Shown: positions 1 to 64,000 of the stretch, piece by piece
Numbering within the stretch: the first letter of the stretch is position 1
Layout: each line of letters opens with the position of its first letter
DNA from: Gemmatimonadaceae bacterium
GTDB lineage: Bacteria > Gemmatimonadota > Gemmatimonadetes > Gemmatimonadales > Gemmatimonadaceae
NCBI GenBank assembly: GCA_036496605.1
Contig: DASXKV010000003.1
Coordinates: 124,001 to 188,000 of the forward strand
Direction: 5' to 3'
Length of the DNA stretch: 64,000 bases
Made by a program: the position numbers and the translations under genes
The notes under the pieces: model-generated
Seen by the model: only the letters and a program-made list of their open reading frames with translations
Database searches by the model: none
Told to the model about the DNA's origin: nothing

Positions 1-1
1 C

Positions 2-52
2 GCACAGCTGCACCGCGCGCGTCGGCTCCTCATGGAGGCACTCGAGCGATGA
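2..52 (+). CDS. ECF-type RNA polymerase sigma factor, C-terminal end only
   Basis: Only the last 16 codons are inside the window. They read AQLHRARRLLMEALER and then a TGA stop. The HRARRLL-type tail is typical of the end of region 4 of ECF sigma factors, which recruit RNA polymerase to stress or envelope promoters. The stop overlaps the start of the next gene (ATGA at 49-52), and that gene is a zinc-finger anti-sigma factor. This is the standard pairing of a sigma factor with its cognate membrane anti-sigma factor and is the main support for the call. The rest of the protein lies upstream of the window. Confidence 0.7.
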   Translation, partial: AQLHRARRLLMEALER

Positions 53-696
53 CATCATTTGAACAGCATCTGGATATCGATCAGCTCGGAGACTTTCTCG
101 ACGGACTTCTGCTACCCGAGCAGCGCCAGGTCGCCGAAGATCATCTTGCGATCTGCACGACGTGCACGGAACGGCGCGACCGTCTCGAGTCGCTCATCAG
201 TGCCTCACGAGCCCTGCCTGACGAGATCGATCCACCGATTGACCTCTGGACCGACGTTCACGAACGCATTCAGCCAATGTCCGCTCGTTGGCGACAGCGC
301 TGGATTCTGGCTGCCGCGGCGATCGTCCTCGTCGCCGCGTCTTCTGCCGTGACCGCGATTCTCGTGCGCCGGCCGATTATCGTTAGGCCCGTCGCTGTGT
401 CCACGACGATCGCCTCGAACCAACTTCCCGCTTCCGCGCGCTCGGTCGATGCCGACTACGCGGCCGCGATCCATGATCTGAACGAAACCCTCGACGAGAA
501 CCGAGCGAAGCTCGACCCCTCGACGGTGGCAAAGGTAGAGGCAAGCCTCCACGTCATCGACGGCGCGATCGACGAGGCACGACGAGCGCTCGCCGCGGAT
601 CCAGCCAATCTCACGCTCCTCGACCTGCTCGCCGCAAACTACGAGCGCAAGCTCGAACTGTTGCGGCGCGCGAATGCGTTGCTGCCAAGCATCTGA
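49..696 (+). CDS. Membrane anti-sigma factor with N-terminal zinc-finger motif
   Basis: The protein has 215 residues. Residues 1-45 resemble a ZAS-type anti-sigma domain with H32-x3-C36-x2-C39, the usual metal-binding motif. A single transmembrane helix lies at about residues 85-106, so the N-terminus is cytoplasmic and about 105 residues are periplasmic. The periplasmic part is predicted helical, with alternating acidic and basic residues. Its start overlaps the stop of the upstream sigma gene by ATGA, implying translational coupling. By analogy with the family it would hold the upstream sigma factor inactive at the membrane until an envelope signal arrives. The signal is not visible from the sequence. 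Confidence 0.85.
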   Translation: MTSFEQHLDIDQLGDFLDGLLLPEQRQVAEDHLAICTTCTERRDRLESLISASRALPDEIDPPIDLWTDVHERIQPMSARWRQRWILAAAAIVLVAASSAVTAILVRRPIIVRPVAVSTTIASNQLPASARSVDADYAAAIHDLNETLDENRAKLDPSTVAKVEASLHVIDGAIDEARRALAADPANLTLLDLLAANYERKLELLRRANALLPSI

Positions 697-721
697 CCAG
701 ACGACCTAACGAGTCACGCTC

Positions 722-1645
722 ATGACCGCATATCAATTGACGCGCTGCCTGCTCGGCACCGCATTCGCGCTCGGCGTAGCCGGCAAGACGCTTGAAGCGC
801 AACGCACGATCGAGATTCGGCGTGCCGTCACATCGACCCCGTCGATTCGCATCTCCGGCGCCTTTGCCGAATTGAACATCCACGGATGGAAGAAGGACAG
901 CGCCGCGATCACCGGCACGATTCCGAGCGACGCCCGCTTCGACGGCGGTTTCGTCACGTCGAGCACACCGTCGACCGGAGCCAAATACTACATGGAGACG
1001 GCGTCGGGTGTGCCGAGCGGGAAGCTTGACCTCTACGTGCCGACGGGCGCGCGCGTCTGGGCGAAGAGCGGAAGCGCAAAGATCGAGGTGGAGGGTATGA
1101 CGGGCGGTCTCGACCTCAACATCATCGGCGGATCGGTGCACGTCCGCGGGAACCCGCACGAGCTCACGGTCGAATCAATGGATGGTTCGGTCACGGTCGA
1201 TGGCTCGCCGCCCTGGACGCGACTCAAGACGGCGACGGGAGACATCGCGCTCGCCGGCAACAGTGACGACGCGGGCCTAACGACGGTGAGCGGAACCATT
1301 CGTGTCGTCTCCGGCCGCTTCGAGCGCGCGAGACTGGAATCGGTGACCGGTGCGGTTGATTTCGCTGGCGACGTCGAGCACGGCGGCTCGCTCGATGTCG
1401 ATACGCACAGCGGGTCGATCGACCTCCGGCTGTCGCCAAAAATGGGCGCCGATTTCGACGTCGCCTCGGTGGCAGGCACAATCGAGAATACGCTCACGAA
1501 TCGACCAGCCGTACCGGGACGGGAAGGTCGCGGCCAGGAGACCGGGTTTACGACGGGTGGGGGTGGTGCCCGCGTCTACATCCGGAGCTTCAAGGGGAAT
1601 ATCCGACTGCAGCCATGGAGTAAAATCTCGACACAAGTGTTCTAA
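722..1645 (+). CDS. Secreted DUF4097-type beta-strand repeat protein
   Basis: The protein has 307 residues and starts with a signal peptide of about 27 residues ending LEAQ. The mature part is made of short repeated beta-strands such as SGSAKIEVEGMTGGLDLNI and VTVDGSPPWTRLKTATGDI. This matches the DUF4097 / DUF4098 group of predicted right-handed beta-helix proteins, which are often encoded next to sigma/anti-sigma pairs. The molecular role of the family is not established. It lies 25 bp after the anti-sigma gene on the same strand, so it is probably part of the same operon and may be an envelope target or modulator of that system. The call rests on repeat style, not on catalytic residues. 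Confidence 0.8.
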   Translation: MTAYQLTRCLLGTAFALGVAGKTLEAQRTIEIRRAVTSTPSIRISGAFAELNIHGWKKDSAAITGTIPSDARFDGGFVTSSTPSTGAKYYMETASGVPSGKLDLYVPTGARVWAKSGSAKIEVEGMTGGLDLNIIGGSVHVRGNPHELTVESMDGSVTVDGSPPWTRLKTATGDIALAGNSDDAGLTTVSGTIRVVSGRFERARLESVTGAVDFAGDVEHGGSLDVDTHSGSIDLRLSPKMGADFDVASVAGTIENTLTNRPAVPGREGRGQETGFTTGGGGARVYIRSFKGNIRLQPWSKISTQVF

Positions 1646-1667
1646 CCCAACTCGCCAGGAGGCACTC

Positions 1668-2201
1668 ATGCGCTCGCTCCTCGGATCCTTGCTACTTCCC
1701 GCCGTCGTTGGCTCGGCTTCACTCGCGATTGTCGCCGCGACGCCATCGAGCTCCGCGCGTCTGGCCGGACCGCCCTGGATCTCGATCGAATATCCCGCGA
1801 ACCCGCTCGACCCCTCGACGCGCGGCGCGTATCTCCTCGTCCACGCATTCCATCATCAGATCCCGATATCATCGCCGGTGCGTGGCACCGCCGAGGGCGT
1901 CGTCAATGGCGAGCGCAAGTCCATCACGCTCCACTTCGACACGACGTCGCGGCCTAGCGTTTACGCCCTGCGGAAGCAGTGGAGCGACAATGGCGTCTGG
2001 TCGCCCGTGATTTCCGTCGCACCGCACGAAGACAACATCGCGCAAGCACTCATCGAGCTCAGCCCTGACGGCGGCATCTCCTCCGTGCGCGTGCCCACGC
2101 GTCGCGAGCGCGAGTGGACGATTCCACGTCTGATCACCGCGCAAGAAATTGAGCAGTCACTACAGTCGCGCACGCCACGCACTGCGCAAGCGCGCCGCTA
2201 A
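1668..2201 (+). CDS. Secreted protein of unknown function
   Basis: The ATG at 1668 is preceded by a good ribosome binding site (AGGAGG at 1656-1661). The 177-residue protein has a signal peptide-like N-terminus, with a hydrophobic stretch at residues 5-25 ending near TPSSSA. The mature part contains a beta-rich region beginning WISIEYPANPLDP. It ends with a basic tail. No enzyme motif is seen. It follows the DUF4097 protein by 22 bp and is probably the last gene of the sigma / anti-sigma operon. An envelope or cell-surface role is a guess from the signal peptide and the neighbours. Confidence 0.7.
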   Translation: MRSLLGSLLLPAVVGSASLAIVAATPSSSARLAGPPWISIEYPANPLDPSTRGAYLLVHAFHHQIPISSPVRGTAEGVVNGERKSITLHFDTTSRPSVYALRKQWSDNGVWSPVISVAPHEDNIAQALIELSPDGGISSVRVPTRREREWTIPRLITAQEIEQSLQSRTPRTAQARR

Positions 2202-2275
2202 GATTTGCTTATGCATGCAACGCATGGGCTGCATGACTTGTATAGAAAGTGCGGGTTAAATTCCGCGTAGGACTG

Positions 2276-3805
2276 TCAGGCGGTAGTGAGTACGGCGCGT
2301 CCCCCGAGCAATTCTCCCGCGTCGGCTTGCACCGCCTGTGCAGTTCTATCCGCCAGGGCCATCACCGTCACGTACGGATTGATCTCGAGCGCATCGGGAA
2401 AGAGGCTCGAGTCGGCGACGCGAAGCCAAGGCACCCCGTGCACGCGGCCCCAGCTGTCGGTCACCGAGTCACGCGCGTTGCGTCCCATGCCGCAACCCCC
2501 CATGAGATGCGCGGCGGAGATCGAGATACGACCGGTCTGAAAGTGGTGCGCACCGATCAGCGCGTCGATCTCGTCTCTTTGTGAGCGTTCCACCAACGGC
2601 GGATCGGCCGATGGCGCGTGCACACGGAATGCGCCCGCGGCAAAGAAGATCCGCGCCGAAGCACGTGTCGCGCGTACCAACGAGCTGACCACCTCGTCGG
2701 TGAATTGATAGTGCACAACAGGTCGCCCGCCTCCGTCGACCGCGACGCGGTTCTCTTTCACCGCGCGATCACACGCCAGCACGAGAATCATCTGCAGCCT
2801 GGGGAAGGCACGCATGAACGCGCTGTGCGCTGCTCCGAATCCCGTTAGGTTCTTCGCCGTCACGAACGGGAAGTACATGCACGTCTCGAGGACAAACCTT
2901 TCCTCGACGGCGCGGTCGAGAAAGAAGCTCTTCGGATGCCCGACGTCATTCGTGATCGGTTCGGCGTGCTCGCCGACGAGAATGTGTGCTGGATGACAGG
3001 TGAAGCCATCGCCGAGTCGCGGCACGACGCGCGCAAGTCCGGAGCGCAGCAGCAGCGCTGACGTGCCGACGGCGCCGCCGGCGCAAACGACCATCCCGGC
3101 TCGAATACGATACGTGCCCGGCGCCCATTCCGAGGATGAACCCTTATCGCCTGTCGCACGCGGCCGAACGCGGGAGACGACGACACGATCCTCCACGCGC
3201 AGCGCCTCCGCTCGCGTGACCACCTCGACGCCGAGCCGCTCGGCTGCCGGCAGCTGAACGCGATTCGTGCCCATTTTGGCGCCGTTCGGGCAGCCGAGGT
3301 TGCACAGGCTCGACCCGCGACAGCCGCGTAGGTTGAGCGGAAACTGTTCGGCATGGTACCCCGCGCGCTCGCAGCCTAACGCGAAGAGTCGATTATTGTC
3401 GTTCAGCTCCTCGTCAGGCAGGTAGTGCACGTTGTTCTCGACCATGTAGCGCCGCGATCGGTATTCGATGTCGGCGTGTGCGAGTCCAGGCACGTTCCAT
3501 CGTTCGATGACGCGTCGCGGTGCAATGAGCGACGTCCCCGTATAGACGACCGTCGACCCGCCATACACGCGTCCGAACGCCAGGGTCATCGTGCCGTCGG
3601 CGGTGAGAAAACCACCGGCGTCCTCGTAGAGCGCGTCCGACATGTCGAGCTCGCGACCGGTGAACTCGTGTTCCGCGAGACGCGCACCCTGTTCGAGGAG
3701 CAAGACGCGCCGGCCGTCGGCGACGAGCTTGCCAAGCTCCTGCGCAACGGTGCCCCCGCCCGCGCCCGAGCCGATGATCACGATGTCGTACTCGCGCTCC
3801 GTCAT
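2276..3805 (-). CDS. GMC-family FAD oxidoreductase, large subunit
   Basis: The 509-residue flavoprotein starts with a Rossmann FAD motif, DIVIIGSGAGGGTVAQEL. It has the family's GRVYGGSTVVYTGTSL segment and a Cys-rich stretch (CRGSSLCNLGCPNGAKMG) seen in gluconate- and cholesterol-oxidase-like members. The C-terminal substrate region includes HLMGGCGMG and INPYVTVMALADR. It would oxidise an alcohol group of an unknown substrate, possibly a sugar or sterol. There is no clear Tat signal; the flavin motif begins at residue 6. The start was placed at 3805 because the ATG overlaps the stop of the small-subunit gene by ATGA and begins the FAD motif directly. It probably works with the protein encoded immediately upstream, as in gluconate 2-dehydrogenase. 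Confidence 0.88.
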   Translation of the reverse strand: MTEREYDIVIIGSGAGGGTVAQELGKLVADGRRVLLLEQGARLAEHEFTGRELDMSDALYEDAGGFLTADGTMTLAFGRVYGGSTVVYTGTSLIAPRRVIERWNVPGLAHADIEYRSRRYMVENNVHYLPDEELNDNNRLFALGCERAGYHAEQFPLNLRGCRGSSLCNLGCPNGAKMGTNRVQLPAAERLGVEVVTRAEALRVEDRVVVSRVRPRATGDKGSSSEWAPGTYRIRAGMVVCAGGAVGTSALLLRSGLARVVPRLGDGFTCHPAHILVGEHAEPITNDVGHPKSFFLDRAVEERFVLETCMYFPFVTAKNLTGFGAAHSAFMRAFPRLQMILVLACDRAVKENRVAVDGGGRPVVHYQFTDEVVSSLVRATRASARIFFAAGAFRVHAPSADPPLVERSQRDEIDALIGAHHFQTGRISISAAHLMGGCGMGRNARDSVTDSWGRVHGVPWLRVADSSLFPDALEINPYVTVMALADRTAQAVQADAGELLGGRAVLTTA

Positions 3806-4236
3806 GTGTCGCGCCCACTTCGCGCCGCCCACCCAGCAGCTGACGCGCGATAGCCGATCGCACGCGCTGCCTCGGCGCGCGCATAGTAGCCCATCAAGGC
3901 GAGCGTGCGAACGCCCCACACACCACGCCGCAGCAGCAACAGACGGGATCGCGAGAGCGCCTCGAGCAACTGCGTTGCATCGCTGACCGAAAGCGCCGCC
4001 AGTGGCCGTCCGTACCTAACGAGTGACGCGACGTCGAGCGAACGCATGAAAAGCCAGATCTGCCACCTCACCGCCGCCGGACGGCCGGCGAGCGCTCGTC
4101 CGATGATCGACTGAGCCTCTCGCCACTCCTCGTCGCGGAGCGCCGCGGCCTCGGGGACGACGGCGTTCAGGACCGCACGGAAGCGCCCATTGGCCCGACC
4201 GCCGCCGGGAAGCGCCGCTGCACTGTCGAGAGGCAT
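3802..4236 (-). CDS. Gluconate 2-dehydrogenase subunit 3-like small subunit
   Basis: The 144-residue protein is largely helical, with FRAVLNAVVPEAAALRDEEW near the N-terminus and WQIWLFMRSLDVASLVRYG in the middle. This pattern matches small subunits that pair with GMC oxidoreductases. Its stop overlaps the ATG of the large subunit (ATGA at 3802-3805), so the two are translationally coupled. No twin-arginine signal was recognised at the chosen start, although small subunits of this family usually carry one and export the complex. The gene starts 14 bp after the sensor kinase gene, so kinase and oxidoreductase probably form one transcript. Confidence 0.72.
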   Translation of the reverse strand: MPLDSAAALPGGGRANGRFRAVLNAVVPEAAALRDEEWREAQSIIGRALAGRPAAVRWQIWLFMRSLDVASLVRYGRPLAALSVSDATQLLEALSRSRLLLLRRGVWGVRTLALMGYYARAEAARAIGYRASAAGWAARSGRDT

Positions 4237-4250
4237 GAAATTGTGGTTTG

Positions 4251-5813
4251 CTAATCCTCGAGCAGAATCCGTAGCTCCTCGAGGTCGTATGGGCGCATCA
4301 CGAGCGCGGTTGCCGGAGGCAGCGGGAGACGCAGCTTGGCGGTGCTTTCCGGGTCTCCGGCGGTGATGATGAAGCGCGCCGCGGCGCACCCCGCGCTGCT
4401 GCGGAATGCCTCCAACGCTGAACCACCGCTGGTCGCGCTCGCGTCGCAGACCACCGCATCGAAACTGAGATGATTGGCGAGTCGCGTCGCGTACTCGAGA
4501 TCCGGCGCGGCCAGGGCCGCGTGTCCCCGAGAACCGAGAAATGCGGTGAGAAACCCCGAGCTTTGTGCGTCCGGATCGACCACGAGCACATCGAGCGCGC
4601 GAACAGCGGCCTCGGTGAACTCGTCCGCGGGCGAAGCCTGTCCGCACACCCCGGGCAGACGTACGACGAAGCGTGCGCCGGTTTGGCCGTCCGGACCCAC
4701 GACAGTCTCGACACGGATGTCGCCGCCGTGACCGGCCACGATATCTCGAACGACCGTGAGTCCGAGCCCCGTTCCCGACGCGAATCCCTTGGTCGTCCAG
4801 AACGGATCCCAGATTCGTTCGCGGGCATCGTCCGGAATACCGGGCCCGTCGTCCTCGATCTCGAGTACCGCGTTCGCTCCGTCGGCCAGAGTGCGAATTT
4901 GCACGTGACCGCCTACCTCCCGCGTCGAGCGAACGGCTTGCTCGGCGTTGTTCAGCAAGTTCAAAACGACCTGCTCGAGCTGGGTTCGATCACCGACGAC
5001 GACCGGCAGCTGCGGATCGGCGCACGAGATACAGGCGATACCATGTGTCTCGAGCGCGTAGCGCCGCGTCCCAACGATGTATCCGACGATCTCATTCAGG
5101 CTGATGCGCACGCGGCGCTCGGTATCTCGCTTTCGTACGAGCGTCAGCAGATCGCGCACGATGCGGCCGGCGCGCGACGCCTCGTGATCGATCGTTTCGA
5201 GCGCCAGCCGGGCTTCGGCGTCGACGTCCTTCTTCATGAGCAGTTGTGCGAAGCCCAGGATCGCCGCGAGCGGGTTGTTGAGCTCGTGCGCGACACCGGC
5301 CAACGTTGCGCCGAGGCACGCCATGCGCTCGGTGCGCCGAAGGAGCTCCTGCTGCCGAAGTCGATCCGTGACGTCATCGACGATTCCATCGTAGAACGAC
5401 ACCTTCGAGTCCTCGTCGCGGATCTCGCGCACGGAGATACGGACGGTGACAGACGTGCCGTCCCGCCGCTTCCATCGTGTCGAGACCCGGTTTATCGGAG
5501 CGCGGGTCAGCTTCTGGCAGAATCGCTCACCCTCGGCGGCGTCGGCGAAAAGGTCGCGCTGAAGCTGCAGTCCGAGTAAGTCGCTCTCGCAAGCATAGCC
5601 GAGCATCCGCACGAGTGCCGGATTCGCCTCGAGCAATTGCCCGTCTGCGGATGCGCGAAAAACGCCGACGTGCACACGGTGCACGAGCCGCTGAAAGCGC
5701 TCTTCACTCTGTGCCAGCGCGTGCGTCAACGCGTCGCGATCTGAGCCGATCGGGATCTCGCGGTCGTACGGCCGAGATTCGGTCTCGGAGGAGGCGGCGG
5801 GCGATGTAGACAT
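4251..5813 (-). CDS. PAS-domain hybrid histidine kinase with atypical receiver domain
   Basis: The protein has 520 residues and no membrane segment. A PAS domain spans about 35-150. The dimerisation domain has the phospho-acceptor H176 in GVAHELNNPLAAI. The ATPase domain spans about 270-387, with N-box NLLNNAEQAV, G1 DDGPGIP and G2 GTGLGL. A receiver-like domain occupies 408-520 with a probable phospho-acceptor D457 in AVVCDAS. The conserved receiver lysine appears to be replaced by arginine (MRPYD near 507), so output may be altered. The start at 5813 was chosen because AAAGG precedes this ATG on the minus strand. It lies directly upstream of the GMC genes and may control or sense their substrate. 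No separate response regulator is next to it. Confidence 0.87.
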   Translation of the reverse strand: MSTSPAASSETESRPYDREIPIGSDRDALTHALAQSEERFQRLVHRVHVGVFRASADGQLLEANPALVRMLGYACESDLLGLQLQRDLFADAAEGERFCQKLTRAPINRVSTRWKRRDGTSVTVRISVREIRDEDSKVSFYDGIVDDVTDRLRQQELLRRTERMACLGATLAGVAHELNNPLAAILGFAQLLMKKDVDAEARLALETIDHEASRAGRIVRDLLTLVRKRDTERRVRISLNEIVGYIVGTRRYALETHGIACISCADPQLPVVVGDRTQLEQVVLNLLNNAEQAVRSTREVGGHVQIRTLADGANAVLEIEDDGPGIPDDARERIWDPFWTTKGFASGTGLGLTVVRDIVAGHGGDIRVETVVGPDGQTGARFVVRLPGVCGQASPADEFTEAAVRALDVLVVDPDAQSSGFLTAFLGSRGHAALAAPDLEYATRLANHLSFDAVVCDASATSGGSALEAFRSSAGCAAARFIITAGDPESTAKLRLPLPPATALVMRPYDLEELRILLED

Positions 5814-5914
5814 ACCTTTCAATGGTGACACCTGAACATCTGTAGCGCGAGGGGTAGCCGCGATTCCCTCACTGCCGCGCTCCCTTGCCAATGAAGTCTT
5901 GCCCGCTCTCAAAG

Positions 5915-6239
5915 ACGAACGTTCCACCTCTCAAGGCGAACGTTCCAAATCCCAAGGCGAAGGTTGCACTTCCCAAGGCGAACGCGGCGACTCCCGAGGC
6001 GAACGCGGCGACTCCCGAGGCGAACGCGGCAACTCCCAAGGCGAACGCGCCAATTCCAAAGGCGAACGTTGCAAATCCCAAGGCGAACGAGGTAATCCTG
6101 GCAGTGACGCAGTCGGCAGGCGAAGGCCGCATTTCCCAACACGAACGGGGCTTCTCCCGACACGAACGGGGCTTCACGCAACACGAACGCGGCTTCACCC
6201 GACACGACCGGGACTTAACTCGACATGACCATGGCTTAG
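5915..6239. repeat. Tandem array of 21-bp repeats (about 15 units)
   Basis: A first block (about 5920-6105) has nine direct units of the form AGGCGAACGCGGCGACTCCCG, with GTTCCAAAT-like variants. After a short interruption comes one intermediate unit and then five units of a sister form, ACACGAACGGGGCTTCTCCC (about 6139-6239). All keep the core CGAACG at the same phase. Because 21 is a multiple of three, several frames stay open and encode heptad repeats, for example PKANAAT and QHERGFT on the plus strand and FALGVAA on the minus strand. There are no unique spacers, so it is not a CRISPR array. It fills the gap between osmC and the sensor kinase, upstream of the kinase on the coding strand. 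Whether it is translated or only a minisatellite is unknown. Confidence 0.9.
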
Positions 6240-6264
6240 GACCAAACGCCTCGCAGCTAGCACC

Positions 6265-6735
6265 TCACTGCGACGTCCAGATCCTCCGTCGCTGCGGCGG
6301 GTGGCGTTCGCCGTTCAACACCAGCGTCGTTTCCGCCACGATATCCGGTGCGAGCGACGCCGCGACCGAGCAATACTTCTCGAATGCCAACTCGATCGCG
6401 CGCTCGGCGTGATCGGCCGTGATGCCCGCGCCGTCGATGCAAAGCTCGACCTCGAGACGCTGGACGCGACGCGGCGCTTCCGTGCGCCGCGTCGCCGTCA
6501 CGTTCACGACAAATCGCTCGGCCGGCGTACGACGCTTCGCGAGAATATCGATCACGTCCACGCCGCCACAGGTCGCGATCGCGTTGAGCAAAGTCTCAAC
6601 CGGACCGGGCGCGGACTTCGAGTCGGCGTCCACGGTCACGGTGCGGCCTTCGGGTCCAGCGTCGAACCGGTGGTCGCCGATCCAGACGGCTCGGCTTCTC
6701 GTGATGACAGGCTTCGTCGCCGTCGGCACCGTCAT
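6265..6735 (-). CDS. OsmC/Ohr-family peroxiredoxin-like protein
   Basis: The protein has 156 residues. The two conserved cysteines of the OsmC/Ohr family are present, C56 in [11 protein letters not shown] and C122 in FEKYCSVAA. These proteins reduce organic hydroperoxides with a reactive cysteine pair in a homodimer in the cytoplasm. The ATG at 6735 overlaps the stop of the sulfurtransferase gene (ATGA), so the pair is translationally coupled. A link between a sulfurtransferase and a thiol peroxidase suggests sulfide or thiol stress handling. It resembles the YhfA-like OsmC branch more than classical Ohr, judged by the short N-terminus, but this is uncertain. Confidence 0.88.
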
Positions 6736-7625
6736 CGCTCGATTGGCGCCCGAACTGCGTTCCCCCATTCGGTCCACGACCCGTCGTAGTTGCGCACGTG
6801 ATCGTAACCCAAGAGATAGGTCAACACGAACCAGGTGTGCGACGACCGCTCCCCGATGCGGCAGTATGCGATGACATCGTCGCTCTGCTGCAGTCCCTGC
6901 TCCTTCTCATAGATGTCGCGCAACTCTTGAGCGGATTTGAACGAGCCGTCGCTGTTCGCCGCCCGCGCCCACGGAACGCTCTTCGCGCCGGGGATGTGGC
7001 CGCCGCGGAGTGCTCCTTCCTGGGGATAGTCGGGCATGTGCAGCTTCTTGCCCGTGTACTCGTCAGGCGACCGCACGTCCACGAGCATGCCGCGCCGATC
7101 GGCGTGGCGACGCACATCCGACATGAAAGCGCGAATCGGCTCGTCGCGCCGCTCGCGCGCCTCGTAGTTCGTGCGATTGAGGTGCGGAACCTCGGTCGTC
7201 ATCGGCCGACCTTCGCTCTCCCACTTCGAGCGGCCGCCATCGAGGACGCGCGCATTCGTGAAGCCAAAAAGCTGGAAGACCCAGAAGGCGTACGTTGCCC
7301 ACCAGTTGTTCTTGTCGCCGTAAAAGATCACGGTCGTCGACTCATCGATGCCCTTTGCGCGCAGAAGCTCCTGAAATTGCTCCTTGCTCACGTAGTCGCG
7401 AATGAGGGCGTCGTTCAGGTCGACATGCCAATCGACCTTTTGCGCACCTGGAATATGACCGGTATCGAAGAGCAGGACATCCTCATCGCTCTCGATGATC
7501 CGAACGTTGGAATCGTGCAGGTGGTCGGCGAGCCAGTTCGTGGTCACCAGCACTTCGGGATGAGCGTATCCCTTGCGCTGAATCTCGGCATCGACCGCGG
7601 CCTGATCGGTCGTCATCGTTGGCAT
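6732..7625 (-). CDS. Two-domain rhodanese (thiosulfate sulfurtransferase-like)
   Basis: The 297-residue protein has two rhodanese modules. The N-terminal module (about 20-140) has FYGDKNNW where an active cysteine loop would sit, so it is probably structural. The C-terminal module (about 165-290) has the catalytic C255 in [11 protein letters not shown], the CRIGERS loop typical of thiosulfate:cyanide sulfurtransferases. It would move sulfane sulfur from thiosulfate to a thiophilic acceptor. Two in-frame ATGs are near the start. The one at 7625 has GGAG at a better distance than the one at 7631, so 7625 is chosen. It is followed by osmC with overlapping stop and start. Confidence 0.9.
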
Positions 7626-7704
7626 TGTCATCTCCGCGTCACTTGGTAGTGCGACAGTTCGAAGCTAGCCCTCGGCGCTAGCGCGAGTAAGCGTGCGATC
7701 CGTT

Positions 7705-8532
7705 CTATGCAGGAGTCTCACGCTCGAGCCACGACGCGATGAACGAAGCGGCCTCGTTCCAGCCCGGTTCCCGCAGCATGAGATGTCCATGTCCACGCGC
7801 CATGTACACGGGCGCACGATACCGCTGCGCGACGCGCTGCGCGATCCGTGGCGGAATGAAGCGGTCGTCATCGCTCGTGACCACGAGAACGGGACAGCCG
7901 TTCTCGCGAAGGCGATCGGCGTCGACTCTCACGGCGCCGAAACTCATCTCGCGTCCGACACGGCCGCTGTCCGAGACGAATCGCTCGAACGTCGACCGCT
8001 GCTCCCCCTCGGGTATGCGGTTTAGCACGAGCTCACGCATGTCCTTCCAGCGCGGAGCGATGCGCTTTGAGCGGAACAAGGCGGGCAGGTGCCGAAGTTG
8101 TCGCAGGAAAAGCTTTCCGGTCATTACGCTGATGCCGCGCGGAGGCGCGGGTGATAGCAACACGAGCGCCCGGGCCAATCCTTCCTCGCCGAGCTTCTGC
8201 GCGATCAATCCGCCCATCGAGTGACCGACGACAATCGGCCGGCCCAGTCGCTCGATGAGCCATCGCGCCACCTGACGCGCGTCATCGATGAAATCGTCGA
8301 TCGATACGCGTCCAAGCATCACTCCGGATGGAAGTGCGCTCCCTTCTCGCCCGCGCAGATTCAGCGCGAATCCCGCGTACCCACGCTCGGCGAAGAAAGG
8401 AAGATAGGATTCATAGACCCACGCCGACGCGAAGTAGCCGGGAATAAACAGCATCGGTGGCTTGTTTCCCGTTCCTGGGCGCGGTTGGGCCGAGGTCAGC
8501 CTCAGGCTTCCGATCGTGATGGTATCGAGCAT
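7705..8532 (-). CDS. Alpha/beta-hydrolase fold protein
   Basis: The 275-residue protein has the nucleophile elbow GHSMGG, an acid candidate in TSDDDRFIPP and a final His in ARGHGHLML, giving a complete Ser-Asp-His triad. The oxyanion region MLFIPGYFASAWVY precedes it. There is no signal peptide, so it is cytoplasmic. The substrate cannot be predicted; it could be an esterase or lipase-like enzyme. It lies divergently from the ferredoxin gene, with 44 bp between the two start codons. Confidence 0.85.
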   Translation of the reverse strand: MLDTITIGSLRLTSAQPRPGTGNKPPMLFIPGYFASAWVYESYLPFFAERGYAGFALNLRGREGSALPSGVMLGRVSIDDFIDDARQVARWLIERLGRPIVVGHSMGGLIAQKLGEEGLARALVLLSPAPPRGISVMTGKLFLRQLRHLPALFRSKRIAPRWKDMRELVLNRIPEGEQRSTFERFVSDSGRVGREMSFGAVRVDADRLRENGCPVLVVTSDDDRFIPPRIAQRVAQRYRAPVYMARGHGHLMLREPGWNEAASFIASWLERETPA

Positions 8533-8576
8533 CCGAACAAATTGACATGGTTCCCGAGTAACGCGCTATCCAACCG

Positions 8577-8906
8577 ATGAATTTCTCCGAGCCGTTTCTC
8601 GAGCCCTACTCCCGTCATATCCTCGTGTGCGTCGGTGGATTTTGCTCACCCGATCGGCGCGGCCGAGAGCTCTATTCACTGCTACCCGCGCTCCTCGAGC
8701 GCGAAGGTCTTCTCTTCGGTCCGGAGCGAGTCAAGCGAGGCGAGACCCCTTGTCTGGGTGTCTGCTCGGGCGGCCCGATTGTCGTCGTGTATCCCGACGG
8801 CGTGTGGTACGGACGCGTCACTCCACAGCTGCTGGAGAGAATCGTCGTGGAGCATCTCCGCGACGGGCGAGTAGTCGAAGACGCAGTTTTCTATCGCCTG
8901 AAGTGA
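8577..8906 (+). CDS. Thioredoxin-fold [2Fe-2S] ferredoxin
   Basis: The 109-residue protein has the four-cysteine pattern of thioredoxin-like [2Fe-2S] ferredoxins: C18 and C23 in CVGGFC, and C59 and C63 in TPCLGVCSGGP. This is the fold shared with the NuoE C-terminal domain. It would carry one [2Fe-2S] cluster and shuttle single electrons in the cytoplasm. Length and spacing are as usual for the stand-alone family. The gene stands beside an unrelated small protein, and its redox partner is not evident here. Confidence 0.88.
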   Translation: MNFSEPFLEPYSRHILVCVGGFCSPDRRGRELYSLLPALLEREGLLFGPERVKRGETPCLGVCSGGPIVVVYPDGVWYGRVTPQLLERIVVEHLRDGRVVEDAVFYRLK

Positions 8907-8980
8907 ATGCTTGCTCCCGGCGCGAGGAGCGGGAGCGAGCGCCTAGCGCGATCTGCCTTGCGAATGCACCTTTTCGCTCG

Positions 8981-9244
8981 ATGGACGGAATTCTTTACGA
9001 GCGCACGCTACCGCATGGACCCGCGGTTCGAATTCGCCGGCTCACTGTCGCCGGCGAGCAGCCTGTCACGGTCGTACTCGAAGTCGATCGCCGCGCGGGG
9101 ACACCGCGCGCGAGTGCTGGTAGCCCGCCACCGCTGATGGAGTTCGAGGGCGCGAGCGAACAAGACGCAATGGACGCGCTCGAGCCGCACGCGCGCGACG
9201 ATCGCCGCGTAGTGCAGCTCATGCGCGAAAAGGGACTCCGCTAG
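8981..9244 (+). CDS. Small conserved-looking protein of unknown function
   Basis: The 87-residue protein is hydrophilic, with a basic N-terminal half (HGPAVRIRRLTV) and an acidic helical C-terminal half (EQDAMDALEPHARDDRR). No family was recognised. The ATG at 8981 has no clear ribosome binding site. A GTG at 8903 in the same frame overlaps the stop of the ferredoxin gene (GTGA), which would add 26 residues and couple the two genes. That alternative is possible. The codon pattern looks like its neighbours. The gene ends 3 bp before the stop of the convergent HNH gene. Confidence 0.55.
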   Translation: MDGILYERTLPHGPAVRIRRLTVAGEQPVTVVLEVDRRAGTPRASAGSPPPLMEFEGASEQDAMDALEPHARDDRRVVQLMREKGLR

Positions 9245-9247
9245 AGA

Positions 9248-9535
9248 TCACTCCATTTCGTCTCGGAGCGAACGGAGAATTCGCGGCCACACATGCACTG
9301 CGTAGCGAAAAAAGTTTGTGCGTGCGACCTCCTCGGCGACCAAAAAGTCACTAAGCCGACGATGACCTTTGAGCGTGTTGCACGCTCTACAAGCCGTCAC
9401 TAAGTTGCCGTCCGACCGGTCGCCGCCACGCACCCGAGCCTCCACATGATCGACCGTGAGCTCCTCGATCGGAAACTGCTCCCCGCAATACACGCATCGG
9501 TAAGCGTCGCGCTCGAAGATTCGTAGTCGCTTCAT
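9248..9535 (-). CDS. Small HNH endonuclease-like protein
   Basis: The 95-residue protein has a compact HNH / beta-beta-alpha-metal module: C14 and C17 (CVYC), D29-H30 (VDH), an Asn-containing loop GNLVTACRAC, and C49 and C52 as the second zinc pair. This layout is found in stand-alone HNH endonucleases, including McrA-like and DNA-repair-associated forms. The substrate is unknown. The start at 9535 follows AGGCAGGGG on the minus strand. Its ATG lies inside the same CATG that holds the ATG of the opposite-strand gene, so the two genes overlap head to head. A paralogue is present at 22336-22764. Confidence 0.82.
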   Translation of the reverse strand: MKRLRIFERDAYRCVYCGEQFPIEELTVDHVEARVRGGDRSDGNLVTACRACNTLKGHRRLSDFLVAEEVARTNFFRYAVHVWPRILRSLRDEME

Positions 9536-9854
9536 GGACAATCCCCTGCCTTCACGCCGCAAGATGATGGATGCGGCCCGGCGCTATCTGCTCGAGGGAC
9601 TCGACCGTGACGATCGCGAACCGGACTCCGATGCGCCGCCGCGTTTGACCCTCAAAGCCCTCGAGAAGATCAGCATGTCCCGCTCCCGCGAGCGTATCCT
9701 CGGCAATCTGGACGAGATGTACCGCGAAGCATTTGAACGTGCTAAAACCACGGGCGACCAATCCCAGATGGCCGCGCTCGACTTTGCCTATCGACGCGAG
9801 CAACTCTACTTCGAGATCCTGCTCGACATTCGCGAAGCCATGGAGCGACGCTGA
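9534..9854 (+). CDS. Small helical protein of unknown function
   Basis: The 106-residue protein is rich in charged helix (ILGNLDEMYREAFERAK and YFEILLDIREAMERR). It has no recognisable domain and no membrane segment. Its first ATG at 9534 overlaps the start of the divergent HNH gene. A second possible start is the ATG at 9564, which begins MMDAARRYL and would remove the overlap. The open frame has the base composition and codon style of real genes here. A function together with the divergent HNH protein is only suggested by position. Confidence 0.55.
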   Translation: MDNPLPSRRKMMDAARRYLLEGLDRDDREPDSDAPPRLTLKALEKISMSRSRERILGNLDEMYREAFERAKTTGDQSQMAALDFAYRREQLYFEILLDIREAMERR

Positions 9855-9866
9855 GACCCGGTTCGT

Positions 9867-10889
9867 CTACCGAGGATTTCGCGCGCCGCCGCCGTTGGAG
9901 CGGCGGAATCGCGAGCCGAACATCGAACCGGTCTTCTGCCCTGCCTCGCGCGCGAATCGCGGCCCTTTGTCGCGTTGCGGCCAGATGAGGCTTGCCGCAA
10001 TCGATACCGAAAGCACGCCGAGAATGATCGCGAGCGAGGGCAGCACGTCGACGTGGAACCATTGCTCGCCGAGCATCTTCACACCGACAAAGGTGAGTAT
10101 TGTCGCAATCCCGTACTTGAGCAGATAAAAGCGATCGACGACGGCTGCGAGCAAGAAGTACAACGAGCGCAATCCGAGAATCGCGAAAATATTCGACGTG
10201 AACACGATGAACGGATCTCGTGTCACACCGAAAATCGCGGGGATCGAGTCGATCGCGAAGACGAGGTCCGTCACCTCGACAAGGATGAGCACGAGAAAGA
10301 GTGGCGTTGCCAGCCGCCGTCCGTTCTCGACGACGAAGAAGTGCTTGCCGTGAAACCTCTGGGCGAGCGGAATCACTTTCCGCGCGCCGCGCACCACGGG
10401 ATTTCGATCCCCCTCGAACTCCTCGTCCTGCTTCAGCGCCATGCGCACGCCCGTGACGATCAACATCGCGCCGAAGACGTAAATCACCCAGTGAAAACGA
10501 GCGAGCAGCACCGTGCCGAGGCCGATGAACAGGCCGCGCATAACGAGCGCGCCGAGGATGCCATAGAACAACACGCGATGCTGACACGCCGCCGGTACCT
10601 TGAAGTACTCGAAGATGAGCACCATCACGAAGATGTTGTCGATGCTCAGTGACTCTTCGATGACGTAGCCGGTGAGAAACCTCAGCGCGACGTGATGGCC
10701 GTAGATCGCGAAGAGTCCACCGGCGAAGGCGAGAGCGAGGCCGACCCACACGGTCACCCAAGCCGACGCCTCCTTCGGGTGAACGACATGCTCCGTTCGA
10801 TGGAACACGCCGAGGTCGAGCGCCAACATCGCCAGCACGAAGGCGATGAAGATCACCCAGAACCACATGTTGGTCGCGATCCCTACCAT
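9867..10889 (-). CDS. TerC/Alx-family membrane protein, probable Mn2+ exporter
   Basis: The 340-residue integral membrane protein has about eight or nine hydrophobic segments. It shows the TerC family signatures IEESLSIDNIFV and VEVTDLVFAIDSIPAI with their conserved acidic residues. Early hydrophobic sequence FVLAMLALDLGVFHR is typical of Alx-type members, which in E. coli are linked to manganese export. The start was set at 10889. A longer reading from GTG at 10949 would place translation inside the riboswitch terminator and was rejected. ATG 10868 (MWFWV) is an alternative. The upstream yybP-ykoY riboswitch supports a role in Mn2+ homeostasis. The C-terminal tail is basic and cytoplasmic. 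Confidence 0.9.
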   Translation of the reverse strand: MVGIATNMWFWVIFIAFVLAMLALDLGVFHRTEHVVHPKEASAWVTVWVGLALAFAGGLFAIYGHHVALRFLTGYVIEESLSIDNIFVMVLIFEYFKVPAACQHRVLFYGILGALVMRGLFIGLGTVLLARFHWVIYVFGAMLIVTGVRMALKQDEEFEGDRNPVVRGARKVIPLAQRFHGKHFFVVENGRRLATPLFLVLILVEVTDLVFAIDSIPAIFGVTRDPFIVFTSNIFAILGLRSLYFLLAAVVDRFYLLKYGIATILTFVGVKMLGEQWFHVDVLPSLAIILGVLSVSIAASLIWPQRDKGPRFAREAGQKTGSMFGSRFRRSNGGGARNPR

Positions 10890-10916
10890 CTTGCCATCAT
10901 CCGTCAGCCCGATAGC

Positions 10917-10968
10917 AAATAAGAAAAGCGAGACCACTACGACATCCACGATGCCGTAGTGGTCTCGC
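10917..10968 (-). terminator. Riboswitch-controlled intrinsic terminator upstream of terC
   Basis: On the minus strand a perfect 14-bp stem is formed by GCGAGACCACTACG (10968-10955) and CGTAGTGGTCTCGC (10941-10928), with a 13-base loop. It is followed by TTTTCTTATTT (10927-10917). The 5' arm of this stem is also the 3' strand of helix P1 of the riboswitch, so P1 and the terminator exclude each other. The layout fits ligand-dependent antitermination. Confidence 0.92.
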
Positions 10969-11083
10969 CATTAGCGCGCCCGCTTCACGCGCCATTCGGC
11001 CGACCGGGACCCCATTGGGCTCCGTCTTGACGATCGACCAATCCGGCGCCGAGGCACCGGCCGGCTACTCCCCACTTGCTACG
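10955..11083 (-). promoter_or_regulatory. yybP-ykoY manganese riboswitch aptamer
   Basis: The minus-strand leader contains GCAAGTGGGGAGTAGC (11079-11064), holding the family hallmark GGGGAGUAGC, and an inner segment ATCGTCAAGACGG. It closes with TGGCGAGACCACTACG (10970-10955), matching the AGCAAGACC-type 3' consensus. CGTAG/AGTGG at the 5' side pair with CCACTACG at the 3' side to form P1. This is the layout of the yybP-ykoY family (Rfam RF00080), which senses Mn2+ and often controls TerC/Alx or P-type ATPase exporters. The gene directly downstream is a TerC member. Bound ligand should stabilise P1, prevent the terminator at 10917-10968 and turn the gene on. Confidence 0.92.
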
Positions 11084-11222
11084 AATGGTGCACGATCCAA
11101 CGCGGCCGGTCAAGCGCTGCTGCCTCTTCCGTTGCCGCGGCGACATCGTCACCCTTGAGCCGCTCCCCTGTTCTCGATATGCACCCAGTTCGACATCAGC
11201 GACTCACCAGCGACCAATCGCC

Positions 11223-12932
11223 ATGTCTCTTTCGTTCGTTCACGTTGCCGCGCTGGCCGCTCTTTCACTCGTTCCCGTGAGCGATATGCACGCTCAACGC
11301 ACGAATCGCTCCTCGGAAATCGCTTCGCCCTCGGCGCGCCCAACGCTCGCGGTCGTCAACGCTCGCGTCTGGACCGGCGATCCGCGTCGCCCGTGGGCAG
11401 ACGCGCTCGCTGTGGACGGAGAGCGCATCGCGCTGGTCGGTACGAGCGCGGAAGTCAAGAAACTCGTATCGTCCTCGACGCGAGTCGTCGATGCGGGTGG
11501 AATGATGGTCGTTCCCGGCTTCATCGACTCGCACGTGCACTTCATCAGTGGCGGCTTCGGCCTTTCGTCGGTACAGTTGCGCGACGCGAAGACGCGGGCT
11601 GAGTTCATCCGACGAATCAAGGAATACGCAGCGACACTCCCGCCGGGCACCTGGATCACCGAAGGGAACTGGGATCACGAACAGTGGGGCGGGGAGCTGC
11701 CGCGTCGTGACTGGATCGACTCGGTGACGCCTAACAATCCCGTCTGGATCAATCGACTCGACGGACATATGAGTCTGGCGAACAGCGCTGCCTTGCGGGC
11801 CGCTGGCGTGGATGCGAACACGGCCGACGTCGCCGGAGGGACGATCGTGCGCGGCGCCGATCGCGCGCCGACCGGCATTTTCAAGGACAACGCTACATCG
11901 TTGGTCGATCGCGCCGTACCTGACCCTCCTGAGGAAGTAATAGATCGGGCAGTGGACGCCGCGATGAGCTATGTCGCGGGCAACGGCGTGACGTCAGTCC
12001 ACAACATGGGCACCTTCGCCGATCTCGCCGCGTTCGAGCGCGCGCAGACCTCCGGGCGCATGAAGACGCGGATATATGCCGTGGTGCCGCTGGCCACGTG
12101 GGCGCAGCTCCGCGATACGGTGAAGGCGCGGGGCCGCGGCGACGCCTGGCTGCACATTGGCGGATTGAAGGGATTCGTCGACGGTTCGTTAGGCTCGCAC
12201 ACCGCCGCGATGCTGCAGCCTTTCACGGATGCGCCGAACGACACCGGATTGTTCGTCAATACCCCGGAGCACCTCTACGAGTGGACGTCGGGCGCCGACA
12301 AGGCCGGTCTGCAGGTCATCGTGCACGCGATCGGCGACAAGGCGATTCGCACTCAGCTCGACATCTACCAGCGTGTCGAACGCGAGGACGGCCCGCGCGA
12401 TCGGCGGTTCCGCATCGAGCACCTCCAGCACATCTCTCCTGCCGACATTCCGCGCGTCGCCCCCCTCGGCATCATCGCGAGCATGCAGCCGTATCACGCG
12501 ATCGACGACGGCCGCTGGGCGGAAAAGGTGATCGGACACGAGCGCGCCAAGACGGCGTACGCCTTTCGCTCGCTGCGCGACGCCAACGTACGGCTTGCCT
12601 TCGGGAGCGACTGGTTCGTCGCGCCGGCCACGCCGATCGAAGGTATCTATGCTGCCGTGACGCGACGGACACTCGACGACAAGAATCCCGGCGGCTGGAT
12701 TCCAGAGCAGAAGATCACCGTCGAGGACGCGCTTCGCGCATACACGAGCAATGCGGCCTATGCGGAGTTCATGGAGAAAGAGAAGGGAACGCTCGCGAAG
12801 GGAATGCTTGCGGATTTCGTCATTCTCGACCGTGACCTAACGAAGATCGCGCCGGAAACCATCCGCGATACGAAGATCGTAATGACGGTAGTGGGCGGAA
12901 AGCCGGTGTACGAGCGATCCGCGATGCCTTAG
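11223..12932 (+). CDS. Exported amidohydrolase family 3 protein (YtcJ-like)
   Basis: The 569-residue protein has a signal peptide of about 25 residues ending DMHAQ, chosen as the reason for starting at ATG 11223. The mature protein is a metal-dependent amidohydrolase: ARVWTGDP at the first beta-sandwich, VVPGFIDSHVHF with the metal-binding HxH, and later His residues in VIVHAIGDKA and RIEHLQH. It ends with a conserved ADFVILDRDLTKI strand. Members of this group (NfdA/YtcJ-like) hydrolyse formamides, amides or cyclic imides, but the substrate here is unknown. It would act in the periplasm. Its upstream region overlaps, on the other strand, the terC riboswitch. Confidence 0.9.
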   Translation: MSLSFVHVAALAALSLVPVSDMHAQRTNRSSEIASPSARPTLAVVNARVWTGDPRRPWADALAVDGERIALVGTSAEVKKLVSSSTRVVDAGGMMVVPGFIDSHVHFISGGFGLSSVQLRDAKTRAEFIRRIKEYAATLPPGTWITEGNWDHEQWGGELPRRDWIDSVTPNNPVWINRLDGHMSLANSAALRAAGVDANTADVAGGTIVRGADRAPTGIFKDNATSLVDRAVPDPPEEVIDRAVDAAMSYVAGNGVTSVHNMGTFADLAAFERAQTSGRMKTRIYAVVPLATWAQLRDTVKARGRGDAWLHIGGLKGFVDGSLGSHTAAMLQPFTDAPNDTGLFVNTPEHLYEWTSGADKAGLQVIVHAIGDKAIRTQLDIYQRVEREDGPRDRRFRIEHLQHISPADIPRVAPLGIIASMQPYHAIDDGRWAEKVIGHERAKTAYAFRSLRDANVRLAFGSDWFVAPATPIEGIYAAVTRRTLDDKNPGGWIPEQKITVEDALRAYTSNAAYAEFMEKEKGTLAKGMLADFVILDRDLTKIAPETIRDTKIVMTVVGGKPVYERSAMP

Positions 12933-12994
12933 GCCAAGCGCGCTCACGCGGTCACCGTCACGACCGCGTCGACGAGCTGCACGACGCGCCGCCC

Positions 12995-15900
12995 TCATTG
13001 ATAGCTGAGAATCACACCGGCTCCGTTCGACGTCCCCGTCGCGAACACGTTCAGCGATCCTGACCCCCACACCTGGATCAGGGTTGTCGAGCCGGAAGTG
13101 GGTAGCGGCGTCGACGTCCACGTCGTTCCATCAAAGTGATACGCGCTGCCTTCACCGACAGCCCAGATATCCGAGCTCGACGTGCCCCAGAGGCCATTCA
13201 CACCCTGGCCGGTCGAGCCCGCGATGTTCCATAGAGTGTGCTTGGTCCACGAGGCGCCGTCGAAATGCCATACGTCGCCTGCGGATAACCCGCCCCCGAT
13301 CCAGACGTCGTTTGGAGAACTGCCCCACACCGCGCCGAGCGCCTCGATTGCCTCATTAGGCTCGGTGGTGAGGTTCGGGAGCGTGATCGGCGTGACATGC
13401 TGTCCATCGAAGTGCAGCACCACCCCGTTGAAGCCAACGATGTAGATGTCGCTCGCCGAGCTTCCCCACATCGCCAACAGCGGCGCGCTCGTGCCGGTCG
13501 GGATGGGCGGTGTCCAGCCGCCCCTGCCGTCGTAATGCAGGAAGGTTCCTCGATCGCCGCAGACGTAGACGTCGTTCGCCGACGAACCCCAGACGGCGAA
13601 GAGGCTGGCCGTCGTTGACGCACTCACCGAGGTCCACGTCGCGCCATCGTAATGCAGCAGCGGGCTCTCTGAACCGAATGCCAGCGTTGCGTAGATGTCA
13701 GATGGCGACGAGCCCCACATGCCCCACAGCGTCCCCGAACTCGCATCGCTCGAGAGCGAGCTCCAAGTCTGACCATCGGATTTGAGAATGACACCAGACG
13801 ATGCCGCGGCGAATATCTGTGAGGCGGAGCTTCCCCAGATCCCGTGCACCGATGCCGTCGTCGGGGTCTGCATCACCGTCCACGTCCCGAGGGAGAACGT
13901 TGCGCGCACGGTTTGGTCCTGCGTCATCGAGAAGGCGCACATCGTTGAACCGGAGCACGCGCCAGCCCATGCGCCGAGCTTGAATCCAGCGGCCGGTGCG
14001 GCACTCAGCGTCACCGGCGTTCCGTCCAGGAATATCGCCGTGCACCCGGTCGCACTCGCCGCCCCGTTGGCGATCGTGCAGTTGATTCCCGCTGGCGAGC
14101 TGCTGACGACACCATTGCCCGACGCGCCAGAAATCGTGAGTGTTCGCTGAACTCGCGAGAAGGTCGCCGCGATTGTTTGTGACTGACTCATCGTCACACT
14201 GCAGGGATTCTTCCCGGCGCAGACTCCGCCGAAACCGTCGAATGTGCTGTTGGACGTCGGCGTCGCCGTCAGAACGACGACTTGACCGAGCGGCGAAACG
14301 TACGAGCAATTCCCGCTCGTTGTGCCGGATGTCAGCGCGCACGCAACGCTTGCCGGCTGCGAAGCGACGCTCCCGGAGCCGGCGCCCGTCAGCGTGACGG
14401 CGAGCGTCGGGAGAGCCGTGGCGCTGAAGCTCACGCCGAGCGTTCCCACCTTTGCATCGAGGCTTTGAACGCCAGCGGCGGTGCCCAACGTCCAGCTGCC
14501 GCCACTCGCCATGCCACTGGCGTCCGTCGTCGCCGAGGCGCTCGACAGCGAGCCAGCGCCACTCGCGGGAGTGAACGTCACTGTGATACCAGATAGCGGA
14601 TTCCCGAAGCTGTCGGTCACGCGCACGCTCGGCGCGATTGGCAGCGCTGCACCAGCGGCGGCGCTCTGGTTGTTGCCCGTGACGATCGCGATCTGACTGG
14701 CTGCGCCGGCGACGGCCGTCGCCGCGAAGGTGATGGTCGTTAGGCCCGCGGCCGACGCAGCGACCGTTTGAACACCGGCCGACGTGCCGAGCTGCCAAGC
14801 AACCTGCGCCGTCCCGGTTGCATCTGTCGTCGCGGTCGCCGTCGGATTGAAGCTCTGCCCACCACCAACGCCGCCGGAAGCTGCCGTGAACGTCACCGCG
14901 AAGCCGGGCACCGGATTGCCGTGCGCATCCACGACGGCGACGCTGAGCTGATTCGTGAGCGTTGTCCCGACAACACCGCGCTGTCCATTTCCGCCGGTGG
15001 CGGATAGCTGTGCAGGGGCGCCGGGATCGACGACGACGGTGAACAGCTTCGACGATTCGCCCACTGACGCATTGATCATCGTCGTTCCGGCGTGTCCGTC
15101 GGTCGTGAACGTGACGGTCGCCTCACCCAGACTATTGGTGACGGAGTGGTCGCCGCTCAAGGAGCCGTACCCGCTCACGATTCGCCAGCCCACCGTCACG
15201 CCAGGAACGGGGTTGCCATGCGTGTCGGTGACGAGCGCGACGAGCGGCGCCGCCGGCGACGCCCCGATCATGAGATGTTGGGAATCACCCGTCGGCGCTC
15301 CCACCGCGCTCGGCGCGCCGGCAGCACTCGTCAAGCTGAACGTCGCCGCGACGCCGGTGAGCCCGGCGACGTCGGCGCGAATCGACTCGCTGCCGGCGAC
15401 GGCGCCTAACGTGTACGCGGTGCTCGCGAGGCCATCGGCTCCAGTCGTCACCGTGGCCGCAGCGATCGCGCCCGTACCGCTGACGCGGGTAAACGTTACG
15501 CTCGCGCCGCTCACGGGATTGCCATATGTGTCCGCTACGCGAACGACGAGTGGCGTTGGCAGTACCTGGCCGCTCGTGCCGCTCTGAGCGTCGCCAGACA
15601 CCTTGCTGAGGGTGGTTGCCGCGCCTGCGTGTGCGGTCGCGCTGATCGAAACCGGCTGCGGCGCACCCGTGCCCGCGCCGGTTATCAACGCGCGAAATTC
15701 GTACGTACCCGCGGCCGTTCCGACGGTTGCGATAGTAGAGGCCAGCCCCTGAACGTCGGTCGTCGCCGTCCCCGCGCCGACGCTGCCACCGGAAGTGATC
15801 GCCTGGAAGGTGATCGGCACGCCGGGCACGCCTTCGCCTGCGGCGCTCAATACCTGGATCTGGAACGGCTGCGTGAGCGTCGAGCCGACCGTTGTCGTCT

Positions 15901-16624
15901 GCGCGCCTCCGCTGAGAATCGCGAAGCGCGTCGGAAGCCCGACGACGTGCAATGATGCTGCGGCTACCAGGAGATTCAGCGCATGCGCCGTGATCGTGAC
16001 AGTTCCGGTCTTCACGCCTTGCACGAGACCGGTGGCCGAGACCGTGGCGACTGTCAGGTCGCTCGACGTCCAGGCGGTGATCGGCAAGTCGATGACTGGA
16101 GATTGATTCGCCGCAAGCGCATTGGCGGCGAACTGTTGAGAACCGGTCTGACCGATCGTCGCCTGCGCGGGTTGCACCTTGAGCAGCGTCGCGGCCGCGC
16201 CGGGCCCCACGTATGTGAGCAGCGCCTTCGAGATCGTTGTCTGCGATTGCCACATGGTGACCGGCGTCGTCGCGGCGAAGATCGGTGTCGATCCGCTGCG
16301 CAGCTGGATCGTCGCCGTCAACTGCTCACGCGCGGCCGTTAGGCGCACGGCGACGGTGATCGTCGCCTGGCTCTGATCGGCGGGGAAGTCGACGAGCTGG
16401 CTGGCGCGGACGTCACCGGCGCCGCCGCGAACCTCGACGAAGATCTTGTCGATCGCGAGACCGGCAGCGCTCAGACTCTGCGCGATCTCCTGTGCCTCAC
16501 GAGAGTACGTGGGCTCGATTGAGAGGTGGCCTTGGCCGTGGCGTAGTCCAGTCGGCGCGTCGGTGCACGTACAGAGCACGAGCGCGAACAAAACAGCCGC
16601 GGATCGGGGATGCGGGCGCCGCAT
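12995..16624 (-). CDS. Very large lipoprotein with Ig-like (Big) repeats and a beta-propeller-like C-terminus
   Basis: The 1209-residue protein has a lipoprotein signal (LFALVLCTC, lipobox Cys near residue 19). After a conserved N-terminal module come a Big_2-like domain (ATVSATGLVQGVKTGTVTIT) and about five Big_1/invasin-like repeats with the formula VTDxxGNPVxGVxVxF and TTDxxGxA. Two copies of an InlB-like bacterial repeat follow (CSVTMSQSQTIAATFS and CAFSMTQDQTVRATFS). The last third is a repeat of WGSS-x-x-D-(I/V)-Y and LLHYDG units, suggesting a beta-propeller. It is probably anchored in the outer membrane and exposed, as an adhesin or matrix protein. The neighbour at 16847 shares the N-terminal design. 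Confidence 0.87.
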   Translation of the reverse strand: MRRPHPRSAAVLFALVLCTCTDAPTGLRHGQGHLSIEPTYSREAQEIAQSLSAAGLAIDKIFVEVRGGAGDVRASQLVDFPADQSQATITVAVRLTAAREQLTATIQLRSGSTPIFAATTPVTMWQSQTTISKALLTYVGPGAAATLLKVQPAQATIGQTGSQQFAANALAANQSPVIDLPITAWTSSDLTVATVSATGLVQGVKTGTVTITAHALNLLVAAASLHVVGLPTRFAILSGGAQTTTVGSTLTQPFQIQVLSAAGEGVPGVPITFQAITSGGSVGAGTATTDVQGLASTIATVGTAAGTYEFRALITGAGTGAPQPVSISATAHAGAATTLSKVSGDAQSGTSGQVLPTPLVVRVADTYGNPVSGASVTFTRVSGTGAIAAATVTTGADGLASTAYTLGAVAGSESIRADVAGLTGVAATFSLTSAAGAPSAVGAPTGDSQHLMIGASPAAPLVALVTDTHGNPVPGVTVGWRIVSGYGSLSGDHSVTNSLGEATVTFTTDGHAGTTMINASVGESSKLFTVVVDPGAPAQLSATGGNGQRGVVGTTLTNQLSVAVVDAHGNPVPGFAVTFTAASGGVGGGQSFNPTATATTDATGTAQVAWQLGTSAGVQTVAASAAGLTTITFAATAVAGAASQIAIVTGNNQSAAAGAALPIAPSVRVTDSFGNPLSGITVTFTPASGAGSLSSASATTDASGMASGGSWTLGTAAGVQSLDAKVGTLGVSFSATALPTLAVTLTGAGSGSVASQPASVACALTSGTTSGNCSYVSPLGQVVVLTATPTSNSTFDGFGGVCAGKNPCSVTMSQSQTIAATFSRVQRTLTISGASGNGVVSSSPAGINCTIANGAASATGCTAIFLDGTPVTLSAAPAAGFKLGAWAGACSGSTMCAFSMTQDQTVRATFSLGTWTVMQTPTTASVHGIWGSSASQIFAAASSGVILKSDGQTWSSLSSDASSGTLWGMWGSSPSDIYATLAFGSESPLLHYDGATWTSVSASTTASLFAVWGSSANDVYVCGDRGTFLHYDGRGGWTPPIPTGTSAPLLAMWGSSASDIYIVGFNGVVLHFDGQHVTPITLPNLTTEPNEAIEALGAVWGSSPNDVWIGGGLSAGDVWHFDGASWTKHTLWNIAGSTGQGVNGLWGTSSSDIWAVGEGSAYHFDGTTWTSTPLPTSGSTTLIQVWGSGSLNVFATGTSNGAGVILSYQ

Positions 16625-16846
16625 GCTCGATGATCCGGTAAAGAGTGACGCTCCGCATGCGGAGACGACTATGAGACTCGGGCCACCAAGCTGTGGTGAC
16701 GAGCGTCGCCCGTCAACGTGTTGCGCGGACGCATCAGGTCGGGAGATGAGCATACAGTAAACTCATTCCGGACCGTCATTGCAAAATGCAAGAGCGTTTG
16801 GTCGAGCCTGACGGCGCGACCGTCTCGCATCCCGACCGCCGGCGAA

Positions 16847-19042
16847 TCAGGGCGGTGTCGACGGAACCTTCGTCGGGGCGGCCAGCCCGATGAGGCTAAT
16901 GAACGCGGTGAGTTTCAGCGGAGAGTTCTCGATGTTGCTTGGCGTCGGCGTCGCCACGATGCCGAAGCTCTGGCCCTTGGCAAACAACACGATCCATTGC
17001 CCGCCTGCCGCGATACCGTTCGCGTCAGTCGTTGTTTTCGTATTTGCGCTGTCGAGTATCGACAACGGGTCCGCGCTCCAGGAAACGGGGATGCCCGCAA
17101 TGCCATTGCCCACCTTGTCGATTACGCGGACCGAGGGGAACAAGGTATCGACGGTCGTGAAGAGTGTCGTCGTATCCGCCACGCCCCACGCCACGATTGA
17201 CTCGATCGGTCCGGGCGACACCGCGATGGTCTGGGACGTCGCCGGCGCCAGCGCTTGCTTTGCGTCAAAGAACTCCAACTGCCACGCGCCGACGGAAAGA
17301 TTCATTGAGAGGTTTGTAAATGTGGCGACACCGCTTGGGTCGGTCGTCACCTGCGTCGTGCCGCCAATTCCCTGCGGGAGCGTATCGCTGACCGACCGTG
17401 TCGCCGCGATCGCTGTCGGAGCGCTGAGCCGACTCGTGCTCACCGCGCCGGTTGGATTGAATCGCCGCGTTGTCGGTGCACTGACTTTTCGATTCAGCGA
17501 CGACCCCGTGGCTCCAGGCGCTACAGCGACCCCGCAAGCCCTCGAGGAGCAGTCGACGACCGGGCTCACCAGAATCGTCAGCCCACCCAACCCGACGGCG
17601 TTGCCGTATAGATCGGTGACCTGCACCTTCGGCTGCGCGCCTAACGGGAGCGTCGCCTGAGCCGCCGTCGACGGCTGCTGAAGGATGGCGAGGAGCTTCG
17701 GCGCGCCCGCCTGCAGCGTCTCGGCGAACGCCACGGGCGTGAGCGAGGTTTGCGGTGAGGACGCGGTCACCCCGACGGTCCCCGCGAGACGGCCGGCGAC
17801 GAGCGTCGCCTGCGCGACGCCGGTGTTGTCCGTCGAGGTGTGCACGAGCGTCTGCGGCGCGGTACCAGGAACGGCGACGAGCCCTGCCTGTCCCGAGGTG
17901 ACCTGAAAATCGATCGCCTGCTGCTGCACCGGATTGCCGAAGGCGTCGGTGACTTTGACGCTCAGTGCTTTGCCGAGCGTCGCGAGCACCGTGTCGATCT
18001 GGTTGGCGCCTCCGGCCAAGCCTAACACGGCCGCCGCCGCTGCCGTGGCGCTCGAGGCGACCCGCGTCGTCACGTTAGGCGATCCTGCCACCGTCGCCGT
18101 GAACGCGTACGTGCCGATTCCTGTGCCCAGGGTGAGTGTAGTCGACGCGACGCCCGTCACGTCGGTCGTCGCGCTCGCCGGCAATACGCTCCCTCCGCCC
18201 ACCGCCGTGAAGCTTACCGTCGCTCCGATCACCGCATTCCCATTCGCGTCGAATGCTTGCACTTGCAGCTTGGTTGGAAGCGCCAGGCCGGCGAGACCGC
18301 TCTGGTTGTCACCGGCAATCACCGTGAGCCTGACCGCCGGTTGCACGTTGATAACGGCCTGTCCCGTAACGCCATTCAGGCCCATCGCAATCAGCGATGT
18401 CGATCCCGATTTCCCCGTCGTCGTCACGAGCCCCGCTTGCGAGACCGTGGCAATGCTCGAATCGGCCGTGCTCCACGTCAGCGGCAGGCCCGTGATGGTT
18501 TGCTCGGACGCATCGAACGCGTGCGCGACGAATAGCAGCGACGTCAGCGGTGCGAGCGTCGCTGGCTGCGGCGAGAGACTGATGAATGCCGCTGTCGCGC
18601 CAGGCCCCACGTAGTTCAGGCCCACTGGCTCGGGCGCTGTCGCCGTCGCTCCCTGCTTCGCGAGAAAATCCTGCGTGCCTGAGAAGTATGCTGTCGTGCC
18701 TTCCCGTAGTTCCACCGTGGCGGCGACGTTTTGCTGCGTGCCGTGAATCTCCAGATCGAGATCGATCGTTACCTGGTCCGCCGTGGCTGGGAACGCGATC
18801 GTCGTGTCCTTCAAAACAGGCCCGGCTTCGTCTCCGGCCGCCACGTGTACGACGACGTGAACATTGTCCAGCGCGACCGCAAAGGCGCTGAGATTCTGGT
18901 AGATCTGCTGCGCCTGTGCGGAAAACCGAGGCAGCAGTGCGATGCGAAGTGGCGTGCGATGGAGACTCGTCGCCGAATCCGAGCAGCTGACGGCAACGAC
19001 GGCAAGCAGCGATGAAACGACGCGCGAGGCCAAACGGCGCAT
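16847..19042 (-). CDS. Large Ig-like repeat lipoprotein, paralogue of the preceding one
   Basis: The 731-residue protein has a lipoprotein signal (LLAVVAVSCSDS, lipobox Cys near residue 20). The N-terminal module, with FSAQAQQIYQNLSAFAVALD and NYVGPGATAAF, corresponds in order to REAQEIAQSLSAAGLAID and TYVGPGAAATL in the neighbour. It then has a Big_2-like domain and several Big_1-like repeats (VTDAFGNPV, VTDLYGNAV, VIDKVGNGI). The C-terminal propeller of the neighbour is missing. It lies upstream of the larger protein, with 222 bp between them on the same strand, so the pair probably arose by duplication. A surface or adhesin function is inferred from domains only. Confidence 0.85.
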   Translation of the reverse strand: MRRLASRVVSSLLAVVAVSCSDSATSLHRTPLRIALLPRFSAQAQQIYQNLSAFAVALDNVHVVVHVAAGDEAGPVLKDTTIAFPATADQVTIDLDLEIHGTQQNVAATVELREGTTAYFSGTQDFLAKQGATATAPEPVGLNYVGPGATAAFISLSPQPATLAPLTSLLFVAHAFDASEQTITGLPLTWSTADSSIATVSQAGLVTTTGKSGSTSLIAMGLNGVTGQAVINVQPAVRLTVIAGDNQSGLAGLALPTKLQVQAFDANGNAVIGATVSFTAVGGGSVLPASATTDVTGVASTTLTLGTGIGTYAFTATVAGSPNVTTRVASSATAAAAAVLGLAGGANQIDTVLATLGKALSVKVTDAFGNPVQQQAIDFQVTSGQAGLVAVPGTAPQTLVHTSTDNTGVAQATLVAGRLAGTVGVTASSPQTSLTPVAFAETLQAGAPKLLAILQQPSTAAQATLPLGAQPKVQVTDLYGNAVGLGGLTILVSPVVDCSSRACGVAVAPGATGSSLNRKVSAPTTRRFNPTGAVSTSRLSAPTAIAATRSVSDTLPQGIGGTTQVTTDPSGVATFTNLSMNLSVGAWQLEFFDAKQALAPATSQTIAVSPGPIESIVAWGVADTTTLFTTVDTLFPSVRVIDKVGNGIAGIPVSWSADPLSILDSANTKTTTDANGIAAGGQWIVLFAKGQSFGIVATPTPSNIENSPLKLTAFISLIGLAAPTKVPSTPP

Positions 19043-19161
19043 GAGGCGAGACGGCTGGAAATGAAGACGCCTCCTGTCGGAGGCGCTACGATCACGTCGA
19101 CCTCAACATACTGCCGCGCACGGCGGCTCGCGGCAAGCCCGCGAGCCGTTACGCGCCGCGC

Positions 19162-21270
19162 CTAGAACTTCACGAGCTCTTCCACTGCGCGCTTGATCCC
19201 GTCCACCTGCGGCAGAATCGCATCCTCGAGTTGTGGTGCATAGCCGACGTACGTGTCCGCCGACGCGACACGCTTGACCGGCGCATCGAGCCACGCGAAG
19301 CAGTCGTCCGCGATGCGCGCGGCGATCTCCGCGCCGTAGCCCCACGAAAGCGAATCCTCGTACAGCACCATCGCGCGATTGGTGCGCCGCACCGACTCGA
19401 ACACGCGCTCCTGATCCCACGGAGACAGCGACCGCAAGTCGATCACTTCCGCACTGATGCCTTGGTCCGCCAGCTGGTTGGCCGCCGCAAAAGCGCGCTG
19501 CACGGTCGCGCCGTAAGTGATGATCGTTGCGTCGGTCCCCTCGCGTACGACCTTCGCCTTACCGAAGGGGATCATGAAGTTCGGACCTGGATACGCCGCC
19601 TTGTTGTACGTCTGGCGGTAGAGATGCTTGTGCTCGAGGAACATCACTGGATCTTCGCAGCGTATCGCCGTGCGCAGGAGGCCGTTCGCATCGAGTGCCG
19701 TCGCCGGACATACGACGCGCAATCCAGGACAGTGCGTGAACAGCGATGCACCCGTCTGCGAGTGATAGATCGCGCCGCGGATGTAGCCTCCGTACGTCAC
19801 GCGCACGACGAGGGGAGCGCTGAATACCCCGTTCGATCGCCAGCGCATCGTCGACAGTTCGTCACGCAGCTGCATGTACGCCGGCCAGATGTAATCGAAG
19901 AATTGGATCTCGACGACCGGCTTGAATCCGCGCAGCGCGAGCCCGATCGCGCGGCCGATGATGTTCGCTTCTGCTAATGGTGTGTTGTAGACGCGCGCGC
20001 CGCCGAATTCCTTTTGCAGTCCCCACGTGACTTTGAATACGCCCCCTTTGCCCTTCACCTTGCCGGCATATTCTTCGCGCGAGATGTCGGCGACGTCCTC
20101 ACCGAAAACCAGAATTCTCTGATCGCGGCGCATCTCGTCTTTCATGCAGGCATTCAGGAGATCGACCATCGTCGTCTCGTTGCCGGAGAACTGCGGGTCG
20201 TCCTCCGTGTCGAAGCGCTCGCTCGTTGGATCGACGTCCGGCGAATACACGTTGACGTAGACGGTCTCCGGACCAGGTTGCGGCGCCTCGAGCGCGGCAT
20301 CGGTCGCCGCCTGGACTTCGGCGTCAGCCTCTTCCCGAATGCGCCGAAGGTCGCTCTCGCTCGCGTGCCCGTCGGCAATCAACCAGCGCGGGAACGCTGC
20401 CACGGGATCGATGGCCGCATCGGCTTGGCGCTCTTCGGGAGTTCGGTAAAGTTTCTCGTCGTCGGACAGCGAGTGTGAGTACGGTCGAATCACTTTCGCG
20501 TGCACGAGGGCAACGCCCTTCCGCTTGCGCGCATACTCGACCGCTTTGCGCATGACCTCGTAACTCGCCACCAGATCGCAGCCGTCGACCTCTTGTACGA
20601 AGAGATTCGGGAACGAGCTCACGAGCTTCGATATCGATCCGCCAGCCGTGTTCACCTCGACCGGAACCGAGATCGCGTAGCCATTGTCTTCGACCAGATA
20701 GACGACGGGAAGCTTGAGATTGCACGCGGTGTTGAGACTTTCCCAGAACTCGCCTTCGCTCGTTTGCCCCTCACCGGTCGTGCAGAGCACGACTTCGTCT
20801 TTCTGAAAGCCTTCAGTGATGCCGAGAAGTTTCGCGCGAAGTGTCGCTTCAGCGGCACCGACGCTCTGGAGGAACTGTGTTCCCGTCGGTGACGACACCG
20901 AAACGATGTTCAGTTCTTTCTTTCCCCAGTGACTCGGCATCTGTCGTCCGCCAGAGTTCGGATCGCTCGCGGCGCCGACGGCGGAGAGCAGCATCTCCGT
21001 TGGCGTTTCGCCGAGCTGAAGACAGAGCGCACGATCTCGGTAGTAGAGAAAGAACCAGTCGTTGGCCGGCCGAAGCGCGAGGCCGGCGGCGACGCAAATG
21101 GCTTCATGGCCAGCGCCGGAGATCTGGAAGAAGATCTTGTTCTGGCCTTTGAGCTGGATTTCCTTGTCGTCCAGGCGCCGCGAAAGCAGCATCGTGCGGT
21201 AGGCGCCAACCAGCTGATCTGTCGTGAGGCCGCCGGCGCTCTTGCGCTCGGCTCGCGTCTGTGTGGCCAT
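19162..21270 (-). CDS. 2-oxoacid dehydrogenase E1 component, fused alpha and beta subunits
   Basis: The 702-residue protein joins an E1-alpha part (about 1-330) to an E1-beta part (about 365-702). The alpha part has the thiamine diphosphate motif [15 protein letters not shown] ending in EDNGYA. The beta part has [40 protein letters not shown] and [13 protein letters not shown], as in branched-chain 2-oxoacid dehydrogenases. It would decarboxylate branched-chain or related 2-oxoacids and pass the acyl group to a lipoamide E2. Single-chain fused E1 of this type is known in several phyla. No E2 or E3 gene is adjacent. The gene stands alone on the minus strand, with a 245-bp gap to the HIT gene. 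Confidence 0.92.
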
Positions 21271-21516
21271 AGCCCAGCGAAGTCTCCGTGTCTGAGGGCG
21301 ACGCGATTAAGGTAGCACGCTGCGAGCCCAAGCGGTTGATGGGTGATAGTGGCTCGTGGTTGGTGAGCAAGGAAGGCCGGCGAACTCAGCTCGCCGCTCA
21401 TCCGAATCCACGATCCACCAACGACAGGCTACCACCCGGCCCTTTCGTCCGACCTCAAGCACTGGCATTCGACCTGCGTTTGGAGGCCACTAACCACTCC
21501 GACCGTGAGGACCTCG

Positions 21517-22038
21517 ATGCGTAAGGCAGATGTGCATTGCACCTTTTGCGATCTGATTCACGGTGCGGGGGAGGCTTCCATCTGCTACGAGGACTCCGAT
21601 GCACTGGCGTTCATGGACATTCAACCGGTGAACCCGGGCCACGTGCTTGTAGTACCCAGGCAACACCACGAGTCCCTCGTCGACACGCCGCCAGAGCTGG
21701 CGATGCATCTCTTTCAAGTCTCCATGAAGCTCGCCGGCGTGATTCGAAAGGTCACCAAAGTGGACGACATGAACATCGTCGTGAGTAGCGGGAAGACGGC
21801 CGGTCAGGACGTCTTCCACTATCACGTGCACCTCATTCCGCGTCGCGAAGAGGACGGCTTCGACATCCCGCTTCCCTTTGGCGGCTCGGAGATGCCGGAT
21901 CGTACCCTGCTCGACGCGATGGCCGTGCGTATCATCGCCGCGCTGCGTGATCCGGTGCGCGGTCGTTGGAATGGTCATGACGGATTCGACGATCGCGAAC
22001 AGGACGTTCCGAAGACGGCCGACGCGAGAGTGGCTTGA
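21517..22038 (+). CDS. HIT-family nucleotide-binding hydrolase
   Basis: The 173-residue protein starts at ATG 21517, with GTGAGG seven bases upstream. It has a zinc-binding-like pair CTFC at residues 8-11, as in many HinT/Fhit-like proteins, and the histidine triad H101, H103, H105 in FHYHVHLIPRR. HIT proteins hydrolyse nucleotide phosphoramidates or dinucleoside polyphosphates in the cytoplasm. The C-terminal 45 residues are longer than in HinT and are rich in acidic residues. A terminator at 22281-22328 lies about 240 bp downstream. Confidence 0.9.
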   Translation: MRKADVHCTFCDLIHGAGEASICYEDSDALAFMDIQPVNPGHVLVVPRQHHESLVDTPPELAMHLFQVSMKLAGVIRKVTKVDDMNIVVSSGKTAGQDVFHYHVHLIPRREEDGFDIPLPFGGSEMPDRTLLDAMAVRIIAALRDPVRGRWNGHDGFDDREQDVPKTADARVA

Positions 22039-22280
22039 GTAACGAGCTTGTCAAACGCGCGTGACCCGAGAGACTTCTCGTACGTCTCCCTCTTGCGAGG
22101 CTGACGTACGCGTTGCATTTGTACGTCAGCGCGTGGCGCCCGGGAACCGGCCGCCGCGACGCGACACGGAGGCGAATGAGCGTCAGGAGTCGACTTCATA
22201 AGCGACATCCCGATACCGACGAGCGGCCACGCGAGCGGCCTGTGCGCTCGACCCTTCGACATCGCGTCTTTACGCTCTAC
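22039..22280 (+). ncRNA. Possible structured RNA or long 3' untranslated region before a strong terminator
   Basis: No coding frame with convincing start and composition was found. The stretch contains a perfect 10-bp stem, GCTGACGTAC (22100-22109) with GTACGTCAGC (22121-22130), and ends at a perfect 19-bp terminator. A 240-bp distance from the last gene to such a terminator is unusual in this tightly packed window, so a small RNA or a structured leader for the downstream HNH gene is possible. There is no match to a known RNA family that I can recognise. Confidence 0.3.
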
Positions 22281-22328
22281 GCGACGCCCCGCAGCGGGAA
22301 CGACTCCCGCTGCGGGGCGTCGCTTTTT
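22281..22328 (+). terminator. Strong intrinsic terminator
   Basis: A perfect 19-bp stem is formed by 22281-22299 (GCGACGCCCCGCAGCGGGA) and 22305-22323, with loop ACGAC, followed by TTTTT at 22324-22328. It would end plus-strand transcription from the HIT gene or from a small RNA. The HNH frame begins only 8 bases later, so it could also act as an attenuator for that gene. Confidence 0.93.
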
Positions 22329-22335
22329 CAGCGAG

Positions 22336-22764
22336 GTGAAATTGTCTCCACGTCGACACTATCACCACGTCCGCCTTCCTCGTCTTCCTCGAACCTCGCG
22401 TCGCGACAAGCGCACGGAGCGCGCTTTTCGTGTAGCCTGCGGCCACCAGAAGCGTGCGATCAAGCACGCAATGATGCGTGACTGCTGCCGTCGGTGCGTG
22501 TACTGCGCCGCCCCGCTCGACTTCGACATCGCGACCATCGATCACGTCCTGCCGCTTGCCAAGGGTGGCATTCATGCGCCCGGCAATCTCGTCGCCGCTT
22601 GCGGTCGCTGTAATCGTCTCAAAGGCGATCTCCTTCCAACCGAATTCTTCGCCCGATATCCCTGGGCGGGATTGAACTTCATCCACTACGCACGCGCCGT
22701 GCACCGCGCCCTGAAGCGTTGCGCGCGCCGCGCCGTGAGCCTCGCCTACGCACGAGCTGCCTAA
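22336..22764 (+). CDS. HNH endonuclease-like protein
   Basis: The 142-residue reading has a basic N-terminal third and an HNH module with CVYC at 54-57, [11 protein letters not shown] with D69-H70, and CGRC at 89-92. It ends in a helical basic tail. The module parallels the paralogue at 9248-9535 (CVYC, VDH, NLVTACRAC). The GTG at 22336 is the longest start, but its GAGG is too close. The ATG at 22471 gives a 97-residue form close in size to the paralogue and may be the true start. The stop codon lies within the word GCCTAACG. Confidence 0.75.
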
Positions 22765-22804
22765 CGAGTCATCGCGACCCCTCAACTCTCTGCCCCGCGC
22801 TCCT

Positions 22805-23197
22805 ACGTCCCGTCAGAACTTCGCGTCCGGCACTCCCTGGGAGCCGATTGTCGGCTATTCTCGCGCTGTGCGCGTCGGCCAGTGGGTGCACGTCTCCGGC
22901 ACCACCGCTACAGGAATCGACGGCAAGCTCGTCGGCATCGGTGACGCCGCCGGCCAAACCCGGCAGGCACTCGCGAACATAACGAGCGCTCTTACCCGGG
23001 CCGGCGCGCGCCTCGAGGACGTCGTTCGCACCCGCATCTACGTCGTGAACATCGCCCGCGACTGGGACGCCATCGGCCGCGCCCACGGCGACGTGTTCCG
23101 AGACATCCGCCCGGCGACGTCCATGGTCGAGGTGCGATCGCTCATCGATCCGAATATGCTCGTCGAAATCGAAGCGGAGGCGTGGTTAGGCGACTGA
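22805..23197 (+). CDS. RidA-family (YjgF/Rid) protein, apparent ACG start
   Basis: The protein is a Rid-family member: [20 protein letters not shown] at the N-terminus, [10 protein letters not shown], and R-IYVVNI and [13 protein letters not shown] near the end. Related proteins deaminate reactive enamine/imine intermediates in the cytoplasm. The conserved N-terminus begins at 22808, but no ATG, GTG or TTG lies upstream in this frame. An ACG at 22805 sits exactly where ATG is expected. A GTG at 22868 would delete the first beta-strands. I therefore place the start at ACG, with the caveat of a mutation or sequence error. The arginine in VRTRIYV fits the active-site arginine of RidA-like enzymes. 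Confidence 0.78.
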
Positions 23198-23234
23198 GCA
23201 ACGGCACCAACCACCAATCACCGGCAACCGAGCT

Positions 23235-25091
23235 TCAGTAATCGACTGGCCGCAGATAGCTCTCATTGATCGCTGTCGGTGAGACCATCGCCACCGTAGG
23301 CAGTTTCCGCTTCCAATGCGTATTCTCTACTCGCTTCGTCACGAGGGCCACTTCATCCGCGTCGAACCCGTGCGCGATCAAATCCGCGCCACTATATCCG
23401 CTCAGCATCCAGTTGAGTAATTCGTCGGCTCTCGCGTAGCTGATGCCGAAGTCCCCCTCGTCCGTCTGGCCGACAACGAGGTCCGCCGTTGGCGGCTTCG
23501 CCACGATCACCTCCGGCACGCCGAGATGCCGCGCGAGCGCCCACACCTGCGTCTTGAACAGATCGCCTAACGGGTTGATCGGCGGTGAGTCGTCGGCATG
23601 CCACGTGAAGTAGCCGAACATTCGCTCGGTCTTGTTGCCGGTGCCCAACGGAATTGCCCGGTATTTCGCCGAGAGATCGAACAACGTGATCATCCGCATC
23701 CGCGCCATCACATTCCCGCGCCGGCCCCCATCGGCCTCGGGAACGTTCGCGAGGTAGCCATCGACTGCCGGGGAGATGTCCATCGTCTCGGCGCAGATCC
23801 CGAGCGCATCGATCACGAGCTGCGCATGCTCGAGACTCGCCGGGCTCGACGTCCGATATGGCATTCGCACGCCGACGACGTTCTTCGGACCGAGCGCGCG
23901 CGCCGCGAGATACGCCGTCACGGCGGAATCCACGCCGCCCGACACGCCGATCACCGCGGCGTGAAATCCGCGCTGCCGCATCTCTTCGCGAATGAACTCC
24001 GTGAGCCAGTCGCTCGTGAGCTTCGCGTCGATCTCGAGCGGCGACGGACCCTCCCTACGACTCGGCAGCGCCACGACGCGAAATGAGTGTTCGCTCACGT
24101 CTGCCTTCTTGCCCGGCGTGCGCCTCGACGTGGCACGTGGCGCTTCTATCGTTGGCTCGCAGGATGGCCCATCATAGCGGAGATTCGCCGGTGCGTGATT
24201 GCGCACCGCCTCGAGACTTGCGGCGAGATGCGGCGCCATCACCTCGAGATCGGCCACGAGCGGCATGTCGGCGCGTGCGCGTGTGACATCGGCGAGATCG
24301 ATCGTCGCCGTCACGACCGCTTCCTCCCACAACGGACCTCGCCCACGGACTTCTCCCTTCGGTCCGGCCACGAGCGCCGAACCTGGAAAAACCTTGCCCC
24401 CCTCGCTGCCGACGAGATTCGCGAGCATCACGTACACGCCGTGCTCGTCCGCGATGTCGCGAATGAGCCGTTCCCATCGGCTCACGCTCGCCGGACCAGG
24501 CACATCGTCATCCTTCGGCCATGGGCCGCGGGCCGGCGGCGCCGAGCAGACGAAAATGACCTGTGCCCCGTCGAGGGCGGCGATCGTCGCTGTCATGCTG
24601 TGCCACGCATCCTCGCAGACGAGCAACGCGGCACGTCCCCACGAAGTATCGAACGCGCGCACTTCGGTGCCGCGCTCGACGAACCGCTCTTCGTCGAACA
24701 ACCCGTATGTCGGCAGGAACATCTTTCGATGCACATGACGGATCTGCGGCTCGCCGTTTCCGAGCGTCACGTACATCGCGCTGTTGTACAGCTTGTTGTT
24801 CCAGATTTCGTAAAAACCGAGAGTGACGTCGAGTGGACGCGGAGTCCTCACGGCGGAGTGGTACTTTGAATCGAGCTCGCGCGCGAGCTCGCCTGCGGTC
24901 ATCGCCTCCTCTCTCACGCCACCCTCGAGGAAGTAGCCCGTGAGCGCCGTCTCCGGTAGCGCGAGCACCGTCGGATACGGATCGAGCTCACCGAGTTGCG
25001 TTAATAGGCCGCCGAGGCGCTCCAGGTTCGCGCGAAAGTCTGCCTTTCGAGGTTTGAACTGGGCGATGGCAATATGTACGAGTGGTGCCAT
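23235..25091 (-). CDS. nadE: Glutamine-dependent NAD+ synthetase
   Basis: The 618-residue enzyme has an N-terminal nitrilase-type glutaminase (E47 in LPETALTGY, K123 in HRKMFLPTYG, C159 in VCEDAW). Its C-terminal synthetase has the ATP pyrophosphatase P-loop SGGVDS at 384-389 and IPLGTGNKTERMFGYFT. It converts nicotinic acid adenine dinucleotide, ATP and glutamine to NAD+, the last step of NAD biosynthesis. Ammonia from the first domain is channelled to the second. Length is normal for this fused form. It is transcribed divergently from the penicillin-binding protein gene, with 46 bp between start codons. Confidence 0.96.
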   Translation of the reverse strand: MAPLVHIAIAQFKPRKADFRANLERLGGLLTQLGELDPYPTVLALPETALTGYFLEGGVREEAMTAGELARELDSKYHSAVRTPRPLDVTLGFYEIWNNKLYNSAMYVTLGNGEPQIRHVHRKMFLPTYGLFDEERFVERGTEVRAFDTSWGRAALLVCEDAWHSMTATIAALDGAQVIFVCSAPPARGPWPKDDDVPGPASVSRWERLIRDIADEHGVYVMLANLVGSEGGKVFPGSALVAGPKGEVRGRGPLWEEAVVTATIDLADVTRARADMPLVADLEVMAPHLAASLEAVRNHAPANLRYDGPSCEPTIEAPRATSRRTPGKKADVSEHSFRVVALPSRREGPSPLEIDAKLTSDWLTEFIREEMRQRGFHAAVIGVSGGVDSAVTAYLAARALGPKNVVGVRMPYRTSSPASLEHAQLVIDALGICAETMDISPAVDGYLANVPEADGGRRGNVMARMRMITLFDLSAKYRAIPLGTGNKTERMFGYFTWHADDSPPINPLGDLFKTQVWALARHLGVPEVIVAKPPTADLVVGQTDEGDFGISYARADELLNWMLSGYSGADLIAHGFDADEVALVTKRVENTHWKRKLPTVAMVSPTAINESYLRPVDY

Positions 25092-25137
25092 GCCTTAATT
25101 GTATCTTTGCTGTGCGCTCAGGGTAGAACTCCTCTGC

Positions 25138-27216
25138 ATGTCTTCACATCGCAACAGACTCGTCATCCTCGTCGCTGCCGCGCAGTTAGCTGTTGGCGGC
25201 GGCCATCTCGCTTCGGCACAGAACTCCACGCATTCGACGGCCTCGTCACCTCCGGCAGCCGAGGTCGAGGCGTGGCAGATCGTTCCCCAGCCCCAGTCGT
25301 CGCTCGTATTCGCGCGCGACGGTTCACTCCTCGGCGAGGTCGGGCGGGAGTTTCGCACGAGCGTCGCGCTCCGGACGCTGCCAGCCTACCTGCCGCATGC
25401 GTTCATCGCCGTCGAAGACCAGCGCTTTTATCAGCACGACGGCGTCGATCTCATTGGCGTCGCCTCCGCGATCAAGGGGAAAATCTTTGGCGGTCGTCGC
25501 GGCGGGGCGAGCACGATCACGCAGCAGCTCGTCGGCAACATGCATCCCGACATCATCGATCGGCATGACCTCAGTTTATCGCGCAAGCTTCGCGAGCAGT
25601 CCGCTGCGCGAGAGATGGAGAAACACTATACGAAAGACCAGATCCTCGAGGCCTACCTCAACCAGGTGGATCTCGGCCACAACTGGTTCGGCGTCGAGGC
25701 GGCTGCGCGGCACTACTTCGGAAAGTCGGCATCTCGTCTCTCACTCGCCGAGGCAGCCACGCTCGCTGCGCTTCCGAAATCTCCAACTCTGTACGATCCG
25801 ACGCGTTTTCCGACCCGCTCCAAGCAACGGCGCGACCTGATCCTCGGCCTCATGGCCGAGCAGGGCTATATCACCCACGAGGTCGCGGAAAGGGCGAAGA
25901 TCGAGCCGATCGTGACCGCGCCCGAAGGCGGCACCTCGGCGCCCGCGCTGTATTTCGTCGACGCCGTTCGTCAGGCAGCGCAGCGCGCGGGAATCCCCGT
26001 CGCGAACGGCGGCTACCACATCTACACGACGCTCGACCCTGCGCTGCAGCGTGCCGCGGTCACGGCTCTCGTCGAGGGCGCAGCGCGCGTGGAGGCGCGG
26101 CCGGGTTATCGTCACCCCTCGTATGCGGTCGCGATGAAGACACACGCACCGTATCTCCAGGGCGCCGTCGTCGCGCTCGATCCGGCGACCGGAGACGTTC
26201 GCGCGCTCGTCGGCGGACGCAATTACGCGACGTCGCCTTTCGATCGCGTCTTCGCGCTTCGACAGCCCGGCTCCGCTATCAAGCCGCTCGTGTACGCGGC
26301 GGCTCTGGCAGATAGCATACCTGCGAATGCCATTATTCCAGACACGGCGCTGTCGATACCCATGCCGAGCGGGCCGAACTACCAACCCGGCAACGCGGAC
26401 GGCCAATTCCTCGGGCCGATGACGCTGCACGAGGCGCTCGTTAAGTCACGCAATCCGGTCGCCGTCCAACTCGGGATGCGCGTCGGCATCGACACGATTG
26501 CCTCGCTGGCCCAGCGGTTAGGCATCAATTCGCCGATCGCGCCCGTTCCGTCGAGCGCGATCGGCGCTTCGGCCGTTCGTCCGCTGGAGCTCGTCACCGC
26601 GTACACCGCCTTCGCGAATCTCGGCTCGGTGGCGCAGGCTCGCTTGATCACTCGCATCGATGATCCCTCGGGTAAGCCGGCCTATGCCGCGCCCGTGGCG
26701 CCGCTGACGCCGGTGCTCGATTCGCGAGTCGCGTTCATGATTCGTCGCATGATGCAGGATGTGGCCGATCACGGCACAGGCGCGGCCGCGCGCCAGGCCG
26801 TTCCGTCGTCGATACCGGTGGCTGGCAAGACCGGAACGACGAACGACAACGCCGACGTCTGGTTTGTCGGGCTCACCCCCGATCTGGTTGGTGGCGTCTG
26901 GCTCGGCTTCGATCAACCGACGACGATCGCGGCCGGTGCAGCTGGGGGCTCGCTCGCCGCACCGATCTGGGGGCAGATGGTCGCACGATACTATGCGTCG
27001 TTAGGTTCCGCGGCGCCGGCGAACTCCGCGGCGTGGGACGTGCCGCCGCCCGGACTTGTTTACGCCGAGCTCGATCGCGATACGGGTGCGCTCGCGGATA
27101 CGACGACGCCTCCGGCGCGCCGATATACCGAATTCTTCCTGCCTGGCACAGAGCCGGCAGCGCTCAAAAATGATCCGTGGCGCATGCCGCAGTTCGGTGC
27201 GCTCGTGTTCCAGTGA
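25138..27216 (+). CDS. Class A penicillin-binding protein (PBP1-type transglycosylase/transpeptidase)
   Basis: The 692-residue protein has a GT51 transglycosylase domain (E93 in VEDQRFYQHDGVD, and GASTITQQLVGNM) and a transpeptidase domain. The transpeptidase has S379-x-x-K382 (GSAIKP), S437-R-N439, and K564-T-G-T. It polymerises and cross-links peptidoglycan in the periplasm. The N-terminus, with RLVILVAAAQLAVGGGHLASAQ, looks like a cleavable signal peptide ending ASA/Q rather than the usual uncleaved membrane anchor. ATG 25138 is preferred to an upstream TTG. It is followed by the acyl-CoA dehydrogenase gene with a GTGA overlap. Confidence 0.93.
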   Translation: MSSHRNRLVILVAAAQLAVGGGHLASAQNSTHSTASSPPAAEVEAWQIVPQPQSSLVFARDGSLLGEVGREFRTSVALRTLPAYLPHAFIAVEDQRFYQHDGVDLIGVASAIKGKIFGGRRGGASTITQQLVGNMHPDIIDRHDLSLSRKLREQSAAREMEKHYTKDQILEAYLNQVDLGHNWFGVEAAARHYFGKSASRLSLAEAATLAALPKSPTLYDPTRFPTRSKQRRDLILGLMAEQGYITHEVAERAKIEPIVTAPEGGTSAPALYFVDAVRQAAQRAGIPVANGGYHIYTTLDPALQRAAVTALVEGAARVEARPGYRHPSYAVAMKTHAPYLQGAVVALDPATGDVRALVGGRNYATSPFDRVFALRQPGSAIKPLVYAAALADSIPANAIIPDTALSIPMPSGPNYQPGNADGQFLGPMTLHEALVKSRNPVAVQLGMRVGIDTIASLAQRLGINSPIAPVPSSAIGASAVRPLELVTAYTAFANLGSVAQARLITRIDDPSGKPAYAAPVAPLTPVLDSRVAFMIRRMMQDVADHGTGAAARQAVPSSIPVAGKTGTTNDNADVWFVGLTPDLVGGVWLGFDQPTTIAAGAAGGSLAAPIWGQMVARYYASLGSAAPANSAAWDVPPPGLVYAELDRDTGALADTTTPPARRYTEFFLPGTEPAALKNDPWRMPQFGALVFQ

Positions 27217-28886
27217 GCGATTTCTTCCAAGATCCGCCGCGCCTAACGAATCAGTACGCCGACGACCCGCTCCTCGCGTCGTACCTGCGCTGGCGCTTGC
27301 CGCAGGAGATGTTCGTTGAGATCGAGCCGTCGTTGCGACGCCTCGGTGAGCGAGCGGCAACGGATCTGCTCGCGCTCGATGGCGCTGCCGAAGCGTCCCC
27401 GCCGCGCCACGTGCCGTACGACGCGTGGGGGCGACGAATCGACGTCATCGAGACCTCCGAAGCCTGGCGCGCGCTCGACCGGATTGCCGCCGAGGAAGGG
27501 CTCGTCGCAATGGGCTATGAGCGTCGTCATGGAGCGCATTCGCGCGTCGATCAATTCGCTCGCCTCTACCTGTACGCGCCGTCCTCCGCCACCTATAGCT
27601 GTCCCTTGGCGATGACCGATGGCGCTGCGCGGCTTCTCGAGCTCTATCCCGATGAGATCACCACTTCCGTCTTCAAGCATCTGATTTCGCGCGATCCGCG
27701 CGCCTTCTGGACCTCCGGACAATGGATGACCGAACGCACCGGAGGCTCGGATGTGTCGGGGACTTCGACGATCGCACGGCTCGGCTCGGATGCGACGCCA
27801 GCGGAATATCGACATCGTCTCTACGGCACCAAGTGGTTCACCTCCGCGACGACGTCGCAGATTGCGATCACGCTGGCGTATATCGAGGGAGATGAGAATC
27901 TCAGCGTCTTCCTCGTTAGGCTACGGAACGATGATGGCACGCTTCGCAACATCCGTGTCAACCGGCTCAAGGACAAGTTGGGTACGCGTGCGCTTCCAAC
28001 GGCCGAGCTGACGCTGGACGGCACGCCTGCACATCTCATCCGCGGGGAGGGGGAGGGCGTCCGCAAGATTGCCGCGATGTTCAACGTCACGCGCGTCTAC
28101 AATGCGGTTGCGGCGGTCGCCGGAATGCGTCGTGCCATCGCGCTGGCACGTGACTATGCAGCGCGCCGAACGGCATTCGGCAAGCCACTACTGAATCATC
28201 CGCTCCATGCCGAAACGCTCGCCCTCATGGAGCTCGAGTGGCGAGCCGCGTTCCTGCTCGCATTCCACGTCGTCGAATTGTTAGGCAGACAGGAAGCAGG
28301 CACGGCGACGAGCGAAGAGCTCTCCCGGTTACGGCTGCTCATTCCTGTCGCGAAGCTCTACACGGCCAAGCAGGCGGTGGCGATTGCCAGCGAGGCCGTC
28401 GAGTCGTTTGGCGGCGCTGGGTATATCGAGGACACCGGAATTCCTCGCCTGCTCCGCGACGCTCAGGTGCTGTCCATTTGGGAAGGAACGACGAACGTCC
28501 TGAGCCTCGACGTCTTACGCGCGCTCGAGAAGACGAATGCGCTTGACGCCTTCATTCACGATGCCCAGCACCGCCTCGCCGCGATTCATGCGGAATCGCT
28601 CACGACCGCCGCCGTCCACGTCCGCGCAGCGCTGCGCGCGATCGAATTATTTGGCGAGAGTGCCGAAGAGCAAGGGCGCGTTTACGCCGAGGTGCGCGCT
28701 CGTGCGTTCTCCTATGCCATCGCGCGAACGACGGCAGCGCTGCTGCTACTCGACTATGCACATCGGTCGAGCACGTTAGGCGGTGATCAATCGGCCGTCA
28801 TTGCCGCCAGCCGATGGTGCTCCCGCGACTTGGCGCCAATCGAAAACGACGAAGGGCCGGTGCCGTCGCCGCTGCTGATCGGCTGA
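27213..28886 (+). CDS. AidB-like acyl-CoA dehydrogenase
   Basis: The 557-residue protein starts at GTG, which overlaps the stop of the upstream penicillin-binding protein gene (GTGA at 27213-27216). It has the acyl-CoA dehydrogenase fold with WMTERTGGSDV near residue 170, similar to the AidB MTEKQGGSDV-type motif. It also has FGGAGYIEDTGIPRLLRDAQV and IWEGTTNVLSLD near the C-terminal flavin region. AidB-type members are FAD proteins tied to alkylation stress; others oxidise branched acyl-CoAs. The long C-terminus and AidB-like motifs favour the first group, but the substrate remains unknown. Confidence 0.85.
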   Translation: MSDFFQDPPRLTNQYADDPLLASYLRWRLPQEMFVEIEPSLRRLGERAATDLLALDGAAEASPPRHVPYDAWGRRIDVIETSEAWRALDRIAAEEGLVAMGYERRHGAHSRVDQFARLYLYAPSSATYSCPLAMTDGAARLLELYPDEITTSVFKHLISRDPRAFWTSGQWMTERTGGSDVSGTSTIARLGSDATPAEYRHRLYGTKWFTSATTSQIAITLAYIEGDENLSVFLVRLRNDDGTLRNIRVNRLKDKLGTRALPTAELTLDGTPAHLIRGEGEGVRKIAAMFNVTRVYNAVAAVAGMRRAIALARDYAARRTAFGKPLLNHPLHAETLALMELEWRAAFLLAFHVVELLGRQEAGTATSEELSRLRLLIPVAKLYTAKQAVAIASEAVESFGGAGYIEDTGIPRLLRDAQVLSIWEGTTNVLSLDVLRALEKTNALDAFIHDAQHRLAAIHAESLTTAAVHVRAALRAIELFGESAEEQGRVYAEVRARAFSYAIARTTAALLLLDYAHRSSTLGGDQSAVIAASRWCSRDLAPIENDEGPVPSPLLIG

Positions 28887-28901
28887 CGGACCGGCCCTTC
28901 G
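28850..28901. other. Inverted repeat between convergent genes, possible terminator without T tract
   Basis: CGAAGGGCCGGT (28850-28861) and ACCGGCCCTTCG (28890-28901) form a perfect 12-bp inverted repeat. The 28-base loop includes the stop codon of the acyl-CoA dehydrogenase gene. It lies between the 3' ends of two convergent genes, the place for a bidirectional terminator. Neither side has a run of T, so intrinsic termination is uncertain. Confidence 0.4.
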
Positions 28902-28917
28902 ACGAACAATCCGCGCG

Positions 28918-31506
28918 CTAGCGAGCGGCCGCTGCTTCCTCTTCCTCTTCCATCAGCGTTTTTTCCGCCGGACCGTGGGCCGTTGGCATCGGCAGCAGCG
29001 CGATGTCGAAGACTTCGTCCAGGGTGGACACACAATGGAAGCTGAGCTGAGTGCGGACATCCTCCGGGATATCCTCCATGTCGGCGTCGTTGTCCTTTGG
29101 CAGGATGATGTTCGTGATGCCCGCTCGGTGAGCCCCAAGGACCTTTTCCTTCACACCACCGATCGGAAGTACGCGCCCGCGCAACGTGATTTCACCCGTC
29201 ATCGCGACGTCCTTTCGCACTGGGCGGCCGGACATCGCACTCACGAGCGCCGTCGCCATCGTGACGCCGGCCGAGGGACCGTCTTTGGGGATTGCGCCCG
29301 CCGGAACGTGCACGTGAACTTCGATTGATCCAAGCCGATCCTCTGGGATCTGGAGCGTTGACGCATGCGTGGCCGCAAAGGTGAGCGCAGCGCGTGCGGA
29401 CTCCTTCATGACGTCGCCGAGCTGGCCAGTGAGTATCAGTGAAACATTGCCCCACCCGCTCACCTGGCTCTTCTCGCTGTCTGAGCTACGCTGGCCGAAA
29501 CCGTAGAGCCTCCGGATCGCCGCTTCGACGAACATGATGTCGCCACCAGCCGGTGTGTAGTACATACCGGTCGCGACGCCGATCTCGTTTTCCGTCGCTG
29601 CACGCTCCGGATGCACGCGAGGCCGACCGAGCAGCGTACGCACTTCCTGTGCGTCGATCTTGCCGTCCTCGATCATCTGCTGATCGCCAGAGGCCAGCCG
29701 TCGCGCGACTTTCCGCGCAACGGCACCGATCTGCCGCTCGAGCTGACGTACGCCGCTCTCGCGCGTGTAATTGCTGATCACCATTGCGACTGCGTCGTCC
29801 GTCATCGCGACGTTCTTGTCGCCGAGGCCGGACTCCTCGAACTGGCGCGGAATGAGGTAGCGTTTCGCGATCTCGGCCTTCTCTGCCTCGGTGTAGCCCG
29901 CGAAATCGACCATCTCCATTCGATCGAGCAGCGGTCCCGGAATGTTCTGAACGAAGTTGGCGGTGCAGATGAACAACACTTCGCTCAGATCGAACGGTAC
30001 ACCGAGATAGTGATCGGTGAAGTTGTCGTTCTGCGCCGGATCGAGCACCTCGAGGAGTGCGCTCGCCGGGTCGCCCTGGAACGAGATACCCAACTTGTCG
30101 ACTTCGTCAAGCAGGAAGACGGGGTTCTTGGTCCCTCCCTGCTTCATCCCCTGAATGATTCGGCCCGGCATTGCGCCGACGTACGTCCGACGATGCCCGC
30201 GGATATCCGCTTCGTCACGCGCGCCGCCTAACGCCACGCGCACGTACTCGCGACCTAACGATCGCGCGATGGATTTCGCGATCGACGTCTTGCCGACACC
30301 CGGCGGTCCGACGAAGAGCAGGATCGGTCCCTTCGCCATGGCACGTGACTTCGCTTCTTTGGGATCCGTGATGGTTCGTTCGTCGTCTGACGTGACGAGC
30401 TGCGGCGTCGCATCCTCTTTCGACGCCTTCATCTTTGCGACGGGCAGCTCACCTGTCTTCGTCATCTCCTCGGCCAACTGCTGCGCGCGGAGCTGTCGGA
30501 CCGCGAGGAACTCGAGCACGCGATCCTTCACGTCCTTGAGACCGTAATGGTCCTCGTCGAGCACCACCTCCGCATGCTGAAGGTCGAGGTTGTCGTCGGA
30601 CCGGTTGTTCCAGGGGAGCTCGGCGATCCACTCGAGATACGTGCGGATCACCTGCGCTTCCATGGACTCCCGTCCAGCGCGCTCGAGGCGACCGATCTCC
30701 CGCTCCACTTCCTGCCGCGCCTCTTTCGGAAGCTGCAGCTTGTTCAGCTTGTCACGGAGCTCGGCGATTTCCTTGGATTGATCGTCGTCGCCCAGCTCCT
30801 TCTGAATCGCCTTCATTTGCTCGCGCAGATACATCTCGCGCTGGCGCTCTCCCAGCTCCTCCTGCACCTGCGACTTGATCTCCTCCTGCATCTCGAGCAA
30901 GCCAATCTGCCGCTGGACATGCACAAGGACCCGACGCAGGCGCTCCTCGACGCTGAGCGTCTCGAGCAACCCCTGCTTTTCCGGCGGAGGAAGTTCGATG
31001 TAGCCGGCGACGAGATCCGCGAACCTTCCCGGATCGGTCACGGCATCAAGCACTTGGTGAACGACCTCCTCGGGAAGGCCACGGCGTTCGCCGAGCTCTG
31101 CGGCGCGCTCGCGCAACTCCTTATGGAGGGCGATGAACGCCGGATCGTCCTCGTTCGCCGGCTTCATCTCGTCCACCGGCATCGCGACCGCGCTGAGATA
31201 TCCCTCGGTAACCGAGTATTGCAGCGATGTCGCGCGCTGCTCACCCTGAAGCAGCAACTGTACTCCGCCGAGTCCCCGCTGGATCTGTCCGATCCGAGCG
31301 ATCACTCCCATCGAGTAGAGAATGTCAGGAGTGGGCTCGTCTGTGTTGTCACGCTGTGCTACCGCAAACACGAGTCGTTCGCTTTTCAGCGCGGCTTCGA
31401 TGGCGCGGAGCGTACCGGGTCGGCCAGCCGCGATCGGGGCAGTCAAGCCCGGAAAAATCACCGTTCCCCGCAACGGGAGAACAGGTAGAGTCTGGCGTTG
31501 AGCCAT
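28918..31506 (-). CDS. lon: ATP-dependent protease Lon
   Basis: The 862-residue protein has an N-terminal LON substrate-binding domain, a coiled-coil region, the AAA+ module with Walker [10 protein letters not shown] (near 400-408) and Walker [11 protein letters not shown], and the protease with S745 in [10 protein letters not shown] and K788 in [11 protein letters not shown]. It degrades misfolded and regulatory proteins in the cytoplasm using ATP. Compared with canonical Lon it has an extra segment of about 50 residues (about 341-391), charged and Ala/Lys-rich, just before Walker A. The C-terminus ends in a run of glutamates and alanines. The gene is alone on the minus strand, and a 316-bp intergenic region lies upstream. 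Confidence 0.97.
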
Positions 31507-31822
31507 GGTACCGACCTTTATTAATTGTCGAAAGTGCGAAACGCGTCAGGCAGCAGTACGTACGAACGCCTACTGTCATGAATGCGCGTTGATGATGGCG
31601 AATTCGCACACTCCATTCCAGCACCGGTCACGCGTCCCTAACTCGAAGCGGCGTATTGCCTAATGCTGCCTCGAGATCGCACCTGGCGCGACTCGGCGTT
31701 GGAAGGTGGCTCGGAGCGCGTCAGCGTGGCAGGAATTGCAACTTCCAAACGACGTGAGGACGTAGTCCACCTGCCGCGAAGGCGCGCGTATCTCCTTTCC
31801 AGAACTATGGCTGCGTGCTAGA
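31507..31822. other. Divergent intergenic region between lon and the first kinase gene
   Basis: No coding frame of any merit lies in these 316 bp. It must hold the promoters of lon (minus) and the kinase pair (plus). The minus side has an A/T-rich stretch, AATTAATAAAGG, just before the lon start, and the AAAGG there may be its ribosome binding site. No CIRCE or other known heat-shock operator was recognised. Confidence 0.5.
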
Positions 31823-33886
31823 ATGCCTCATTCTCGCTTGGCCAGCGGAGTTGTCCGTGTTGCTACCCGAGCCCCTCGAGTGTCCGACCCAGTAGTTTCG
31901 TCCGCAGACTCCGAGCTGCGCGCGCATGTCGAGCGCGTGCTGACCGATCACTATGAGCTGGACTCGGAGATTGGACGCGGTGGGATGGGCATCGTCTACC
32001 GTGCCAAAGATCGGCGGCTAAAGCGTACCGTTGCCATCAAGCTTTTGCCGCCCGAATTGGCATTTCGGAGTGACATCAAGACTCGCTTCCTTCGTGAAGC
32101 CGAGACGGCCGCCCAGCTCAGCCATCCGAACATCGTACCGATTTATACAGTCGACGAGACCGAAGGGCTCGTCTATTTCGTGATGGCCTACGTCGACGGG
32201 GAGAATCTCGCCAAGCGTATCTTCGAGCGCGGGGTCCTACCAACGGAAGAGGTCCGTCGAATTCTTCGCGATGTAGCCGACGCACTCGCTTACGCACACG
32301 AGCGCGGCGTCGTTCACCGCGACATCAAGCCCGATAACATCATCATCGCTGCCCAAACTGGCCGGCCGATGGTCACGGATTTTGGTATCGCGCGCGCCGT
32401 CAGCGACGGCGATTCGCGCCTTACCGCGACCGGGATGGCCATCGGGACTCCTGCGTATATGTCACCAGAGCAGGCAGCCGGCGAACGGACGATCGACGGC
32501 CGAAGCGATCTCTATTCGTTAGGGATCGTCGCCTATCAGATGTTGGCTGGTGAGCCGCCGTTCGTGGCCGGCAGCACTCCGGCGATGCTCGTCAAACACA
32601 TATCCGAACGGCCGCTTCCCATTCAGCAGCGGCGTGCCGACATGCCTGAGGATCTGGCTCGCGCAGTGATGCTGCTGCTCGAGAAGGATCCGGCGAACCG
32701 GTTCCCATCCGCATCGGCGCTCGTTGCCGCGCTCGATACCGGCAACATTCCCTCGATTGCGCCTCGGACTTCGGGCGCTGCGGCGCCGAGCGATTTCGCC
32801 GCCTCCGACGGATACGGTGCGACGTCGTCGCGGGCACAATCGAACCGCACGAGCGGCGACGCCGGTTACGCTCCCGCGCACTTCGCCGACGCCGAGATTT
32901 TCTCTCCCACCGTGGAGGACATGGCGCGCTGGGAAGCCGAGCCGGTGCAAAAATTCCGGCGGAAGCTCGCGCCGTATCTCTTCGTCAATGGCGTCATAGT
33001 CATCGCGTCACTGGTCGGTGAGCGTGATTACTTCTTCTTCACGGTCATCTGGAGCATTTACATGGCGTTCAAGTACGCCAAGCTCTGGGCGGATGGCTAC
33101 GATTGGCGCGACGTATTCCGTCAGCCGCGGGAGCGCGAGTTGCTCGAGGTCGTTGACGACGGCTTAGGGCGTGTGCGCGCTCTCTTCGACAGCAAACAGC
33201 GCAACCGTCTCCGCGAGGAAAAGCGGGCACGGCGGCTCGCTCGGCGGGCAGGGCGCATATCAGTCGAGCGCTCGCCTTCCGCTTTCGCTTCCACCAACTC
33301 GCGTATGAGTGGTGGTATGGCACTCGGAAGCGGTCGTAGCGCCGATGTCGTCGCGCAGGCGGCGCGAGACCGCGACGAGATCCGACGTATCCTCGACACG
33401 CTGCCGCCAACCGAACGGGCCCGACTGTCCGATGTGCTACGGTCGTCGCTCGCGTTGTACGACAAGATCGAGGCGCTCGCTCTCTCCCTCTCGTCGATTG
33501 AGCGGAGTCTTGCACCTGGTGCAAAGGAATCAGTAGACGCGGAGATTTCGCGTCTCGAGGGCGCGGCCAATCCGCTCGAAGGCGCGGCGAGCGACGAGCG
33601 CGTTCGACGACTGGCGCATTTGCGCCGGCAGCGTCGCGCGATGGCTGATCTCGTCAGGCGCCGCGACGAGGCGGCCGAAAAGCTCGAGACGTGTGCGATC
33701 GCGCTCAACAACATGCGTCTGGACATGGTCCGCCTGCGGGCGGGAACGCAGACGCATGAGAACGTCACGACGTTGGCCGTGAATGCGATGTCGCTCGCGG
33801 AGAGCGTCGATAGCGCACTCTACGTGGCGGATGAGATGGGACGGCTTGGGCAGCGCCGTTCGGCGCGCTCGACGGCGGGTCCGTAG
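31823..33886 (+). CDS. Membrane Ser/Thr protein kinase with C-terminal coiled coil (copy 1)
   Basis: The 687-residue protein has a Hanks-type kinase domain (about 43-300): glycine loop IGRGGMGIVY, K73 in VAIK, catalytic H165-R-D167 in HRDIKPDN, DFG at 186-188 and GTPAYMSPEQ. A flexible Ala/Ser-rich linker follows. Then comes a two-helix membrane hairpin near 385-430 (YLFVNGVIVIASLV and YFFFTVIWSIYMAFKYAKLW), resembling the bacterial 2TM domain. The remainder (about 510-670) is a long coiled coil. There is no PASTA domain. It is 39 bp upstream of a close relative on the same strand, so the two kinases probably form one operon and could phosphorylate each other. Confidence 0.92.
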   Translation: MPHSRLASGVVRVATRAPRVSDPVVSSADSELRAHVERVLTDHYELDSEIGRGGMGIVYRAKDRRLKRTVAIKLLPPELAFRSDIKTRFLREAETAAQLSHPNIVPIYTVDETEGLVYFVMAYVDGENLAKRIFERGVLPTEEVRRILRDVADALAYAHERGVVHRDIKPDNIIIAAQTGRPMVTDFGIARAVSDGDSRLTATGMAIGTPAYMSPEQAAGERTIDGRSDLYSLGIVAYQMLAGEPPFVAGSTPAMLVKHISERPLPIQQRRADMPEDLARAVMLLLEKDPANRFPSASALVAALDTGNIPSIAPRTSGAAAPSDFAASDGYGATSSRAQSNRTSGDAGYAPAHFADAEIFSPTVEDMARWEAEPVQKFRRKLAPYLFVNGVIVIASLVGERDYFFFTVIWSIYMAFKYAKLWADGYDWRDVFRQPRERELLEVVDDGLGRVRALFDSKQRNRLREEKRARRLARRAGRISVERSPSAFASTNSRMSGGMALGSGRSADVVAQAARDRDEIRRILDTLPPTERARLSDVLRSSLALYDKIEALALSLSSIERSLAPGAKESVDAEISRLEGAANPLEGAASDERVRRLAHLRRQRRAMADLVRRRDEAAEKLETCAIALNNMRLDMVRLRAGTQTHENVTTLAVNAMSLAESVDSALYVADEMGRLGQRRSARSTAGP

Positions 33887-33925
33887 CGCCACGCCTCGCG
33901 GCGGGCCTACCGGGTATCACGCATC

Positions 33926-35884
33926 GTGACCGATTACTTGCACGACCGCGTCGTCGCCGCGGTGGGCGATCAGTACCTGATCGAGGCAGAGATCGGCCGC
34001 GGCGGCATGGCCGCCGTCTTTCGTGCGCTCGATCTGAGGCTGCATCGACGCGTCGCGATCAAGGCGCTGCCGCCGGAACTGGCGTTCAACGCTGACGTTC
34101 GCACGCGGTTTCTGCGTGAGGCTCAGACGGCGGCGCAGCTCAGCCATCCGAACATCGTTCCGATCTACACCGTCGACGAGCGAGGCGGCGTCGTCTTCTT
34201 CGTCATGGCGCTGGTCGACGGCGAAAGTCTCGCCGGGCGGCTCTCGAGGCAACCGCGACTTTCTATCGATGCCGTTCGACGCATCCTCAGCGAAGTCGCC
34301 GACGCGCTCGATTACGCGCACGCGTGCGGGGTCGTCCATCGCGACATCAAGCCGGACAACATCCTGCTCGATCGGACGACCGGCCGCGCGCTCGTTACCG
34401 ATTTCGGCATCGCGCGAGCGGCGGCCGGCGACGCTCGCCTGACGCAGACTGGCGTTGCGGTGGGCACGCCGGCGTACATGTCGCCCGAGCAGGCAATGGG
34501 CGAGCGCGAGCTCGACGGCCGAAGCGATCAGTACTCGTTAGGTATCGTCGGATATCAGATGCTGGTGGGGCAAACGCCGTTCAAGGCGGCGAACACGCCG
34601 GCGATGCTGGTGAAGCATCTGTCCGAGATTCCGCGCCCGGTGTACGAAAGCCGTCCGGATGTTCCGGTGCAGCTCGCGTCCGCGATCGATCGGGCGTTGT
34701 CGAAAAAGCCCGAAGATCGCTGGCCGAGCGCCGGCGCGTTTCGGGATGCCGCGGTGGCAACGAGCAGCGCGCCAGCGCCCGCGCCGAGTGCTCCGCCGCC
34801 TGCGCTCGCGGCACCGATGCCTAACGGCTCCGGCCGAGCTGATCTGCTCCGACCGGGTGAAACGATGCGCCGCGTCATGATGCTTGGCGACGACGTACTG
34901 CCTGCGCTTCCGGCGTCGCCGATCGGCATGAGCCGGCGAGAGTGGAAGGACTGGGCTCGTCAGCAACGGCGAATGGCTCGCGATCTGGCGCGGGGCGCCA
35001 TTTCCTCGGCGGCGGAAGCGGTCGACGAAAGTGGGGTGCGTTGGTACGCCATCGAGCGCCGCGTGCTACGCTTCCGACGGCGTTTGGTACAGACCCTTGT
35101 ACTCGTTCCTGCGCTGTTTGCCATCAACTTCGCGATGCAAGGGTTTCCCTGGTTCATCTTTCCGTCGATTTTCCTTCTGCTCTCCTTGCTGACGAACGCG
35201 GGAAATCTCTGGGCGGACGGCATCAGTCCCGTGGACGCCTTACGAGGTGGTTGGCGCGACCGAATCCGCGCTTCACTCGGTGTTTCGCCCCTCCCTGCCC
35301 GGGCCCCCGTCCCTGCTCTGCCGCTGCGGTCAGCGGCGGATGCGGCTGCCGCGATAGTCCCGCCGGACGTGCTGGCCGGCGCGCACGGCAGTGTGGTTCG
35401 ACGAGCCGTCGCCGACAGCGCCCAGATACGTGATATCATTAGCAAGTTGTCACAGCTCGAGCGTGAGATGCTGCCCGACGTCGCGCCTACTATCGACGGA
35501 CTCGTCGAGCGCGTCGCGTCGTTGGCCGTAACGCTGCATCGGCTCGATGCCGACGTCAGCGGAACCTCGCTCGGCGCGCTCGACGAGCGTATCGCTCATG
35601 CCGAGCGCGACACTCGTGACGCGGACAACGATCGGCGCCTTGCCTTGCTTCGCCGGCAGCGCACGACGCTGCACGATCTCCTCGAGCGACGCCGGACGCT
35701 GCTCGATCAGATGGAGAGTGCGAGTCTCACACTTCAGAATCTCAAGCTCGATCTGCTGAAGCTTCGCTCCGCCGGCGTTGGTTCGGCGCTCGAGGACGTG
35801 ACCAGCGCGACGAGAGAAGCACGCGCGCTTTCTCGCGACATTGGGCATCTACTCGATGCAGCGGACGACGTTCGCAAACTGTGA
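33926..35884 (+). CDS. Membrane Ser/Thr protein kinase with C-terminal coiled coil (copy 2)
   Basis: The 652-residue protein, starting at GTG 33926, has a kinase domain (about 18-275) with IGRGGMAAVF, K46, the HRD motif ending at D140 in HRDIKPDN, and DFG at 159-161. A Pro/Ala-rich linker follows, then a two-helix membrane hairpin (TLVLVPALFAINFAM and FPSIFLLLSLLTNAGNLWADG) and a coiled-coil end with SLTLQNLKLDLLKLRSAG. The end parallels copy 1 (ALNNMRLDMVRLRAG). The two proteins share order and spacing of all parts and clearly arose by duplication. The sensory input must act through the membrane hairpin or the coiled coil, as there is no extracellular domain. Confidence 0.92.
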   Translation: MTDYLHDRVVAAVGDQYLIEAEIGRGGMAAVFRALDLRLHRRVAIKALPPELAFNADVRTRFLREAQTAAQLSHPNIVPIYTVDERGGVVFFVMALVDGESLAGRLSRQPRLSIDAVRRILSEVADALDYAHACGVVHRDIKPDNILLDRTTGRALVTDFGIARAAAGDARLTQTGVAVGTPAYMSPEQAMGERELDGRSDQYSLGIVGYQMLVGQTPFKAANTPAMLVKHLSEIPRPVYESRPDVPVQLASAIDRALSKKPEDRWPSAGAFRDAAVATSSAPAPAPSAPPPALAAPMPNGSGRADLLRPGETMRRVMMLGDDVLPALPASPIGMSRREWKDWARQQRRMARDLARGAISSAAEAVDESGVRWYAIERRVLRFRRRLVQTLVLVPALFAINFAMQGFPWFIFPSIFLLLSLLTNAGNLWADGISPVDALRGGWRDRIRASLGVSPLPARAPVPALPLRSAADAAAAIVPPDVLAGAHGSVVRRAVADSAQIRDIISKLSQLEREMLPDVAPTIDGLVERVASLAVTLHRLDADVSGTSLGALDERIAHAERDTRDADNDRRLALLRRQRTTLHDLLERRRTLLDQMESASLTLQNLKLDLLKLRSAGVGSALEDVTSATREARALSRDIGHLLDAADDVRKL

Positions 35885-35960
35885 AACGTGCGTCGCGCTC
35901 GCGAACGCAGGGGCGCGAATTGTGTAGAACGAGACGTCCTCGCACCTTTCCCAGAACTCT

Positions 35961-37193
35961 GTGCGCCTTCGCGTAATTCGAACTTCACTCATCGGGCTCG
36001 CCGTTGCCGGCGCTTGCACGGGGTCGGACGTGCGCGCGCATCCCGAAGGCGCTCCCTCGCCCGAAGGCGCGGGTGCATCACCGAAGGACAGCGTCGTCGC
36101 GCACCGGGACAGCGTCGTCATCCCCGACTCGATTCGTCGTCCGCCAGCACCGCTCGTTGCAACGCCGAATCCGGTCCGGGGGCTGTACGTGAATCGCTGG
36201 GCCGCGATCGGCGATCGCATGTGGCAATTGATCGACGTTGCCAAGCGCACTGAGGTCAATGCGCTCGTCATCGATGTCAAAGACGATCGCGGCCTCGCGC
36301 TCTATCACTCACAAGTTCCGCTCGCGAAGGAGATCGGCGCGGACACGACACGGCCAATGTCGTATCGCCGATTGCGCGCCGTTCTCGATACGCTGCGCGC
36401 GCACGACATCTATCCAATAGCGCGTATTGTCGTCGCCAAGGATCCATTGCTCGCGGCGGCGAAGCCCGAATGGTCCATTAAACGAAAGCGCGACAGTCTG
36501 CCCTGGCTCGACAAGAACAATCGTCCATGGCTCGACCCGACTCATCCCGGGGTGTGGAAGTACGCCGGCGATCTCGCGGCCGAAGCGGTGAATCTTGGAT
36601 TCAGTGAAGTGCAATTCGACTACGTCCGCTTTCCGGACGAGGACCGATTGATTCGTGAGGCGTATTTCCCGCTCATGAATGGCCGTGTCCGCGCGCGGGT
36701 CATTCACGATCAGCTCAGTTATTTGCACACGCTCATCAAGCCGCTCAAGGTTCCGATGACGATCGACGTGTTTGGTTTGAGCGCGACCGACACGACCGAC
36801 ATGGGAATTGGCCAGAAATGGGAGATGTTCGTCGATCAGGTCGACGTCGTGCTTCCGATGGACTACCCCTCCCACTTCGCGCCCGGCACCTTCGGGCTCG
36901 GCAACCCGAATGCTCACCCGTACGCGACGCTCGGGCATGCGCTCCGAGATGCGAAGAATCGCAGCGCCGGCATCCCTAACGCCGCGCGCATCGTGCCCTG
37001 GTATCAGGCCTTCACGTTAGGCGCACCGCGCTATGGCGTAGCAGAAATACTGGCTCAAATCCGCGCCGGCCACGACAACGGCATCGACAGCTGGATGCTC
37101 TGGAATCCAGGGAGCAAATACGCCGTGGATGCATTGAAGCTTCAGGCGGACAGCGCAACTGCGGTGAGCGCACCCGACCGCCGGCGGAACTGA
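35961..37193 (+). CDS. DUF4015 putative glycoside hydrolase-like lipoprotein
   Basis: The 410-residue protein starts at GTG 35961 and has a lipoprotein signal (LIGLAVAGACTGSD, lipobox Cys). The mature region from about 75 reads VRGLYVNRWAAIGDRMWQLI, then NALVIDVKDDRGLALY, FSEVQFDYVRFPDEDR, VPMTIDVFGLSATDTTDMG and VDVVLPMDYPSHF. This is the TIM-barrel-like DUF4015 family, related to glycoside hydrolase-type proteins. The acidic residues after each beta-strand are candidates for catalysis. It would sit in the outer membrane or periplasm and act on an unknown polysaccharide. It is 76 bp downstream of the kinase pair, so co-transcription is possible. Confidence 0.85.
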   Translation: MRLRVIRTSLIGLAVAGACTGSDVRAHPEGAPSPEGAGASPKDSVVAHRDSVVIPDSIRRPPAPLVATPNPVRGLYVNRWAAIGDRMWQLIDVAKRTEVNALVIDVKDDRGLALYHSQVPLAKEIGADTTRPMSYRRLRAVLDTLRAHDIYPIARIVVAKDPLLAAAKPEWSIKRKRDSLPWLDKNNRPWLDPTHPGVWKYAGDLAAEAVNLGFSEVQFDYVRFPDEDRLIREAYFPLMNGRVRARVIHDQLSYLHTLIKPLKVPMTIDVFGLSATDTTDMGIGQKWEMFVDQVDVVLPMDYPSHFAPGTFGLGNPNAHPYATLGHALRDAKNRSAGIPNAARIVPWYQAFTLGAPRYGVAEILAQIRAGHDNGIDSWMLWNPGSKYAVDALKLQADSATAVSAPDRRRN

Positions 37194-37199
37194 GCAACA

Positions 37200-37242
37200 G
37201 CGCGACTGCGGTGCCTCCACCAGTTGCGCGGTTCAGCTTTTT
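37200..37242 (+). terminator. Probable intrinsic terminator after the DUF4015 gene
   Basis: GCGCGACTG (37200-37208) and CAGTTGCGC (37221-37229) pair with one G-U, leaving a 12-base loop. A T run (TTTTT, 37238-37242) follows after eight bases. The distance from stem to T run weakens the call. It overlaps the end of the convergent hydrolase gene. Confidence 0.4.
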
Positions 37243-38060
37243 CTAATCAATAGCTCCGCGATCGCGTCTCCGACTTTTGCCGGCGCATCCTCGGGCGAGA
37301 AGTGACTCGCCGTCGGAATGACCTCGAGAGTTGCTCCTGGAATCGCGTCCTGCAAACGGTGCCCGATGTCGGGAGGGAGAAAGGGATCGTGCCGGCCCCA
37401 GACGATGGAAGTTGGAGCAATGATCTCCTTCAGCCGCGGCGCGACGGCGACGGTGTCCGTGGCATCGAGCGCGATAAGGTGCTCCATAAAGGCATTTCGG
37501 CCGTCGGCGCTGGCGAACGGACGCACGTAGAGCTCTATCGATCTGACTCCCCGATCGTGATCCTGATAGCCGCGCAGCAGATCGCTGCGCAGGACTGAAA
37601 GCAGCCAAGTGGCAGGAAGATGTCGAGTCAATGGCAGCATGGCGCGCGCAAGCTTCACGTCGCGCGTGGGCCATTCCTTGAACGCGACCGAATCAACCAG
37701 GCATAGCCGGGACACCCGCTGCGGATAACGCACCGCGAGCCACTGCGCGATTCCGCCACCAATGTCATGTCCCACAACGCAGGCGTAGTTGATCCCGAGC
37801 AGATCCAGCAACTCGATTACTCGGTCCGCGTGCGCCCGAATGCCTACGGGCCGGCCGAGGGGACGATCGCTGCGCCCGTATCCGAGCAAGTCGACGACGA
37901 CGACGCGGTGGCCTGTTGGAACGAGCGGAACGACGTCGCTCCAGAGATGACCCGACGTCGGGAATCCGTGGAGAAAGACAACGGGCTCGCCCGCTCCCCG
38001 CGTGCCAGCCGCGTAGTAGTAAATGCGAACGCCGTTCAGGTCGACGAACTCACCGCGCAT
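37233..38060 (-). CDS. Alpha/beta-hydrolase with Asp nucleophile (epoxide hydrolase/dehalogenase-like)
   Basis: The 275-residue protein has the oxyanion strand FLHGFPTSGHLW and a nucleophile elbow VGHDIGGG. That elbow carries Asp instead of Ser, as in epoxide hydrolases and haloalkane dehalogenases. An acid candidate is in VWGRHDPFLPP and the final His is in IPTASHFSPEDAP. It would form an ester intermediate on Asp and hydrolyse it with an activated water. The substrate is unknown. A terminator just upstream (38066-38102) separates it from the previous minus-strand gene, so it has its own promoter or depends on read-through. Confidence 0.87.
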   Translation of the reverse strand: MRGEFVDLNGVRIYYYAAGTRGAGEPVVFLHGFPTSGHLWSDVVPLVPTGHRVVVVDLLGYGRSDRPLGRPVGIRAHADRVIELLDLLGINYACVVGHDIGGGIAQWLAVRYPQRVSRLCLVDSVAFKEWPTRDVKLARAMLPLTRHLPATWLLSVLRSDLLRGYQDHDRGVRSIELYVRPFASADGRNAFMEHLIALDATDTVAVAPRLKEIIAPTSIVWGRHDPFLPPDIGHRLQDAIPGATLEVIPTASHFSPEDAPAKVGDAIAELLIRKS

Positions 38061-38065
38061 GCAAT

Positions 38066-38102
38066 AAAAAAGCGACGGGCTGCCGACACCGGCAGCCCGT
38101 CG
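38066..38102 (-). terminator. Intrinsic terminator of the Spy-like gene
   Basis: On the minus strand CGACGGGCTGCCG (38102-38090) pairs perfectly over 13 bp with CGGCAGCCCGTCG (38085-38073), loop of four bases. It is followed by CTTTTTT (38072-38066). It ends transcription of the gene at 38160-38531, just before the hydrolase start at 38060. Confidence 0.93.
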
Positions 38103-38159
38103 TCACCATTTCGCCGTGCTAAAGGGAGCGCGCGCAAGCGCGCGCGACCCAAATAAGCC

Positions 38160-38531
38160 TTACTGGCCCTGGGGCCGGCGATTCTGCATCGCCTGACGCA
38201 TATCCTCGTAGTTCTTGTCGAAGACCTTTTTTTGGTCGTCCGTCAGGATCGCCTTGAGCTCGTCGCGCTGCTTCTCATTAAGCTCGCGGCTCTTGGCGCG
38301 CATCTCCTGCTGATCGCCACCGCCGGAACGGAGCGCCTGCATCTGCTCACGATACTTCGCCTGGATCGAATCGGACTTCGCCTGCTGGGCAGGCGTGAGC
38401 GTGATGTCCTTGTACAGCGCGGCAGCCATGTTTCGGCGCCCGCCCTGCTGCTGGCCATCCTGCGCTTGCGCGACGGTCGTCACGCCGAGGAACATCGCAA
38501 CGGCCATAATCGCCAACCGGACTGTCTTCAT
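38160..38531 (-). CDS. Small periplasmic Spy/CpxP-like protein
   Basis: The 123-residue protein has a signal peptide ending VAQAQ and a helical, charged mature part with LTPAQQAKSDSIQAKYREQM and LTDDQKKVFDKNYEDMRQAM. The repeated LT-x-x-Q pattern followed by long helices resembles the Spy/CpxP/LTXXQ group of small periplasmic chaperones and stress sensors. GGAG seven bases before ATG 38531 supports the start. The terminator at 38066-38102 isolates it as a single-gene unit. Chaperone function is inferred by analogy only. Confidence 0.8.
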   Translation of the reverse strand: MKTVRLAIMAVAMFLGVTTVAQAQDGQQQGGRRNMAAALYKDITLTPAQQAKSDSIQAKYREQMQALRSGGGDQQEMRAKSRELNEKQRDELKAILTDDQKKVFDKNYEDMRQAMQNRRPQGQ

Positions 38532-38759
38532 GGGGTCTCCTAAAGTGGGGTAGTTAAAACGCCACGCGTTCGACCGGCGGCCGCCGGCCTGATGGGTGCG
38601 CCAATGCCACCGCGTAGGTAAACCGGATGGACCATTTCTGTGCATGTGGCCCCTAGCGCATGGTTCGAAAACTGCTATGCTTAGCCGCCCTCAGCAGGGC
38701 GGTTTCCTCGTTCTGCGACGCCGTAGTACCGGACACTCGAGCATGTCGCGAGCGCCCCA

Positions 38760-39917
38760 GTGACTTTGCCGCCGCCGAGCACTACCGCCACACCTTCGAT
38801 TTCGCCGCTCCCGGCACCGGCCGTTCTTACGCCGGTCCGCTTTCCGCTGAGTTGGCTACTGGAACATGCGTCCGCGCCCGTTCGCTATCGGGCGATGACG
38901 GAAGTAGCTCGCCTACCATCGCAGTCTGCCGACCGACTTTCGTTCCTTCCCTTTACGCACCGGCCCGCGCTGATGTTGGCGATGCTGCAGGCGTCCGACG
39001 GCACATGGAACCACAGCATGTTGACCGTTCCAGCGCTGCGCGCGGAGCAATTCGAGGAGGTCGGGACGATCAGCGCGGTGCGCCGCCTGCTCGAGTACGG
39101 CTGGGACAAGGATACTCCGCCATTGTTGTTGGCGCGCCGCGTTCTCTTTCGATTGCTCGCCGAGGACGAGGATCCGGAGTGGTTGTTCGAGTTTGGCGTG
39201 AAGGGAGGGGCAGGCACCGTGGACGAGGACCTCGCGCGACGCGGCCGCGCGATCTTGCGCGAAGCCGCAGCCGCGGCACTGGCGCAGGCTGGTTACGAGG
39301 GTGACCCGCGATTGCGCGGCGCGGCGAAGCGAATCATCGAGCGGATCGCGGGCTATCTGCGTTCGCCGCTGGCGCAAAAGCCATTCGTACGCGTCGCGAA
39401 TCAGCACGTCTTGGCGCCGGAGGCCGCGCCGCCATCGATCTTCGCGTTGCTCATGCTCGCGTACATGCCGCTGTTCCGCACGGAGCATCATGACGCGATG
39501 GATCGCCTGTACCAGCACCTCGGACAGGTCTTGCCGCGTCAGGAGCCTTTCCAGCTCTGTGGCAAGAAGGTCATGGAACAGCCTCATCTCGTGCTTGGTG
39601 ATTTGCTCCCGAATCGCAACATCGCCGACGCTGACGTTCCCTTCGCGATGATGTGGCTCGAGCTTGTTGCGCGTCTCGGCTTCCTCCGTCGCAACGAGAA
39701 CTGGTCGAAACTGTTTGACCGTTTTCTCGATGACCGCGATCAGGAAGGGATCTGGCACCCGCACAAGGGAACGAGCATTGCGCGGTCGGCGAATCCGGTG
39801 GTGTGGCCCGTCTATCCGCTGGAGGAGAGTCAGTCCGGCGACGAGCGCTGGACGGATATCACGTTCCGGCTCGGTCTCATCGCGCGCGTGACCGGTCGAA
39901 CGATCGAGATCGCCTAA
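38760..39917 (+). CDS. Conserved-looking cytoplasmic protein of unknown function
   Basis: The 385-residue protein starts at GTG 38760 and is all-helical in appearance. It contains segments such as PVRYRAMTEVARLPSQ, MLQASDGTWNHSML, FALLMLAYMPLFRTEHHDAM and WHPHKGTSIARSANPVVWPV. Repeated helix pairs and Trp/His-rich turns suggest an alpha/alpha-barrel such as is found in prenyltransferase- or glycoside hydrolase-like folds, but no active-site motif is certain. It has no signal peptide. Base and codon use match the surroundings. It precedes an alpha/beta-hydrolase gene by 50 bp on the same strand. Confidence 0.7.
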   Translation: MTLPPPSTTATPSISPLPAPAVLTPVRFPLSWLLEHASAPVRYRAMTEVARLPSQSADRLSFLPFTHRPALMLAMLQASDGTWNHSMLTVPALRAEQFEEVGTISAVRRLLEYGWDKDTPPLLLARRVLFRLLAEDEDPEWLFEFGVKGGAGTVDEDLARRGRAILREAAAAALAQAGYEGDPRLRGAAKRIIERIAGYLRSPLAQKPFVRVANQHVLAPEAAPPSIFALLMLAYMPLFRTEHHDAMDRLYQHLGQVLPRQEPFQLCGKKVMEQPHLVLGDLLPNRNIADADVPFAMMWLELVARLGFLRRNENWSKLFDRFLDDRDQEGIWHPHKGTSIARSANPVVWPVYPLEESQSGDERWTDITFRLGLIARVTGRTIEIA

Positions 39918-39967
39918 CGACGGTCGGGTTGGCGTTGCGCGTGCGAGGACGACTAGGTCCGTCGGCC

Positions 39968-40822
39968 ATGTATCCTGCCGGCGTGAGCGCGATTGAGCAG
40001 AGAATGATCGCGCTTCCGAGCGGCTTGCGCCTCCGCGTTCTCGAGTCGGGCGCATCGACGGCGGAGCCCGTGCTCCTGATTCACGGCTGGGGTGCCTGCG
40101 TCTACACGTTTCGATTCACGCTCGAGGCGCTGGCGCGCGCCGGTCGGCGAGCGTTGGCCTTCGATCTTCGCGGCCACGGCCTGTCCGACAAGCCGGTTGG
40201 CCGCAACGAATACGCGACCGACGAGCTACTCGGCGATGTGCGCGAGCTGATGGAGACTCTCGGCGTCGCGCGGACGGACGTCCTCGGTCATTCTCTCGGC
40301 GGCAGCCTTGCCCTTCGCTTCGCGCTCGCGCATCCCTCTCGCGTTAGGCGACTCGCGCTGGCGGCGCCGGTCGGTATCGCCAGCGTGCCCCTTCGCTCGA
40401 TGGCACGTGTTCTCGCGCCGAGTTTCACGGATCGCTTCGCGCGTTATTTGCCGCCACGGTGGCTTACCGGCATCCTGCTCCGGGGTGCCTACGGTGATCC
40501 CAGCCGGCTGACCGAGAGAACGGTCGACGAGTATTGGGCGCCGTCGCAGTTCGGCGAGTACTACCGCGCGGTTCGAGCGCTGCTCGATCGCTACACATGG
40601 GCGCCCCTCCTCCCGCGGGATCTTTCAAAGGTTACTCAACCAACGTTGGTGATCACCGGCTCGGCCGATCGTCTCATACATGGTGCGGAGCGAGGCGCGG
40701 CAGTGATTCCCAACGCGAAGGTGGTGTCAATCGCGGGTGCGGGTCACCTCGGGATCGAAGAATGCGCGGAGGAGTTCAATGAGGTACTCGTGCGCTTTTT
40801 TGGCGGTGAAAGATTTTTGTAG
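39968..40822 (+). CDS. Alpha/beta-hydrolase fold protein
   Basis: The 284-residue protein has the oxyanion strand LLIHGWGACVYTFRFTLEAL, the nucleophile elbow GHSLGGS, an acid candidate in VITGSADRLIHGAE and the final His in AGAGHLGIEE. The cap region (about 150-215) is long and aromatic, as in lipases or C-C bond hydrolases. The substrate cannot be set. GTG 39983 could be an alternative start giving a product shorter by five residues. No signal peptide is seen. Confidence 0.87.
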   Translation: MYPAGVSAIEQRMIALPSGLRLRVLESGASTAEPVLLIHGWGACVYTFRFTLEALARAGRRALAFDLRGHGLSDKPVGRNEYATDELLGDVRELMETLGVARTDVLGHSLGGSLALRFALAHPSRVRRLALAAPVGIASVPLRSMARVLAPSFTDRFARYLPPRWLTGILLRGAYGDPSRLTERTVDEYWAPSQFGEYYRAVRALLDRYTWAPLLPRDLSKVTQPTLVITGSADRLIHGAERGAAVIPNAKVVSIAGAGHLGIEECAEEFNEVLVRFFGGERFL

Positions 40823-40960
40823 CGCTAAGTAGCACAACGGGTTAGATTGATCTGTCCATGTTTCCGGGGCGCCGCTGCGCCCCGTGGGTGAGAAAGCGTC
40901 GGTCCCGGGACACAGCGTGATCCTGGGTGTGCGGCCCCGACGCGATGCGAGTTGGAGTCA

Positions 40961-42139
40961 ATGGCAACAGCGACAATCGAAGCAGAAACGATCGAGTCCG
41001 CAGCGGCGTTTGGGGCCCTCGGACTCGGCGGCGAAGTCCTCGGGGCGGTTCGCGATGCGGGCTACATCGAGCCGACGCCCATTCAAAGTCAGGCAATTCC
41101 GCTCATACTGAAGGGCCGCGACGTCATGGGCCTGGCTCAGACGGGCACCGGCAAGACCGCCGCATTCACTCTCCCGATCATCGAGCGGCTTGCGGGCGGA
41201 CCGAGGCGGACGCGTGTCCTCATCTTGACGCCGACCCGCGAACTGTGCGTTCAGGTCGAGGCGAGCTTCAGGAAATACGCTCGTTATGCGCCGGTCGCAG
41301 TGGCATCGGTATACGGCGGCGTGCCGCTGGACCCGCAGGAAAAGCAACTGCGCGCTGGCGTCGACGTCGTCGTCGCGACGCCCGGCCGACTGATCGATCA
41401 TCTGGAACGGCAGAACGTTTCGTTCGACGATCTCGAGGTCCTGGTGCTCGACGAGGCGGATCGCATGCTCGACATGGGATTCGCGCCGCAGATCAGCCGC
41501 GTCGTGAGCAACGTTCCGCCGTATCGGCAAACGCTCTTGTTCAGCGCAACGATGCCGCCCGAAGTGGAGGCGCTCGCGCGGAAGTACCTGCGAAAGCCGG
41601 TCGTAGTCCAGGTCGGACGCCGCTCCGCAGCAGCAAATACGGTGAAGCACTACGTCTATCCGGTGCCGCGCGAGCGCAAAAGCGCGTTACTCGCGGACCT
41701 GCTGAAGCGCGAGGCGATGGAATCGGTGCTCGTCTTCACGCGCACGAAGCACGGAGCGGACCGGGTCGTTAGGCATCTCGAGCGGGATGGGATTCAGGCG
41801 ATGGCGATGCACGCCGACAAGACGCAATCGCAGCGGACGCGCGCGCTCGAGGATTTCAAGTCCGGACGTGTGCGCGTGCTCGTCGCGACCGATATCGCGC
41901 AGCGCGGCCTCGACATCTCGGGGATCACGCATGTCATCAACTACGATGTGCCGCAGCAAGCCGAGGACTATGTCCATCGCATCGGGCGCACTGGTCGCGC
42001 GGCGAGCGAGGGCGACGCGTTCACCTTCATGTCGCCCGACGAAATCGCGATGGTGCGTACCATCGAGCGTGTGATCGGACAGGAGATTCCGCGGATTTCT
42101 GTTCCCGGCTTCGATTTCGGTACCGTCGCCGCCGACTGA
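40961..42139 (+). CDS. DEAD-box ATP-dependent RNA helicase
   Basis: The 392-residue protein has the full DEAD-box set: Q-motif EPTPIQSQAIPLIL, Walker A AQTGTGKTAA, PTRELCVQ, TPGRLIDHL, DEADRMLDMGFAPQI, SATMPPE, then VLVFTRTKHGADRV, TDIAQRGLDI and HRIGRTGRA. It lacks the long C-terminal extension of DeaD/CsdA and ends shortly after helicase domain 2, as in RhlE-like forms. It would remodel RNA duplexes in the cytoplasm, for example in ribosome assembly or cold adaptation. The 138-bp leader holds an 8-bp hairpin (CGGGGCGC/GCGCCCCG, 40865-40884). That hairpin might control expression, but no known thermosensor was recognised. Confidence 0.95.
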   Translation: MATATIEAETIESAAAFGALGLGGEVLGAVRDAGYIEPTPIQSQAIPLILKGRDVMGLAQTGTGKTAAFTLPIIERLAGGPRRTRVLILTPTRELCVQVEASFRKYARYAPVAVASVYGGVPLDPQEKQLRAGVDVVVATPGRLIDHLERQNVSFDDLEVLVLDEADRMLDMGFAPQISRVVSNVPPYRQTLLFSATMPPEVEALARKYLRKPVVVQVGRRSAAANTVKHYVYPVPRERKSALLADLLKREAMESVLVFTRTKHGADRVVRHLERDGIQAMAMHADKTQSQRTRALEDFKSGRVRVLVATDIAQRGLDISGITHVINYDVPQQAEDYVHRIGRTGRAASEGDAFTFMSPDEIAMVRTIERVIGQEIPRISVPGFDFGTVAAD

Positions 42140-42219
42140 TCGTGCCGTGAAGAATCAGTGCCTGCGCGTCACCGCGCCGGCATTGACCAGTTCCGGGCCT
42201 GGCTCGTCCTCAGAGAGCC

Positions 42220-43989
42220 ATGCTCGGACTCTCGCCCTGGATCGCGCTCGCTGCGTTCGCACTCGCCGTGCTCGCCGTGCGGCTTCTTCCGTCGGTCAAC
42301 GCGACCGGCATTGAGCGAGCACTAAACAGCCGCTGGGCGCCGCTCGTCGCCGGCCTTGCTTCTGGCGTCGTGTCGTGGTGGCTGTGGGGCTCGCTTTCGC
42401 GAACGCCAGTGATTCACGACGAGTCCGCGTATCTCTTGCAGGCGCAGCTGTTCGCGCATCTTCGGTGGACGGGCGCGGCGCCGCCGATTCCGGAGTTCTT
42501 CGAGCAGCTGCATGTGCTCGTCGACGGCGCGCTCGCCTCGAAGTATCCGCCCGGCAACTCGCTCGTGCTCACGCTTGGTGTGCTCTTGGGCGTTCCCGGT
42601 CTGCCGGTTGTTCTTCTGAATGCGTCTGCCGGCGCCCTGATGTATGTGCTGGCGCGTCGCATCTCTGGAGGCGTGGTTGCTCTCTTCACGTGGGTGGTGT
42701 GGCAATCGTCGTTTCCCGACATCTATTACCACGCCAACTACATGTCGGAGAGCGTGACCGGACTAACGTGGCTTATGACGTGGTGGGGGATTCTTCGATG
42801 GCGCGATGGCGACGGGCGTAGATGGCTCGTCGTTGCCGCTGCCGCCGTCGCGTGGTGCATGATAACACGCCCGGTGACCGGCCTCGCACTCGGCATGGTC
42901 GCGATGAGTGTCGTCTCATGGCGCTGCCGAAGGACTCGCGCGTGGCCGGACCTCGTGCCGGCGGTGAGCGCCGCCGCATTCATTCTCGCGATCATCCCGC
43001 TCTGGAGCTGGCGCACGACTGGCGACCCACGAGTCATGCCACTGACGTACTACACAAAAACCTACGTGCCATTCGACAAACCCGGCTTCGCCTCGGGCGC
43101 TGACGATCGGCCGAGTGCACGATTGCCGCGCGATCTCCTCCGCATCCAGTACGCGTTCTATCAAGAGCATCTGCGCCACACGATTGCGAACCTGCCGAAA
43201 ATCGCGTGGGCGCGAATCACGATGCTCGATCGCGACGCCTTCTACGAATGGCGCGGCGGATTGCGTCTCTTCGCGCTCCTTGGTCTGCTCGCGCTGAGCG
43301 TCGAGGGATGGATCGCGCTCGTCGCCTTCATCGCGCAATTCGTTCTCTATCTCTCCTACGCGCACCCCGCGTGGTGGACGATGTACTACGTGGAGTGCAC
43401 CCCGGTTCTTGCCTTCATTACCGCGTTGGGCATGACGCGAGTACTCGCTTCCGTGTACCGAGCGAAGCCCGTCGGAAGCGTCGCGCTTCCAAGGAGCCTA
43501 ACGCGGACAGTCGCCGCGATGCGAATGGCGCTGGCTTCGCCGGCGGCCACCGACGGTCGGCGGTTGGCGACCGCGGCCCTCGTCATCGCCGCCGTGGGTC
43601 TCGTTGCGACCGGCGCGGTCACGCGACAGGTCAAGGTGACGCTGGGGCAGGACCACTCCTTCTACGACGCATTCGCGCAACTCGTCAGGCAGATTCCCGA
43701 GAAGCAGGCGATCGTGTTCGTTCGCTACACCGACAAGCATCCGGACGGGTTGAGTCTGGTGCGGAACGTTCCGGACCTCGACCAGGCGCCGGTGTGGACG
43801 GTGTACGACCGGGGTGAAGACAACGCGCGATTGATGGCGCTGGCTCCAGATCGCGCACCTTACCTCTTCGACGAGAAGAGCTGGAGCCTCAAGCCACTGA
43901 ATGAGCCACGCCGACAGGAGCTGTCTCGCTCCAGGGCGCCGACCGCCGACTCGCTCAGGGTACTACAAGCAGGCCAACGTCGCCGTTGA
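42220..43989 (+). CDS. Multi-pass membrane protein, probable GT-C-type glycosyltransferase
   Basis: The 589-residue protein has about 11 hydrophobic segments. After the second segment there is a periplasmic loop with VIHDESAYLLQAQLFAH, where the acidic pair resembles the catalytic loop of GT-C mannosyl- and aminoarabinosyltransferases such as ArnT-like proteins. A large periplasmic C-terminal part begins near residue 470 (QDHSFYDAFAQLVRQIPEKQ). It could transfer a sugar from a polyprenyl-phosphate donor to an envelope acceptor. The end overlaps by 35 bp the stop of the convergent outer-membrane-like protein gene. Confidence 0.75.
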   Translation: MLGLSPWIALAAFALAVLAVRLLPSVNATGIERALNSRWAPLVAGLASGVVSWWLWGSLSRTPVIHDESAYLLQAQLFAHLRWTGAAPPIPEFFEQLHVLVDGALASKYPPGNSLVLTLGVLLGVPGLPVVLLNASAGALMYVLARRISGGVVALFTWVVWQSSFPDIYYHANYMSESVTGLTWLMTWWGILRWRDGDGRRWLVVAAAAVAWCMITRPVTGLALGMVAMSVVSWRCRRTRAWPDLVPAVSAAAFILAIIPLWSWRTTGDPRVMPLTYYTKTYVPFDKPGFASGADDRPSARLPRDLLRIQYAFYQEHLRHTIANLPKIAWARITMLDRDAFYEWRGGLRLFALLGLLALSVEGWIALVAFIAQFVLYLSYAHPAWWTMYYVECTPVLAFITALGMTRVLASVYRAKPVGSVALPRSLTRTVAAMRMALASPAATDGRRLATAALVIAAVGLVATGAVTRQVKVTLGQDHSFYDAFAQLVRQIPEKQAIVFVRYTDKHPDGLSLVRNVPDLDQAPVWTVYDRGEDNARLMALAPDRAPYLFDEKSWSLKPLNEPRRQELSRSRAPTADSLRVLQAGQRRR

Positions 43990-45211
43990 AGCTGTCGCGA
44001 CGCGTCGGCAATCCCGGCGGCGCGAGCCACGCACCACCGTCGAGACGCACGTTGATCTCGTGCACGCCGGCAGATACCGGAAGCGTGATATCCCAGATAT
44101 CGCGGCCGCGGCGCATCAGCACGAGCGGCGTCCAGTCACTAAAGTCTCCCATCACTTCGACGGTCTCCACGCCGCCCACGCGAACCGTAAGCTTCTGCGT
44201 GCCTGTCGCGAGCGAACGAACCTCGAACTCGCGAACGGCGGCCAGCGTCCTCGGCGCAACCGGAACGGTGTTCCGTGGAATCGAGCTGGTCGAAAGCATC
44301 ATCCCGAAGTTGGCGTAGTTGCGGGCGGGTAGGCCGCGCGACGGATTTGCTGGAACGCGCCCGCCTCCCATGACCGCCGCGATTCGGTTCGTGAGCCACA
44401 CGACTGCCGTTCCCGCTGCCCAACGACGCGAATCCGGTGTTACGTCGTACGAGTCGCCGAATCGATAGCCGGCCTGGCCGGTGAGCTCGAGCCAGCCGAA
44501 CGCCCAGTTCACCGACCCTTCGACGTCGCTGAAGCGCGATTGCCGACGACAATCGTTGACCGAATTCGTCGCGGAAGAGGCGCTCAGCGACGATCCACTG
44601 GCGCTCGTGATGGCAAGCGGATCGCTGTGCGTTCCGCACGTCTCGGTCGCGCCTGACGAGTCACGCGTCGCGGCGACTTTCGTAAAGAAGAAATTCGTGA
44701 AGGTCCCGCTCAGCATCGCATCGCCGAGCTTCGTCCATGCGCCTGCGCCAGTGACGTCCACGGCGGAGACAACCGCGATACGCCAAGGACGCGCAACACC
44801 GCCCCCGAACCAGATGCCGCTATTCTGGGAGAACAGCATGTGCAGCCGAGCCTGCGCATCCACCTGGTCATTCTCGAGTGATTGATCGAAGAATGCTCGG
44901 CTGGCATTGCCAATCACTTCTGCACGGAAGTGGTTGTTATAGACGGGCGAGAGCAAGGTGCCGGAGATCGTGCCGTCGGCAATTTGCCACTGCTGGCCGG
45001 TGAGCCACGCAGATCCGTGCGCCGCGAGCGCGAGGTAAGGGAGATCGACGCGAATGCCGGGAGCGACGCTGAACACACTCGACGGCACCTCGCCATCCTG
45101 TTGCGTCATGATCGAGCCGGCTTCGACCTTCGACGCGATCTGTGCCAACGCTCCTTGTGGAGCGAGCAGCACAAACGTGAGTGCGGCGATCGCGGCCTTC
45201 GGCTCGGTCAT
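43955..45211 (-). CDS. Secreted beta-rich protein with C-terminal glycogen-binding-like (CBM48/E-set) domain
   Basis: The 418-residue protein has a signal peptide ending GALAQ. Residues about 25-330 are a succession of alternating strands with paired Trp/Tyr/Gly and turn sequences (GSAWLTGQQWQIADG, GSVNWAFGWLELTGQAGY), as expected of an outer-membrane beta-barrel. The C-terminal 75 residues form an isoamylase-N/CBM48-like domain with GDFSDW at 355-360 and HEINVRLDGGAWLAPP. It is the last gene of the sigma operon (45216-47021) and follows the previous stop by 4 bp. It may be an envelope component controlled by that sigma factor. Alternative: a surface sugar-binding protein without pore function. 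Confidence 0.75.
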   Translation of the reverse strand: MTEPKAAIAALTFVLLAPQGALAQIASKVEAGSIMTQQDGEVPSSVFSVAPGIRVDLPYLALAAHGSAWLTGQQWQIADGTISGTLLSPVYNNHFRAEVIGNASRAFFDQSLENDQVDAQARLHMLFSQNSGIWFGGGVARPWRIAVVSAVDVTGAGAWTKLGDAMLSGTFTNFFFTKVAATRDSSGATETCGTHSDPLAITSASGSSLSASSATNSVNDCRRQSRFSDVEGSVNWAFGWLELTGQAGYRFGDSYDVTPDSRRWAAGTAVVWLTNRIAAVMGGGRVPANPSRGLPARNYANFGMMLSTSSIPRNTVPVAPRTLAAVREFEVRSLATGTQKLTVRVGGVETVEVMGDFSDWTPLVLMRRGRDIWDITLPVSAGVHEINVRLDGGAWLAPPGLPTRRDSFNGDVGLLVVP

Positions 45212-45215
45212 GAAC

Positions 45216-45887
45216 CTACGAGCTCGGGTTATCCGGCTCCTGTGACGCTGGCGGTAGTTTGTTTCCGGGCGCCACATGGCTGGGAATCTCGCGCATGCGT
45301 TGCGCTAGCGCGGTCCCCGGATTCTGCCCAGAATGTATGTCTTCGTCGACGCTTTTCCACAACCCGTAGATGTCAGATTCTCCTGCGCCGCGAGACCAAA
45401 GTTGCAGTATGGCCGAGGACGCCTCCGGAATCGCGACACCGCGCTGAATGAGATCGGTGAGTGTGACGAGGGCGCGGAGCAACGGCCGACCGTTTCGATC
45501 ACCACGGAATTTCGCGAGTCCCTCGAGGGGAACGCCGGCCTGCAACGCCGACGCTGCCGCAGTCCACTCCGACTCGTTCAACGTCGATCCGAGCGCGACT
45601 CGCACGTCCAACTCCGTGCGGAATTGCGCACGAACCGCCGCGATGATGTGGCGATTGTCCACGTGCTTCGCTTGTCCCTCGAGCGCCTTGAGCATCAAGG
45701 GCCGATAGGGAACACCGGACACACGGGCGGAGTCGATGATGACCTCGACGGTGAAGCGCGTCTGCGGATCGAGGCGCGAGAGCGGGTCGGGGTCCTGAGC
45801 GAGGAGCGCAAGCGGTTGTAACGCTCCCAGCACCATCGTGGCAGCGCAGACGACTACGCGAGAAGCTTTCGAGCGCACCAGCGTCAC
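45216..45887 (-). CDS. Exported helical protein of unknown function in the ECF sigma operon
   Basis: The 223-residue protein starts at GTG 45887, overlapping the stop of the anti-sigma gene (GTGA). It has a signal peptide ending LALLAQ. The mature part is helical, with ARVSGVPYRPLMLKALEGQAK, RRLIAAVRAQF-like amphipathic segments and an Ala/Leu-rich end. It has no cysteine pair and no enzyme motif. It may be a periplasmic partner of the anti-sigma factor or of the beta-rich protein that follows it, but this is only inferred from the operon. Confidence 0.75.
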   Translation of the reverse strand: MTLVRSKASRVVVCAATMVLGALQPLALLAQDPDPLSRLDPQTRFTVEVIIDSARVSGVPYRPLMLKALEGQAKHVDNRHIIAAVRAQFRTELDVRVALGSTLNESEWTAAASALQAGVPLEGLAKFRGDRNGRPLLRALVTLTDLIQRGVAIPEASSAILQLWSRGAGESDIYGLWKSVDEDIHSGQNPGTALAQRMREIPSHVAPGNKLPPASQEPDNPSS

Positions 45888-46489
45888 GATGCGGATCCTC
45901 CGACGAGGACGACCGAATTTGGCGCACCGAGACCGTCCTCGGGAGCCAGTGGTGCCGTCGGATCGGCGACCCACTGGGTGGTACCATTCGCGCCGTTGAC
46001 CACAAAGGCGTAGATGTGCCGCCCCGGCTGGAGTGGAATAGCAACGCTCCACGTCCCACCGGTCGGTGTACGAGTCATCGGAGTTGCCTGCGCGTCCCAA
46101 TTGTTGAAGTCCCCGACCACGGAGACGGTGGATGCATGGGGCGCGACGAGCACGAACTTGATGACTGTATCATGAAGTGCGAGCGGGGGCCGACGATCGA
46201 CAACGACTCCAGGCCGTCCGGTCTCAATCAGACCGCCCCGATCGATAGCGAAATGTCCAACGAAAGCGCCGACGCCGATGAGTCCTGCGGCGAGCGCGGC
46301 ACCGACGATTGGTGAGAGCGGAAGCGAGCGCGGCTCGATCAGCCAACGCCAGCGCGCGAAGCGAACGGTTGGCCGAGTTTCGAGACGGACGCGCGCCATC
46401 ACGCGCTCGACCGCCGTCGGATCGACGACGACCGCGCGTCGTGCTTCGCGCGCTATCCAATCCACATAAGGGTCGACTTGATCAGTCAT
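45884..46489 (-). CDS. Membrane anti-sigma-like protein with periplasmic glycogen-binding-like domain
   Basis: The 201-residue protein has a cytoplasmic helical N-terminus (about 1-55), one transmembrane helix at about 58-81 and a periplasmic C-terminal part. From about 105 the latter is an AMPK/CBM48-like E-set domain, with TVSVVGDFNNW (GDFNNW at 126-131), WSVAIPLQPGRHIYAFVVNG and WVADPTAP. No zinc-finger motif was found in the N-terminus, unlike the anti-sigma factor at 49-696, so its sigma-binding mode would differ. It overlaps the sigma gene by 8 bp, the usual place for an anti-sigma factor. It could bind a glucan or other glycan and release the sigma factor. Confidence 0.82.
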   Translation of the reverse strand: MTDQVDPYVDWIAREARRAVVVDPTAVERVMARVRLETRPTVRFARWRWLIEPRSLPLSPIVGAALAAGLIGVGAFVGHFAIDRGGLIETGRPGVVVDRRPPLALHDTVIKFVLVAPHASTVSVVGDFNNWDAQATPMTRTPTGGTWSVAIPLQPGRHIYAFVVNGANGTTQWVADPTAPLAPEDGLGAPNSVVLVGGSAS

Positions 46490-47021
46490 CTCGGATTCGC
46501 TCCCATCGCTCGCGCAGCCTATCGCACGCGCGCTTGACCCGCATTTTGAGGGCCGATACACCGGCGCCGGTGAGCGCCGCCATCTCTTCGTAGCTCAACT
46601 CCTCGACGTACTTCAACAAGAACGCTTCACGCAACAGCGGATCCAGTTCGTTTAAAACACGCTGAACAAACTCCTCGTCTTCACCAGACCACGCCGGCCT
46701 CTTGTCTGGCGCGTTCAGCAACAATGCTTCCTCACGTACGAACACGCGCTCGCGGTGCGCCCGGCGAGCTGCGATACTGCGGCACTGATTAACGAGGATC
46801 CGGTATAACCACGCGCTGAACCGGTCTCGTTCCTGATACCGACCCAGCGCTCGATACGCGCGAAGGAAAGTCGACTGTAAAGCATCCTCCGCGTCGTCGC
46901 GGTTGCCCAGCATGCGGATCGCAAAGCGCGCGCATCGATCATAGTACCGATCGACGAGCTTCGCGTATGCATCAACGTCGCCAGACAGCACGCGCTGCAC
47001 GTCGGCGGCATCGTCGCTCAT
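46482..47021 (-). CDS. ECF-type RNA polymerase sigma factor
   Basis: The 179-residue protein has sigma region 2 (YAKLVDRYYDRCARFAIRML, DAEDALQSTFLRAYRAL, FSAWLYRILVNQC) and region 4 (LPREAFLLKYVEELSYEEMA-type helix-turn-helix, then GVSALKMRVKRACDRLR). It lacks regions 1 and 3, as in group 4 sigma factors. The ATG at 47021 follows AAAGGA on the minus strand. It heads a tight operon of four genes: sigma, membrane anti-sigma with a glycogen-binding-like domain, an exported helical protein and a beta-rich envelope protein. It probably directs transcription of its own operon. Confidence 0.92.
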   Translation of the reverse strand: MSDDAADVQRVLSGDVDAYAKLVDRYYDRCARFAIRMLGNRDDAEDALQSTFLRAYRALGRYQERDRFSAWLYRILVNQCRSIAARRAHRERVFVREEALLLNAPDKRPAWSGEDEEFVQRVLNELDPLLREAFLLKYVEELSYEEMAALTGAGVSALKMRVKRACDRLRERWERIRDD

Positions 47022-47252
47022 GTCCTTTGCTATAACCCACCCCCTCCGCGCGTAAGTCACATCACGCGTTTGCTCTAATGAACAACATCCCGCCGCGAGC
47101 TCGCTCGCTGGCCCTCGTGAGCAGCTCATACGGAGTCGATCGCCCTGGTTGCGCGCGATCCGGTGACGGACGTCACGTTTCGCACTCGACTAATCCGCAA
47201 ATTGTGGCGCGTTCCCGTTTGAGGGTAGCCGTTACCGCGCGCGGGTGCCCAC

Positions 47253-47732
47253 TCAGTAGCGGAGCCGCCCAAGCCTCGATACGAAGAGGGTCTCGGCGAA
47301 GCGGCCACGGAGTGCGACGAGGCTCAGGTTCGCCGCGCCAACCCCCAATCCGCGTGCATCGAATGCCATCGAGTCTCGAGTTGCCGTGAGGCGGACGCGA
47401 TATCCCTGACCAAGCTCGCGGCGAACGAGCAGCTCGCTGTCCGCGAGCGCCTCGATCGTCGCCCGCGACGTGTCGATGAGGACCGCGATCGGTGCCCTGC
47501 GATAGATCGCGGCTTGACGCGCCGAGAGAAAGAGCGCCGCCGCGTCGGCTGTCGCGGCGTGCACGGCTGCACGGTCGGCGGCGGCGGAGATTCGCAACAC
47601 CGCGAGGCCAAGGAGCACACCCAGGACTGCGAGGACGACGAGGAGCTCGGCCAGCGTGAACGCCATGCGCCGCGTAGGATGAAGGTCGGCCGCGTTCGGT
47701 GCAGAGCGTTGACTCCAATTTTCTGGAGGCAT
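47253..47732 (-). CDS. Type II secretion/type IV pilus pseudopilin-like protein (GspH-like)
   Basis: The 159-residue protein has a basic leader of about 24 residues (HPTRRMA) followed by FTLAELLVVLAVLGVLLGLAVL, the hydrophobic helix of type IV pilin-like proteins. The residue before the Phe is Ala instead of the usual Gly. The E in FTLAEL is the conserved Glu5 of the mature form. The globular part is beta-rich, with a length like that of GspH/FimT minor pseudopilins. It would be processed by prepilin peptidase and join a pseudopilus. No other secretion gene lies nearby. Confidence 0.83.
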   Translation of the reverse strand: MPPENWSQRSAPNAADLHPTRRMAFTLAELLVVLAVLGVLLGLAVLRISAAADRAAVHAATADAAALFLSARQAAIYRRAPIAVLIDTSRATIEALADSELLVRRELGQGYRVRLTATRDSMAFDARGLGVGAANLSLVALRGRFAETLFVSRLGRLRY

Positions 47733-47828
47733 GCGCCCACACTACATCTCGCTCGATTGGCGCCGACATCTGGACGACGCGATCGGAAGCAATTCGCCGC
47801 GGTCAGAACACGCGTAACCACCGCCACC

Positions 47829-48065
47829 ATGCGACGACTCTGCCTGCTCCTTTCGACCATTCTCCTCGCCTCCTGCCGCGATCCGCGGGCGGAGGCGAAC
47901 ATCGCCGAGGCAATGATCCAGGTCGGTACGGAGGTCAGTGCGCTGCGGCAAGACTATGCGACGTTGCAGGACCAGGTCGATTCGCTACGTGGTGTCGTCG
48001 CTCGACAGGACACGCTCATCACCCGACTCGCATCGCTCGCGAATATGCCGATACCGCCGCGATAA
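47829..48065 (+). CDS. Small coiled-coil lipoprotein
   Basis: The 78-residue protein has a lipobox in LLLSTILLASCRDP, so the mature form would start at the Cys near residue 16 and carry lipid at the envelope. The rest is one coiled-coil stretch (VGTEVSALRQDYATLQDQVDSL) rich in heptads. It resembles small structural lipoproteins such as Lpp or YbgF-like coiled-coil proteins, but no specific family is assigned. It lies divergently from the pseudopilin gene, with about 95 bp between. Confidence 0.75.
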   Translation: MRRLCLLLSTILLASCRDPRAEANIAEAMIQVGTEVSALRQDYATLQDQVDSLRGVVARQDTLITRLASLANMPIPPR

Positions 48066-48183
48066 TCTGCTTCTCGCTGGCGCTCGGAGCCGATCTCGGT
48101 ATGACAGCAGAACCGCTTGCTACTTACACACGTTGCTTCTAGTGTCGTCTTCCTCATCTTCCTTCCCACAAACAGGACTCAGC

Positions 48184-51168
48184 ATGGTCATCCTCCGGCG
48201 ATGGCGCGTTGCATCGCTCGTGGCGCTCGCCGCGGCGATGGCGCCAGGCTTCGCGCCGCTCTCCGCCCAACAAGCGAATGACGCCGAATACACGGCGAAA
48301 ATTCGCGAGCTCACGCCCACCGATCCGAAGTGGAAATTCACGACCGAGCTCGTCGACCATCTGCCGGCATCGCCGACTGTTCCAACGCCTCTGAAAGTGC
48401 TCGGCTACGTGCCGGGTACGATCGGCAGGCTGTCGCGGACGGAAGACATCAACAAATACTTCCGCGCCGTCGCCGCGGCATCGCCGCGCGTGAGGCTCTT
48501 CTCACTCGGGATGAGCGAGGAAGGCCGCGAGATGATCGTTGCCGCGGTTGCCGATGAGAACACTATCAAGCGGCTCGACGAATACCGTGGGATGGCCGCG
48601 CGTCTCGCCGATCCGCGCGGCGAGTCGGACGCCGAGCGCGCTCGGCTGATTCGCGAAGCGAAACCGATCTATTGGCTCACGGGGACGATTCACGCGCCAG
48701 AGACGGGAAGCCCCGAGATGCTCATGGAGCTGCTGTACCGCCTCGCCGTCGAGGAGACGCCCTTCGTTCAGAAAATTCGAAACAATGTCATCACGCTGAT
48801 TACGCCGGCGACGGAAGTCGACGGCCGCAACCGGATCGTCGACATCATCGAGGAGGAAAAACAGCTCAAGCTCGGCCGCGGCGGCATTCCCACCGTGTAC
48901 TGGGGGAAGTACATCGCGCACGACAATAATCGCGATGGGCTGATGATGAGCATCAAACTCACGCAGAACATGAACACTGGGTTCCTGTTCTGGCGGCCGA
49001 CGATCATACACGATCTACACGAGTCGGTGCCGTTTCTCTATACCAGCACGGGCACCGGCCCATACAACGACGAGTTCGATCCGATCACCGTCGGGGAATG
49101 GCACACGCTCGCCTATCAGGAGATCAACGAGCTGACCAAGCGCGGGCTGCCGGGCGTCTGGACGCACGGCTTCTATGATGGCTGGGCGCCTAACTACATG
49201 CTCGGCATCGCGCAGTTTCGAAATTCGATGGGCAAGTTCTACGAGACATACACGTCCGGCGGAGCGGACTGTCAGATCGTGAACCTTCCCGGTTCGGCCA
49301 CTTCAAAAGAATGGTATCGCCCGAATCCGCCGGTGAACGGCATCAAGTGGTGCATCCGCACCAACATCAACTATCAGCAGTCGGGAGTGCTCATCGCACT
49401 CAAGTTCGTTGCCGACAATCGTGACACATTCGTCGAAGACTTTGCGCTGAAGGCGACGCGCATGGTCGAGCGCGGGAAAACCTCGGCGCCGTACGCGTTC
49501 GTCATCCCGCATGATCAGCGACACGCGGCGGAAGCAGCGGACCTCGTCGATTATTTCCGGAAGGTGGGGAGCGAGGTCCACGTTGCGTCGACGGCATTCA
49601 CGACGCGCGATATGCCCGCCGTCGTCGAGCGTGGGCTCGTGGCAGCTCCCGCCGGGACAGCGGCTGCGGGCGGAGGCGGACGCGGTGGACGGGGCGGACG
49701 CGGCGCCGACTCGAGCTCGGCGCGATCGGATAGCACGCGCTCGAGCCACCTGGTGAACGTGACCGCAGGCGATTGGATCGTCCGAATGGACCAGCCGTAC
49801 ACCGCGCTCATTCGCACGGTGCTCGCCGTGCAGAAGTTCCGCCCCGATGATCCTTCGCCTTACGACGACACCGGTTGGACCCTGGACGAGCTGCGTCACG
49901 TGACGGTGTACACGATCGCTGATTCGAGTATTCTCACCAAGCCGATGACGCTGTTGAAGACAGACGCGCACGTCGCTGGCAGCATCGCCGGTAGCGGCGG
50001 TACGCTCATCGTGAGCCATTCGGGAGACTGGCGCTCGGCAGTGCTGCCCTGGAAGGTGGGCGCGTCGAAGGTGAGCGTCGCTGATAGCGCGTTCGCAGTC
50101 TCCGGCACGAGCTATCCGGCAGGGACGTATATCGTCGACAACGACCCGACCGTGCGCGATGCAATCACGCGGCTCGGAATGAAAGCGACCGCGGTCTCCG
50201 CCTCGCCAGGCGCCCGCTCGCATGTCGTGCAGCTACCCAGGATCGCATTTGTCCACACGTGGATCGAGACTCAGAATGAAGGGTGGGTTCGTCACGCTCT
50301 GGAGGAGATGGGCGTGCCCTTCACCTACATGTCCACGCAGCGATTGAAGGACCCGGGACTTCTCGATCGGTACGATGTCGTTCTGCTCCCGCACGTGAAT
50401 GGTCCCTCCTCAGCGATGGTGAATGGGCGTCCCCTTGTCGGTCCAGCCGTGCCCTGGAAAACCACTGCGCTCACACCGAACCTCGGGAAGATCGATTCCA
50501 GCGATGACATTCGACCGGAACTCGGCCTCGAGGGACTGGCAGCCGTGCGGCGATTCGTCGAGCGCGGCGGCCTGCTTCTCGTCGAAGGGAACTCGAGCCG
50601 CTTGCCAATCGACTTTGCCCTGACGTCCGGCGTGAGCGTCGTGACGACGCAAAGACTGCTGGCTCGTGGCGCCATCTTCCGCGCCGAAGCCGTGACGCGG
50701 TCGAGCCCGATCCTCTACGGCTACGAGCGCGGCTCGATTCCCGTGTACTTCAATAGCGCGCCGTTGCTTGCCGTCGCCTCTGGTCGCGGTGGTGGTGAGG
50801 GAGGCGGAGGCGCGGGCGGAGACGAGGAGCGATCGATGTCCGTTGCGCAGAACCGTCCCGATCCGTCGATCGCCAAACAGACCGCGGCGATGCGGCCGCG
50901 CGTGATTCTGCGATTCGACCAGAACGTCGATTCGCTATTGGTGTCCGGCTTGCTCGACAACGGAAGCGAAATGGCTGGTCGCGCGGCGGTCGTCGACGCG
51001 CCGCTCGGCCAAGGTCATGTGATATTGTTCGGTATCAGGCCAATGTGGCGATACGAGACTCAGGGCAGCTACGCGATGGTGCTCAACGCGCTCGCGAACT
51101 GGAATGCGCTCGACGTGAACGAGCGGCCGCAGCACGTGGCGACGGACGGTGCGCAGAAGCACGAGTGA
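48184..51168 (+). CDS. Secreted M14-family zinc carboxypeptidase-like protein
   Basis: The 994-residue protein has a signal peptide ending LSAQQ and a peptidase M14 domain in the first half. The zinc-binding H-x-x-E is in TGTIHAPETGSPEML, and substrate/catalytic segments follow with NVITLITPATEVDGRNR and TIIHDLHESVPFLYTSTGTG. A glycine/arginine-rich linker lies near 500-520 and another near 855-875. The C-terminal part contains Rossmann-like glutamine amidotransferase/DUF segments (VVLLPHVNG, RFVERGGLLLVEGNSSR). It would act in the periplasm or outside the cell on peptides of unknown type. The SelW-like gene begins 29 bp after it. Confidence 0.87.
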   Translation: MVILRRWRVASLVALAAAMAPGFAPLSAQQANDAEYTAKIRELTPTDPKWKFTTELVDHLPASPTVPTPLKVLGYVPGTIGRLSRTEDINKYFRAVAAASPRVRLFSLGMSEEGREMIVAAVADENTIKRLDEYRGMAARLADPRGESDAERARLIREAKPIYWLTGTIHAPETGSPEMLMELLYRLAVEETPFVQKIRNNVITLITPATEVDGRNRIVDIIEEEKQLKLGRGGIPTVYWGKYIAHDNNRDGLMMSIKLTQNMNTGFLFWRPTIIHDLHESVPFLYTSTGTGPYNDEFDPITVGEWHTLAYQEINELTKRGLPGVWTHGFYDGWAPNYMLGIAQFRNSMGKFYETYTSGGADCQIVNLPGSATSKEWYRPNPPVNGIKWCIRTNINYQQSGVLIALKFVADNRDTFVEDFALKATRMVERGKTSAPYAFVIPHDQRHAAEAADLVDYFRKVGSEVHVASTAFTTRDMPAVVERGLVAAPAGTAAAGGGGRGGRGGRGADSSSARSDSTRSSHLVNVTAGDWIVRMDQPYTALIRTVLAVQKFRPDDPSPYDDTGWTLDELRHVTVYTIADSSILTKPMTLLKTDAHVAGSIAGSGGTLIVSHSGDWRSAVLPWKVGASKVSVADSAFAVSGTSYPAGTYIVDNDPTVRDAITRLGMKATAVSASPGARSHVVQLPRIAFVHTWIETQNEGWVRHALEEMGVPFTYMSTQRLKDPGLLDRYDVVLLPHVNGPSSAMVNGRPLVGPAVPWKTTALTPNLGKIDSSDDIRPELGLEGLAAVRRFVERGGLLLVEGNSSRLPIDFALTSGVSVVTTQRLLARGAIFRAEAVTRSSPILYGYERGSIPVYFNSAPLLAVASGRGGGEGGGGAGGDEERSMSVAQNRPDPSIAKQTAAMRPRVILRFDQNVDSLLVSGLLDNGSEMAGRAAVVDAPLGQGHVILFGIRPMWRYETQGSYAMVLNALANWNALDVNERPQHVATDGAQKHE

Positions 51169-51197
51169 TTTCCGCGACTTCGAATCGAACTTCACTG

Positions 51198-51425
51198 ATG
51201 ATCACGATCGAATACTGCACGGTTTGAAACTACGAACCACGCGCCGCCAGTTTGGCGGCTGACATTCGTCAGGCATTACCGAGCGAGGAGGTGAAGCTGA
51301 TTCCCTCGCGCGGCGGACGCTTCGAGGTGATTCGAGATGGCGTGCCGATCTTCGAGAAATCGAAGGTTGGTCGCCATGCGCAACCGGGTGAGGTTTTGAA
51401 AATCTTGAAGGGCAGTCAGCAGTAG
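51198..51425 (+). CDS. SelW-like (Rdx family) selenoprotein with in-frame TGA as selenocysteine
   Basis: Reading from ATG 51198 gives MITIEYCTV, then TGA at 51225-51227, then NYEPRAASLAADIRQALPS and later VKLIPSRGGRFEV, PIFEKSKVGRHAQPGEV, ending at TAG 51423. The frame is continuous across the TGA, and everything after it matches the SelW/SelT/SelH (Rdx) family, whose redox motif is CxxU or CxxC. The TGA is at the second position of this motif (C7, U10). A 7-bp stem-loop (GCCGCCA 51243-51249 with TGGCGGC 51253-51259, loop GTT) lies 15 bases after the TGA, with its loop 22 bases away, in range for a bacterial SECIS. It would be a 75-residue thioredoxin-fold redox protein. A stop-codon mutation or error is the alternative. 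Confidence 0.85.
51243..51259 (+). promoter_or_regulatory. Candidate bacterial SECIS stem-loop
   Basis: GCCGCCA (51243-51249) and TGGCGGC (51253-51259) form a perfect 7-bp stem with a GTT loop, inside the coding region and 15 bases after the TGA at 51225-51227. Bacterial SECIS elements lie directly downstream of the Sec codon with a small apical loop containing G and U. Known loops vary a lot, so the match is by position and shape. Confidence 0.6.
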
Positions 51426-51646
51426 CAAGTTGCGAGTTCATCGGTGGTGCAGTCGGCCGATGCGCAGTCCAGCGCTGGCGACACTTAATTCCAGGCTCAC
51501 GGACACCGTAGCAGGCTGCTGGAACGGCTCAGATTGTCAAGTGTATGAGGAGCAAGACGTTACGCGCCGTGGCCGTTCGCGGTCCGGTGGCATTGGCCCT
51601 GCTCGACTGACGGTGGGCGCCGGGTCCGGCGCCGATCGGAGGAGAG

Positions 51647-51991
51647 ATGAAGCAACTCACGGTGACCCTGGCTTTCTTGTGTGCCGCAGCGCTTGCACCC
51701 GCTCATTGGGCGAGTGCGCAGTCGCGCGGCAAAAAGCCTCCCACTATACCGGCACAGAGTCGGCCGCCGGCCGGCATGTGTCGGATCTGGTTGGACGACG
51801 TGCCGGCTGGTCAGCAGCCTGCGCCCACGGATTGCGCAACGGCGGTGAAGAACAAGCCGCAGAACGGACGCGTGATCTTCGGTGATGACTACGCGAAGAA
51901 AAGCGACAAGGGCGACAAGAGAAAGAGTCCGCTGCCTTTCGTGAAGAGTTTTACACAACCACCGTCGCCGCCGCCGTCGCGGCGACCATGA
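51647..51991 (+). CDS. Small secreted protein with a Pro-rich, two-cysteine core
   Basis: The 114-residue protein has a signal peptide ending WASAQS (ATG 51647 preceded by GGAGAG). The core PPAGMCRIWLDDVPAGQQP followed by APTDC has two cysteines that could form a disulfide. A basic Lys-rich segment and a Pro/Arg tail complete it. No family is known to me. The pattern PPAGMCRIW...PTDC looks designed rather than random. It is followed by a strong terminator at 51994-52030, so it is a single-gene unit with its own promoter in the 221 bp upstream. Confidence 0.7.
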   Translation: MKQLTVTLAFLCAAALAPAHWASAQSRGKKPPTIPAQSRPPAGMCRIWLDDVPAGQQPAPTDCATAVKNKPQNGRVIFGDDYAKKSDKGDKRKSPLPFVKSFTQPPSPPPSRRP

Positions 51992-51993
51992 GT

Positions 51994-52030
51994 GAAAAGC
52001 CCGCTTATTTGATGAGCGGGCTTTTCATTT
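51994..52030. terminator. Bidirectional intrinsic terminator
   Basis: GAAAAGCCCGCT (51994-52005) and AGCGGGCTTTTC (52015-52026) form a perfect 12-bp stem with a 9-base loop. The T run lies in the right arm and beyond (52022-52030), with a matching A run on the left side. It ends the 114-residue protein gene (stop at 51991) on the plus strand. Thirty bases later the helicase gene starts. Confidence 0.92.
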
Positions 52031-52058
52031 CGGCGCCAACCTTGCACCTTCCGCCGCC

Positions 52059-54902
52059 GTGACGCGCTCGATTCAAGATCGCTACGGTCTGCCGCCCGAT
52101 CACGATTCCTTCGTCAAATCGGAGCCGGCATCGGGGCGCGTGATCGTGATTGCACCGACTCGGGCTGCCTGCGAAACGATCGAGCTCGCGTTGGGCCTGC
52201 GCATCGAGACCTTCCTCGAGCGGCACCATGGCTCGCGTGTTCGCGGGCTGGCGAAAGGTGGCAAAGGGTTCGGGATCGTCGCGGGCACGGGGACCGGAAA
52301 GACGCTCGCCATTCGCCCGATCGCCGAAGAGATCCTGCGCACGACGGATCTGCGTGTTGGTGTGGTGAATCGCGAGCGCGAGGCGACGCCCGAAACGCCG
52401 ACGTGGAACGTGATCATCGTGACGACGGGCATCGCACGCCGGTGGTTCGAGGACGGCGACATCCTTGCGAGCGATACGCTGGTCGTGGACGAGATTCACC
52501 AGACGTCGGCGGAATTGGAGCTCTGTCTCGCGCTAGGCAAACGGGCCGGCTGCCGGTTCGTCTGGCTATCGGCGACGGTCGATCCGACCTTCTATCGTCA
52601 GTATTTGCACTCTGCCGACGTACTGGAGGTTATCGACTTCGACGCGAGCAAAGCCGCGGTGGTGCGCGTGATCGACAAGGAGCCACTGGAGTTCCTCGAC
52701 GACAAATTTCTGCAGCAAGTCGTTAGGCAACGGCGCGGGATCGCGATGTTCGTTCCGACGCGTCGTGGCGTCGAAGCGGCGGCGAAGCACGTGGAGACGA
52801 ACGCGCCGCGCGTGAACACCGCGTATTACCACGGCGGTGAACCAATCCGGATCATCCGTCCCTTTCTCGAGGGAGGGGAAAGGAAGCCGTACTTCCTGGC
52901 GATGACCGCCGCGGGGCAAAGCGCGCTGAACGTACGCGGGCTCGACACGGTCGTGATCGACGACGTGCGCTTCTTCAACGAAGTCGATCGCGGACGCAAC
53001 GTGTTGACGCAGGAGCACCTCGGCGCGAACGAGATCCTGCAGATGGCGGGACGCGTGCACGGTCGCGTCGAGGGAGGGCGGGTCTTCATACTTTCCGATC
53101 GCGATATTCAGTTCAACCAACTCCGTCCGACGGCGCCGGAATTCCAGTTGGGCGGCGATTCCGAACGCGTGGCGATCACGTGCGCGGCCATCGGCGTCCG
53201 CGCCGATGAGCTGGAACTGCCAGTCCCCCTCGACAAGCACGCGTATCGTCAAGCGCTCGCGCTCCTCGAGCGTCGTGGGATTGTCGAACGTGGCCGGCTC
53301 ACAGCGTACGGGCGCAAGGTAGAAGCGATGCCCGTCGAGCGACCGTGGGCGGAACTGCTCGTTCTCGCCGACGACGCGCTGCTTCCGTTTCTCGCGGTGA
53401 TGAGCGCGATCGAGTCGCTCCACCGCATGACACGTGAGGAACGCGACCTCGACGGCCTCGTCGTTCCAGGAAGCGATCACTTGACGTCGTACAATCTCTA
53501 CGCGGAGGCGTACGAGAGTGCCGGGTATCTCGGTGAGGTGTATGGTCTGCCGCGGCATCTGTTCGACGAGCACGCGATCGACGAGTGGGCGACACGTCGC
53601 GGTGTGCTCGTGAAATCGGTCGAGGACGCGGCGTTGGGGATGGCGAGCGTCTATCGCGCGACCGGTCTCTCGCTTCCAGCGACGATGCCAAACGCGGGCG
53701 ATGAAGAGCTCCGCGCATTTCAACAGCTGCTTGCCGAGTACATGCCGTTCGATCTGGTGATCGACGAGGAGACGGCGAACGGCGATCAGGCGCGCGTCTC
53801 CAAGACGAGCGTCTGCGGCAGTTGGGGCGCAATCGGTGGCGAGATTCGTTACTTCGCCGACAAGCTGGGAATCCCGCGCGCCTCGATCGAGGGGACGCAG
53901 ATTCCGATGGACCTGGTGCGTCGTTATGCCCGGGCTGGCGAGCCGGAGCTGGTTTTCGAGCCAGAGCGAAAAAAATCGCCGCTCGCGCTCAAGCGACGCC
54001 TCGAGTACTTCGCCTTCGATCTCGGTCGCGAGCTCGAAGCGATCGACGAATTCCCGAGCGAGTTGCGTGAACAATCGCGCGCCCTTCTCGCGGACGCGTT
54101 GGCTCGCGGCGAGGCACGGCACGTTGCGGTGAAGCGAAACCAGTCATTGATCGACGTCATTCGCGAAACCTGGCGACGCTCCGGCGGAGCGACACCGAAG
54201 CTCGGCCTGCGCGAGTTGGCCACGCTCTACGAAACGCGGCTCCGCGACGTCAACTCGATGTCGGACTTCCGGCATACGAATCTCGATCTCACCGCCGAGC
54301 TCCAGGCGCTCGTCCCGTCAGCCGTGCGTGCAGCCTACCAAGGGCTCGTGGATCGCATCGTTGTGCGCGACCGTGAAGTCGAAATCCAATATGACGTCGA
54401 AGAGGGACCCGGGGGCAACGTCGCCGTCGCACGGTTGCGCCTGCCGGAGAAGCTCGCTCGCACGCTGACGGAATCGGAGCTTCCTCAATTCGATCGGCCG
54501 CTCCGGTTCGTCGTCACGCGCGGCGCGCGCGGAGCGGCGCGCGCCGCGACGCTCGAGGCGCTGCAAGAAGAGCTCGAGCGGCCCTTCACCGAAGACGAGC
54601 TCGAGGCGATGAACCGTGCGTGGGAGGCACGGCGGGAAGAGCGCCGAGAGCGGCGGCGTCGCGAGCGGCATGGACGTGGGGAGCCCGAAGGCCACGGCGG
54701 CCGGAGCCGGCGGCAGCAGCGTCCGGGTCGCCGCGAGCGATCAGCGCAACGGGGCGAAACCACAGACTCGGCGCCTAACGAGAATGGTAAGGACAATGAG
54801 CGCCGCCGGGGACCGCGGCCACCGTATGTCGAGAGCGAACGCAACGAAGAGCCACGGCGCCGCGGTGGGCTGCGCGGCCGTCGCGGCCCGCGGTGGCGTT
54901 AG
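52059..54902 (+). CDS. DEAH-type ATP-dependent helicase with Arg/Gly-rich tail
   Basis: The 947-residue protein starts at GTG 52059. It has Walker A AGTGTGKTLAIRP, Walker B VVDEIHQTSAE (DEIH), motif III LSATVDPTFY, and a helicase C domain with QMAGRVHGRVEGGRVF. The later region (about 370-840) is family-specific and contains helicase-associated helices. The C-terminus (about 840-947) is rich in Arg, Gly and Glu (RREERRERRRRERHGRG and RRGGLRGRRGPRWR), as in RNA-binding tails. It most resembles DEAH/HrpB-like helicases that act on RNA, but its substrate is not known. The stop codon lies within the word CGTTAGG. Confidence 0.85.
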   Translation: MTRSIQDRYGLPPDHDSFVKSEPASGRVIVIAPTRAACETIELALGLRIETFLERHHGSRVRGLAKGGKGFGIVAGTGTGKTLAIRPIAEEILRTTDLRVGVVNREREATPETPTWNVIIVTTGIARRWFEDGDILASDTLVVDEIHQTSAELELCLALGKRAGCRFVWLSATVDPTFYRQYLHSADVLEVIDFDASKAAVVRVIDKEPLEFLDDKFLQQVVRQRRGIAMFVPTRRGVEAAAKHVETNAPRVNTAYYHGGEPIRIIRPFLEGGERKPYFLAMTAAGQSALNVRGLDTVVIDDVRFFNEVDRGRNVLTQEHLGANEILQMAGRVHGRVEGGRVFILSDRDIQFNQLRPTAPEFQLGGDSERVAITCAAIGVRADELELPVPLDKHAYRQALALLERRGIVERGRLTAYGRKVEAMPVERPWAELLVLADDALLPFLAVMSAIESLHRMTREERDLDGLVVPGSDHLTSYNLYAEAYESAGYLGEVYGLPRHLFDEHAIDEWATRRGVLVKSVEDAALGMASVYRATGLSLPATMPNAGDEELRAFQQLLAEYMPFDLVIDEETANGDQARVSKTSVCGSWGAIGGEIRYFADKLGIPRASIEGTQIPMDLVRRYARAGEPELVFEPERKKSPLALKRRLEYFAFDLGRELEAIDEFPSELREQSRALLADALARGEARHVAVKRNQSLIDVIRETWRRSGGATPKLGLRELATLYETRLRDVNSMSDFRHTNLDLTAELQALVPSAVRAAYQGLVDRIVVRDREVEIQYDVEEGPGGNVAVARLRLPEKLARTLTESELPQFDRPLRFVVTRGARGAARAATLEALQEELERPFTEDELEAMNRAWEARREERRERRRRERHGRGEPEGHGGRSRRQQRPGRRERSAQRGETTDSAPNENGKDNERRRGPRPPYVESERNEEPRRRGGLRGRRGPRWR

Positions 54903-54905
54903 GCG

Positions 54906-55421
54906 TTACGTCGGCGAGGACTCGAGGTCGACCTGGTACCGTTCCGTGCGATACTCGCGAAAGCCGCGGGCGCGATAATTGGGTAACGCGTGTGCCGAGT
55001 CGAGCGTACAGGTGTGAAGCCACACCCGATGTGCGCCGAGCTTCCACGCTTCCTCGACGGCGCGCGTAAGGAGGGCACCGCCGAGTCCACGGCCGATGAA
55101 GGCCAGCGCAAGCCCGAAGTAGGCGAGCTCGATCTCGGCGTCACCGCTACGTCGCAGCTCGAAATATCCCGCACTCTCTCCGCCCACGACCAACTCCCAG
55201 ACGAAGATGTCTGGCGAGGTCAGATGCGCGCGCAAGCTGTCGTCGTCCCAGGCGAGACGATCACGCCAGTGCCAGGACGCACCGACGGCGCGATACAGAC
55301 GGCGATAATCGCCAAGCGAGCAGGGGTCGAGTCGAACGACCTCAGCATTCGCGGGTAGTGGCGCGGCAGCCCTCAAAGCGTTGGGCGCCGAGAGCTCCAG
55401 ATATGTTCGAACGACTTCCAC
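54906..55421 (-). CDS. GNAT-family N-acetyltransferase
   Basis: The 171-residue protein has the GNAT fold: ELVVGGESAGYFELRRSG, then ELAYFGLALAFIGRGLGGALLTRAVEEAW with the acetyl-CoA loop (GRGLGGALL), then HRVWLHTCTLDSAHALPNYRARGF. It would acetylate a small molecule or protein N-terminus, with the acceptor unknown. It starts at GTG 55421 and lies 26 bp after the amidotransferase-like gene on the same strand. Its 3' end is 3 bp from the end of the convergent helicase gene. Confidence 0.9.
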   Translation of the reverse strand: MEVVRTYLELSAPNALRAAAPLPANAEVVRLDPCSLGDYRRLYRAVGASWHWRDRLAWDDDSLRAHLTSPDIFVWELVVGGESAGYFELRRSGDAEIELAYFGLALAFIGRGLGGALLTRAVEEAWKLGAHRVWLHTCTLDSAHALPNYRARGFREYRTERYQVDLESSPT

Positions 55422-55447
55422 GAGACGTAAGTTGGTCGTTAGGCGCG

Positions 55448-56206
55448 CTAGTGCGACGGCACCGGAATGGCACTTGATCCACTCGGCGTCGCGCGTCGGT
55501 CACGGTGAAAGATCGCGGCGTCGACCAGCGCACGCACGAGAGGCGCAGGCGCACTCGGTGCGGATTCCAGCTGCGGCTGAAAGAGCGTGGCAATGAAAAA
55601 CGGGTGGCCGCTGAGCTCGACCACGCGCGCGTCACCGTGATCGTCCTCGCCCACGATGTGGAGTCCGGCGCTCTCGATCGCCGCTCGGTACGCCGGGTTG
55701 ATTCCGTAACTGCAGTGATAGCGCTCGACCACGCGCCATCGGCCATAGATCGACGCCGTACGAGAGGTTGGATCCAGAAAGACGGGAGCCGATCTACCGA
55801 CAAGAGAACACGCGAGCGGCGCGATCACCGGTGTTGCCGCGTCCGGATTCGATTCCGCGTGATCCGCGTCCGTGAGGCCGGCGACGTTGCGCGCGTACTC
55901 GAGCACTGCGTGCTGAAATCCACCGCAAACCCCGAGGAATGGGAGATTGTGTGTGCGTGCGTGGCGCGCTGCCGCGAGCGCACCGTCGAGACTTGCATAG
56001 GGACTGCCGGGCGCGAGCCAGATCGCGTCGATGAGCGCGAGATGCGCCTCCGCTCTGTCGGCGAGGGTCGTTGTCGCGATCCAGCTCCATTCCAGCGCAT
56101 GCTCACGCAGCTCGCGCACGTGACCGAGAGCCTGGTCGATCGCGAGATGTGTGTACATCGCCGGATCATAATCTCCGACAATGGCGAGACGGGCAGGAAT
56201 GGTCAT
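55448..56206 (-). CDS. CTP synthase C-terminal-like class I glutamine amidotransferase
   Basis: The 252-residue protein has the glutamine amidotransferase fold: IAIVGDYDPAMYTHLAID-type N-terminus, APGSPYASLDGAL and the nucleophile Cys in FLGVCGGFQHAVLEYARN. Where CTP synthase has a His-Pro-Glu dyad it has ATLFQPQLES, so His and Glu of the usual triad appear replaced by Gln. It matches stand-alone CTP synthase C-terminal-related proteins, a group that also has selenocysteine members. This copy has Cys and no in-frame TGA. Function is unknown, and glutaminase activity is doubtful because of the missing dyad. It is in a minus-strand run with CGNR and GNAT genes. Confidence 0.8.
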   Translation of the reverse strand: MTIPARLAIVGDYDPAMYTHLAIDQALGHVRELREHALEWSWIATTTLADRAEAHLALIDAIWLAPGSPYASLDGALAAARHARTHNLPFLGVCGGFQHAVLEYARNVAGLTDADHAESNPDAATPVIAPLACSLVGRSAPVFLDPTSRTASIYGRWRVVERYHCSYGINPAYRAAIESAGLHIVGEDDHGDARVVELSGHPFFIATLFQPQLESAPSAPAPLVRALVDAAIFHRDRRATPSGSSAIPVPSH

Positions 56207-56331
56207 GGAATGGGCATGCTTTGGCCCACTCTAAAGACGCTCAACACTTCCAAAGGCAAGCGAATCAAAAGTTTGCGGCAGGAGCGTGTTTGAACTTCCG
56301 CCCTCAATTCGTGCGTTGCGCCCTAGGTCGT

Positions 56332-57000
56332 TCAGTCCGCGATTTCGCGGAGCTTCTGGCGATGGCGCGCGGCTTTCGCGCGGTTACCGCAAGTGGCCAT
56401 GTCGCACCAACGCCGACGGCCGTTCTTGGTCCCGTCGTAGAACACACGCGCGCACCGCGAGTCGGCGCAGCGGCGCACGCGGGGCAATTCACCCAGGATC
56501 AGCGCATCGGCAGCCGATTCGACAATTGGAATCATCAATCCGGCAAACGCGTCACCGACGGGCACGAAGGTGCGCGCGTACGTTCCATCGCTGCGTCGCT
56601 CGACGCGACGTGTCCCCGCGCTGCGACCAAGCACGCGATTGACCTCGCCCAACGCATCCGAGCGAATCTGCTCGGCGGCATTTGCTCCCGAGCCGCGTTC
56701 AGCGAGTGATCGGAGCGCGCCGCGGACGCGTCGTGCGTCGACGAGTGCGGCGGCCGCGCCCGATGGCTGCTCACGGGCACGGCGTCGCATGCTCGACCCA
56801 CGCTCGCCATCGACGAGTGATGCCGCCTCGAGCCAAGACATGAGCGTCTCGAAGTCTCGTAAGGCATCGACGGGCCGAACGGCGTCGCTATTTACAAAGT
56901 CGAGCCAGAGTCGCTCGCCTACGAAGATGAACACGCGCTCGTGAGCGAGCGCGGGAGCAATGGCGACGGGCAGATCGAGAAGCGCGGAAGTGGCAGTCAT
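56332..57000 (-). CDS. CGNR zinc-finger domain protein (possible stress regulator)
   Basis: The 222-residue protein has an N-terminal ABATE-like region (LWLDFVNSDAVRPVDALRDF) and a C-terminal zinc finger: RCADSRCARVFYDGTKNGRR with RWCDMATCGNRAKAARHR, which gives the CGNR motif. This group binds DNA and is a predicted transcriptional regulator of stress responses. The start at 57000 is the conserved ATG. It lies divergently from the YjjX-type NTPase gene, with a 111-bp gap that could contain its operator. Confidence 0.9.
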   Translation of the reverse strand: MTATSALLDLPVAIAPALAHERVFIFVGERLWLDFVNSDAVRPVDALRDFETLMSWLEAASLVDGERGSSMRRRAREQPSGAAAALVDARRVRGALRSLAERGSGANAAEQIRSDALGEVNRVLGRSAGTRRVERRSDGTYARTFVPVGDAFAGLMIPIVESAADALILGELPRVRRCADSRCARVFYDGTKNGRRRWCDMATCGNRAKAARHRQKLREIAD

Positions 57001-57111
57001 CGGCGGAGGGAAAGCATATCCCCGCGCTCAGGCGGTAGCAAGAAGCGCGAGGCCATCGCGACAAGCCGCGCGATGCAAGTAGATTCGCGGTTCTCTTTTT
57101 TCGAGGCTTTC

Positions 57112-57669
57112 ATGTCATCGGCTGTTGCCGCAGCCGCGCTCGGCACGCTTCACGTTGTTGGAATCGGGTCGAAGAATCCGGTGAAGATCGCCGCGGCGCG
57201 AGCCGTCCTTGGGCGTATCGCGCCGGATGTGCGCGTCGAAGCCGTAGACGTGCCTTCGACGGTCCGTGATCAGCCCTTCGGTGACGAGGAGACGATCCGC
57301 GGCGCTCTCGCGCGCGCACGTGCTGCTCGTGAGGCAACCAAGAGCGAGCTCGGAATCGGGATCGAGGGTGGCGTCGTCGACGCCGATGGAACGATGCGCA
57401 CATGCGCATGGGCCGCCGTGGTGGATGGCGCCGGCCGCGAGGGTGTTGGCGGATCACTGGCGATGCCACTGCCGTCGTCGGTCGCGCAGCTCGTCCGCGG
57501 AGGACTCGAGCTCGGCCACGCGATGGATCGCTTGACCGGTGAGCACGGCACGAAGCAGCGGCAAGGTGCGGTCGGTATTCTCACCGCCGGGCTCGTCGAC
57601 CGGCAATCGGCCTATGAGGTAATTCTCACCTACGCGCTCGCACGCTTCCTGACCCCGGAGCTGTGGTAG
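57112..57669 (+). CDS. Inosine/xanthosine triphosphatase-like NTPase (YjjX/DUF84 family)
   Basis: The 185-residue protein has VVGIGSKNPVKIAAARAVL at the N-terminus and later SELGIGIEGGVV and RLTGEHGTKQRQGAVGILTAG. This is the YjjX/DUF84 pattern of non-canonical NTP house-cleaning enzymes related in fold to ITPase. It would hydrolyse ITP or XTP to the monophosphate in the cytoplasm. ATG 57112 has GAGG six bases upstream, so it was preferred to longer readings. Its stop is separated from the stop of the convergent S66 peptidase gene by one base. Confidence 0.9.
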   Translation: MSSAVAAAALGTLHVVGIGSKNPVKIAAARAVLGRIAPDVRVEAVDVPSTVRDQPFGDEETIRGALARARAAREATKSELGIGIEGGVVDADGTMRTCAWAAVVDGAGREGVGGSLAMPLPSSVAQLVRGGLELGHAMDRLTGEHGTKQRQGAVGILTAGLVDRQSAYEVILTYALARFLTPELW

Positions 57670-57670
57670 G

Positions 57671-58723
57671 CTATGCAGCCGATGACGACGCCGCGGGTTC
57701 GGCCGAACCGGGCGCAGCGAGTGCATCCTCGCGATAGACGATCCAGCCGGTCGTCTCTTCCACGACGAGCTCGACCTCCGTTCCCACGGGAATCGTTAGG
57801 TTGGGTACCTCGTGTCCGGCGGGGAAATCCATGAGTACCGGTACGTCGAGATCGGAGACGAGATCGAGGACGAAGTCTTCGAACTCGTCTTCCTCGGACC
57901 GGTCGAGCGATAGCTGACCGAACACTATGCCACGAACCTGCGACAGGAGACCCGCAGCGCGGAGGTGGACGAGACGCTCATCGACGACCGACATTGGATC
58001 TCGCGTCTCCTCGAGAAAGAGGATCGCGTTACTCACGTCGATTTCGTACGGCGTTCCGATCGATTGCTGAACGAGCGACAGATTACCGCCAACGAGTCGT
58101 CCCGTCGCGCGTCCTTGCTTCGCCGCGCGCGCCATGTCGCGGCCAATACGCGTCGTTGGGCGCGGCGCTGTGAGCGCCGCTAGCAGCGATGTCATCGTCG
58201 GGTCCCGCACGCTCGGAATGAGATCGTCGACGGTTGGACCGTGAAAGACTCGCAGCTTCGCGCAGCGCATGAGCCAGAGGTGGAGCGCGGTGATATCCGA
58301 ATACCCGACGAAGGCCTTCGGATTGCTCTCGAAGATCTGCGGTTCGAGATACGGGATCATGCGCACCGCACCATAACCGCCGGTTCCACCAATCACTGCC
58401 TTGACCCGCGGATCGAGCCAAATGCCCATGAAATTCTCGGCGCGTCGCTCGTCTTCGGCGCGTGTGAAACGGCGCAGCGTAGTTATTTCGGGATCGAGGA
58501 GAACAGTGTATCCCGCACGCTCCAGCGCTTTGACGCCGCGTGTCAACCAGCCGACGCGCGGCGAGTACGATGGCGCGACGACTCCGATCGTGTCGCCCTT
58601 TGAGATCGGCGCGGGTCGAAGGAGCGCCTCGGGTGGCGTGGGACCAACCAACGTCGCCGGAGGCAGCGGTGCGGCCGCCGCGCCGTCAGTCAGCGTGAGG
58701 GGATCGGAAGCGTCGGGGCTCAT
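57671..58723 (-). CDS. S66-family LD-carboxypeptidase
   Basis: The 350-residue protein has the S66 catalytic set: Ser in VGYSDITALHLW, Glu in ILFLEETRDPM and His in DFPAGHEVPNL. The N-terminus DTIGVVAPSYSP and GTGGYGAVRMIPYL are typical. LD-carboxypeptidases cut the terminal D-alanine from tetrapeptide stems in peptidoglycan recycling; MccF-like relatives deactivate microcin C. There is no signal peptide, fitting a cytoplasmic recycling role. An N-terminal Pro/Ala-rich extension of about 40 residues and an Ala/Ser-rich tail differ from the usual length. Confidence 0.9.
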   Translation of the reverse strand: MSPDASDPLTLTDGAAAAPLPPATLVGPTPPEALLRPAPISKGDTIGVVAPSYSPRVGWLTRGVKALERAGYTVLLDPEITTLRRFTRAEDERRAENFMGIWLDPRVKAVIGGTGGYGAVRMIPYLEPQIFESNPKAFVGYSDITALHLWLMRCAKLRVFHGPTVDDLIPSVRDPTMTSLLAALTAPRPTTRIGRDMARAAKQGRATGRLVGGNLSLVQQSIGTPYEIDVSNAILFLEETRDPMSVVDERLVHLRAAGLLSQVRGIVFGQLSLDRSEEDEFEDFVLDLVSDLDVPVLMDFPAGHEVPNLTIPVGTEVELVVEETTGWIVYREDALAAPGSAEPAASSSAA

Positions 58724-58788
58724 TGCGGCGCAAATTAATGGTCAAGGGCGGTGGGCGGCGAGCACACCGGATTGGCGGCTAGATTGCC

Positions 58789-60015
58789 ATGATGCCTCCG
58801 TCGTCTCCCTCGCCAGACTCGTCCACCTACTTCCGAAAGGGCTTCGGCCTCAAAGCCGAGGTCCAGGAGGAGCTCGCCGCGTACGAGGGAGCGCTCGTAG
58901 ATCGCATGAAGGCAAGCGATTACACGCTCTCGGTCGGCGACGTGACCATCCGTCTCGCCCGTGAGTTCGGCTTCTGTTACGGTGTCGAGCGTGCCGTGGA
59001 ATACGCCTACCAGACCCGCCGGAAGTTTCCGGACCGGCGGATCGTTCTCGTCGGCGAGATCATCCACAATCCCTATGTGAACGCGCGGCTGCGCGACATG
59101 GGCATCGAGATTCTGGAGCGGGGCGATCGGAGCACGTTCGATTTCTCTTCCATACGGGAAGAGGACGTGGTGATCCTTCCCGCCTTCGGCGTGACGATCG
59201 AGGACTTCGAGCAACTTCGCACACTCGGCTGCATCCTGGTTGACACGACGTGCGGCTCGGTATTGAACGTGTGGAAACGTGTCGAAAGCTACGCTCGCGA
59301 TGGTTTCACGGCGCTCATTCACGGCAAGTACTATCACGAGGAGACGCGAGCGACGGCTTCCCAGGTTCGGAAGCACGGTGAAGGCCACTACCTCGTCGTT
59401 CGCGATATGAACGAAGCGCGATTGGTTTGCGACTTCATCGAGGGAAAGACTGACGCCTCGACGATCTCGTCGCGCTTTGCTCCGCACGCCGTGTCGCCCG
59501 CCTTCGATCCGCGCATCCACCTGCGAAAGCTCGGCGTCGCAAACCAGACGACGATGCTCGCTCGCGAATCACTGGAAATCGGACAGGAGGTGGGCGCCGC
59601 GATTGAACGGGCCCGCGGTCAAGCGGCGCGCGCCGAAGAGTTTCGTACTTTCGACACGATCTGCAGCGCCACGCAGGAACGGCAGGACGCGGTAATGGAG
59701 CTACTGAGCGAGCCGCTCGACGCGATGATCGTGATCGGCGGCTTCAACTCGAGCAACACGATTTCACTCGCGGCGCTCTGTGCGGAGCGTGTGCCCACGT
59801 ACCATGTCGAGTCTGCGGCCGCAATCGATCCCGAGCACAAGTCGATTCACTACCGGCACCCCGGGATCAGGCATGTCGAGGCGGAAATCTCGGATTGGCT
59901 GCCGGCCTCGGGAGCGGTGCGCGTAGGGCTGACAGCGGGCGCGAGTACGCCGAACAACAAGATCGGCGAAGCAATCGTACGCATCTTGGCAACTCGGGAC
60001 GTGGAACCCGACTGA
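58789..60015 (+). CDS. ispH: 4-hydroxy-3-methylbut-2-enyl diphosphate reductase
   Basis: The 408-residue enzyme has the three cysteines that bind the iron-sulfur cluster: C63 in FGFCYGVERAV, C155 in VDTTCGSVLN and C292 in TICSATQERQ. It has GEIIHNPYVN and the C-terminal GASTPNNKI. It makes IPP and DMAPP in the last step of the non-mevalonate isoprenoid pathway. It is longer than E. coli IspH and has an N-terminal extension of about 45 residues, like the long plant/cyanobacterial-type form. Two ATGs follow each other at 58789 and 58792. Confidence 0.96.
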   Translation: MMPPSSPSPDSSTYFRKGFGLKAEVQEELAAYEGALVDRMKASDYTLSVGDVTIRLAREFGFCYGVERAVEYAYQTRRKFPDRRIVLVGEIIHNPYVNARLRDMGIEILERGDRSTFDFSSIREEDVVILPAFGVTIEDFEQLRTLGCILVDTTCGSVLNVWKRVESYARDGFTALIHGKYYHEETRATASQVRKHGEGHYLVVRDMNEARLVCDFIEGKTDASTISSRFAPHAVSPAFDPRIHLRKLGVANQTTMLARESLEIGQEVGAAIERARGQAARAEEFRTFDTICSATQERQDAVMELLSEPLDAMIVIGGFNSSNTISLAALCAERVPTYHVESAAAIDPEHKSIHYRHPGIRHVEAEISDWLPASGAVRVGLTAGASTPNNKIGEAIVRILATRDVEPD

Positions 60016-60053
60016 GGTTGGCCGTCCACGGGACGCAGGGGTAAGTTCGCGCT

Positions 60054-60830
60054 GTGGAGTTCTCGCACTACATCGCCCTTGGCGATTCGATGTCCATCGA
60101 CTTGTATCCGGCGCTCGACGCCGGAGAGATCGACGTTGCCGTCGCACTCGAACGGGACGCGCAGGCTGGCCGTGTGGCGTCACTTGGTGCCGCGGCTCTC
60201 TTCTACCGCAACGACGAGGCACGTTGGCCTGAGGAGATCGGGAACGATCTGGTGAGCCGATTCCCGGCCATCGAGTACGCGAACTTCGCCGCGGACACAG
60301 CGACGATTGGCGACGTGTTCGGCGAGCAGCTGCCGCAGCTTGCGGAGAGTGAAGAGCCAACACTTCTCACCTTAACGATTGGAGCGACTGACCTGTTCAG
60401 CGCGTTCGCCAATCGTCCGAAGTCCGCACTGCTCGATCGGATCGCGCACGACGTCGCCGAGGCGTTGGAGTTCGTTGTGGACTCAGTGCGTCGAACCCGT
60501 CCGAATTCACTGCTGATTCTTTCCACGATCTATGACCCGTCGGATCGCACGGCGCGAATTCGTGGCGTGTTCGAGGAGCCGGCCGCAATGTCGTTGCGTG
60601 CGCTCGACTCGCTCAACCAGTCAATTCGGACACTTGCGAGCGGGACGCAAGGAGTGCTGCTGGCGGAGGTCTATGGGCATTTCCTCAGTCACGGGGTGAC
60701 GGCACCGGAGCCGGACCGCTGGTACTGGCGCCGGTCGCTGATCGAACCGAACGCGCGGGGTGCGAGCGAGATTCGTCGTGTGTGGATGGAAGCGCTCACC
60801 GCGGCCGAGGTTCTCGAGGAGGAACGATGA
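60054..60830 (+). CDS. SGNH/GDSL-like hydrolase with altered catalytic end
   Basis: The 258-residue protein starts at GTG 60054. It has block I YIALGDSMSIDLYP (Ser), block III LTIGATDLFSAF and an N-terminal oxyanion Gly/Asn. In block V, where the family has D-x-x-H, the sequence reads RRSLIEPNARGASE, so the Asp and His appear to be replaced. It might therefore be a carbohydrate esterase relative with a changed mechanism or a non-enzymatic lipid/sugar binder. No signal peptide is seen. Its stop overlaps the start of the XdhC-like gene (ATGA at 60827-60830), so it is probably the first gene of the molybdenum operon. Confidence 0.82.
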   Translation: MEFSHYIALGDSMSIDLYPALDAGEIDVAVALERDAQAGRVASLGAAALFYRNDEARWPEEIGNDLVSRFPAIEYANFAADTATIGDVFGEQLPQLAESEEPTLLTLTIGATDLFSAFANRPKSALLDRIAHDVAEALEFVVDSVRRTRPNSLLILSTIYDPSDRTARIRGVFEEPAAMSLRALDSLNQSIRTLASGTQGVLLAEVYGHFLSHGVTAPEPDRWYWRRSLIEPNARGASEIRRVWMEALTAAEVLEEER

Positions 60831-61963
60831 GCGAGCTACTCGAGCAATTCACCTCGGTAGAAGCGTCTGGTCGTCCTGCGGCGCTGGCGACGCTTGTGGC
60901 CGCGGCAGGGGCGACGCCGAAGAAGGCGGGATCAACGATGTGGGTCTCGGAGCAGGGAGACGTCATCGGCTCCGTGACGATCGGCGGATGCGTGGATGCA
61001 CGCGTGATCGAACAGGCGGAGCGCGTGATCGCATCGGGAAAGCCCGAGTTGCTGCGGATGACGTTAGGCGACGAGGATGCGTGGGAGCTTGGCTTGACGT
61101 GCGGTGGCGAGGTCGACGTCTTGGTGCAGCGAGTGGATCCGGTGAGTGACACCGATCCAAGCGCGCGGGCATATGCGCTGGCGCGAGACGCGTATGAATC
61201 CGGGCGCGCGTCGATGGTGGTGTCGCGCCTCGACGGTCGTAATGAGCGACTCGTCGTGGACGAACGCGGCGCAACCCGCGGCACGCTTGGCGACGCAGGT
61301 CTGGACGAAGACGCGGTCGAGGTAGCCCGGGCCCGATTGGCCGGAGACCAGATGTCGGCGGTCGAGCGCGTCAGGCCGGAAGGCGGCGATGAAGTGCCGC
61401 TTTTCTTCGAGCGGCTCGCGCCGCCGGAGACGCTGATCATCTGCGGCGCGAGTCACGTCGCCATGTCGCTCGCCGTGTTCGCGCGCGAGCTGGGAATGCG
61501 GACAGTGATCGTGGACGGGCGGGAGCGAATGGCAACGAAGAGCCGCTTCCCCACCGCGGACGAGATCCACGTGGGCATGCCGTCGGAGATCACCGAGCAG
61601 CTTCGCATAACGAGGCGCAGCTACGTCGCGTTGCTGGCGCACGACTACAAGTATGATTTGCCGGTCTTGCGCGAGGTCCTGCGCAGCGACGCGGGCTATG
61701 TCGGCATGCTCGGAAGCCGCCGGCGCGGTGAGACGATTCGCTCGATGCTCCGTGAGGAAGGATTTTCGGCGTCGGAGCTGGCGCGGTTGCATTCGCCGAT
61801 CGGGCTCGCGATCGGGGCGAAGAGTGCGGGGGAGATCGCGCTGGCGATCGTGGCGGAAATCGTCGCGGTTCGCGAGGGGCGTGCCGATAGCCTGGAACGA
61901 GTACTGCCTAACGCGGCGCTCGCACCGACACCGGCGGACCAGCCCGAGGCGATGGTGCGCTGA
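60827..61963 (+). CDS. XdhC/CoxI-family molybdenum hydroxylase maturation factor
   Basis: The 378-residue protein has an N-terminal XdhC/CoxI part, AALATLVAAAGATPKKAGS followed by GGCVDARVIEQA and LGLTCGGEVDVLV, with two conserved Cys, and a C-terminal Rossmann domain (LIICGASHVAMSLAVFA). It matches XdhC/CoxI proteins that deliver sulfurated molybdenum cofactor to xanthine dehydrogenase-type or CO dehydrogenase-type enzymes. The start has GAGGAGG upstream and overlaps the SGNH stop. It heads the chain XdhC, MoeA-like, NifU-like, MocA-like, which overlap each other. Confidence 0.9.
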   Translation: MSELLEQFTSVEASGRPAALATLVAAAGATPKKAGSTMWVSEQGDVIGSVTIGGCVDARVIEQAERVIASGKPELLRMTLGDEDAWELGLTCGGEVDVLVQRVDPVSDTDPSARAYALARDAYESGRASMVVSRLDGRNERLVVDERGATRGTLGDAGLDEDAVEVARARLAGDQMSAVERVRPEGGDEVPLFFERLAPPETLIICGASHVAMSLAVFARELGMRTVIVDGRERMATKSRFPTADEIHVGMPSEITEQLRITRRSYVALLAHDYKYDLPVLREVLRSDAGYVGMLGSRRRGETIRSMLREEGFSASELARLHSPIGLAIGAKSAGEIALAIVAEIVAVREGRADSLERVLPNAALAPTPADQPEAMVR

Positions 61964-63015
61964 TGCAGTACCGCGCTGTTTCTCGTGGAGAGTCCCTCGA
62001 CGGCTCGCTCGCGGGGAGCGTCCTCGTGCACGACGTGCGCGATGCGCGGGGCGCGGTGTGCATCGCGAAAGGTCGCGTGCTGAACCTGGACGACGTGGCG
62101 CGGCTCCGGACGGTGCCGTGGCAGGAACTACACGTCGCGGCGCTCGCGCCAGATGACATGCACGAAGACGACGCGGGGCCCCGGCTGGCTTGTGCGGCGG
62201 CGGGAAACGGGGTCCGTGTAGGCGAGCGGTCGGCGGGCCACTGGCCGCTGATCGCGACGCGGCGTGGTATCGTCGATGTATCGATCAGTCCACTCGCGGA
62301 CGTGAATGGGCGCGAGGGACTGTCGATCTACACGCTTTTCCACGGGCACGTCGTCGACGAGGGGGAAGTCGTCGCTCGGGCGAAGATCACTCCGTTCGCG
62401 GTGCCGCGACCGCTCGTCGAAGGCGCGGCGAACGTCGCGCGATCGGCGGGCGGGCTGATTCGCATCAGGGGATTCCGCCGGGCGCGGATCGGCGCCGTCG
62501 TGCTTGCTTCGTTAGGTGAGCGGAACGCAACAACGATCACGCGCTTCGCCGAATCGTTAGGCGAGAAAGTGCGGTGGCTCGGCGGCGAGGTCATGACGCC
62601 TTCGGTCACGGAGACGCGCCGGGAAGCCGTCACCGCGGCGCTCAAGGTGGAGCTCTCGCGTGGATGCGAGATCCTTGTCGTCGCCGGAACGCGGGCGATG
62701 GACGAGCTGGATCCGACGTTTCTCGCCCTCGCTGACCTCGGTGGACAACGCGTGCGCCAGGGCGTCCCGGCGCATCCCGGCAGCCTGTTCTGGATCGGAC
62801 GAGTGGGCAGCGTGCCGGTACTCGGCCTGCCGTCGTGTGGACTCTTCTCCGAAGCGACGGTCTTCGACCTGGTCCTGCCGCGCATTCTCTGCGGAGACGC
62901 TATCGGCGGTCCCGAGCTCGCCGCGCTCGGCCATGGAGGCTTTCTCACGCGAGACATGGCCTATCGCTTTCCGCCGTATCGCCGCTCGCGGCGGCGCGGC
63001 GAAGTCGCCGACTGA
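61963..63015 (+). CDS. Molybdopterin-binding MoeA/MoaB-like protein
   Basis: The 350-residue protein has an N-terminal part with VLVHDVRDARGAVCIAKGRVL and LHVAALAPDDMHEDDAGPRL, then the molybdopterin-binding domain (GAVVLASLGERNATTITRF, EILVVAGTRAMDELDPTFLAL, GVPAHPGSLFWIGRVG and VLGLPSCGLFSEATVFDL). It resembles the molybdopterin-binding C-terminal part of MoeA/Cnx1E, used to insert or hold molybdenum cofactor intermediates. The TGATG overlap at 61961-61965 couples it to XdhC-like. It would act in cofactor maturation for a molybdenum hydroxylase. Confidence 0.83.
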   Translation: MQYRAVSRGESLDGSLAGSVLVHDVRDARGAVCIAKGRVLNLDDVARLRTVPWQELHVAALAPDDMHEDDAGPRLACAAAGNGVRVGERSAGHWPLIATRRGIVDVSISPLADVNGREGLSIYTLFHGHVVDEGEVVARAKITPFAVPRPLVEGAANVARSAGGLIRIRGFRRARIGAVVLASLGERNATTITRFAESLGEKVRWLGGEVMTPSVTETRREAVTAALKVELSRGCEILVVAGTRAMDELDPTFLALADLGGQRVRQGVPAHPGSLFWIGRVGSVPVLGLPSCGLFSEATVFDLVLPRILCGDAIGGPELAALGHGGFLTRDMAYRFPPYRRSRRRGEVAD

Positions 63016-63416
63016 TGGACCAGGGGCTGCCATACGGGAGCGCGATCACCGAGCATTTTCGACGGCCGCGCAATTACGGGTCGCTGCCTAACGCGTCAGC
63101 GGAAGCGGAGGGCGTGAATCCGCTTTGTGGCGATCGGGTTCGAGTCGCTATTCGGCTCGATGCCGGCACAATCGTCGACGCGCGCTTTACGGCCAACGCC
63201 TGTGCGATCTGCATTGCCGCGGCGTCCCTTCTCACCGAACGACTGCCCGGCATGTCGAGCGCTGCCGCATCGCGCTTGAGCGACGACGATGCGCTCGCGT
63301 TGCTCCAGAGCAGCGTGCCGGCGGCGCGGCGTCGCTGCGCGACCCTTCCGCTCGAGGCACTACATCGCGCGCTCACCTTGTCGGTGCAAGACATCGAGCA
63401 ACTGCCCTCGACATGA
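63015..63416 (+). CDS. NifU/IscU/SufU-like iron-sulfur scaffold
   Basis: The 133-residue protein has the three Cys of SufU/IscU: C38 in VNPLCGDRV, C63 in TANACAICIAA and C108 in ARRRCATLPLEA, with the N-terminal ITEHFRRPRNYGSL of the family. C66 makes an additional Cys. It would assemble or deliver an iron-sulfur cluster. The overlap of start and stop with the MoeA-like gene (TGATG, 63013-63017) and with the MocA-like gene (ATGA, 63413-63416) shows it is built into the molybdenum operon. Here it may serve the [2Fe-2S] subunit of the target hydroxylase. Length is near the family minimum. Confidence 0.87.
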   Translation: MDQGLPYGSAITEHFRRPRNYGSLPNASAEAEGVNPLCGDRVRVAIRLDAGTIVDARFTANACAICIAAASLLTERLPGMSSAAASRLSDDDALALLQSSVPAARRRCATLPLEALHRALTLSVQDIEQLPST

Positions 63417-64000
63417 TCGCCACCGTGCTTCTGGCCGCAGGCAGTGCACGACGCTTCGACGGGACGCAAAAGCTGCTCGCGACCGTTCGCTCCGGGGACG
63501 CGGAGGTCGCGCTCGTGCGTCATTCCATTGCCGGACTGCTTGGAGCCGGGCTACGAGAGATCGTCGTCGTAATTGGCCGCGACGCGGAGGCGGTGCGTCA
63601 ATCGCTGGACGGCGTGGAAGTGCGGTTCGCACTCAACCCGGACTATGCGGCTGGCATGAGCACCTCTCTGAGAAAAGGAGTAGTCGAGGCGTTTCGCCTG
63701 TGGCCGAATGCGGACGGAGTCCTTGTCGCGCTCGGCGATCAGCCACTGACAGGGACGGGCATCATCGAAGCGTTGCTCTCCAACGCTCTCGACGATGACG
63801 CACACGTCCGACATGCGATTGTTGCACCTCGCTTTCGCGGAGAAGTCGGAAATCCCGTGCTTTTCGCGCGCGGGCTCGTGCCGGAGCTTCTCGAGGTGAG
63901 CGGGGACCGCGGCGGGCGCGCGGTCCTCGAACGCGACGAATCACGCGTGTGCTATGTCGACTTCGATCGCGCGATGCCGGCCGATGTCGATACGGTGAGC
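63413..64000 (+). CDS. MocA/MobA-like molybdenum cofactor nucleotidyltransferase (runs off the window)
   Basis: The visible 196 residues start TVLLAAGSARRFDGTQKLL (the NTP-binding LAAGxSxRxG-type loop with K) and continue with ALGDQPLTGTGIIEALL and a conserved GEVGNPVLFARGLVPELLEV segment. This is the MocA/MobA family, which attaches CMP or GMP to molybdopterin to make the dinucleotide cofactor. In this operon, with XdhC/CoxI-type maturation, the CMP form (MocA) is more likely. The end of the gene lies outside the window. Confidence 0.88.
   Translation, partial: MIATVLLAAGSARRFDGTQKLLATVRSGDAEVALVRHSIAGLLGAGLREIVVVIGRDAEAVRQSLDGVEVRFALNPDYAAGMSTSLRKGVVEAFRLWPNADGVLVALGDQPLTGTGIIEALLSNALDDDAHVRHAIVAPRFRGEVGNPVLFARGLVPELLEVSGDRGGRAVLERDESRVCYVDFDRAMPADVDTVS

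Follow-up and report, generated by a model that had tools for sequence, protein, structure and literature searches.

A probable SelW-like selenoprotein gene with a predicted bacterial SECIS element in Gemmatimonadota

Introduction

Does a short reading frame that meets a UGA at its tenth codon encode a selenoprotein in a member of Gemmatimonadota, a little-studied phylum represented mostly by genomes of uncultured members? The question is raised by a locus in a window of 64,000 nucleotides (G000:C3:124001-188000), the whole stretch of DNA that we analysed, from a genome of 5.97 Mb assembled in 70 contigs. Among named genomes, the closest to it are metagenome-assembled genomes (MAGs) of Gemmatimonadota. 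In the plain list of open reading frames (ORFs) the frame ends at the UGA (51045..51227, 60 aa), and no ORF of at least 60 aa follows it in that frame, in line with the initial annotation, which had warned that gene finders would miss or truncate a gene of this kind. Reading the raw sequence recovered what ORF calling cuts short at codon 10. We have considered the protein family, the selenocysteine (Sec) machinery of the genome and of its relatives, the RNA hairpin behind the UGA, and the conservation of the frame.

Results

An Rdx-family protein encoded across an in-frame UGA

With TGA translated as Sec (U), positions 51198..51425 (+ strand) encode a protein of 75 residues, MITIEYCTVUNYEPRAASLAADIRQALPSEEVKLIPSRGGRFEVIRDGVPIFEKSKVGRHAQPGEVLKILKGSQQ. 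The frame consists of nine codons, the UGA at 51225..51227 (+), 65 sense codons and a TAG stop, and no obvious Shine-Dalgarno sequence precedes its ATG. The product matches the Pfam family Rdx (PF10262) over residues 2-71 of 75 with 64.2 bits (cut-off 22.6, E=1.3e-17), the NCBIfam family TIGR02174 CXXU_selWTH with 53.4 bits (cut-off 34.2), and NF041051 SelT/SelW/SelH with 88.8 bits, barely above the cut-off of 88. We assign the gene, hereafter selW, on these matches and on the contrast in same-genus identity between the gene and its flanks given below. In the motif C-T-V-U (CxxU) the UGA stands at the second redox position, and the first is Cys7, encoded by TGC at 51216..51218 (+), which is invariant in an alignment of 16 sequences and present in nearly all orthologues. 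An AlphaFold model built with 11 sequences (pLDDT 93.8; strand 2-7, helix 13-26) predicts a thioredoxin-like fold in which the loop that joins strand 1 to helix 1 carries the redox motif Cys7-Thr-Val-Sec10. Among solved structures, the Cys-type Rdx proteins 2fa8, 2obk, 2ojl, 2p0g and 3dex come closest to the model (TM ~0.8-0.92), mouse SelW being structurally more distant. The Rdx identity, the place of the TGA within CxxU and the 65 codons beyond it had all been proposed from the raw sequence, and all are borne out here. Membership of the Rdx family leads one to expect that the protein acts as a small thiol/selenol oxidoreductase.

The genome has a complete Sec apparatus

The initial annotation had reasoned that the organism must possess selA, selB, selC and selD, whose absence would speak against Sec, and had seen none of them in the window. 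All four are present in the same assembly. Profile searches of the genome place selA on contig C35 (542 bits), selB on C37 (361 bits, with 580 of 581 positions covered) and selD on C9 (377 bits). The gene for tRNA-Sec, selC (78 bits; called tRNA-SeC(tca) by ARAGORN), lies directly beside selD, and no tRNA gene was found in the window. In an assembly of 70 contigs, there is a small chance that a single contig was binned in error. At the selC/selD locus (G000:C9:6983-8093), selD is itself a selenoprotein gene: it has one in-frame UGA, read as ...ARCAGUAAKLGPGDL (motif CAGU), and it ends in a UGA stop, so that UGA carries both meanings in this genome. A second Sec client was sought in this genome in the form of formate dehydrogenase; the six FdhA-like matches were all partial, did not exceed the cut-off and contained no in-frame stop.

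UGA-SelW and selA occur together, and one relative without selA has Cys at the site

Rdx genes were found in 101 of 149 related genomes, and 100 of these 101 have the version with the in-frame TGA. Both UGA-SelW and selA are present in 93 of the 149, SelW only in seven, selA only in 15 and neither in 34, an association with a Fisher p of 3e-15 in a statistic that ignores the kinship among genomes. In this count, fragments of selA at contig ends were scored as present and one unrelated weak match as absent. The seven genomes with SelW only are incomplete or fragmented assemblies.

In genus g23, the genome G206 is a single complete contig without selA, and its SelW orthologue carries Cys (TGC) where its sisters G024, G049, G203, G230 and G244, which have selA, carry the UGA. 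The same genus contains an unexplained exception, G240, with UGA-SelW and no selA match in an assembly of 230 contigs. The near-complete genomes G018, G027, G032 and G053 have selA but no SelW, so that in them Sec probably goes into other selenoproteins. In G018 and G032 selA has a lower score (436 bits) and perhaps belongs to a different lineage.

These observations bear on which residue enters at codon 10, a point on which an open frame alone is silent: the UGA might be read by another route, such as near-cognate suppression by Trp or a recoding of UGA as Trp, with no Sec involved. We consider this highly improbable. UGA is an ordinary stop in selD and in the gene immediately upstream of selW, a Peptidase_M14 (zinc carboxypeptidase) gene at 48166..51168 (+; Pfam PF00246, 48 bits; start codon uncertain) whose UGA lies 29 nt before the selW ATG. 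The Sec apparatus is complete, and the residue found in the relative without selA is Cys, not Trp, at a position that is the redox residue of CxxC and CxxU proteins. Recoding of UGA as Trp was rejected on these grounds, and Sec is the residue that we infer for codon 10 from the gene content and the sequences compared.

The hairpin behind the UGA covaries at synonymous positions

A 7-bp stem-loop 15 bases past the TGA had also been pointed out, and it is found at 51243..51259 (+), with stem 51243-51249/51253-51259 and apical loop GUU at 51250-51252. The loop starts 22 nt after the UGA, within the range of 16-37 nt given for the apical loop of bacterial SECIS elements (bSECIS) (PMC10778597). The fold by itself proves little. 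The conserved peptide AA[S/G]LAA written in GC-rich codons is self-complementary and fixes many of the stem bases, and the folding energy in the window is modest against dinucleotide shuffles (z -1.9) and even less distinctive against synonymous shuffles (z -0.71). The hairpin might accordingly reflect nothing but the amino acid sequence Arg-Ala-Ala-Ser/Gly-Leu-Ala-Ala, and the case for a bSECIS must come from comparison between species, decisively from covariation at synonymous positions.

To describe this comparison we count positions from the U of the UGA as 0. Positions 17 and 35, 18 nt apart, are then both third codon positions, the one in the Arg codon and the other in the final Ala codon of the motif. 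In a set of 103 sequences chosen by the presence of the UGA, 17 and 35 are paired in 95, against 64.3 +- 2.8 expected from 1000 synonymous-codon permutations, none of which exceeded 75. Among the 5,355 pairs of columns their coupling is the strongest (z 24), and that of 20-32, which also joins third codon positions, the third strongest. In nine independent sister pairs both bases of 17-35 have changed and the pairing was kept; doubly changed cells number 24 against 5.5 in shuffles (0/500), and the signal is lost when the partner is slid. In 102 of 116 distinct sequences the five bases of the apex read GGUCU, AGUUU or AGUCU. The window illustrates the element imperfectly, since it lacks precisely the best covarying pair: 17-35, an eighth, lower pair at 51242-51260, is a C/U mismatch there and paired in most relatives.

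When the genome was scanned with a covariance model built on the SelW hairpin, the SelW site scored 60.4 bits and the next site 15.8 bits (E 1.2), and this model therefore reveals no further selenoproteins. The element of selD is unlike the SelW hairpin and its fold is unremarkable (z 0.87). In G206, pairs 17-35 and 23-29 are broken in the Cys orthologue, as read from its sequence, and the model score is 28.9 bits, a drop that comes partly from the absent UGA. A hairpin imposed by the peptide alone is hard to reconcile with third positions that covary, with pairing above every synonymous permutation and with the loss of pairs in the Cys orthologue, and we give that explanation very little credence. 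The comparative evidence supports instead the reading of the hairpin as a predicted bSECIS, under selection at the RNA level independently of the protein.

The frame is constrained from ATG to TAG

The UGA stands at the identical codon in more than 100 Gemmatimonadota assemblies, in a context (CxxU-NYxPRA) that is nearly constant across the orthologue translations and that recurs in other families of the class. Within the genus of the window, identity is 0.74-0.93 inside selW and 0.28-0.38 in the upstream spacer and after the TAG. Past the UGA, the two same-genus genomes retain an identity of 0.74-0.75, which at the three codon positions amounts to 0.80/0.91/0.51 (G002) and 0.80/0.92/0.54 (G001). 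This bias, together with the sharp edges of identity, indicates that selection acts on the encoded protein over the whole frame, from the ATG through the UGA to the TAG. Relatives with a normal stop and no conserved sequence behind it, which had been named as a possible refutation, are not what we observe: the UGA and the coding sequence after it are both kept. The idea that the locus is a pseudogene or a sequencing error, a Cys-type Rdx gene in which a nonsense TGA (one base from TGC and TGT, in a position where many Rdx homologues have Cys) leaves only nine residues to be made, is of negligible probability and was rejected as refuted by conservation, because more than 100 independent assemblies share the UGA at one codon, the 65 codons past it are constrained as protein, and their third positions covary for the hairpin.

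Genomic neighbourhood and additional Rdx frames

The upstream M14 gene is also found at both same-genus loci. Downstream of selW in the window lie a small ORF of 114 aa (51647..51991, +; from the ORF list), without a Pfam match, and a DEAD/DEAH-box helicase gene (52059..54902, +; Pfam PF00270). Such a helicase is the downstream neighbour in the window's genus and, within the stretches compared, occurs close to selW in 24 of 117 loci. In 88 of the 117 (e.g., L052, L123, L129) the gene directly downstream of selW has an N-terminus like that of 6-phosphofructokinase, identified by a GGDAPGLN-type motif and not by a family search, and a pfkA-like N-terminus is still directly downstream at the Cys-SelW locus of G206 (G206:C1:2896000-2899206). 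None was found beside selW in the compared stretches of the window's own genus, and for this reason we make no functional claim from the linkage.

Additional Rdx-like frames were seen in G129 and G035. In G129, the paralogue L136 (G129:C55:623-862, +) has UGA at both redox positions (IEYUAEUEYQSHAARV), scores 62.6 bits to Pfam Rdx with TGA as Cys, and has a SECIS-like hairpin after the second UGA (19.2 bits). This UxxU paralogue is the only close copy found among 395 genomes of the phylum. UxxU has been reported for a Prx-like family (PMC2398784), and we found no report in the literature of UxxU in Rdx. In G035, which also has a normal Sec SelW, the frame L138 (G035:C151:14099-14251) is divergent, with CAYU, one TGA and 29.5 bits to Rdx.

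Discussion

Our analysis indicates, with a probability of about 95%, that the locus is a functional gene for a bacterial SelW-like (Rdx) selenoprotein with a bSECIS. The evidence supports the initial annotation in every part that could be tested. In the mechanism that we propose, the hairpin behind the UGA would bind the complex of SelB, GTP and Sec-tRNA(Sec) during translation; the bound complex would cause the UGA at codon 10 to be read as selenocysteine, not as a stop; and the product would cycle through a Cys-Sec selenenylsulphide reduced by a cellular thiol system. The set of sequences puts a bSECIS to an exceptionally clean test: in a hundred species two synonymous codon positions vary together, and a natural exchange of Sec for Cys goes with a missing selA and with broken pairs in the hairpin.

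The distribution of the gene shows that SelW-like proteins and the use of selenocysteine are widespread in Gemmatimonadota. One may speculate, tentatively, that Sec-SelW, which is widespread in the class and which precedes 6-phosphofructokinase directly in most of the loci sampled from its order, is a principal client for whose sake the Sec machinery of Gemmatimonadota is retained, that loss of the machinery forces either the loss of the gene or a switch from Sec to Cys with decay of the SECIS, and that the UxxU paralogue of the G129 lineage, with Sec at both redox positions, may be a diselenide form of the Rdx fold. We found no specific report of selenoproteins or SelW in Gemmatimonadota in the literature, which is weak evidence from a search that took in few subscription papers. 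The bacterial SelW kind is already known; new are this member, its spread across the phylum and how strongly the SECIS is supported.

Mammalian SelW has a CxxU motif, and the eukaryotic SECIS sits in the 3' UTR. Mammalian SelW (2npb) and MIEN1/C17orf37 (2ljk) belong to the same superfamily as the window protein and are distant from it (18-24% identity). The Cys-type Rdx proteins 2fa8, 2obk, 2ojl, 2p0g and 3dex share its fold and the position of the redox motif, but they have CxxC, 103-108 residues and ~30-45% identity, where the window protein has CxxU and 75 residues. SelW of Epsilonproteobacteria (PMC4607533) and NF041051 SelTWH_Campy, whose cut-off the window protein only just passes, are likewise short CxxU SelW-like proteins, from another phylum, and there too annotation had missed the genes (PMC4607533). 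Closest in kind are the bacterial SelW-like CxxU selenoproteins described since 2005-2006 in the Sargasso Sea set (PMC1088965), in a survey of bacteria (PMC1794560) and in GOS (PMC2398784), which have the same Rdx fold family, the CxxU motif, a UGA-encoded Sec and, as predicted for the window, a bSECIS with G in the apical loop. That known set comes from marine samples, Deltaproteobacteria, Clostridia and others, whereas the window belongs to Gemmatimonadota.
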